In this document: positions 1 through 32,080 of the stretch, in pieces | Numbering within the stretch: position 1 is the first letter of the stretch | Layout: each line of letters begins with the position of its first letter | Assembly (NCBI GenBank): GCA_026988575.1 | Contig: JALSKZ010000081.1 | Span: 1 to 32,080, forward strand | DNA: 32,080 bases | Source: Thermodesulfobacteriales bacterium | Lineage (GTDB): Bacteria > Desulfobacterota > Thermodesulfobacteria > Thermodesulfobacteriales > Thermodesulfatatoraceae | Direction of reading: 5' to 3' | Notes under the pieces: model-generated | Seen by the model: only the letters and a program-made list of their open reading frames with translations | Database searches by the model: none | Told to the model about the DNA's origin: nothing | Program-made: the position numbers and the translations under genes

Positions 1-677
1 ACGCGCACTTCACCAGCCATTTTAAAGCCGTGCTCAAAGGCCTCAACCAGGCGGGAGAAGTTTTCCTGGGTAAGCTTTAGGCGGTCAAGGACAACTTCCA
101 CCTCATGGGGGAGGTCTTCGATTTCGTCAAGGTCACAAATCTTATCCTGTATCATGATACGAAAGTAGCCTGCCTGAAGGAGCCCTTCGCGCAAAAGCAA
201 AGGGTCTTTGGCTTTAACCGGGGCCACGATGGTTACAGGCTCGTTTTCGTGAAGCGAAAGGAGCCTCTGGGCTGCCGAGAGCGCAGTGTCCACGTGGATT
301 TCGCGCTGGCAAAAGGGGCATACAGGCAAGGCCGCCCGAAACCAGAGCATCTTGGCAAAGCTTGTTATCTCTGAAAGGGTCCCCACGGTTGAGCGGGAGC
401 TTTTTACCGGATTGGTCTGGCCAATGGCTATGGCCGGGGGAATGGCCTCGATGCTTTCCACCTGAGGCCGGGGGAGTCTTTCCAGATACTGGCGCAGGTA
501 GGCCGAAAAGGTCTCTACGTAGCGTCGTTGGCCCTCAGCGTAAAGCACGTCAAAGACAAGACTTGATTTGCCCGCACCGGAGACCCCGGTAACCACGGTG
601 ACCTTATAAAGGGGGATCTCTAGGTCAAAGCCCTTTAGGTTGTGCTGGGCTACACCTTTTAGGAAGATACCTTTCAT
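1..677 (-). CDS. uvrA: UvrA-family excinuclease ATPase, N-terminal part (cut by window edge)
   Basis: Only the first 225 residues are present; the rest lies beyond base 1. UvrA is the damage-recognition ATPase of nucleotide excision repair and loads UvrB. The start of the first ABC half is plain: Walker A GVSGAGKSSL at about residues 31-40, then AEGQRRYVETFSAYLRQYL, the conserved UvrA stretch, and SRSTVGTLSEI. A CPFC pair follows near residue 122. It differs from textbook UvrA: the usual DQKTTSRNPRSTVGT region reads GQTNPVKSSRSTVGT, and the stretch after CPFC is short. This resembles one half of the double-length UvrA-like proteins found in Desulfobacterota, but the fragment cannot decide between that, a UvrA paralogue and the housekeeping copy. 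The ATG at 677-675 opens the frame; it lies 49 bases after mltF on the same strand, so the two may be cotranscribed. Confidence 0.85.
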   Translation of the reverse strand, partial: MKGIFLKGVAQHNLKGFDLEIPLYKVTVVTGVSGAGKSSLVFDVLYAEGQRRYVETFSAYLRQYLERLPRPQVESIEAIPPAIAIGQTNPVKSSRSTVGTLSEITSFAKMLWFRAALPVCPFCQREIHVDTALSAAQRLLSLHENEPVTIVAPVKAKDPLLLREGLLQAGYFRIMIQDKICDLDEIEDLPHEVEVVLDRLKLTQENFSRLVEAFEHGFKMAGEVR

Positions 678-726
678 TTTGTGAGCTATAGGCTAGCAAA
701 TGCTTATTAAGCATGCCTTGGTATTT

Positions 727-2160
727 TTAAGGTTTGGCCAGGTCTTCTACCCTGGTTTTTTTATCTGGTAAAGCAGGCAGGGCAAAATCTTTATTTTTGG
801 AGGCGGTAGTAATTTTAAGCCCCAATGTTTGACGCAGGATGTCCATATAATTGCGGATTTGTTGTACATAGATTACTGGTTCCCATCCCCGGGCATACCC
901 ATGTTTTAAGTGGCGATAGTATTTTCTTCGTGCCAACAAGGGCAATACTTGGGCTACATCTTGCCAGCGATCAGGGTCTTTGCCCAGCCTACGGGCCAGA
1001 ATACGGGCATCCATAATGTGTCCCAGCCCCACGTTATAGGCAGCCAGCATAAACCAGTCTCTATCGGGTTCCTTAATGCTTGGGGGCAATTTGGAACGGA
1101 TCTTGGCCAGGTAGCGGGCCCCACCCAGGATACTTTGTCTAGGGTCCAGTCTGTTTTTGATCCCTAGTTCTCTGGCTGTATCTAAGGTGAGCATCATAAT
1201 TCCCCTCACCCCTGTGGGGCTTTTGTTCCAAGGTTTCCAGTGCGATTCCTGATAGGCCATAGCGGCCAATAAGGTCCAATCAAAGCCGTACTTTTGGGCT
1301 GCTTCTTCAAATATAGGGCGATAGCGGGGGAGCACGGTCTTTATCCGTCTCATAAAACGGCGGATATCTACGTAATCAAAGATTTTTACAAATCCGTAGT
1401 ATTTTTCTACAAGGCTTTGAAAATCACTACTTTTAGTATAGTTGCGTAGCCAATCATTTACTTCCTCTTGGAGATCTACCGCGTCTTTAGGCATCATCCA
1501 GGCAATTTTTTGTGGCTTAGATAAATCAAGGCAAACAGACAATTCAGGATAATAACGGCGTGTTATAGCTACCAAGTTAGAGTCGGCTATTACACAATCT
1601 ATCTCCCGACGCCATACCTTTTCCAGGAGTTCTTCTGTGCTAAGGTCAGCAGTTTCCCAATGGAGGCGGGGAAATATCTTTTGCAGACGCTTTAATTCCT
1701 CTTCGTAGCTGCTATCTCGGGGAACAACTAAATTGCGCTTTGACAAGTCGCGGAGGGCTTTAGGACAGGGTTTTCCCTTTCGGCAAACAATTTGTTCCAC
1801 CACTTCGTAGTAGGGAATACTAAAGAGGAAAAATTTTTGACGTTCTGGGGTTAGGGTAAGGCCGGCGGCGGCCAGGTCTGCCTCGCCTTTTGCTAGTGCG
1901 TCAAGGACCTGAGAGATGGTGCCCTTGACTATAAAGTGGGCACGCACTCCCAGATGCCGGGCAAAGGCTAAGGCTAGCTCATATTCAAAACCAGCTGGTT
2001 TATCCCTGTATTCGTAGTAGGTGGTGGGGGCGTTTAGGGTTACAATGCGTATCTCTCCCCGCTGGCGTATAAGCTCTAAGCGACTCTTATGTAGGCAACC
2101 ACTCAAAAGTAAAAGGCAAAAAATAACCCCTGCTGTCTTTTTATTCATCTTTTTTTTCAT
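727..2160 (-). CDS. mltF: Membrane-bound lytic transglycosylase MltF-like lipoprotein
   Basis: 477 residues. The N-terminus is a lipoprotein signal with lipobox LSGC ending at Cys22. Residues about 33-260 form a family 3 periplasmic solute-binding domain (GEIRIVTLNAPTTYYEY near its start), and about 285-440 form an SLT lytic transglycosylase domain with the catalytic-Glu motif AYQESHWKPWNKSPTG (Glu near residue 305), then GIMMLTLDTARELGI and AAYNVGLGHI. This two-domain order is that of MltF, which cleaves peptidoglycan strands to 1,6-anhydromuropeptides at the outer membrane; the binding domain is thought to regulate it. No clear Shine-Dalgarno precedes ATG 2160, and an in-frame ATG at 2148 is an alternative. 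It is followed by the uvrA-family gene. Identification is firm at the domain level. Confidence 0.93.
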   Translation of the reverse strand: MKKKMNKKTAGVIFCLLLLSGCLHKSRLELIRQRGEIRIVTLNAPTTYYEYRDKPAGFEYELALAFARHLGVRAHFIVKGTISQVLDALAKGEADLAAAGLTLTPERQKFFLFSIPYYEVVEQIVCRKGKPCPKALRDLSKRNLVVPRDSSYEEELKRLQKIFPRLHWETADLSTEELLEKVWRREIDCVIADSNLVAITRRYYPELSVCLDLSKPQKIAWMMPKDAVDLQEEVNDWLRNYTKSSDFQSLVEKYYGFVKIFDYVDIRRFMRRIKTVLPRYRPIFEEAAQKYGFDWTLLAAMAYQESHWKPWNKSPTGVRGIMMLTLDTARELGIKNRLDPRQSILGGARYLAKIRSKLPPSIKEPDRDWFMLAAYNVGLGHIMDARILARRLGKDPDRWQDVAQVLPLLARRKYYRHLKHGYARGWEPVIYVQQIRNYMDILRQTLGLKITTASKNKDFALPALPDKKTRVEDLAKP

Positions 2161-2278
2161 CGAACAGTCAAAGGTGAACTTGATTTTTGAGCTGCTATTT
2201 TTCCAAAAATTAAGGATTTTTTAAGAAATGTGAACTTTATAGCACAAATTTGAATTGGTTTCTAGAGGAGGGTAAGGG

Positions 2279-2303
2279 AGGGTGGGGGTATGCGCCCCAC
2301 CCT
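2279..2303 (-). terminator. GC-rich hairpin after acs (weak terminator)
   Basis: Perfect 9-bp inverted repeat (AGGGTGGGG / CCCCACCCT, 7-base loop), 8 bases past the acs stop. On the leftward strand the sequence after it is C/T-mixed rather than a T-run, so it may stabilise the 3' end or terminate only poorly. Confidence 0.5.
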
Positions 2304-2310
2304 TAGGATA

Positions 2311-4302
2311 TTACTTGTTTTTAATTATCTCGTCTCGCCCCTTGATGAGTTCGTCGATTACGGCCGGGTCAGCCAGAGTAGAGGTATCTCCAAGGTCTTC
2401 GTATTGACCCGTGGCAATCTTGCGCAGGATGCGCCGCATGATCTTACCACTACGGGTCTTGGGTAGACCGGTTACGAACTGGAGGTATTCGGGGGTGGCG
2501 ATGGGGCCGATTACCTGACGTACGTGTTTGACCAACTCCAGACGCAGCTCCTCCGATGGTTCATAACCTTCCTTCAAAATGACAAAGGCATAGATGGTCT
2601 CGCCTTTGACCTCATGCGGCACGCCAATGACCGCGGCTTCGGCTACTGCGGGGTGAGCCACCAGGGCAGACTCAAGTTCCATGGTACCCAAGCGGTGCCC
2701 AGAGACGTTGATGACGTCATCCAGGCGTCCCATGATCCAGAAGTAGCCGTCTTCATCGCGCCGGGCGCCGTCGCCACTGTAATAATAGCCAGGAAAACGG
2801 CTGAAGTAGACTTCCTTGAAGCGTTCTGGATCTCCCCATACCCCGCGGAGCATGCCGGGCCAGGCCCGTTTTATACAGAGGTGGCCGCCCTCATTTACCC
2901 CGGCTGGAGTGCCGTCATCTTTTAAGATTACCGGTTCGATACCCGGCAGGGGTACGGTGGCGGACCCAGGCTTTTGGGGGATGGCATAGGGTAAGGGCGA
3001 AATCAGGAAACCACCGGTCTCTGTCTGCCACCAGGTGTCCACAATGGGGCACCGACTACCGCCCACGTACTTGTGGTACCAGAGCCAGGCCTCAGGGTTG
3101 ATGGGTTCGCCCACGGTGCCCAGCACCCGCAGGGAAGAAAGGTCATACTTCTGGGGCCACTTTTCCCCTTCACGCATCAGGGCCCGGATCACCGTGGGGG
3201 CGGTGTAAAAGAGGCTTACCTTATAGCGCTCGCAGAGTTCCCAAAAACGCCCCGGATGCGGGTAGGTGGGCACACTTTCGTACATGATTTCCGTGGCCCC
3301 CAGGGTCAACGGGCCATAGACAATATAAGAATGGCCGGTGATCCAGCCGATGTCTGCGGTACACCAAAAGACGTCTTCGGGCTTGAGGTCAAATACCCAC
3401 TGGAGGGTGTGGGCGGTGTAGACGAGGTAACCCCCGGTGGTGTGGAATACCCCTTTGGGCTTGCCGGTAGACCCCGAGGTGTAGAGGATAAAGAGGATGT
3501 CCTCGGCGTCCATGATCTCGTAGTCACACCAGTCGGAGATGTCTTCGGCATTTAGGGCCTCGTGGTACCAAATATCGCGGCCTTCTTCCCAGTTGATGTC
3601 AAGGCCCAGGCGCCGTACCACAATGCACTTTTCCACGGTGGCACAGTCTTTTAAGGCCATATCGGCATTCTTTTTGAGTTCGATCTTTCGGCCTGCCCGC
3701 CAGCACCCGTCGGCAGTAATCAAGAGCTTGGCCTCACAGTCTTGAATACGGGCCTTTAGGCTTTCGGCGGAAAAACCCCCGAAGACCACCGAGTGGATGG
3801 CCCCAATGCGGGCACAGGCCAGCATGACCACCGGGAGCTCCGGGATCATCGGGAGGTAGACTGCCACCCGATCGCCCTTTTTTATCCCGAGCTTTTTGAG
3901 GACGTTGGCAAAGCGGCAGACCTCACGGTGGAGCATCTGGTAGGTGTAGACCCGGACGTCTTCGTCGGGCTCACCCTGCCAGATGATGGCGGCCTTATTC
4001 TTGGTCTCGTCGGTGAGGTGGCGGTCAACACAATTGTAGCACGCGTTTAGTTTGGCCCCTTCAAAAAAGCGAATTTCAGGCTTGTGAAAGTCAAAATAGC
4101 AGGTCCGATCCCAGAGTCGAAACCAGGTGACCAATTCCTTGGCCCGTTCGCTCCAGAAACCATCAGGGTCGGCCAGGGAATAGCGGTAGATCTCTTCGTA
4201 ATCAAATTTAGAGCCCAGGTAAGCGTCTTCGCGACCTTCTTGAGGCGGGTAGAAGATACGCTCTTCCTTTAAGACAGATTCAATCTTGGTGGTATCGGCC
4301 AT
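2311..4302 (-). CDS. acs: Acetyl-CoA synthetase (AMP-forming)
   Basis: 663 residues from ATG 4302, which is favoured over the upstream TTG (4308) because AGGAGG lies 7 bases before the ATG. It activates acetate: acetate + ATP + CoA gives acetyl-CoA + AMP + PPi. Visible hallmarks are the N-terminal ACAS domain, the P-loop-like [11 protein letters not shown] (about residue 260), the aryl-acid motif region [30 protein letters not shown], and the C-terminal [17 protein letters not shown] carrying the lysine that is acetylated in known Acs enzymes. Length matches the family. It sits downstream of a porin gene, separated by a strong hairpin, which fits an acetate uptake/activation pair. Base composition looks more GC-rich than the neighbouring mltF and suf genes. 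Confidence 0.97.
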
Positions 4303-4330
4303 TCTCAAACCTCCTAGGAAATTAATGATT

Positions 4331-4358
4331 TAAGTAAAAGGAGGGCCTAGCCCTCCTT
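4331..4358 (-). terminator. Intercistronic terminator/attenuator between porin and acs
   Basis: Perfect 9-bp stem AAGGAGGGC / GCCCTCCTT with loop of 3 at 4338-4358, followed on the leftward strand by TTTTACTT. It lies just past the porin stop and 36 bases before the acs start, so it should terminate most porin transcripts and allow limited readthrough into acs. Confidence 0.8.
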
Positions 4359-4367
4359 AATGTTTCT

Positions 4368-5546
4368 TTAGAACAGATACTGCATGGAAATGGTAAAGCG
4401 GTTTCCGGTCTGCGTAAGGTCGCCGCGTTCGGTCTCGATATGGATGACTTCTGCCCCAAACTTAAGGGGTTTCATGAACTGATACCATACGTTGGCAAAG
4501 ATCTGGGTATTTTGGGTGAACTGCCGGTCGGTCATAAGATTGGGGGCAGGCATGTCGCCATCTACCGGGTTATCGATACCAAAACCCACGGTGGCAGACC
4601 AGCGGGGCAAGAACTTGTAGGTGAGATCCGCCCACATGCCTGTGGCCTCGGCGGGTTTGTCTCCAACGACAAACTCTTTCTCTTTGGTATCGTAGTGGCC
4701 GTTGGTATCTAATTCATAGCGCAGGAAGCACTCGCCCACGCCCTGGCCCCACCAGGCCTCGCCTTTGAAGAGGAGCTTCTTGTCCAGCATGGAGATCTTC
4801 CATTCGCCCACCACCAGGTAACGGTCTACATTGTCTGAAGTGTTGGTGGCATAACTGGCGTGGCGATAACCGGCGCCCAAAGCGAACATGTAGCCCACAC
4901 CGGAATAAGAACCAGTGTAAGCTACCCGGCCCAAAAGCCAGGGCATACGATCTTCCCGGCCGGTATCCGTACGGCGGTGCTTCATGGCCGAGACCAGGAA
5001 CTCCAGGTTATCACCTAGCTTCTGGCGCACGGTGATCTGCGGCACACGCCACCAGAGGTTACCCGCAGCGGTCAAGATACCAAAGTCTACGGTGCTGGGG
5101 TTTAGCCGGGCCACCGGGATCCAGTCCTGGCCGATGAGCACGCTGGTCTTGGTGGCCACGTTGGTCAAATTAACGTAGGACAAACGCATCCGCGGGATGA
5201 GGTTGTTGCCGTTGTTGTCACCGTAAAAGTCTATTTCAAAGCGGCCTTTGGCCAGCCAATTGCCCTCCTTGTGGGCGGCCCAGAAGCCAAAGCGCGTATC
5301 CCGCGGGTTGAAGTTAGTGGAGTCGTTTTTGTAATCAGCGTGCCGTGCGGGATTTCCCACCGCCCCCACAAAGTCGTTGTATTTTACGAATTGGGCGGTG
5401 TCGTAGTTCACGTCAAACTTGATCTTGCCGTAAAGCAACCACTGGGTCCCCTCCTTACCCATGACCGGGTTTTCCGCAGCAGCCCCCACCGAGGCCGTAA
5501 GGAATAAGGCCAACAAAAACACCAAAACACTCCAACTCTTTTGCAT
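4368..5546 (-). CDS. Outer-membrane porin-like beta-barrel protein
   Basis: 392 residues with a classical signal peptide (hydrophobic VLVFLLALFLTASVGAAA, cleavage near residue 24). The mature part alternates polar and hydrophobic residues as in beta-strands, is rich in Tyr/Trp girdle residues, and ends with ISMQYLF, a C-terminal Phe as in barrel assembly signals. Stretches such as LLYGKIKFDVNYDT and NPRDTRFGFWAAHKEG recall DcaP-like trimeric porins, but I cannot assign the family firmly. The start has a strong CAGGAGGTG site. It lies upstream of acs, so short-chain organic acids such as acetate are a reasonable guess for substrate; that is inference only. A 345-base leader region precedes it. 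Confidence 0.82.
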   Translation of the reverse strand: MQKSWSVLVFLLALFLTASVGAAAENPVMGKEGTQWLLYGKIKFDVNYDTAQFVKYNDFVGAVGNPARHADYKNDSTNFNPRDTRFGFWAAHKEGNWLAKGRFEIDFYGDNNGNNLIPRMRLSYVNLTNVATKTSVLIGQDWIPVARLNPSTVDFGILTAAGNLWWRVPQITVRQKLGDNLEFLVSAMKHRRTDTGREDRMPWLLGRVAYTGSYSGVGYMFALGAGYRHASYATNTSDNVDRYLVVGEWKISMLDKKLLFKGEAWWGQGVGECFLRYELDTNGHYDTKEKEFVVGDKPAEATGMWADLTYKFLPRWSATVGFGIDNPVDGDMPAPNLMTDRQFTQNTQIFANVWYQFMKPLKFGAEVIHIETERGDLTQTGNRFTISMQYLF

Positions 5547-5891
5547 AAAACACCTCCTGTTTTTATTTTTTGCCTCCTCTCCAGAGTAAAACTGGACTTT
5601 AAAAACCAGCAGACAACTATGCTTTTGATGGTTAACAATCCCTTGTTAGAACCCATCAAACTGATTTTTTGTTTATCTACGTCAAAATCCTCTAAAAGTC
5701 TACTTCTTATGGCCAAACTTTGTAGCACAGGAAGTTTTATATACAGACCAAAATTAAGGGCCTTTATACCTAATGATTTGGCTAAAGAAGATGATAAACC
5801 CACTTTATATGTCCATTTATTTTAAAATTACCCTATAACGGCCAATTTTTATAAAAAATTTTTAGAGCCCTTCAGCTTTACCAAAGTATTT
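5547..5891. other. 345-base non-coding stretch upstream of the porin gene
   Basis: AT-rich region between the isochorismatase stop and the porin start; both genes run leftward, so it should hold the porin promoter and leader. It contains an imperfect hairpin at 5626-5658 but no convincing promoter pair or known riboswitch pattern. An open frame crosses part of it on the leftward strand; its composition and overlap into porin do not look like a gene. Confidence 0.5.
5626..5658. repeat. Inverted repeat in the porin leader
   Basis: Arms TGATGG..TTAACAA and TTGTTAGAACCCATCA pair with a small bulge around a 4-base loop. It lies about 80-110 bases before the porin start. Rightward it is followed by a T-run (ATTTTTTG), but no rightward gene precedes it, so an operator or mRNA leader hairpin is more likely than a terminator. 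Confidence 0.45.
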
Positions 5892-6449
5892 TTATTTTAG
5901 ATAGGGTAAAAGGGCCTTAAAGGTTGGTGTACCTGCTTTTTCCAGTAATTCATAAATGATCATTTCGGTGGAGAATATTTCGGCCCCTATATCCCGTAAC
6001 CGGTGTAGACCGTATTGCATATTTTCCGGTGTCCGAGACGAAGTGGCGTCGGCAGCGATCACCACTCTAAGCCCCTGTTGTAAGGCGGAAAGGGCCGTCT
6101 GGTATACGCAAATGTGGGTCTCCACACCACATAAGATGAGGGTGTTGTGCCGGGGTTGAAGCGCCTTTACGGCCTCGTATATGGCCCTATTTTTCAGGGC
6201 ACTAAATTCCACTTTGTCGTAGGTGGTGTAACGCTCAAAAAGGGGCCTTAGGTCTTCAATATAAGGCCCAAGACCCTTGACGTATTGCGTGGTGGGGATA
6301 ACGGGCAAAGCAAAGGCCTGGGCCAGATGGGCCAACAGGGCCGTGTTTTTGCTTACCCGTTCCGCCTGGTGAATGGCCGCCATGAGACGCTCTTGAGGGT
6401 CAATCACCATGAGGAAGCACCGTTCCGGTATCAAAAATTTTGTTTCCAT
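5892..6449 (-). CDS. Isochorismatase-family (cysteine) hydrolase
   Basis: 185 residues, the usual size for this alpha/beta fold family. The triad can be read: Asp in MVIDPQERL (about residue 17), Lys in TTYDKVEFSAL (near residue 80), and Cys in LILCGVETHICVYQTAL, the family's G(V/I)xxxxCV signature with nucleophile near residue 113. DATSSRTPENMQYGL follows as in typical members. Members hydrolyse isochorismate, nicotinamide or related amides; the substrate cannot be told here, and no siderophore genes are nearby. The start has AAGGAG 6 bases before ATG 6449. A sigma-54-like promoter lies about 60 bases upstream, suggesting nitrogen- or stress-linked control. Confidence 0.9.
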   Translation of the reverse strand: METKFLIPERCFLMVIDPQERLMAAIHQAERVSKNTALLAHLAQAFALPVIPTTQYVKGLGPYIEDLRPLFERYTTYDKVEFSALKNRAIYEAVKALQPRHNTLILCGVETHICVYQTALSALQQGLRVVIAADATSSRTPENMQYGLHRLRDIGAEIFSTEMIIYELLEKAGTPTFKALLPYLK

Positions 6450-6508
6450 AAAAGACTCCTTTTCTTAACCGTGATATCAGAGACCCTGTGTTTTGATTTT
6501 CCCTTAAA

Positions 6509-6523
6509 GCAACTTTTATACCA
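6509..6523 (-). promoter_or_regulatory. Sigma-54-like (-24/-12) promoter for the isochorismatase-family gene
   Basis: On the leftward strand the sequence reads TGGTATAAAAGTTGC, with GG and GC exactly 10 bases apart and TTGC at -12, as in the sigma-54 consensus TGGCAC-N5-TTGC. It would start transcription about 48 bases before ATG 6449. rpoN is in this window. Confidence 0.5.
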
Positions 6524-6525
6524 TT

Positions 6526-6556
6526 TTGGTCTAAAGCAATAAGACAACTTGGTCTA
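6526..6556 (-). repeat. Direct repeat TAGACCAA next to the sigma-54-like site
   Basis: Two copies of TAGACCAA on the leftward strand (6533-6526 and 6556-6549), 23 bases apart, roughly two helical turns, just upstream of the -24 element. They could be activator half-sites, though enhancer-binding proteins usually bind further upstream. Confidence 0.4.
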
Positions 6557-6718
6557 TTAGAAGAGATAAAGAGCACGGCCGTCAAGCGGGAAAGTACCCT
6601 TGCCTGTTTGATCCCAAAGGGTTGTGTAAAATCTCTCCGTTTTGGGGAAGGATACCCCAGTTGCCTCAAAATTTTAAGAAAAGCCCAGGCTGGGATCTAA
6701 AATTTGCTAAGTATCGGG

Positions 6719-7906
6719 TCAAAGGCCCTTTTTAGACTCTTCTATGGCTTTGTCTATGCGCCTTTGTAATTCTTCGGGTAGGCCTTCTATACGTAAGTTT
6801 AAAAAGCCCTTGACCACCAGGGAGGTGGCTTCCTCTTCGGTGAGACCACGGGCCATCAGATATTCTATCTCTTCTTTGGCGATTTTTCCCACAGCGGCTT
6901 CGTGAGACATATCTACCTGAGCAAAATGGGCTTCAAGTTCGGGGATGGCCCGTATATAGCCCTTATCGGAGAGCATAAGTCCTTGACATTCCAAATGGGC
7001 CTTTACTTCCGGGGCCTGGCCTAGGAGATGCCCCCGGGCGATGACCTCTCCACCGTAACATACCGTACGCGAGATGATTTCTGCCCGACACCGGGGGGCC
7101 TTTAGGATTACCTTGGAACCAAGGTCTAGGTAAGCGCCCTCTGGGGCGGCAATGACTGAAGTGAACTGGGCCACGGCCTCTGGACCCACTAGGTGACAGG
7201 TAGGAAAGGTCTCCACAGAGGCCACTTTATCCAGGGAGATATAATTAGAGATGATGGTGCCTTGTTCCTCGACGATTATTCCTGTGCGGGGGCGTACATG
7301 GACCTTTTCGCCCCATTCGTGGATCATGGTGTAGGTGAGTTTCCCCCCTTTTTTGATGTAGAATTCAGAAACCCCTATATGAAGGCCAGAAACAGCATGA
7401 GGGCTGGTGGTACACCCGGTGATGATGTGTAATTCCGCCCCTTCTTCCACAATTACGATATTATGTACTTTTTGGGCCACCCGATCGGTACGTATATACA
7501 GACAGGCCTGCAGGGGGTAGACGACCTTTTCCCCTGGGCCGATACGCACAAAATAGCCGTTGTCTAAATCCTCCTCGGTGGCCTTGGTAAAGGCGTCTTT
7601 CTCTGGGGAGACGGCCTTCCAGTAATAATTTTCTTTTAGCCAGTCGTATTTTCTTAAGGCCTCGGTAATAGGAAGGAGCTCAAGGCCTTCGGGTAGACAC
7701 TGACAGGTTACTACGCCGCAGTCGGCCTGGATAAAAGTACCCAATCGTCCATGGCCCGAGAGGTCAAGGCCTACTTCTTTTAAGCGGGCAAGCTCTTCCG
7801 CATCAAAGTCTTCCAGAGACGAAGGTGCCTTTGCCTCTTTGGCCGATATAAAAGACGAAAGGTCTATTTGTTTAGGGTCTTTTCCATCTCCATTCTTCTC
7901 AGACAT
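6719..7906 (-). CDS. sufB: SufB/SufD-family Fe-S cluster scaffold protein
   Basis: 395 residues from ATG 7906, chosen because CAGGAGTG lies 6 bases upstream; GTG 7915 is the longer alternative. The beta-helix core of the SufB/SufD family is followed by the C-terminal signature CQGLMLSDKG, IPELEAHFAQVDMSHEAAVG and KEEIEYLMARGLTEEEA. The family receives sulfur and builds Fe-S clusters together with the ATPase SufC. Cysteines at VVTCQCLPEG and APRCRAE are visible. It is shorter than E. coli SufB (about 495) and paired only with sufC, with no sufD, sufS or sufU beside it; that matches the minimal two-component SUF-like arrangement (SmsCB type) described in anaerobes and archaea. Its first 43 bases overlap sufC. 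Confidence 0.92.
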   Translation of the reverse strand: MSEKNGDGKDPKQIDLSSFISAKEAKAPSSLEDFDAEELARLKEVGLDLSGHGRLGTFIQADCGVVTCQCLPEGLELLPITEALRKYDWLKENYYWKAVSPEKDAFTKATEEDLDNGYFVRIGPGEKVVYPLQACLYIRTDRVAQKVHNIVIVEEGAELHIITGCTTSPHAVSGLHIGVSEFYIKKGGKLTYTMIHEWGEKVHVRPRTGIIVEEQGTIISNYISLDKVASVETFPTCHLVGPEAVAQFTSVIAAPEGAYLDLGSKVILKAPRCRAEIISRTVCYGGEVIARGHLLGQAPEVKAHLECQGLMLSDKGYIRAIPELEAHFAQVDMSHEAAVGKIAKEEIEYLMARGLTEEEATSLVVKGFLNLRIEGLPEELQRRIDKAIEESKKGL

Positions 7907-8643
7907 TTTAAGCACTCCTGATAACCATGTTTTTGTATACCCTCAAATATTTCTTGAGGGTTGCCTTCACAGGAAATCTTTCCGTCAAGCATCACGTAGC
8001 CTCGATCGGCGGCGACAAAGTTCAATATAAAACCGGTGTGGGTAATAATGAGGCCGCTTTTCCGCCGGGGTCGGTGTACCTCTTTTTGGAGGAGTTTGCG
8101 GATCATTCGGCCGATAATCTCTAGGTTTTCTACGTCTACTCCCGATTCTGGTTCGTCAAGGAGGACCAGGTCGGGCTCTTGGGCCAATAGCTGGAGCAGT
8201 TCGCTCTTTTTGAGCTCCCCTCCAGAAAACCCCGAGTTTATATCCCGGTCAAGAAAGGCCTCAAAGCCAAATTCTCGGGCCAGTTCTGTTATCCGATAGC
8301 CGTTTTCCCGGGCACAGAGTTGAAGCATCTCGCGCAGTTTGACCCCTCGAATAGTTGGCGGACGCTGAAACATAATCCCTATGCCCAGTTTGGCCCTTTC
8401 GTAGGGAGGCAGGTGGGTAATGTCTTGTCCTTTAAAATAGATGTGCCCGTGACGTACCCGATAGGCGGGAAAACCCATAATGGTCATGAGCAAAGAGGTC
8501 TTCCCTGAGCCATTGCGACCAAACAATACATGGGTCTCCCCCACGGGAATGGTCAGAGAGACCCCTTTTAGTACCTCTTTGCCCTCTACTTCTACCCATA
8601 AATCGTCGACCCGAAGCATCTCTTTTTTGCTGGAGACAGACAT
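7864..8643 (-). CDS. sufC: SufC-family ABC ATPase for Fe-S cluster assembly
   Basis: 259 residues from ATG 8643, which has GGGAG 6 bases before it; an in-frame ATG at 8655 lacks such a site. Walker A GRNGSGKTS at 42-50, the Q-loop MFQRPP, the ABC signature FSGGE at 139-143 and Walker B LVLLDEPE at 159-166 are all intact. The FSGGE signature followed by KKSELLQLL is typical of SufC rather than of transporters, and no membrane partner is present. It drives conformational change of the SufB-type scaffold. sufC is first in the pair and overlaps sufB by 43 bases, so the two are likely translated together. Confidence 0.94.
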   Translation of the reverse strand: MSVSSKKEMLRVDDLWVEVEGKEVLKGVSLTIPVGETHVLFGRNGSGKTSLLMTIMGFPAYRVRHGHIYFKGQDITHLPPYERAKLGIGIMFQRPPTIRGVKLREMLQLCARENGYRITELAREFGFEAFLDRDINSGFSGGELKKSELLQLLAQEPDLVLLDEPESGVDVENLEIIGRMIRKLLQKEVHRPRRKSGLIITHTGFILNFVAADRGYVMLDGKISCEGNPQEIFEGIQKHGYQECLKCLRRMEMEKTLNK

Positions 8644-8716
8644 AATAGCTCCCAATTGCCAGGATTATGCCTGAAATTTAGCCTAAAAAGGTCTTTAAAG
8701 AAAGACAGAAGAGACC

Positions 8717-8735
8717 AAATTCTTGGTGAGAATTT
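8717..8735. promoter_or_regulatory. Perfect dyad upstream of sufCB (operator candidate)
   Basis: AAATTCT-TGGTG-AGAATTT is a perfect 7-bp inverted repeat with a 5-base centre, 74 bases before the sufC start in the sufC/kdsA divergent region. The spacing suits a dimeric repressor of the suf pair, but no regulator gene is adjacent. Confidence 0.4.
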
Positions 8736-8795
8736 ATTACGTATTTTACCGAAGGTATCAAAGAGCCTTTTATTTTTAAAACATCTAGAAAAATG

Positions 8796-8823
8796 GTGAT
8801 TCTGCTTTTGGAAGCAGTATAAT
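8796..8823 (+). promoter_or_regulatory. Promoter for the kdsA operon with an inverted repeat in the spacer
   Basis: A perfect -10 TATAAT (8818-8823) lies 16 bases after a weak -35 GTGATT (8796-8801). The 16-base spacer is itself a perfect inverted repeat, CTGCTT-TTGG-AAGCAG preceded by no extra base (8802-8817 read CTGCTTTTGGAAGCAG), so a regulator could bind between the two elements. Confidence 0.55.
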
Positions 8824-8838
8824 CGCAGATTAAGATAT

Positions 8839-8874
8839 GGCCCTTAAAGTGTTTTGTCTTGAAGTTTAGGGGCC
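8839..8874 (+). promoter_or_regulatory. Leader hairpin before kdsA (possible attenuator)
   Basis: Arms GGCCCTTAAA and TTTAGGGGCC pair with one mismatch around a 16-base loop, followed by TTTAGTTT. It lies between the promoter and the kdsA start, and could be an attenuator or simply a stable leader structure. Confidence 0.4.
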
Positions 8875-8925
8875 TTTAGTTTAAAGATCCTTTAAAAAGA
8901 GGCAGTGGGTAGGAGGAATTTGTCT

Positions 8926-9756
8926 TTGCGGAAGGTAAAAATAGGCGATTTCGTAGTGGGAGAGGGGAGACCTTTACTCATTGCGGGTCCTTGTGTTTTA
9001 GAAGATCTTGATACAGCCTTGGCTATAGGCTCTTTTATGAAGCAAAAGGCCCAAGAATACGGGTTCAATTATGTGTTTAAGGCCTCCTTTGATAAGGCTA
9101 ATCGGACTTCGATCTCTTCTTATAGGGGACCTGGGTTAGAAAAGGGTCTTGCCCAGTTAGCGGAGATAAAAGAGCGCCTTAAGGTCCCGGTATTGTCTGA
9201 TATTCATGAACCCTGGCAAGCCAGACCCGCGGCAGAAGTACTAGATGTGCTCCAGATACCGGCCTTTCTCTGTCGGCAGACAGATCTCATTGTGGCCGCC
9301 GCACAGACGGGTAGGCCCTTAAATATCAAAAAAGGTCAGTTTGTGGCCCCTTGGGACATAATTAACGCCGTTTATAAGGCCGAAAATGCCGGGGGCAAAG
9401 AGATTATGCTCACCGAAAGGGGCTTTGTATTCGGTTATCGCAACCTAGTGGTGGATATGCGTGCGTTGGTTATTATGCGTGGTTTTGGCCTGCCCGTTAT
9501 ATTTGATGCTACCCATAGCGTGCAGCTCCCAGGGGGGGCGGGGACAGCATCGGCAGGGGAGAGGGAATTCGTCGCTCCCTTAGCCCGGGCCGCCATGGCC
9601 GTTGGCGTGGACGGTATTTTTATGGAGGTGCATCCTCAGCCAGAAAAGGCTTTGTGTGATGGCCCGAATTCCCTGCCTTTAAGTGATGTACCTAAGCTCT
9701 TGGAGGTCCTGGTAAATATCCATAAGGTGGTTAAAAAATATGGTATCCTTTCCTGA
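8926..9756 (+). CDS. kdsA: 3-deoxy-8-phosphooctulonate (Kdo-8-P) synthase
   Basis: The enzyme condenses phosphoenolpyruvate with arabinose-5-phosphate to Kdo-8-phosphate, the first committed step to Kdo in LPS. TTG 8926 is chosen as start: AGGAGG ends 9 bases before it, and the product then begins MRKVKIGD as in other KdsA proteins; a GTG at 8905 would put that ribosome site inside the gene. 276 residues, normal length. Signatures include IAGPCVLED, FKASFDKANRTS, SYRGPGLEKG, LSDIHEPWQ, FLCRQTDL, NIKKGQF and FDATHSVQLPGG. The Cys in IAGPC is the metal ligand of metal-dependent forms. First gene of the long Kdo/Lpt/rpoN block; its 3' end overlaps kdsC by 17 bases. Confidence 0.97.
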   Translation: MRKVKIGDFVVGEGRPLLIAGPCVLEDLDTALAIGSFMKQKAQEYGFNYVFKASFDKANRTSISSYRGPGLEKGLAQLAEIKERLKVPVLSDIHEPWQARPAAEVLDVLQIPAFLCRQTDLIVAAAQTGRPLNIKKGQFVAPWDIINAVYKAENAGGKEIMLTERGFVFGYRNLVVDMRALVIMRGFGLPVIFDATHSVQLPGGAGTASAGEREFVAPLARAAMAVGVDGIFMEVHPQPEKALCDGPNSLPLSDVPKLLEVLVNIHKVVKKYGILS

Positions 9757-10279
9757 AGAGGTATTAAAACGGGCCCGGAAGGTCAAACTACTCCTTTTAG
9801 ATGTAGATGGTATCTTGACCGATGCAAGAATTATTGTTGATGCCTCCGGCCAAGAAATTAAACACTTTTGTGTGGTTGATGGCATGGGGATCAAGCTCCT
9901 CCAGAGGACAGGGGTAGAAGTAGGGCTACTTTCCAGCCGCATCTCCCCTCCGGTAGGGTACCGGGCCCGCGAACTAGGTATTGATTTGATTATCCAAGGA
10001 GAATTAGACAAAAAGGCCCTTTATGAAGATATTTTGGAAAAAAGAGGTCTCACCGACGTCGAGGTGGCCTACATGGGAGATGATTGGGTAGATTTGCCGG
10101 TATTGCGCCGTGTGGGTCTGGCCCTTACGGTGCCAGAGGCCTGGCCTCCGGTCAAAGACTATGTCCATTACGTGACTAAAAGACCTGGAGGGCACGGTGC
10201 CGTGCGGGAGGTGTGTGACCTTATCTTAAAGGCTCAAGATCAATGGGAAAAATTACTGGCTATATTTTTAAAGCGTTGA
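9740..10279 (+). CDS. kdsC: Kdo-8-phosphate phosphatase
   Basis: 179 residues, a capless C0-type HAD phosphatase that removes phosphate from Kdo-8-P to give Kdo. Motif I is VKLLLLDVDGILTDARI (nucleophile Asp in DVDG, acid/base Asp after it), motif II is in VGLLSSR, the lysine is in GELDKKALYEDIL, and motif III is YMGDDWVDLPVL. The C-terminal RPGGHGAVREVCDLIL closes the active site in KdsC tetramers. It directly follows kdsA with a 17-base overlap, and overlaps lptC by 37 bases, which supports tight translational coupling. Confidence 0.96.
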   Translation: MVSFPEEVLKRARKVKLLLLDVDGILTDARIIVDASGQEIKHFCVVDGMGIKLLQRTGVEVGLLSSRISPPVGYRARELGIDLIIQGELDKKALYEDILEKRGLTDVEVAYMGDDWVDLPVLRRVGLALTVPEAWPPVKDYVHYVTKRPGGHGAVREVCDLILKAQDQWEKLLAIFLKR

Positions 10280-10797
10280 TCTTGGTGGAGGGGTTGTTGC
10301 TCCTTACGGGGTGTTCCTACCAGAGGTCAACGCTCCATCGTTCCCCCTCAAATCCTGTATCCCAATCTAGTGGCAAGCCATTAGCCCCAGACATCCAGAT
10401 AATGCGTTTGTTTTATACGGTTTATGGCCGAGAAGGGCTTCTGTGGAAGGTAAAGGCCGCCAGGGCCGATATATACAAAAATAAAGAAATTTTATTCCAA
10501 AATGTGTATGCCTTTTCGGGCCGAAAGGGAGTTTCTATTAAGGCCGAGGAAGGAGTATACTATTTAAGGCCCAAGAAGTTTATATTTAAAGGCCATGTGT
10601 GCCTTAAGACCAAAAAATACGGGTCTCTGTGGACAGAACGCTTAGTTTATCTACCCGATCAGCATATACTGGAGACTAGGGCAGAGGTACTCATCAGACA
10701 CCAAGGGTTAATAATGAAGGGCAAGGGCTTTGTGTATGACTTGGAAACAGGTACCTTTAAGATACTGCATGAGACAAGGGTTCAGGTGGAAGGCTAG
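10243..10797 (+). CDS. lptC: LPS transport periplasmic protein LptC, apparently a lipoprotein
   Basis: 184 residues. LptC takes LPS from the LptB2FG ABC transporter and hands it to the LptA bridge. Position between kdsC and lptA, the size, and a beta-rich body (GREGLLWKVKAARADIYKNK, RKGVSIKAEEGVYY, ETGTFKI near the end) fit the LptC/YrbK family, although similarity is low as usual. Unlike the bitopic E. coli LptC, the N-terminal hydrophobic segment ends in LLLLTGCSY, a good lipobox with Cys24, so it may be anchored by lipid. ATG 10243 lies inside kdsC. The 3' end overlaps lptA by 29 bases. Start and family are likely; mode of anchoring is prediction. Confidence 0.82.
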   Translation: MGKITGYIFKALILVEGLLLLTGCSYQRSTLHRSPSNPVSQSSGKPLAPDIQIMRLFYTVYGREGLLWKVKAARADIYKNKEILFQNVYAFSGRKGVSIKAEEGVYYLRPKKFIFKGHVCLKTKKYGSLWTERLVYLPDQHILETRAEVLIRHQGLIMKGKGFVYDLETGTFKILHETRVQVEG

Positions 10798-11245
10798 TCT
10801 GGTCTTGGGCCTTTTGTTCTGGTGTTCGTTTACTGTTTGGGCGGCTCAAGAGCCCATTGTCATACATTCTGACCGTATGGAGGTCCTGCAGGACCAACAG
10901 GTGGTAGTTTTTACCGGCCATGTAGTGGCTCGTAAAAGAGATTTTACCCTATATGCCGATCGTTTAGTCGTTTACTACCAAAAGGGTAAAGAGGGAAAAC
11001 AAGAAGTGCTAAAGATGGTGGCCACTGGTCACGTTAAGATAAAAGAAGGGGCGTGGTTGGCCCAGGCGGGTAAGGCCGTTTACCTCAAAAATGACGATAA
11101 GATCGTCCTCACCGATAAACCTACCGTGTGGCAAGGAGACAATGTAGTTCGAGGGGCCAAAATAACTTTGTATCTCAAGGATAGGCGCAGTGTTGTGGAA
11201 GGGGCCCCGGAAAAAGAGGCCGAAGCCGTAATATTTACTGATTAA
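10769..11245 (+). CDS. lptA: LPS transport periplasmic bridge protein LptA
   Basis: 158 residues from ATG 10769, which gives a clean signal peptide (MRQGFRWK, then a hydrophobic stretch ending VWAAQ); a longer start inside lptC would spoil it. The mature protein has the OstA/LptA fold pattern: IVIHSDRMEVLQDQQVVVFTGHV, DFTLYADRLVVYY, VKMVATGHVKIKEG-like repeats and GAKITLYLKDRRSVVEG. LptA polymerises across the periplasm to carry LPS to LptD. Overlap with lptC and the following lptB make the operon role clear. No lptD, lptF or lptG is in this window. Confidence 0.92.
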   Translation: MRQGFRWKASLVLGLLFWCSFTVWAAQEPIVIHSDRMEVLQDQQVVVFTGHVVARKRDFTLYADRLVVYYQKGKEGKQEVLKMVATGHVKIKEGAWLAQAGKAVYLKNDDKIVLTDKPTVWQGDNVVRGAKITLYLKDRRSVVEGAPEKEAEAVIFTD

Positions 11246-11267
11246 TGGTTGGGGCAGGGGTAAGTCA

Positions 11268-11993
11268 GTGGCTAAGAGCCTAGAGGTAAGAGGGCTAGTA
11301 AAGAGATACGGTAAACGTACCGTAGTGCAAGGGGTTTCCCTGTCGGTGGAGGCAGGCAAGATAGTAGGACTCCTTGGCCCCAATGGAGCGGGGAAAACCA
11401 CTACTTTTTATATGATTGCCGGGCTGGTGAGGCCGGAAAAAGGGCAGATTTTTTTAGATAACAAAGACCTTTCTCGAGAGCCCATGTATAAGAGGGCCCG
11501 AGAAGGCATAATCTACTTGCCTCAAGAACCCTCGGTTTTTAGACGCCTTACCGTGGCCGAAAACGTCTTGCTGGTCCTGGAGCAACGAGGCCTTCGAGGC
11601 CCTGAACGGGAAGAAAAAACAGAAAGATTACTAGACCTCTTTGAGCTTAAGCGTTTACGTAACCAAAAGGCCTACACCCTTTCGGGAGGTGAGCGGCGAC
11701 GGGTCGAAATTATGCGGGCAGTGGCCTGTGAGCCGCATTTTTTACTCCTCGACGAGCCCTTTGCGGGTATTGATCCCTTGGCTATAAGTGATTTAAAGGA
11801 TCTCATTACGGATCTACGTAATCAGGGTTTGGGGTTATTGCTTTCTGACCACAATGTACGTGAAACTTTGCAAGTATGTGATTATGCTTACATTGTAGCA
11901 GAGGGGCAGGTCATCGCCCAGGGGCGTCCTGCCGAGATTGCCTCAAACGAGATTGCTCGTAAATTATATTTAGGGCAAGATTTTAGTCTATAG
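11268..11993 (+). CDS. lptB: LPS export ABC transporter ATPase LptB
   Basis: 241 residues from GTG 11268. Walker A GPNGAGKTT at 37-45, Q-loop YLPQEPSVFRRLTV, signature LSGGE at 138-142, Walker B LLLDEP at 159-164, H-loop LLSDHNVRETL. The YLPQEPSVFRRLTVAENV stretch and a short C-terminal extension are characteristic of LptB. It powers extraction of LPS from the inner membrane with LptF and LptG, which must be encoded elsewhere. Lies 22 bases after lptA and 15 before rpoN, the same order as in gammaproteobacteria. Confidence 0.97.
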   Translation: MAKSLEVRGLVKRYGKRTVVQGVSLSVEAGKIVGLLGPNGAGKTTTFYMIAGLVRPEKGQIFLDNKDLSREPMYKRAREGIIYLPQEPSVFRRLTVAENVLLVLEQRGLRGPEREEKTERLLDLFELKRLRNQKAYTLSGGERRRVEIMRAVACEPHFLLLDEPFAGIDPLAISDLKDLITDLRNQGLGLLLSDHNVRETLQVCDYAYIVAEGQVIAQGRPAEIASNEIARKLYLGQDFSL

Positions 11994-12008
11994 GTTGGTG
12001 GTTTTTTT

Positions 12009-13454
12009 ATGGCGTTAGAACTTAAACAGCACTTAAAGCTCACCCAGCAGTTGGTGTTAACTCCCCAACTGCAACAAGCTATCAAGCTCTTACAGCTAAA
12101 CAGGATCGAATTAGAACAGGTCATAAGGCAGGAAGCAGAAATTAATCCGGTCTTGGAACAAGACCTTGGCGACCATCAAACCGTTTCTTTTGAGGATTTA
12201 GGCCCTTCAGAAGAAGATATGGCGGCACTTTCGGCTGTTTCTGACAGCCCCCTTGGTCCTGAAGCAGTAAAAGATTTTGATTGGGATCGTTATCTGGAAG
12301 ATACAGGTAGTGCCTATCCCTCTTTTGCCTTCGAAGAGAAAGAAACCCTTGATTACGAGCGCCGGTTAAGTAAGCCCGAGAATCTATCCTCCTATTTGCT
12401 CTGGCAACTTCACCTATCTGATTTAGACGAATCGCAGCGGGAGATAGGCGAATATATTATAGGCAATCTGGACGCCCACGGATATCTATCTATTACGCCC
12501 GAAGAAATCGCCACGGATCTCAAAGTGCCTTTAGAAAAGGTGCTTTTTGTCCTCCGGAAAATCCAATTCTTTGATCCTGTTGGTGTAGCGGCCCGAGACC
12601 TTCAAGAATGCCTGCTTATACAGATAGAACATCTGGGGTTAAAGGGCACCTTGATAGAACGGATCGTTTCCCAACATATGCGCGAACTGGAATTTGGACA
12701 ATACGAAAAGATCGCCGAGGCCTGTGGGGTGACCATGGCCGACGTAGAGGCCGCCTTAAAAGTGATCAAGGGACTTGAACCTCGCCCGGCACGCAATTTC
12801 ACCGAAGAGACCCCGCAGTATATAGAGCCTGATGTCTTTGTAGTCAAAGAGGGTGACGAATGGGTAGTGCGCCTAAACGACGAAAGTCTTCCCCGCTTAC
12901 GTATTAGTCCCTACTATCGACGCCTGTTACAAGACCCTGCTCTGCCTCTTTCGGCCAAACAATTTATCCAAAAAAAGCTTCGTGCGGCGGTGTGGCTTAT
13001 AAAAAGCATTGAACAACGACAACGGACCTTACTTAAGGTCTCCGAAAGTATCATGAATTTTCAAAGAGATTTCTTAGAAAAGGGGATCACCGGGCTTAAG
13101 CCCCTTATTTTACGTGATGTGGCCCTGGATGTGGGGTTACACGAATCAACCGTAAGCCGGGTCACCACCGGAAAGTATATCGATACTCCCCACGGTATAT
13201 TTGAACTCAAGTTCTTCTTTTCCACAGGGTATACAAGAGCCAACGGTGACCAGGTATCTACCGAGACAGTAAAAGAATATATAAAACGCATTATTGCCGA
13301 GGAAGACCCCACCAAGCCTTACAGTGATCAAAAGATTGCCGATATCTTAAAGAAGAAACACAACATTAAGGTGGCGCGACGTACAGTGGCTAAATACAGG
13401 GACCAATTAGGTATACTTCCGGCCAATCGACGACGTCGGCGTTTAGTCAAATGA
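12009..13454 (+). CDS. rpoN: RNA polymerase sigma-54 factor
   Basis: 481 residues. Region I is the Gln/Leu-rich N-terminus (LKLTQQLVLTPQLQQAIKLL) that contacts activators, followed by an acidic region II, the core-binding domain (ESSYLLWQL-like, DPVGVAARDLQECL) and the helix-turn-helix region ending in the RpoN box ARRTVAKYRDQLGI at about 456-469, which reads the -24 GG element. One conservative change (Asp for Glu) is present in the box. It directs transcription from -24/-12 promoters and needs AAA+ activators; none is encoded here. It sits between lptB and hpf, as in many Gram-negatives. Two sigma-54-like sites are found in this window. Confidence 0.98.
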   Translation: MALELKQHLKLTQQLVLTPQLQQAIKLLQLNRIELEQVIRQEAEINPVLEQDLGDHQTVSFEDLGPSEEDMAALSAVSDSPLGPEAVKDFDWDRYLEDTGSAYPSFAFEEKETLDYERRLSKPENLSSYLLWQLHLSDLDESQREIGEYIIGNLDAHGYLSITPEEIATDLKVPLEKVLFVLRKIQFFDPVGVAARDLQECLLIQIEHLGLKGTLIERIVSQHMRELEFGQYEKIAEACGVTMADVEAALKVIKGLEPRPARNFTEETPQYIEPDVFVVKEGDEWVVRLNDESLPRLRISPYYRRLLQDPALPLSAKQFIQKKLRAAVWLIKSIEQRQRTLLKVSESIMNFQRDFLEKGITGLKPLILRDVALDVGLHESTVSRVTTGKYIDTPHGIFELKFFFSTGYTRANGDQVSTETVKEYIKRIIAEEDPTKPYSDQKIADILKKKHNIKVARRTVAKYRDQLGILPANRRRRRLVK

Positions 13455-13469
13455 GAAAGGAGGCCCTTT

Positions 13470-13991
13470 ATGCAAATCAACATTACTTTTCGTCATTTGG
13501 ATTCTTCACCAGGACTTAAGGATTACGCTCAAAAACGTATTAGTAAGCTGGAGAAGTATTTTAATGGACCGGTAGAGGCCAATGTTATCTTGAGGGCCGA
13601 AAAGTTTCGTCAACAAGCAGAAGTCATTATTTCCGGAGATGGTTTTACCCTGAACGGGAAAGAAGAGACTTCGGATATGTATGAGGCCATAGATCTTGTA
13701 TTGGCCAAATTAGAGACCCAGATACGTCGCCAAATGGAGCGCCGGAAAAATCGCAAACGGGGCGGGAAAGAGATCCCTCTTGACACCGGTGCCCCCTTTG
13801 AGGGAGAAGGCTTACCCATTGAGGTCCAGAGAGTCTATGTAAAGCCCATGTCGGTGGAAGAGGCCCTGGAACAGCTTCAAAAGATCGACGAAGATTTCCT
13901 GGTGTTTAACAATGCCGATACAAACTCGGTTAATGTACTTTACCGTAAGGGAGATAATAGCTTCGTGCTGATTTTACCTGAATTATCTTAG
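13470..13991 (+). CDS. hpf: Ribosome hibernation promoting factor, long form
   Basis: 173 residues. The N-terminal 95 residues form the HPF/YfiA domain (MQINITFRHLDSSPGLKDYA, RKNRKR basic patch), and the C-terminal 50 or so form the dimerisation domain (VKPMSVEEALEQLQKIDEDF, FNNADTNSVNVLYRKGDNSF). Long HPF pairs two 70S ribosomes into an inactive 100S particle in stationary phase. Strong AAGGAGG site 8 bases before ATG. The short form is used in E. coli, so the long form here sets this locus apart from the gammaproteobacterial version. Position right after rpoN is conserved. Confidence 0.96.
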   Translation: MQINITFRHLDSSPGLKDYAQKRISKLEKYFNGPVEANVILRAEKFRQQAEVIISGDGFTLNGKEETSDMYEAIDLVLAKLETQIRRQMERRKNRKRGGKEIPLDTGAPFEGEGLPIEVQRVYVKPMSVEEALEQLQKIDEDFLVFNNADTNSVNVLYRKGDNSFVLILPELS

Positions 13992-13995
13992 CTTT

Positions 13996-14454
13996 ATGAA
14001 AATTTCTGAATTCTTGCCAGAAGAGGCAATTTTATTAGAGGTGCGGGCCAAAGATAAATGGTCACTATTTCAAGAAGTGGCCCAGATTTTGGCCCGCCTA
14101 ACCGGTATATCTGCTGAAAAGATAATCCAGCTCTTGAGCGAGCGCGAAAAGCTCTCTACCACGGCTATTGGTGACGGAGTAGCCATTCCCCACAGTCGCG
14201 TAGAGGGTCTAAAAGAAATTGTCATTTGTGTGGTGCGCGCCGAGAACGGCATAGATTTTGACTCTGAGGACAAAAAACCCGTACGTCTAGTCTTTGTGGT
14301 TCTTGCCCCCGAGGGAGAATCTCAGCTTTATCTTCAAACCCTGGCCCATATCGCCCATATTGTCAAAGACCCCCAAATTAAAAAACGCCTCTTGGCCGCT
14401 TCTTCGGCCAAGGAGATCAAAGAAATTTTAGAAGAGGTGGACTACGAGTACTAA
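13996..14454 (+). CDS. ptsN: Nitrogen-type PTS enzyme IIA (PtsN)
   Basis: 152 residues of the EIIA-Ntr/fructose class. The phosphorylated histidine is His66 in IGDGVAIPHSRVEGL; usual proteins have AIPHGR or AIPHSR. The rest (LVFVVLAPEGESQLYLQTLAHIAHIV) is typical. PtsN is a regulator of potassium transport, nitrogen and envelope stress rather than a sugar transporter. It follows hpf by 4 bases and precedes rapZ, the standard rpoN cluster order. Confidence 0.95.
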   Translation: MKISEFLPEEAILLEVRAKDKWSLFQEVAQILARLTGISAEKIIQLLSEREKLSTTAIGDGVAIPHSRVEGLKEIVICVVRAENGIDFDSEDKKPVRLVFVVLAPEGESQLYLQTLAHIAHIVKDPQIKKRLLAASSAKEIKEILEEVDYEY

Positions 14455-14470
14455 ACAATCCACCCAAATT

Positions 14471-15325
14471 GTGGTTATTACCGGCCTTTCAGGGTCCGGG
14501 AAAAGTACCGCTTTAAAGGCCTTTGAGGATCTGGGCTATTTCTGTGTGGATAACCTTCCCGTCCAACTGCTTTTACCATTTTTGGAAATCCAAGAAGGCT
14601 TTTCCCGCAAAGCAGGGGCGCGGGTGGCCGTGGTGATGGATCTACGGCAGGAAGAATTCTTAGAAGGCTATCAGGAAATATTTCAAAAAGTACGTGAACA
14701 GGGATACCACCTAGAAATTATTTTTCTTGAGGCCAGCGAGGAGGTGCTCTTGCGCCGCTTTAGTCAGACAAGGCGGCCCCATCCTTTGGATCCCAAGCTA
14801 CCCTTGCTCGACTGTATACGCCTGGAAAGGCAGGCGCTCAGAGACCTAAAGGAAATTGCGGACCTGGTTTTAGATACCTCAGAGCTCAATGTACATCAGC
14901 TTCGCCGTGATATAAAACGCCGCTTTGCTAAGCGGAAGGATCTCACACATCTTCTGGTACATTTTATTTCTTTTGGTTTTAAATACGGCGTGCCAGCAGA
15001 GGTGAACCTCCTATTCGACGTGCGTTTTTTACCTAACCCTTATTTTGAACCGGAATTAAAGCGCCTTACAGGATTAGACGACAAGGTACGTCGTTATATT
15101 TTGGCCAGCGATGTCACGTTACGTTTTCTAAACCTTTGTGAACAATTTTTGCATTTTTTGCTTCCGCAATATTCCAAAGAAGATAAGTCATATTTGGTGA
15201 TTGGTATCGGCTGTACAGGAGGACGACATCGTTCCGTGAGCATTGCCGAAGAATTGAGCTTTATGGTAAAACATTGGGGCTACGAGACATTGGTTACCCA
15301 TAGAGATCTTACCAAGGAGGGTTAG
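14471..15325 (+). CDS. rapZ: RNase adapter / nucleotide-binding protein RapZ
   Basis: 284 residues. P-loop GLSGSGKS at 5-12, then ALKAFEDLGYFCVDNLP, LEASEEVLLRRFSQTRRPHPL, and the C-terminal domain FGFKYGVPAEVNLLFDVRFLPNPYF and GIGCTGGRHRSVSIAEEL, all standard for RapZ/YvcJ. In E. coli RapZ senses glucosamine-6-P and steers RNase E to the sRNA GlmZ; in others it is a nucleotide-binding regulator. Start GTG 14471 has no visible Shine-Dalgarno and the upstream frame has no other usual start codon before a TAG at 14429; ATT 14468 is a possible unusual start. The gene follows ptsN by 16 bases, so coupling by reinitiation is likely. Confidence 0.95.
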   Translation: MVITGLSGSGKSTALKAFEDLGYFCVDNLPVQLLLPFLEIQEGFSRKAGARVAVVMDLRQEEFLEGYQEIFQKVREQGYHLEIIFLEASEEVLLRRFSQTRRPHPLDPKLPLLDCIRLERQALRDLKEIADLVLDTSELNVHQLRRDIKRRFAKRKDLTHLLVHFISFGFKYGVPAEVNLLFDVRFLPNPYFEPELKRLTGLDDKVRRYILASDVTLRFLNLCEQFLHFLLPQYSKEDKSYLVIGIGCTGGRHRSVSIAEELSFMVKHWGYETLVTHRDLTKEG

Positions 15326-15721
15326 GTGACGGGTATACTAGTAGCTGGTCACGGACGTTTGCCAGAAGAGTTAGTGACAGTGTGTGCCTTTATACTAGGC
15401 GGGGTCCAACAAATGGTCAGTCTTTCGGTCAACCCGGCGCATCCTCCAGAAAAAATTAGGGAGAGTTTTGCCGAGGCCATCAAAAAAGTAGATCAGGGTC
15501 AAGGGGTGCTTATTTTGACCGACCTCTTTGGCGGTACGCCTTCTAATATTGGCTTATCTTTTCTCAAAGAAGGATATATTGAGGTGGTTTCCGGGGTTAA
15601 TTTACCAATGTTAATCAAGGCCATTCAACATCAAGACAAGCCTCCAAAAGAATTGGCCAATTTGGTAGTAGAGGCCGGTCGTCGAGCCATAAATCAAGCC
15701 TCGGTCTTTTTAAATATGTAA
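15326..15721 (+). CDS. PTS EIIA component, mannose class
   Basis: 131 residues, a stand-alone EIIA(Man)-type domain. Phospho-acceptor His9 lies in GILVAGHGRLPEEL, and ILTDLFGGTPSNI is the second family motif. GTG 15326 directly follows the rapZ stop and has AAGGAGG 6 bases upstream. In many Desulfobacterota this gene is followed by IIB/IIC/IID, HPr and EI; none appears here, the next genes being rimI and a radical SAM protein. It may therefore act with components encoded elsewhere, or as a regulatory phospho-protein. Family call is firm, role is inferred. Confidence 0.93.
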   Translation: MTGILVAGHGRLPEELVTVCAFILGGVQQMVSLSVNPAHPPEKIRESFAEAIKKVDQGQGVLILTDLFGGTPSNIGLSFLKEGYIEVVSGVNLPMLIKAIQHQDKPPKELANLVVEAGRRAINQASVFLNM

Positions 15722-15734
15722 TTACCTCTCTAGT

Positions 15735-16208
15735 GTGCGTAGTATTCGTCTCCGTCCAGCTAGGAAAAAGGACCTTGAATCTATTTATTTTATAGAAAGG
15801 CAGTGTTTCCCTACCCCTTGGAGTGGTGCCTTATTCCTTTACGAACTAAAAAAGCCTTACGCCAGGTTGTGGGTCTTAGAACACAAAGAGAAAATCATAG
15901 GCTATATTTGTTTTTGGATAGTGGCCGGTGAACTACACCTGGCCAATATTGCTGTAGATCCCGCATGGAGGCGTCGGGGTTTAGCCACCTTTATGTTACA
16001 GACCATGTTTCGTTATGCCCGAAAAAAGGGAGCCAAGAGGGTCTTATTGGAGGTGCGCCAAAAAAACCTTGCGGCTCAAACCCTTTATAAACGTCTGGGG
16101 TTTCAGGTGGATGGGCGTCGTAAACAGTATTATTCTGATACCAAAGAAGACGCTATTCTCATGTCTTTAGATCTAAAATGTGTTCGGTGGACAAACTTAC
16201 GCAAATAA
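15735..16208 (+). CDS. rimI: Ribosomal-protein-alanine N-acetyltransferase (RimI-like GNAT)
   Basis: 157 residues. GNAT fold with the acetyl-CoA loop in LANIAVDPAWRRRGLATFMLQ, the ERQCFPTPWSGALF start typical of RimI, and LEVRQKNLAAQTLYKRLGFQ near the end. RimI acetylates the N-terminal alanine of ribosomal protein S18. Start GTG 15735 has no strong ribosome site; the next in-frame choices would cut the fold. It overlaps the downstream radical SAM gene by 31 bases. Other GNAT substrates are possible. Confidence 0.88.
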   Translation: MRSIRLRPARKKDLESIYFIERQCFPTPWSGALFLYELKKPYARLWVLEHKEKIIGYICFWIVAGELHLANIAVDPAWRRRGLATFMLQTMFRYARKKGAKRVLLEVRQKNLAAQTLYKRLGFQVDGRRKQYYSDTKEDAILMSLDLKCVRWTNLRK

Positions 16209-17152
16209 AGCGTTACCATACGTTAAACCACTTTTTGCGGGTTCATTTTGGCCAAAGGGTCCAAAAAGTCACCATAGATGCTGGTTTTACTTGCCCTGTA
16301 CGCGACGGTACAAAGGGCCACAAAGGGTGCCTTTATTGTAATGCTTATGGCTCTGGAAGTGGGGCAGCACAACTAGGGCTAGATATTCGGACACAAATGT
16401 CTCAAGGGATGGAACGTCTGGCCCGACGGTATAAGGCCAAGAAATTTTTGGCCTATTTTCAGGCCTATTCTAATACCTACGCCCCTTTAGAGGTGCTGAA
16501 AAAACGCTATGACCAAGCCCTGATAGACGAACGCGTAGTGGGTTTGTGTATTGGTACCAGGCCAGACTGTGTAGACGAAAAGGTGGTAGATCTACTGGCC
16601 TCTTATTCCCAAAAGGGCCTTATGGTCTGGCTGGAATTAGGGCTCCAAAGTATTCACGATAAGACCTTGAGGGCTATAAACCGTGGACATACTTATGCTG
16701 ATTTTGAAAGGGCCTTGTTCAAGGCCAAGGAGAAAGGGCTTTTGGTGTGTGTGCACATAATATTTGGCCTCCCTGGAGAGGGGCCCGAAGAGATGCTTGC
16801 CACCGTAGAAAGACTGGCCGAACTCCCCATAGACGGGCTCAAATTTCATGAATTATATGTAGTACAGGGTTCAGGCATGGAAAACCTCTATCGTCAAGGG
16901 CTTTATACACCCCTTAAACAGGATGAATATGTAGACTTGGTCTGTGAGGCCCTGGCCCTGTTGCCTTGGCGTGTGGTAATTCAACGCCTCACGGGAGACC
17001 CGCGTCCCTATGAATTAATAGCTCCTCAATGGGCCAGGGAAAAGAGACAAACCATAGAAAAAATAGAGGCTACCCTGTTGGCCCGTGATTTGTGGCAAGG
17101 TAAATGCAGGGGAGAACCTGATCCATTGATGCGCGAGGTCACGCCCCCTTGA
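16178..17152 (+). CDS. YhcC-type radical SAM protein (TIGR01212 family)
   Basis: 324 residues. The Fe-S cluster region is CPVRDGTKGHKGCLYCNAYG: the family's CxxxxxxxxxxxCxxC spacing, with GFTCP before it, differs from the common CxxxCxxC. Further motifs are AYFQAYSNTYAPLEVLK, IGTRPDCV, WLELGLQS, NRGHTYADFERA, FGLPGE and LKFHELYVVQGSG. This family (COG1242) is widespread and of unknown substrate. It starts within rimI, has no space for a terminator (8 bases to the convergent gene), and ends the rightward block that began with kdsA. Confidence 0.92.
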   Translation: MCSVDKLTQIKRYHTLNHFLRVHFGQRVQKVTIDAGFTCPVRDGTKGHKGCLYCNAYGSGSGAAQLGLDIRTQMSQGMERLARRYKAKKFLAYFQAYSNTYAPLEVLKKRYDQALIDERVVGLCIGTRPDCVDEKVVDLLASYSQKGLMVWLELGLQSIHDKTLRAINRGHTYADFERALFKAKEKGLLVCVHIIFGLPGEGPEEMLATVERLAELPIDGLKFHELYVVQGSGMENLYRQGLYTPLKQDEYVDLVCEALALLPWRVVIQRLTGDPRPYELIAPQWAREKRQTIEKIEATLLARDLWQGKCRGEPDPLMREVTPP

Positions 17153-17160
17153 GTTTTTTA

Positions 17161-17412
17161 TCAACCTGGTTTAAAGCTTATTAAGCGGGTGATCTTTTCT
17201 GAAGAGCTGTATAAACAATGGAGACTATGGACCTCTAAAGTGAGGAGAGAAAAGTCTCTGTTTTTGTTATTTTTTAGGACTTTTACGTCTTGTAAAAAGA
17301 TACGTTGATTGACAAATCCTAAAAAACGCCCTTTATATAGGACACCATTTTTGTCTCTAATGGTGACCCTTTTACCTATAAAATCTTTATACCAGCTCTT
17401 AGCCCTGGCCAT
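17161..17412 (-). CDS. Small protein with an Sm-like sequence pattern
   Basis: 83 residues, basic, no signal or membrane segment. Residues 12-45 (IGKRVTIRDKNGVLYKGRF then LGFVNQRIFLQDV) closely follow the Sm1 pattern of LSm proteins: a first strand with V-x-I, a turn with NG, Y-K-G-R-F, then F-x-x-x-x-I-x-L. The usual Asp and Asn that bind uridine in this region are replaced (Val and Phe). The C-terminal EKITRLISF could be the Sm2 strand, though without the RG/KG pair. Hfq also has this fold, but this is not a typical Hfq. It follows merR by 138 bases and converges on the YhcC gene with 8 bases between stops. No function can be stated; ATG 17412 is chosen since it has GGGG 6 bases upstream. 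Confidence 0.7.
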   Translation of the reverse strand: MARAKSWYKDFIGKRVTIRDKNGVLYKGRFLGFVNQRIFLQDVKVLKNNKNRDFSLLTLEVHSLHCLYSSSEKITRLISFKPG

Positions 17413-17550
17413 TGGCTACCCCATAAGAGGAACTTTCCGTTTTCTCCTTTGGCATTTAATCTAAACTTAAAGTTTACCCGAAAAGTTTAAAAATAATAAT
17501 TGATATTTCTGAAATTTATTTTTAATAATTTTTATGTTTAATCGAAGGAT

Positions 17551-17898
17551 CTACCCTTCTAGCAAATCCAAAAGATTTTGCAGTTCCTGATAGATTTCGT
17601 GGAGTAGTTTTTCGGCGTTTTTTGAGGGTAGAGAAGGGGATATATCTTTTTGTCCCAGGCGTTTTTTGGCCCCGGCTATGGTATAGCCTTCTTCGTACAA
17701 CAGGTGCTTAATGGACTGAAAGAGTTTTACTTGTTCGGGAGAATAGAAACGGCGGCCGCCTATACGACGAGGGCGAATATAGCGCTGAAATTCCCTTTCC
17801 CAAAAGCGTATTACGTGTGTCTCCAGTTCCAGGAGGCGTGCTACTTCACCGATAGAATAAAATCGCCGGTCTTTGGTCCTCCCGGCCTTTCTATTCAA
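17551..17898 (-). CDS. MerR-family transcriptional regulator
   Basis: 115 residues, winged helix domain with RFYSIGEVARLLELETHVIRFWEREF and RRIGGRRFYSPEQVKLF, then a short helical tail. The usual MerR effector-binding cysteines are absent, as in the short members that follow ihfA in many Desulfobacterota and Proteobacteria. TTG 17898 overlaps the ihfA stop (TTGA), so translation is probably coupled; AAGGAG lies 14 bases upstream, somewhat far. Target unknown. The 14-base palindrome at 17900-17913 sits immediately before it. Confidence 0.9.
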   Translation of the reverse strand: MNRKAGRTKDRRFYSIGEVARLLELETHVIRFWEREFQRYIRPRRIGGRRFYSPEQVKLFQSIKHLLYEEGYTIAGAKKRLGQKDISPSLPSKNAEKLLHEIYQELQNLLDLLEG

Positions 17899-18194
17899 GG
17901 TTGATTAATCAACTCCTTTAAAGTGGGACTGGGACGAAAGACCACTGTTTTTTGTCCCTTTATTTCAATGGGCCGACCGTCTTTGGGACTTATTCCTTTA
18001 CGCGAAGGTCGCTGGTAGGGCTCAAAATTGCCAAAGCGGACTATTTTCACCTCTTCGCCACGTTCAAGGGCCATTTTTATCTCCTCAAATAGTCGGTCCA
18101 CTACCTGGGAGAGACTCCGGGCAGAAAAGCCCGTTTGTTCGTTTAAAAAGCGCACGATTTCTTTTTTGGTGACGGTGTGTATCTTTTTTATCAT
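17895..18194 (-). CDS. ihfA: Integration host factor alpha-like protein
   Basis: 99 residues of the HU/IHF family. The N-terminal helix (VTKKEIVRFLNEQTGFSARSL), the VKIVRFGNFE stretch, and the arm region PKDGRPIEIKGQKTVVFRPSP are typical. The arm loop has PKDGRPI rather than the HU NPQTG, as in IHF. Its place directly after pheT (1-base overlap) and before merR is the classical IHF-alpha order. It bends DNA and, with sigma-54, assists activator looping. Confidence 0.95.
   Translation of the reverse strand: MIKKIHTVTKKEIVRFLNEQTGFSARSLSQVVDRLFEEIKMALERGEEVKIVRFGNFEPYQRPSRKGISPKDGRPIEIKGQKTVVFRPSPTLKELINQP
17900..17919. promoter_or_regulatory. Perfect palindrome overlapped by an IHF-consensus-like site
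   Basis: GTTGATTAATCAAC at 17900-17913 is a perfect 14-base palindrome in the last codons of ihfA, immediately before the merR start. Bases 17907-17919 (AATCAACTCCTTT) fit 12 of 13 positions of the IHF consensus WATCAANNNNTTR. It could be a MerR or IHF autoregulatory site, or chance from the LINQP codons. Confidence 0.4.
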
Positions 18195-20596
18195 CAGCGC
18201 ACCTGAGCATTAAATTTATTACATATTTCCTGGGCCAGGGCCTCTTGAATGGCGTTTACCTCCTCATCGGTTAATGTCTTTTCGGGAGATCGATAAATAA
18301 ACCGTAAGGTGATACTTTTCTTCCCCTGGGGTATGGGTTTTCCCTTGTAGACATCGATGATGTAGTAGTCTTCAAGATAAAGGGGTCTTTTTTGCTGGAT
18401 AAAATCCAGGATTTCAGCGACAAAAATGTTTTCCTCAAGGATCAAGGTAAGGTCTCTGGTGGTGGCCGGAAATTTGGGCAAGGGGCGGTATTTTTTGACC
18501 GGCGTTACATAGGGCAATAGACCCTCAAAGTCAAACTCAAAGACATAAATGGGGCCTTTTAAGTCATAATGTTCTAGCACCTCTTTACGTAATTGCCCTG
18601 CAAAACCTAGGTTTTTCCCCTGTATTTGCAACCACAAGCTCACCCCTGGCCTCAAAAAAGGCTCTTTGGAGAAGGGTTCTAGATGAAAGTCAACCACCCC
18701 TAAACGGGCTAAAAGGCTTTCGATAACCCCTTTTAAGTCAAAAAAGTCCAGTTTACGCGGTTTTTCATGACAGTTTTCCGGATGGGCTAGGCCGGTGAGG
18801 AGACCAGCCAAGTGGATACGTTCAAGGGGTAACTTTTCTCCCTTCTGTACCAAAAATACTTTGCCCAACTCAAATAGGCGTAAGTTCGGTTCCTGGCGGA
18901 AGATATTTGTTTTGGCCGTATGCAGTAGCCCGGGTAGCAACATGGTACGCATGACCGATTGCTCTTCAGAAAGGGGGTTGGCCAGAGAGACTACTTCAAA
19001 ACGGGGATCCTGGTCCTCAAGCAAGAGAAATTCTCTAAACTGGGGTGAAATAAAACTATAGTTAATGACTTCGTAAAAAGATAAGGCCGTCAATAGGTAT
19101 TTGGCTTGACGCATTAGGCGATCAAGGGCTTCTGGGGGGCGTCCGCCTATTTCACTTACCGGCATGCTGGAAGGTAGGCGATCGTAACCGTAAAGCCTGG
19201 CCAGCTCCTCGATGAGGTCTTCGGCAAGACAAAGGTCGTGTCTAAAACTGGGTGGGGTACAAATAAGGTCTTCGGTTTGTATCACGCACTTGGTCTCTAT
19301 CCTTTCCAGGAGGGAGACCATTTCTTTGGGGGACATTTTTACCTGGAGATAAAGAGAAACGCGCTCGGGGTCCAGTTTGATTTGTCGGGGTTTAAAGGGT
19401 TTGGGATAGACATCGATGTGGCCAGGGACTACTTCTCCCTGGGCTATCTCGTGAAGGAGGGCTGCGGCTATATCCAGGGCCCTGTTTACGCCTTCTGGGT
19501 CTACCCCGCGCTCAAACCGATAGGAGCTTTCGGTGGATATCCTTAATCTTTGACCTGTCAGGCGAATGCTGGAGGGGTTAAACCAGGCACTTTCTAGAAA
19601 GACGTTTTTAGTGTCGTCGTGTACAGAAGTCTCTTCACCCCCGATGATCCCCGCGATGGCCACAGGCCGCTTGGCATCGGCAATGACCATGGTTTTAGGG
19701 TCTAAAAGACGTCTTTGACCGTCTAGGGTAAGGATTTCTTCTCCTTTACGGGCCAATCTGACTACAATACGGTGCTCCTCAAGGAGATCGAAATCAAAAG
19801 CATGCAAAGGCTGACCAAGTAAAAGGAGGATATAGTTTGTGATATCAACAACATTATTAATGGGTCTTATCCCACACATCCATAACTTTTTTTGGATCGC
19901 AAAGGGGCTGGGGCGTACAGCAACGTTTTTTATCAATCGACCACAGTAACGGTAGCAAAGCTCTGGTACTTCGATATTTACCTGGGCAAGATTGTGAATC
20001 TCTTGCCCTTCAGGCAAGGTAGGGATTTCAGGTGTCCGGTAGGATTCTCCTGTTACCGCGGCTACCTCTCTGGCCATTCCCAGAATAGACAGACAGTCTC
20101 CCCGATTAGGGGTAATGGCTACTTCTAAAATAGGTTCCGAAAGGCCCAATATTTCTGTGGCCTGCCGTCCCAGGGGTGTACCTTCGGGGAGTTCTATAAT
20201 TCCTGAGTGATCAAGGCTTTGACCCAATTCATATGGAGAACATAATACCCCTTCCGAGCGCACACCACGTATGTCTTCTGCGGCGATCTTTACCCCGGTA
20301 AAGAGGACGGTTTCTGGAGGGGCAAAGACCGTCTTAAGCCCTTCGCGCACGTTCGGGGCGCCACATACGACCTGAAATTCTCGTTTTCCGTCGGTTACCT
20401 GACATATCCAAAGGTGTGAGGCCTGGGGATGGGCCCAAACAGCACCTATCCTCACGGTAAAGGCGGGAGATAGGGCTTCGTAAGCATCAAAAACACCTTC
20501 TACTTCTAGGCCGGTAAGGGTTAGTCTCTCGGCCAGTTCTTCTGGAGATAGCTTTACGTCTATCAATTCTTTTAACCATGAGTAGGGTACTAACAT
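18194..20596 (-). CDS. pheT: Phenylalanyl-tRNA synthetase beta subunit
   Basis: 800 residues, full length. In order: an N-terminal substrate-like region (MLVPYSWLKELI), the EMAP/tRNA-binding domain about 40-150 (VVCGAPNVREG), the B3/B4 editing domain (NRGDCLSILGMAREVA), B5, and a C-terminal anticodon-binding FDX-ACB domain (RPLPKFPATTRDLTLIL, IDVYKGKPIPQGKKSITLR). With PheS it forms the alpha2beta2 enzyme charging tRNA-Phe. Start overlaps the pheS stop by one base (TGATG), and its stop overlaps the ihfA start by one base. Confidence 0.98.
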   Translation of the reverse strand: MLVPYSWLKELIDVKLSPEELAERLTLTGLEVEGVFDAYEALSPAFTVRIGAVWAHPQASHLWICQVTDGKREFQVVCGAPNVREGLKTVFAPPETVLFTGVKIAAEDIRGVRSEGVLCSPYELGQSLDHSGIIELPEGTPLGRQATEILGLSEPILEVAITPNRGDCLSILGMAREVAAVTGESYRTPEIPTLPEGQEIHNLAQVNIEVPELCYRYCGRLIKNVAVRPSPFAIQKKLWMCGIRPINNVVDITNYILLLLGQPLHAFDFDLLEEHRIVVRLARKGEEILTLDGQRRLLDPKTMVIADAKRPVAIAGIIGGEETSVHDDTKNVFLESAWFNPSSIRLTGQRLRISTESSYRFERGVDPEGVNRALDIAAALLHEIAQGEVVPGHIDVYPKPFKPRQIKLDPERVSLYLQVKMSPKEMVSLLERIETKCVIQTEDLICTPPSFRHDLCLAEDLIEELARLYGYDRLPSSMPVSEIGGRPPEALDRLMRQAKYLLTALSFYEVINYSFISPQFREFLLLEDQDPRFEVVSLANPLSEEQSVMRTMLLPGLLHTAKTNIFRQEPNLRLFELGKVFLVQKGEKLPLERIHLAGLLTGLAHPENCHEKPRKLDFFDLKGVIESLLARLGVVDFHLEPFSKEPFLRPGVSLWLQIQGKNLGFAGQLRKEVLEHYDLKGPIYVFEFDFEGLLPYVTPVKKYRPLPKFPATTRDLTLILEENIFVAEILDFIQQKRPLYLEDYYIIDVYKGKPIPQGKKSITLRFIYRSPEKTLTDEEVNAIQEALAQEICNKFNAQVR

Positions 20597-21609
20597 CAGA
20601 ACTGCTCCAAGAATTTCAGATGGTTTTCGTAGAATAGACGAATATCGTCGATGCCAAACTTCAGCATGGCGATGCGTTCAACCCCAAGACCAAAGGCCAG
20701 CCCTGTCCATTCTGTTGGAGTATAGCCTACCGCACGGAAGACATTGGGGTGTACCATACCGGCACCCAATATCTCCAGCCACCCGGTGTCTCCACATACT
20801 CGACACCCTTTTCCCCCACAAATTACACAACTAATGTCCATTTCAACACTGGGCTCGGTAAAGGGGAAATAACTGGGCCGAAAGCGTACCCTTGTTTGAG
20901 AGCCAAAGGTCTCCTGGGCAAATACCGTGAGCAGCCCTTTTAGGTCGGCAAAGGATACCTTTCGGTCTACCAGAAGGCCTTCAATTTGGTGGAACATGGG
21001 CGTATGGGTAACATCGGAGTCGCACCGGTAGACCTTTCCTGGAGCAATTATACGTAAAGGAGGACGCATGGTCTCCATGGCCCTGATTTGGATGGGAGAG
21101 GTATGGGTACGCAATACTATCCCTGGGGCAATATAAAAAGTAGCTTGCATATCTCTTGCAGGGTGATCCTGCGGGATGTTTAAGGCCTCAAAATTGTAGT
21201 AGTCAAGTTCTACTTCAGGGCCTTTGGCTATGGAAAAGCCCATGCGCAAAAATATCGCACATATCTCTTCCATGATCTGGCTAATAGGATGGAGTTTGCC
21301 TAAAGGGTAGGGGCGGCCAGGGAGAGAAAGATCAATGTCTACTAATTTTTCTTCTCCTTGGCGTTTTATTTCCTTGAGGGCCTGTTTTAAAGAGGCCTCT
21401 AAGTCCTTTTTGAGCTGATTGGCCAAGCGCCCTATTACGGGTTTTAGCTCTGGGGGGAGCGTGGCAATGGATTTTAATATTTGGGTAAGCTCCCCCTTCC
21501 GCCCTAAATATCGGATACGAACCTCTTCGAGGTCCTTTTCGTCTTTGGCGTTATCTACCGCGGCAAAAGCTTCTTTGCGTAATTTTTCTAAGGTGTCCTG
21601 ATTGATCAT
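20596..21609 (-). CDS. pheS: Phenylalanyl-tRNA synthetase alpha subunit
   Basis: 337 residues from ATG 21609; a TTG at 21639 would overlap rplT and has no ribosome site. The N-terminal coiled coil (EKLRKEAFAAVDNAKDEKDLEE) and the catalytic class II core (GPEVELDYYNFEALNIPQDHPARD, VLRTHTSPIQIRAM, MFHQIEGLLVD, GLGVERIAMLKFGIDDIR) are all present. A cysteine cluster (CVICGGKGCRVCGDTG) forms a zinc-knuckle-like insert seen in bacterial PheS. Four bases separate it from rplT. Confidence 0.98.
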   Translation of the reverse strand: MINQDTLEKLRKEAFAAVDNAKDEKDLEEVRIRYLGRKGELTQILKSIATLPPELKPVIGRLANQLKKDLEASLKQALKEIKRQGEEKLVDIDLSLPGRPYPLGKLHPISQIMEEICAIFLRMGFSIAKGPEVELDYYNFEALNIPQDHPARDMQATFYIAPGIVLRTHTSPIQIRAMETMRPPLRIIAPGKVYRCDSDVTHTPMFHQIEGLLVDRKVSFADLKGLLTVFAQETFGSQTRVRFRPSYFPFTEPSVEMDISCVICGGKGCRVCGDTGWLEILGAGMVHPNVFRAVGYTPTEWTGLAFGLGVERIAMLKFGIDDIRLFYENHLKFLEQF

Positions 21610-21613
21610 GGCC

Positions 21614-21967
21614 TTAGAGGTGTTTTGACGCCAGCTCAACCAATTTCTTAAAAGATTCTGGTTCCGTAACGGCCAGATTGGCTAATATCTTGCGGTCAAG
21701 GCCGATATTTGCCTTTTTTAGCCCGCCCATAAAACGGCTGTAATTGAGGCCGTGAAGGCGAGCAGCAGCATTGATCCGCACCTGCCACAATCTACGAAAG
21801 TCTCTTTTACGCTGGCGACGATCCCGATAAGCGTAGCACAGGGCCCTTTCCACAGTCTCCCGTACTCTACGGAAGCAGTTTTTTCGTCGTCCCCAATAAC
21901 CCTTGGCCATCTTTATGAATTTTTTATGCCGACGCCTAGTCTTTGGTCCTCCTTTTGCTCTAGGCAT
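21614..21967 (-). CDS. rplT: 50S ribosomal protein L20
   Basis: 117 residues, the usual length. Long basic N-terminus ([31 protein letters not shown]), then [19 protein letters not shown] and [13 protein letters not shown]20 is an early 50S assembly protein and, in E. coli, represses its own operon by binding the rpmI leader. Strong AAGGAGG before ATG 21967. It stands between rpmI and pheS. Confidence 0.98.
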
Positions 21968-21987
21968 AACTTCCTCCTTCTTTGTGT

Positions 21988-22194
21988 TTAAAACTTATAA
22001 GGAATTAGGTTTCGCACTGCTCTGAGGTTTGCAGGGCTAATTTCCACTGCTTTTTTCAGGTTTCTCTTCCTTTTGCGGTTTTTCTTGCGTAAAAGGTGAC
22101 TTTTACCTGCCCGAAAGTGCATAACCTTTCCTGAGCCTGTTACACGAAAGCGTTTGGCTGCTGACCGGTTGGTCTTCATCTTCACCTTGGCCAT
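21988..22194 (-). CDS. rpmI: 50S ribosomal protein L35
   Basis: 68 residues. [24 protein letters not shown], a Lys/Arg-rich [12 protein letters not shown] stretch and [10 protein letters not shown] at the end match L35. AAGGAGTGATC precedes ATG 22194. The 92-base gap to infC is the place where L20 binds in E. coli. Confidence 0.97.
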
Positions 22195-22286
22195 AAAAAG
22201 ATCACTCCTTTCTATCTAGTGATAAAATCTAGCTGAATTATTTATCAGGACCTTGGATGTAACCCCAAAGTTCCGGTTCGGCAACC
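22195..22286 (-). promoter_or_regulatory. infC-rpmI spacer, candidate L20 operator
   Basis: Leftward it begins with GGTTGCCGAACC, a 4-bp stem right after the infC stop, and a second GGGGTT further on can pair with the same AACC, so two alternative folds are possible. In E. coli L20 represses rpmI and rplT by binding a pseudoknot in this spacer. Placement is the evidence; the fold is not shown. Confidence 0.35.
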
Positions 22287-22808
22287 CTATTTTTTGGGGG
22301 CCAAAATCATAATCATCTGTCGTCCTTCCATTCGGGGTTTCATTTCTACCAGGGCCAGGTCTTCTACAGCAGCCAAAATCTTATTTAGAACCTCGTGACC
22401 TAGCTCGGGTTTAGTGATCTCTCGGCCCCGAAAGAAGACCCGTATCTTAACCTTATTTTTGGCGGTTAAAAAGCGTTTAATGTGTCTAATTTTGGTCTCT
22501 AGGTCATGGGCTTCGGTCTTAGGGCGTACTTTTATCTCTTTTACTTCTATGGTGACTTGTTTCTTACGGGCTTCTTTGGCCTTTTTGGCCTGTTGATATA
22601 AGAACTGGCCGTAGTCCATTATGCGACAGACCGGAGGATCGGCCTGAGGGGCTACTTCCACCAAGTCTAGCCCTTGCTCCTGCGCCCGAGCTAAGGCCTC
22701 ATTAAGGGGCACTACACCCAGTTGTTTGCCATCGGCGTCTACCAAGCGAACCATTCTTGCCCTGATCCTTTCGTTTACCCGGAACTTTTTCTTGTCTATT
22801 TTGGCCAC
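22287..22808 (-). CDS. infC: Translation initiation factor IF-3
   Basis: 173 residues. N-domain KFRVNERIRARMVRLVDADGKQLG, VVPLNEALARAQEQGLDLVEV, PPVCRIMDYGQFLYQQAKK; C-domain EIKVRPKTEAHDLETKIRHIKRFL and EDLALVEMKPRMEGRQMIMIL. IF-3 keeps subunits apart and selects proper starts. The start codon here is GTG (22808-22806) with AGGAG 5 bases before it, not the AUU through which IF-3 controls its own translation in E. coli, so that loop may be absent. Confidence 0.98.
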   Translation of the reverse strand: MAKIDKKKFRVNERIRARMVRLVDADGKQLGVVPLNEALARAQEQGLDLVEVAPQADPPVCRIMDYGQFLYQQAKKAKEARKKQVTIEVKEIKVRPKTEAHDLETKIRHIKRFLTAKNKVKIRVFFRGREITKPELGHEVLNKILAAVEDLALVEMKPRMEGRQMIMILAPKK

Positions 22809-22818
22809 TGCTTCTCCT

Positions 22819-24720
22819 TCAATCTATATGTTTGGAAGAAATTTCTTTTTGTAGGCGGGTTAAGAATTCTTCTATGGTTATGTTAGGCAGGTTTTCACCT
22901 TTTCGACTCCGTACAGTGATCATATTTTTTTCTACCTCTTGGTCCCCAATGATGACCATATAAGGTATTTTTTGCAACTGCGCTTCCCGAATTTTATAAC
23001 CGAGTTTTTCGCCTCGAAAGTCGTTTTCGGCACGAATGCCGTTGGTGAGTAATTTTTCACTCACTTTTTGGCCGTAAGCTATATGACGGTCAGCCACCGT
23101 GAGGACGCGCACTTGTACAGGGGCCAGCCAGAGGGGAAAGGCTCCGGCATAGTGCTCAATAAGCACCCCAAAGAACCTTTCCAGAGAGCCCAAAAGGGCC
23201 CGGTGAATCATGATAGGGCGGTGGGGACGATTATCTTCTCCCACGTAGGTCATATCAAATCGTTCTGGTAAGTTGAAATCTACCTGGATGGTGGAACACT
23301 GCCAAAAACGCTCCAGTACGTCTTTTATTTTGATGTCTATCTTGGGACCGTAAAATACCCCTTCGCCTGGGTCTATTTCGTAGGGCAGTCCCTTACTTTC
23401 TAAGGCCTTCTTAAGGGCCCCTTCGGCCTTTTCCCATATCTCCTCTGAGCCTACATACTTTTCGGGCCTGGTGGACAAAAATATTTGATATTCTTTAAAA
23501 CCAAATACGCTTAAAAAATATACGGTTAGATCCAAGCACTTGTAAATTTCCTCCTCTAGTTGATCTTCACGACAAAAAATATGGGCGTCATCCTGGGTAA
23601 AACCCCTCACACGCATAAGTCCGTGTAAAACTCCACTGCGTTCATAGCGGTAAACTGTCCCTAATTCACACCACCGGATGGGCAACTCGCGATAACTTCG
23701 ACGCCGATTTTTATAAATTAAGATATGAAAGGGACAGTTCATGGGCTTTAATTGGTATTCCACTTCGTCTATATTCATGGGGGCAAACATGTTTTCGGCG
23801 TAAAAGTCTAAGTGTCCGGATATCTTCCAGAGGTGTCGGCGGGCTATATGAGGGGTAATGACCAATTCGTAACCGGCCTTTAAATGTTCCTCTTTCCAGA
23901 AATCCTCTATAATTTTGCGTACCAACGCCCCTTTGGGGTGCCAAAGTATGAGGCCTGGGCCCACATCTTCGGCTATACTGAATAGGTCTAGCTCTTGGCC
24001 CAGGCGCCGGTGATCTCGTCTTTTGGCTTCTTCAAGACGATTTAAATGGTCCTTTAGTAGGTCTTTGTTAAAATAAGCCGTTCCGTATATACGCCAGAGC
24101 ATGGGGTTTTTTTCATCACCACGCCAGTAAGCACCAGCTACCCAGAGGAGCTTAAAGGCCTTAATCCATCCGGTGTGGGGTACATGAGGACCGCGACAGA
24201 GGTCTACAAAGTCTCCCTGGCGGTATATACTCACTGTTTGGTCGGGTATTTCTTCCAGTAACTCAGTCTTGTAACTCTCCCCCAGTTGGCTAAATAATTT
24301 AAAGGCTTCTTCTTTGGGGATTTCCTCCCGAACAATGGGGATCCTTTTTTTTATAATTTGTTTCATGCGCTTTTCTAATACGGCCAGGTCCTCTGGAGTA
24401 AAAGGGCGCTCGTAATCAAAATCGTAATAAAAACCTTGCTCGGTAGCCGGACCTATGGCCAATTTGGCCGTGGGGAAGGTCTCTTTAACCGCTTGGGCTA
24501 ATACATGGGCCGCGGAATGTCTCACGAGGACCAGAGCCTCTGGGTCTTGAGGGGTCAAGGGGATAAGCTCTCCGTCTTCGGTAAGAGGGGTTTGTAGGTC
24601 TATAATTTCACCATTGAATTTGGCCCCTATGATTTGGGGATCTTTGGGCAAGACCTCACCAGCACGCGTGCCTAAGGGTAAAGAAATTTTTTGGTCTTCG
24701 ATAATCAAAGTAATTTCCAC
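22819..24720 (-). CDS. thrS: Threonyl-tRNA synthetase
   Basis: 633 residues from GTG 24720, chosen because AGAGGTG lies 5 bases before it; ATG 24750 lacks a ribosome site and would start in the tail of the terminator. N-terminal TGS domain (ITLIIEDQKISLPLGT), N2 editing domain with VRHSAAHVLAQA, class II core with MNCPFHILIYK and RVRGFTQDDAHIFC (zinc ligands), and a C-terminal anticodon domain with VLTVADRHIAYGQKV. It charges tRNA-Thr and proofreads serine. First gene in the operon thrS-infC-rpmI-rplT-pheS-pheT-ihfA-merR; 10 bases separate it from infC. Confidence 0.97.
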   Translation of the reverse strand: MEITLIIEDQKISLPLGTRAGEVLPKDPQIIGAKFNGEIIDLQTPLTEDGELIPLTPQDPEALVLVRHSAAHVLAQAVKETFPTAKLAIGPATEQGFYYDFDYERPFTPEDLAVLEKRMKQIIKKRIPIVREEIPKEEAFKLFSQLGESYKTELLEEIPDQTVSIYRQGDFVDLCRGPHVPHTGWIKAFKLLWVAGAYWRGDEKNPMLWRIYGTAYFNKDLLKDHLNRLEEAKRRDHRRLGQELDLFSIAEDVGPGLILWHPKGALVRKIIEDFWKEEHLKAGYELVITPHIARRHLWKISGHLDFYAENMFAPMNIDEVEYQLKPMNCPFHILIYKNRRRSYRELPIRWCELGTVYRYERSGVLHGLMRVRGFTQDDAHIFCREDQLEEEIYKCLDLTVYFLSVFGFKEYQIFLSTRPEKYVGSEEIWEKAEGALKKALESKGLPYEIDPGEGVFYGPKIDIKIKDVLERFWQCSTIQVDFNLPERFDMTYVGEDNRPHRPIMIHRALLGSLERFFGVLIEHYAGAFPLWLAPVQVRVLTVADRHIAYGQKVSEKLLTNGIRAENDFRGEKLGYKIREAQLQKIPYMVIIGDQEVEKNMITVRSRKGENLPNITIEEFLTRLQKEISSKHID

Positions 24721-24749
24721 TTTTTCACCTCTAAATAGGAATATGCCCA

Positions 24750-24792
24750 TAAAGAAAAGGCATCTTTAGGGCTTTGGCCCTAAGATGCCTTT
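24750..24792 (-). terminator. Intrinsic terminator between tRNA-Val and thrS
   Basis: Arms AAAGGCATCTTAGGGC and GCCCTAAAGATGCCTTT pair over 16 bp with one bulged A around a CAAA loop, followed leftward by TTCTTTAT. It ends about 30 bases before the thrS GTG. No separate thrS promoter fits in the remaining space, so thrS may be read by readthrough. Confidence 0.9.
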
Positions 24793-24802
24793 GGTATTTT
24801 CA

Positions 24803-24877
24803 TGGTAGGCGCGGGCGGGATCGAACCGCCGACCTCTTGCGCGTCAAGCAAGCGCTCTCCCACTGAGCTACGCGCCT
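24803..24877 (-). tRNA. tRNA-Val (anticodon GAC)
   Basis: 75 bases with encoded CCA. Acceptor AGGCGCG pairs with CGCGCCT, discriminator A. D-arm GCTC...GAGC, anticodon stem CTTGC/GCAAG with loop TTGACGC, variable loop AGGTC, T-arm GGCGG-TTCGATC-CCGCC. U33 and the loop place GAC at 34-36, which reads GUC and GUU valine codons. A TTGACA -35 box lies 47-52 bases upstream and a strong terminator follows. Confidence 0.96.
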
Positions 24878-24900
24878 ACACTCATAAAATGCATAAATTT

Positions 24901-24929
24901 TTCCTATCAACCTTTAAGACCATTGTCAA
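24901..24929 (-). promoter_or_regulatory. Sigma-70-type promoter for tRNA-Val
   Basis: Leftward: perfect TTGACA at 24929-24924, 17-base spacer, then TAGGAA at 24906-24901, a weak -10 that keeps T, A and A. Transcription would begin about 15-20 bases before the tRNA. The long thrS operon may depend on it. Confidence 0.6.
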
Positions 24930-24938
24930 GTGGTTGTG

Positions 24939-24953
24939 TGGTTAAGTGTTTGC
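24939..24953 (+). promoter_or_regulatory. Sigma-54-like (-24/-12) site, rightward
   Basis: TGGTTAAGTGTTTGCTT has GG at 24940-24941 and GC at 24952-24953, 10 bases apart, with TTGCTT at -12. It would start near 24965, about 230 bases before the HsdR-N-like gene, and lies back to back with the tRNA-Val promoter. Confidence 0.5.
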
Positions 24954-25192
24954 TTGTCGCGATGATAGATTACCCTGTCTCCTTACGGGACAGGCCTATG
25001 GATAAGACAATTATTTTGGGATCAAAGGGCCGAATTTAGCCGAGGCTCCAAGAAGTTTAGGGTTAAAGAACGATGTTCTCCTGGAGAAATTTAACGTTTG
25101 CCTTAGGGGACCCAAATAGGTTGGCTCAAGATAATGTAGTACTTTGTATTTTATACTTAATGTTTGGGGCTAATTTGTGCTAAAATAATTTT
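24954..25192 (+). other. Hairpin-rich non-coding stretch upstream of the HsdR-N-like gene
   Basis: No open frame looks like a gene. Perfect hairpin CCTGTC/GACAGG at 24974-24994, and GTTAAA...TTTAAC at 25062-25095 enclosing GAACgatGTTC and TCTCCTGGAGA, which would fold as a branched stem. No T-run terminator is seen, so this may be a long leader or an unknown small RNA. A weak -10-like TAAAAT at 25181-25186 lies 12 bases before the next ATG. Confidence 0.4.
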
Positions 25193-25678
25193 ATGTCGGT
25201 AAATATGGAACAACATTGTGAATGTTTTGAAGTACCTGCGTCCATCAAAGAAGAACTTGCCAATTATTTATTACAATATAAAGGTTTTGACGAAGGAGAT
25301 ATAGAGTTTGATTTACCTCTAATAGTTGAAGTTGGGGGGCAAAGACTTATCTCTAATATAGATATTTTGGTTAAAGTAGATGGAAGGCCGGGTATGCTGG
25401 TCAAAATACGTGAGGGGTCGGTGGTTAGTAGAGAAAGAGGGGTTATTGCGGCGGCACGCTTGTTTTTCCCAGACTATATTATTCCGGTTTGTGTCCAAAC
25501 CAATGGGGAACATTTTTCTATTTTAGATACGGTAACGAAAAGATTAATAGGTCAAAGCAAAGAGGATTTACCTTCTAAAGATAGGTTGAGGGCCAGGCTT
25601 CAAGGAGTGAAGAAGCTACCCCCCAAAAAACGCATTTTAGAAGAAAAAATACTTTATTTTTACGAAGCTCTGGGGTGA
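25193..25678 (+). CDS. Small HsdR N-terminal-domain-like protein with degenerate nuclease motif
   Basis: 161 residues, composition more AT-rich than its neighbours. It resembles the stand-alone type I restriction HsdR N-terminal domain proteins (PF13588-like): an N-terminal helical stretch, then SNIDILVKVDGRPGMLVKIREG where active members have a D...ExK nuclease core. The first Asp is kept (ID), but the E-x-K reads K-I-R, so catalysis is doubtful. No HsdM or HsdS is near, so this is not a working restriction system. Start ATG 25193 has no Shine-Dalgarno; a close -10-like TAAAAT suggests a very short leader, with ATG 25205 as an alternative. Function unknown. Confidence 0.75.
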   Translation: MSVNMEQHCECFEVPASIKEELANYLLQYKGFDEGDIEFDLPLIVEVGGQRLISNIDILVKVDGRPGMLVKIREGSVVSRERGVIAAARLFFPDYIIPVCVQTNGEHFSILDTVTKRLIGQSKEDLPSKDRLRARLQGVKKLPPKKRILEEKILYFYEALG

Positions 25679-25692
25679 CCTTCTTGTGATAA

Positions 25693-25711
25693 AGGGTAGA
25701 GGATCTACCCT
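25693..25711. repeat. Perfect 8-bp hairpin after the HsdR-N-like gene
   Basis: AGGGTAGA-GGA-TCTACCCT, 15 bases past the stop. No T-run follows rightward, so termination strength is uncertain. Confidence 0.5.
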
Positions 25712-25787
25712 AAGGCTTTGGGGCCCGATAAGGGGCTTAAATTTAACCAACGCGAAGGATAAGTTTGGCTTTAGCGAGACCTTGACC

Positions 25788-25891
25788 TCTGCCTTGTCAG
25801 GGGGCAGACGCTATCTTTTACCAATCATGGCGAGGCACGAAGTGCCGAAGCAATCTCACCGGGCCAGTGGAGCGCGATCGTCATGGTGAGA
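25788..25891. repeat. REP-like palindromic element and flanking hairpins
   Basis: TCTGCC/GGCAGA (25788-25808) precedes a REP-like unit at 25824-25858 containing GGCAC-GAA-GTGCC and ending GAAGCAATCTCA, the tail shared with the copy at 31458-31492. TCTCACC (25854-25860) pairs with GGTGAGA (25885-25891). The 243-base gap 25679-25921 holds only this and the hairpin at 25693; a frame through it is not gene-like. Confidence 0.6.
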
Positions 25892-25921
25892 CTAAAAAGA
25901 TGTTAGGCAAGGGTTTCTAAT

Positions 25922-26854
25922 ATGCCAAGTTACTTAGAGTTATATTCTTCTGGAGAACTGACAGAAAGGGTAAAGAAATTGTGGGCTCGTTTGGAGAGTT
26001 GCGATCTCTGCCCTCACCGTTGTGCCGTGAATCGCTTAAAGGGGCAGAAGGGGTTCTGTAAAGTGGCCTTAGGGCCCATGATTTCCAGTTATGGTCCCCA
26101 TTTTGGAGAAGAGGATCCCCTGGTGGGGGTTGGGGGGTCGGGTACGATATTTTTTACTTATTGTAATATGGCCTGTGTATACTGTCAGAACTGGGAGATA
26201 AGCCATTTAGGAGAAGGAGAAATAGTTTCTTCTGCTCAACTTGCCCGCATCATGTTGGCCTTGCAGGCCCGGGGATGTCACAATATAAATTTAGTTACCC
26301 CTACGCATCAGGTGCCTTTTATTGCCGAAGCCCTGAAACTTGCCATAGAACAGGGATTGTGTATCCCTGTGGTCTACAATTGTGGTGGTTACGAAAGCGT
26401 TGAGACTTTGCGGCTTTTGGAAGGCTTGGTAGATATTTACATGCCTGATTTTAAATACTGGGACGAAAAAGTCGCCCTTAAGTTGTCTAAGGTCCCCAAT
26501 TACCCGGCGATAGCGCGTGAGGCCCTAAAAGAGATGCATCGTCAAGTAGGAGACCTGGTGCTCGATGAAAATGGTATTGCGCAAAAGGGTCTTATTGTAC
26601 GCCACTTGGTATTACCTGGTGGGCTGGCCGGGACGAGACATATCCTAGAATGGGTGGCTAAAGAAATTTCCCCTTATACCTACGTAAACATTATGGATCA
26701 GTATCATCCCTGTGGAAGGGCCTGGGAATATCCACCTCTTGATCGGCCTCTTACTCCAGAGGAATATTCACAAGCCCTTGAAGCAGCCAAGAAGGCTGGT
26801 CTTAAGCGTTTGGATCAACGTCGTCCCAGGCGCATCCTCTGGCTTGATTTTTAA
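25922..26854 (+). CDS. PflX/COG1313-type radical SAM Fe-S protein
   Basis: 310 residues. Radical SAM motif CNMACVYCQNW (about residue 80), preceded by an extra cysteine set CDLCPHRCAVNR and GFCKV (about residues 28-48) that probably holds a second Fe-S cluster. Later motifs NLVTPTHQVPFIAEAL, YNCGGYESVETL, YMPDFKYWDEKVA and YVNIMDQYHPCG match the COG1313 family, relatives of pyruvate-formate-lyase activating enzyme. The substrate is unknown. Begins a rightward group with the phosphatase 7 bases downstream. Confidence 0.92.
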   Translation: MPSYLELYSSGELTERVKKLWARLESCDLCPHRCAVNRLKGQKGFCKVALGPMISSYGPHFGEEDPLVGVGGSGTIFFTYCNMACVYCQNWEISHLGEGEIVSSAQLARIMLALQARGCHNINLVTPTHQVPFIAEALKLAIEQGLCIPVVYNCGGYESVETLRLLEGLVDIYMPDFKYWDEKVALKLSKVPNYPAIAREALKEMHRQVGDLVLDENGIAQKGLIVRHLVLPGGLAGTRHILEWVAKEISPYTYVNIMDQYHPCGRAWEYPPLDRPLTPEEYSQALEAAKKAGLKRLDQRRPRRILWLDF

Positions 26855-26861
26855 TTACCTT

Positions 26862-27500
26862 ATGGGCCGTATTTTTGCCGTAGGCGATATACACGGAAAT
26901 TTAGATCCCTTAGAGGATCTCTTGGCAAAGATACCCTTGGATTGGGCAGATGATTACCTGGTTTTTTTGGGCGATTACATCGATCGTGGCCCAGAACCCA
27001 GATTAGTCCTTGATTTTTTGATGGCCCTTAAAGAAAAGCACCCTGACCGGGTAGTTTGTCTCTTGGGTAACCACGAATGGATGTTTTTGCGCTATTTAGA
27101 AGGCTACGGTAGAGAAATTTATCTCCTAAACGGTGGAGAAATTACTTTGGCTCAATTCTTAGAAGATGGTATAATCCATGTGCCTACAACATATATTTCC
27201 TTTTTGCGTACACTTTTACCTTATTGGGAGACAGACCGATATATTTTTGTACATGCAGGGCTCAGACCAGGCATACCCCTAAAAGACCAAACACTGAAAG
27301 ACCTGCTATTTATTAGGGAAGAGTTTATCTATTCGGATTATGATTGGGGTAAATTAGTGATTTTTGCCCATACACCCTTTTTTGAACCTTTGGTTTCACC
27401 GAACAAAATAGGGATAGACACAGGTTGTGTATATGGTGGAGCCCTTACTGCCCTAGAATTGCCCCGGGTTTTATTCCACACCGTTTCTTGCAGGAGGTGA
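26862..27500 (+). CDS. Calcineurin-like Ser/Thr protein phosphatase or diadenosine tetraphosphatase
   Basis: 212 residues from ATG 26862; a longer frame upstream lies in the previous gene. Metal ligands read in order: GDIHGN (Asp9, His11), GDYIDRGP (Asp38, Arg42), GNHEW (Asn70, His71), FVHAGLRPG, and FAHTPF near the C-terminus. This is the layout of the bacterial PrpA/PP1-like group and of symmetrical Ap4A hydrolases; the length suits either. Stop TGA lies inside the strong ribosome site of the next gene, so coupling is likely. Confidence 0.88.
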   Translation: MGRIFAVGDIHGNLDPLEDLLAKIPLDWADDYLVFLGDYIDRGPEPRLVLDFLMALKEKHPDRVVCLLGNHEWMFLRYLEGYGREIYLLNGGEITLAQFLEDGIIHVPTTYISFLRTLLPYWETDRYIFVHAGLRPGIPLKDQTLKDLLFIREEFIYSDYDWGKLVIFAHTPFFEPLVSPNKIGIDTGCVYGGALTALELPRVLFHTVSCRR

Positions 27501-27503
27501 TAA

Positions 27504-27992
27504 ATGGTGCCTTATGATGATCGTCCTTCTTGGCGTGAGATAGATCGCCTACGCGATCGTTCTTCGCACACAAGAAGACCAAAAAAAGACCAGCCTGAAT
27601 TGGAAAAGGCTCTAAATTCCAAGTGGTTAAAAGAGCGGTACCTCAAAGAGGTGGAAAAGCTGTTTTCCGGCAGGAAAGGGTCTGCAGAACACGATAAGGC
27701 CCTTAAGGCCATTCATCGGACTTATGGGACCACCCGCTTCAACACCACCGTGAGAAAATACGTTAAAGAATTTGGCTTGCCGGAAGATTGGGGGACGCTT
27801 ATCCTCTTATTAGACGCCAAAGATGTAAGTATTGTGTGTCAGGCCTTAGAAGCCCTTAAAGGACTTTATCCCCAAAAGGGCCTAGTAGAGCGCCAGGGTT
27901 TTTTGAGCAAGGCCCGGGTTCTGGCCATGACTGCTCAGAAAGATGAAATAAGAGAAGCGGCGCAGGTGGTATTAGAAGAGTTGGGTGCATAA
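27504..27992 (+). CDS. Conserved-looking hypothetical protein, helical
   Basis: 162 residues, not recognised. The N-terminal 35 residues (DDRPSWREIDRLRDRSSHTRRP) are charged and probably unstructured; the rest reads as helices with heptad-like spacing and a C-terminal repeat-like part (VSIVCQALEALKGLYPQKG, EIREAAQVVLEELGA) resembling two HEAT-type hairpins. No signal, membrane segment or catalytic motif. It has a near-perfect AGGAGGTGATAA right before ATG 27504, so it is probably well translated. It lies between the phosphatase and xerD and shares a 1-base overlap (TAATG) with xerD, so its role may be tied to one of them. Confidence 0.85.
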   Translation: MVPYDDRPSWREIDRLRDRSSHTRRPKKDQPELEKALNSKWLKERYLKEVEKLFSGRKGSAEHDKALKAIHRTYGTTRFNTTVRKYVKEFGLPEDWGTLILLLDAKDVSIVCQALEALKGLYPQKGLVERQGFLSKARVLAMTAQKDEIREAAQVVLEELGA

Positions 27993-28885
27993 TGTCTTTA
28001 GACCTACTGGTTGATGAATACCTTTCCACTCTTGCCGTGGAAAGGGGGTATTCTTCAAAGACTGTAGAGGCTTATGCCGTAGACTTAAAAGACTTTTTAT
28101 CCTTTTTAGAAGGCCAGGGCGTTTTAGACCCTAAAGAGATTATTCCAGCCCATATTCTCTTATTCCTCAGCGACATGCGTAAACGGGGGTTGGTAGAAGA
28201 AACCATAGCGCGCAAACTTTCTGCCCTCAGGGGTTTTTTCTCTTTTTTGGTTTTAGAGCATGGGCTTTCCGAAAACCCTTTGACACTTATCGAAGGTCCA
28301 CGCCCGCGGCGCAAAATCCCCCTGGTGCTTTCGGTGGAAGAGGTAAAAAGGCTCCTTGAGGCCCCCGATACTTCTTCCCCTTTGGGCCTTAGAGATCGTG
28401 CTATGCTTGAGTTGTGTTATTCTTCAGGCCTTCGTGTTTCTGAATTGGTAAGTCTTCTGGTGTTTGATACCAATATACAAGTGGGTTACGTAAAGGTAAG
28501 GGGTAAAGGGGCCAAGGAACGACTGGTGCCCATGGGAGAATACGCCAAAGAGGCCCTAGACCTCTATCTCAAAAAAGGTCGCCCCAGGCTTTTGCGTAAC
28601 AATGACGAAGCCCACGTTTTTTTGAATAAAAGGGGTAGACCCCTTACTCGCCAACGTTTTTGGCAAATCATAAAGGAATACGCCCTTAAAGCTGGGTTGT
28701 CTTTTCGGATTACCCCTCATGTACTAAGACACTCTTTTGCCACACACCTGTTAGAAAGGGGAGCCGATCTACGGACAGTACAGATGCTTCTGGGCCATGC
28801 TTCTCTGTCCACCACCCAAATTTATACCCACGTGCAGGCGGAAACATTGCGGCGTGTTCATGCCCTCTACCATCCTAGGGGTTAG
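27992..28885 (+). CDS. xerD: Tyrosine recombinase XerD
   Basis: 297 residues, normal Xer length. N-terminal SAM-like core-binding domain (about 1-100) and catalytic domain with Arg148 (SSGLRVSEL), Lys172 (VRGKGAKERLVP), His243 and Arg246 (TPHVLRHSFATHLL), His269 (LLGHASLSTTQ) and Tyr278 (QIYTH). The ending HPRG and LRTVQMLLGHA favour XerD over XerC. It resolves chromosome dimers at dif with its partner. It is not preceded by a phage or integron context. The stop overlaps the mltD stop. Confidence 0.93.
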   Translation: MSLDLLVDEYLSTLAVERGYSSKTVEAYAVDLKDFLSFLEGQGVLDPKEIIPAHILLFLSDMRKRGLVEETIARKLSALRGFFSFLVLEHGLSENPLTLIEGPRPRRKIPLVLSVEEVKRLLEAPDTSSPLGLRDRAMLELCYSSGLRVSELVSLLVFDTNIQVGYVKVRGKGAKERLVPMGEYAKEALDLYLKKGRPRLLRNNDEAHVFLNKRGRPLTRQRFWQIIKEYALKAGLSFRITPHVLRHSFATHLLERGADLRTVQMLLGHASLSTTQIYTHVQAETLRRVHALYHPRG

Positions 28886-30534
28886 GATGTTTCTACTTTT
28901 ACGGGTATTTTCAATATTTGTCCTACCTTTAAGCGGGTGCTTTTGAGACCGTTTAAGCGTATAATAGTCTTGGTGCTGATACGAAATTTGTGGGCAATGT
29001 GCCATAGACTATCCCCTCGACGGACTACATATTTGATAATCCTCTTATTAGAGGGAGGGGCTATGTATTTTATGCCTGCAGGGATTTTTAGGCGCTGGCC
29101 GGCCCTTATACGTCGAGGGTTAGATATATGATTGAGGCGCATTATGGCCAATACTGTGGTGTGGTAACGACGGGCCAGATGCGACAACGTCTCTCCACGG
29201 CGCAAGCGATGGTAAACGTAGTAACCGTGGGGAGGCAACCAAGGTTTGATCTGCCCTTTTTGGAGTAAGGCCATTAGCTTGGGACCATCTCCTTTAGGAA
29301 CCTTGAGAACGTATTTTTGAGGGGTGATTCGGTAACGGAGCTCCGGATTGTATTCAGCCAAGACTTTGGGCTTTATTCCCAGTGCCTTAGCCAACGTTAT
29401 GAGACGATATTGTTTGTTTACCGGTACTTCATCGTATTCTAAAGGCGGGTCAGGCTCAGGTAGTTTAAAACCATATTTTTGGGGATTTTTTATAATGTTT
29501 AAAACGGCCAAAAAACGGGGTACATAACGAGCTGTTTCTATGGGTAACCGTTGGTAAAGGTCCCAAAAATTATCTAAATAGTTGATTTTTTGGCGACGAA
29601 TTACCCTCAATACAGTCCATTCGCCGCAGTTGTAGGCTGCTAGCACAGTGGTCCAGTCGCCAAAGATATTGTGTAATTCTTTAAGATAAGCAATGGCGGC
29701 CTTGGTAGACTTTTCGGGGTCAAGCCTTTCGTCTATCCAAGCATTTCGCTTGAGGCCAAACTTATACCCAGTTGAGGGGATAAACTGCCACAGCCCAAGG
29801 GCCCTGGCTCGCGAAAGGGCACGTACTTTAAAGCCACTTTCAATGAGTGGTAGCCAGGAGAGTTCTTCGGGGAGCCCCGCTTTCTTGAGGGCCTTAACAA
29901 TCATGGGCCTGTAACGCCCAGAACGTTTATAAGCTTCTAAAAAGAATTTCCGTTCACAGGTCTGAAAGCGTTTTATTTCGGCCTGTACATAGCGGTTAAT
30001 TACTAAGGGTATTTCTGAATAAGGTCCTTTTATACTGGTGTGACGCGAGGCGTATATTTCCAATATACGCTTGGCGATCATGAAGCGCAGGTCTTCTTTT
30101 TGTTGCGTTAATTCTGTCTCATCGTCGGTTTCTACCTTTAAGATAAGCTCGTAGGCCTGATCCAGGGCGTGCAGGGCCTCTTCGTCTTCTCCTTGGCTCC
30201 AAAGCTCTTGAGAAAGATTGTAGTATTCAAGGGCCATGTTGATAAGGTCTTGGGGGTTATCACTACTATTTTTGGGTATGGTAGACGATGCTTTAGGTTG
30301 GGTCTCCTGGAGGCTAGCTTTGGTCTCGGGGACCTTTTCTTCATTATCGAGATTGTCGTTGGAAATTTCTTGGGGGATAAGGTTATCAGAAGGAGGACAA
30401 TCGTCTTCTAGCCTGGCCAATTTGGGAGAAGGATCCTTAGACTTTACAGGGGCTAATTTGTGCTGAGGGGCACAACCTCCTAATACAAAAGTTACCCATA
30501 AAAACAATATCCCAGAGAGGATATATCTATTCAT
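28882..30534 (-). CDS. mltD: LysM-containing lytic transglycosylase MltD-like lipoprotein
   Basis: 550 residues from ATG 30534 (AGGA 8 bases upstream); a TTG at 30594 lies in the promoter region. N-terminal lipobox VLGGC (Cys about 21), a low-complexity linker rich in Ser, Pro and Glu, then an SLT domain with PLIESGFKVRALSRARALGLWQ, FGLKRNAWIDERLDPEKST and LAAYNCGEWTV, and at least two C-terminal LysM domains (YYVYHRLRRGETLSHLARRY and YVVRRGDSLWHIAHKF), a third LysM-like stretch preceding them. LysM repeats bind peptidoglycan. Together with mltF, this window carries two lytic transglycosylases. Confidence 0.94.
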   Translation of the reverse strand: MNRYILSGILFLWVTFVLGGCAPQHKLAPVKSKDPSPKLARLEDDCPPSDNLIPQEISNDNLDNEEKVPETKASLQETQPKASSTIPKNSSDNPQDLINMALEYYNLSQELWSQGEDEEALHALDQAYELILKVETDDETELTQQKEDLRFMIAKRILEIYASRHTSIKGPYSEIPLVINRYVQAEIKRFQTCERKFFLEAYKRSGRYRPMIVKALKKAGLPEELSWLPLIESGFKVRALSRARALGLWQFIPSTGYKFGLKRNAWIDERLDPEKSTKAAIAYLKELHNIFGDWTTVLAAYNCGEWTVLRVIRRQKINYLDNFWDLYQRLPIETARYVPRFLAVLNIIKNPQKYGFKLPEPDPPLEYDEVPVNKQYRLITLAKALGIKPKVLAEYNPELRYRITPQKYVLKVPKGDGPKLMALLQKGQIKPWLPPHGYYVYHRLRRGETLSHLARRYHTTVLAIMRLNHISNPRRIRAGQRLKIPAGIKYIAPPSNKRIIKYVVRRGDSLWHIAHKFRISTKTIIRLNGLKSTRLKVGQILKIPVKVETS

Positions 30535-30918
30535 AAAATATTCCTGCTCCACAAGTTTGAAGTATAAGGCTAGCTTTATAAAAAAAACTGTCAACCTCTC
30601 TGATAGGGAACCTAAAATTTTTATCGTTAAGTGACCGCAAAAAGTTTACAAATTCGGCAAAGTTTTATCTCAATTTTCCTTATGGCGTTCCTTTACCCCT
30701 TGCGCAAGCCCCAATCATGGTAAGCGTTTTGGTTCGTAATGACATAAAAACCGCAACGGCATCTCTTTTCTTTTTTTATTGTTGTTTTTATTGCGGGGGG
30801 CCGTTCTTTTGGTCATTGTTACAGGCAGGCAAGACCCGCCGTGGCGATCTCCTTAATTTCAAGTTTACCGATTTTTCCATCGATAAGAGTTTTTAATTTC
30901 CCGTTAAGGAGGGTCGGT
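30535..30918. other. 384-base non-coding region between mltD and comEA-like gene
   Basis: Contains a TTGACA (30594-30589, leftward) with TTATAC 21 bases on, a poorly spaced promoter for mltD; a degraded REP-like stretch around 30700-30750 (TTCGTAATGAC resembling TCGCAATGAC); a T-rich run at 30770-30790; and CCTTAA/TTAAGG arms at 30849-30909 flanking the comEA-like leader. Nothing gene-like is seen. Confidence 0.4.
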
Positions 30919-31209
30919 ATGAGGGGTTTTATGGGTAAGGTGAGGGTAACTTTGTTAGCGGTGGTGTTTAGCTTGTTTTTATTTTCCATGGCCTGGGCCA
31001 AGATGAATATTAATACGGCCTCGGTTGAAGAGTTGACAGGGCTTCCAGGGGTGGGAAAGACCGTGGCAGAACGCATAGTCTCTTATCGAGAGGCAAATGG
31101 GCCTTTTAAGTCTCCTGAAGACCTGATCAAGGTAAAAGGCATTGGCCAAAAGAAACTGGAAAAGATTTTACCGTTAATAACGGTGGAGTCCGAAGCAGAG
31201 ACAAAATAA
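30919..31209 (+). CDS. ComEA-like helix-hairpin-helix protein, secreted
   Basis: 96 residues from ATG 30919, which has AAGGAGGG 5 bases upstream. A cleavable signal peptide (VTLLAVVFSLFLFSMAWA) is followed by a single HhH domain: INTASVEELTGLPGVGKTVA, RIVSYREANGPFKSPEDL, VKGIGQKKLEKIL. This is the C-terminal DNA-binding part of ComEA, which pulls DNA into the periplasm for uptake; the SLBB domain and membrane anchor of Gram-positive ComEA are absent, as in other Gram-negatives. No other competence gene is near, so the role may also be in DNA repair or simply DNA binding. Confidence 0.88.
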   Translation: MRGFMGKVRVTLLAVVFSLFLFSMAWAKMNINTASVEELTGLPGVGKTVAERIVSYREANGPFKSPEDLIKVKGIGQKKLEKILPLITVESEAETK

Positions 31210-31223
31210 TTAGGAGATTTTTA

Positions 31224-31262
31224 GGGCGTGGGTCAGGGGCTTTTTCCCTGGCTGACGCCTGG
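31224..31262 (+). terminator. Imperfect hairpin after comEA-like gene
   Basis: GGCGTGGGTCAGGG and CCCTGGCTGACGCC pair with two mismatches around GCTTTTT. No T-run follows, so this is at most a weak terminator. Confidence 0.4.
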
Positions 31263-31353
31263 TTCAGGTGAGCAGCAGCGTACCCCTTTTTACCAGTTTT
31301 TTTCTGGTGATAGCCATTCTTCCTGCTGTTAATCCCTCTATGATAAGGCGGGG

Positions 31354-31395
31354 TGAGATAGCTTCGTCGGCTCTTAAGGGCCTCCTTGCGATGAC
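31354..31395 (-). repeat. REP-like element, reverse copy
   Basis: GAGATAGCTTCGTCGGCTC and CTCCTTGCGATGAC, read on the other strand, give GTCATCGCAAGGAG...GAAGCTATCTC, the same pattern as the forward copy at 31458. It pairs with it as an inverted doublet, like BIME units. Confidence 0.7.
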
Positions 31396-31429
31396 CAGTG
31401 TGGGGTCATGGCGCGCGTTTTTTTATTTG

Positions 31430-31492
31430 CCATTGCGAGCACGCTTCCTTTTTCATGGTCATTGCGAGCGAACATAGTGAGCGAAGCAATCT
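31430..31492 (+). repeat. REP-like element, forward copy plus truncated copy
   Basis: 31458-31492 reads GTCATTGCGAGCGAA, then ATAGTGAGCGAAGCAATCTT; a truncated copy CATTGCGAGC lies at 31431-31440. Related to the element at 25824-25858. The gap 31210-31579 (370 bases) holds the two copies, the hairpin at 31224 and no gene-like frame. Confidence 0.7.
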
Positions 31493-31579
31493 TAGGCGAA
31501 GCAAGCCCGTCTAATATTTCTTGGCGGAAGACCGAAAAAGTGCTATGAAATTCTAACTTAAGTAAAAGAGGGTGGGGGA

Positions 31580-32080
31580 ATGGCTAAGCTGGTAAATAAG
31601 CCCCTATTAAACGATACTTTCAATAAAGTCATTAAAGTATACCCTCAAACGCTCTGGCAAACAGGCAAAGAACGTCCGGAATACTACCTGGCCCTTCTTC
31701 TCGGGGATATTTTTGCCGTGTTATTAAGTGTCTTCCTAGCTGTTGTGGTTAGGTATGAGCTTGGAAAGGCCCTTCCTCAAGTACCTTTTTTATCTCTTTC
31801 CCAGGCCTGGCTAATTTTAAAAGATTTTTGGTGGTTGCTTTTGGTGGTGCCTTTTTGTCTTGGGTATTTGCGCACCTATGACCGGCGTCTTCCTTTCTGG
31901 GAGGAAACCCGCGAGGTCATAAAGGCCCTCATCCTCTCGTTTATCATTATTTATGCCCTTTTGGCCGTAAGAAAAAATGTCAACGAAGTGTCTCGTCTTT
32001 TGGTGGGCCTTTCTTTTATGTTTTCCTGCTTTTTAGTGCCCTGCTGCCGGTATTTTACCAAAAAAATTCTTTTTTCTTTT
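31580..32080 (+). CDS. WbaP-type undecaprenyl-phosphate sugar-phosphate transferase, N-terminal part (cut by window edge)
   Basis: 167 residues in an open frame that runs off the window. ATG 31580 follows GAGGGTGGGGGA. Residues 35-150 contain several membrane segments (YYLALLLGDIFAVLLSVFL, WWLLLVVPFCLGYL, ALILSFIIIYALLAV, LLVGLSFMFSCFLVPCC) with LRTYDRRLPFWEETREVIKA between them, the pattern of the N-terminal part of WbaP/polyisoprenyl-phosphate hexose-1-P transferases. These start O-antigen or capsule repeat units on undecaprenyl phosphate. The catalytic C-terminal domain lies outside, so the call rests on the N-terminus. Confidence 0.7.
   Translation, partial: MAKLVNKPLLNDTFNKVIKVYPQTLWQTGKERPEYYLALLLGDIFAVLLSVFLAVVVRYELGKALPQVPFLSLSQAWLILKDFWWLLLVVPFCLGYLRTYDRRLPFWEETREVIKALILSFIIIYALLAVRKNVNEVSRLLVGLSFMFSCFLVPCCRYFTKKILFSF

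Follow-up and report, generated by a model that had tools for sequence, protein, structure and literature searches.

Hfq homologues are missing from about half of bacteria, according to an Hfq survey cited in PMC9029176. The stretch of DNA analysed here (32,080 nt, hereafter the window) encodes an 83-aa protein on its minus strand that has to be compared with Hfq and with the Sm proteins of the other domains. Like bacterial Hfq (PF17209), it is predicted to be a bacterial Sm fold, and it has the same spacing between strands 2 and 3 as Hfq of the phylum. However, its family gives no match to the Hfq profile, has no YKHA-type Sm2 when aligned with Hfq of the phylum, and showed no similarity to three phylum Hfq sequences in hhalign. 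Membership of Hfq was rejected on the missing PF17209 match and the missing profile similarity. With archaeal SmAP1 and the eukaryotic Sm/LSm proteins (PF01423) it shares the predicted fold, the hydrophobic and glycine pattern of Sm1 and the form of a small, basic, stand-alone domain. In contrast to them, it is bacterial, falls below the Pfam cut-off, lacks both the Sm1 D-x-x-M-N loop and the Sm2 R-G, and has one residue fewer in going from strand 2 to strand 3, the canonical spacing from the strand-2 glycine to strand 3 being 15. Lastly, some members of the family show weak matches, in the Sm-like N-terminal half, to DUF6897 (PF21838), the MM0924 family (NF041655) and the Ataxin-2 SM domain (PF14438), all of them under the curated cut-offs.

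Hfq was sought with PF17209 (curated match, 27 bits). With positive controls, the profile found no match in the source genome, the 83-aa protein included, and none in the 41 genomes searched in the class (G000-G040; 0/41). The same profile matches 41/148 genomes across the phylum and 5/14 control genomes, so that poor sensitivity is an unlikely reason for the lack of matches.

A conserved gene tail to tail with mnmL/ytqA

The 83-aa ORF is a real, conserved gene. It lies exactly where the preliminary description had placed it, at 17161-17412, and has the 83 residues and basic character given there (predicted pI 10.3; 9.3-10.3 across all six members of the family); its strand, which that description did not give, is the minus strand. 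ORF length alone is no proof of a gene here, as the surrounding sequence also holds spurious ORFs of 84-102 aa. A search of the genome contigs with the single sequence returned zero homologues, and the family alignment was needed as the query to recover them. Conservation in sister genomes had been proposed as a check, and homologues were found in 5 of the 148 relatives examined (6 genomes with the source genome), all of them Thermodesulfobacteriaceae, with 33-41% identity to the 83-aa protein in the six-row family alignment. This amounts to 5/9 of the other Thermodesulfobacteriaceae genomes, and among the 395 phylum genomes sampled the LSm-like family occurs only within its own taxonomic family. 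Between the five other homologues dN is 0.04-0.35 and dS is saturated; the 83-aa copy is the most diverged of the family. We accept the ORF as a gene because of these five homologues, the low dN and saturated dS among them, and the match between the family profile and that of another LSm-like family (see below). For the source genome, the AT content of the gene is unusually high (36% GC), with a GC1 of 0.39 against 0.59 in pheT and mnmL. A mobile origin was considered and rejected, with zero matches in plasmids, phages and viral contigs.

The conserved neighbour, on the opposite strand, is mnmL/ytqA (16178-17152, plus strand; TIGR01212, E 3e-110), which encodes a tRNA-modification radical SAM protein. 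Only 8 bp separate the stops of the two genes in the source genome, and in 5/5 relatives they are likewise tail to tail, overlapping or within a few bp of each other. The LSm-like gene does not adjoin mnmL in G003 and G004 and was not found in G005 and G007; being absent or not found in these four genomes, it is therefore not essential to Thermodesulfobacteriaceae. A different gene, of 90 aa, stands tail to tail with mnmL at the LSm site in G003 and G004 (L039:1225-1497 and L041:1013-1285, both plus strand).

The upstream side is less constant. In the source genome the order on the same strand is pheS, pheT, a gene for an IHF/HU-family DNA-binding protein (ihfA; 17895-18194, minus strand; PRK00285 IHF alpha, E 4e-23, below cut-off), a merR-like regulator gene (17551-17898, minus strand; MerR-type matches), an AT-rich leader of 138 nt (17413-17550, minus strand) and the LSm-like gene. 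It had been suggested that the gene ends a translation operon and that its place after merR might be conserved in sister genomes. The operon argument applies to the source genome only, and conservation after merR was rejected: in 4/4 relatives with a visible upstream gene, that gene is not merR and instead encodes a 230-aa membrane protein with an HPPAAST motif, which we take to be HPP-type. The sequence of the leader is not conserved among relatives, and a conserved leader RNA or promoter was rejected, as the leaders align poorly and there is no Rfam match near the LSm-like gene. No sigma-70-like site was found on the minus strand within the 138-nt leader. Across the window, the tRNA and Rfam searches matched only a tRNA-Val (GAC), at 24803-24877 (minus strand).

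Predicted fold and the Sm1- and Sm2-like segments

The 83-aa protein is confidently predicted to adopt the fold of the Sm/LSm superfamily, with an N-terminal helix followed by a five-strand barrel. The AlphaFold model built from the six-row alignment (pLDDT 81, pTM 0.71) has a helix at residues 7-11, strands at 15-20, 25-34, 37-47, 50-60 and 64-69, the last two of them linked by a short helix (61-63), and a further short strand at 74-77. Foldseek analysis against the PDB gave 222 matches at E<=0.001. The best 50 of these 222 are all Sm/LSm-fold chains, almost all of them archaeal SmAPs or eukaryotic Sm/LSm proteins, with a NatC LSm-like chain included, and their TM-scores to the target are mostly 0.7-0.85. 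A model with an orthologue as the first sequence (pLDDT 83.5) has the same topology, and its best 50 PDB matches are likewise all of the Sm/LSm fold; the two models share one alignment and are thus not fully independent. The monomer prediction that had been proposed as a check thus returned an Sm topology in two models and, with no match to PF17209, agrees with the earlier view, in which the protein is a diverged LSm and no typical Hfq.

At the sequence level no curated family reaches its cut-off with the 83-aa protein. Single-sequence Pfam searches gave SM-ATX (PF14438) at E 0.0044 and 17.6 bits against a curated cut-off of 29.8, and LSM (PF01423) at E 0.012 and 15.7 bits against 23.4. Moreover, LSm6 and Sm F ranked first when the family profile was compared with the PDB, albeit weakly (E 0.08-0.1). 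The profile search put forward in the preliminary description thus gave weak matches that point to Sm proteins, with those to curated families all below their cut-offs. Weak LSM-profile matches in 33 class genomes were set aside; beyond the two LSm families, these are mostly short stretches in ORFs of ~500 aa.

Residues 12-45 carry an Sm1-like pattern, in line with what had been claimed for them (IGKRVTIRDKNGVLYKGRFLGFVNQRIFLQDVKV). Within the Sm1-like segment (codons for residues 12-44, strands 1-3; 17281-17379, minus strand; family alignment, with strand limits from the model) the glycine and hydrophobic positions are kept, whereas the D and M-N contact residues are absent. Five residues, N35, R37, F39, L40 and D42, are invariant in the six-row family alignment. 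The turn between strands 2 and 3, N35-Q36-R37 (N-[GQ]-R across the family), replaces the uridine-contact loop, and the position of the Sm1 aspartate is taken by V34, or by L or M in the relatives. A spacing of 14 separates the glycine of strand 2 from the acid or amide of strand 3, as in the three Hfq sequences of the phylum. The Sm2-like segment (codons for residues 50-70, strands 4-5 with the short helix 61-63; 17203-17265, minus strand; family alignment and model) has an invariant C66-L67-Y68 and no R-G or K-G; it reads E60-V-H in the 83-aa protein and E-T-R in the relatives, with E60 invariant where R-G or K-H would stand. The changed uridine-contacting residues and the Sm2 without its RG/KG pair are thus as first described. 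As the Sm1 aspartate, the turn and the Sm2 R-G/K-H positions are all replaced, the classical uridine pocket is not conserved, and with the canonical RNA-contact residues missing from both motifs it is unlikely that the protein binds uridine in the classical way.

Possible function and its alternatives

We think it fairly likely that the 83-aa protein is a diverged, ring-forming, RNA-binding LSm protein, which would chaperone RNA or act on RNA stability in a lineage that lacks Hfq. By analogy with other LSm proteins, members of this family probably form rings, and these would be held together by pairing of strand 4 with strand 5. We infer that the protein binds RNA, which would be held by a strongly positive surface and not by the classical pocket, whose residues are replaced by the invariant N35, R37 and E60. 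Several observations count against this view: the canonical RNA-contact residues are missing, the matches to curated families stay below their cut-offs, the gene is absent or not found in four other Thermodesulfobacteriaceae genomes, and the copy in the source genome is AT-rich and the most diverged.

Four other explanations were weighed, given here in falling order of likelihood. The protein might be an Sm-fold scaffold or accessory subunit that binds protein and not RNA, like the NatC auxiliary subunit. This would fit the replaced RNA-contact residues and the presence of chains from the NatC complex among the best fold matches of both models, but the pI of 9.3-10.3 in all members favours nucleic acid, and no partner gene transcribed in the same direction is conserved; we regard it as unlikely. 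Distinctly less probable is a highly diverged Hfq that retains the hexameric sRNA-mRNA matchmaking role. The spacing of 14, as in phylum Hfq, and the absence of any other Hfq speak for such a protein, whereas the Hfq profile, the comparison with the three phylum sequences and the missing YKHA motif all speak against it, and the best fold matches are archaeal and eukaryotic chains, not Hfq.

We give slightly less credence again to another small SH3-like barrel, of the Tudor or biotin-ligase C-terminal type, that merely resembles Sm proteins. The single sequence does match Tudor_2 and BPL_C weakly, but these matches are weaker than those to SM-ATX and LSM, and only Sm/LSm-fold chains appear among the best 50 of both models. 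Lastly, the ORF is short and AT-rich and has spurious ORFs of similar length close by; yet its conserved position and the five homologues, among which dN is low and dS saturated, leave next to no room for its being spurious.

A second LSm-like family

The profile of the LSm-like family drew out a second, unannotated family of ~97 aa and, judged from their sequences, the two families are paralogous. Comparison of the two profiles gave a probability of 94% and an E of 1e-7 over 59 columns, with a score of 42.6 where 200 column shuffles reached 25.3 at most, and homology extends over about 60 residues. Unlike the 83-aa family, the second has a lysine-rich N-terminal tail, retains D-R-G in an Sm2-like V/I-D-R-G-Q-T-x-H, and lies at a different site. 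Its matches to SM-ATX (PF14438) reach up to 25.3 bits (cut-off 29.8). In the three loci read (L018:1450-1746, minus strand; L019:1465-1761, minus strand; L020:1441-1728, plus strand) the gene stands between what are presumably a GNAT gene and gltX, beside a presumed UPF0173 hydrolase gene.

The second family is present in 9/9 other Thermodesulfobacteriaceae genomes and absent from the source genome; the hydrolase and GNAT genes still lie side by side there, but the LSm gene has been lost. Both families thus occur in five genomes, the second only in four, and the first only in the source genome. With the second family lost there, the 83-aa protein is the sole such protein found in that genome.

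Taken as a diverged, probably RNA-binding LSm, the 83-aa family may help to replace Hfq. A bolder proposal is that, after a loss of Hfq, the Thermodesulfobacteriaceae came to rely on two paralogous, archaeal-like LSm proteins, one with the Sm2 R-G and the other, the 83-aa family, diverged; these could form a mixed ring where both are present and a homo-ring in the source genome. We put this forward tentatively and consider it rather doubtful. The 83-aa family is small and unnamed, and a conserved, unannotated LSm-like pair in a class in which no Hfq was found is a concrete candidate for the work of Hfq. Moreover, the pair suggests that Sm folds in bacteria vary more widely than the Hfq profile would lead one to think, and it bears on the question of which proteins do this work in bacteria without Hfq.

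Elsewhere in the phylum there is one distant relative of the second family, a frame of 150 aa that runs off the end of its contig in G081 (L033:1-450, minus strand). It has a charged N-terminal region, and its C-terminal half resembles the second family (VDRSQIVHVH).
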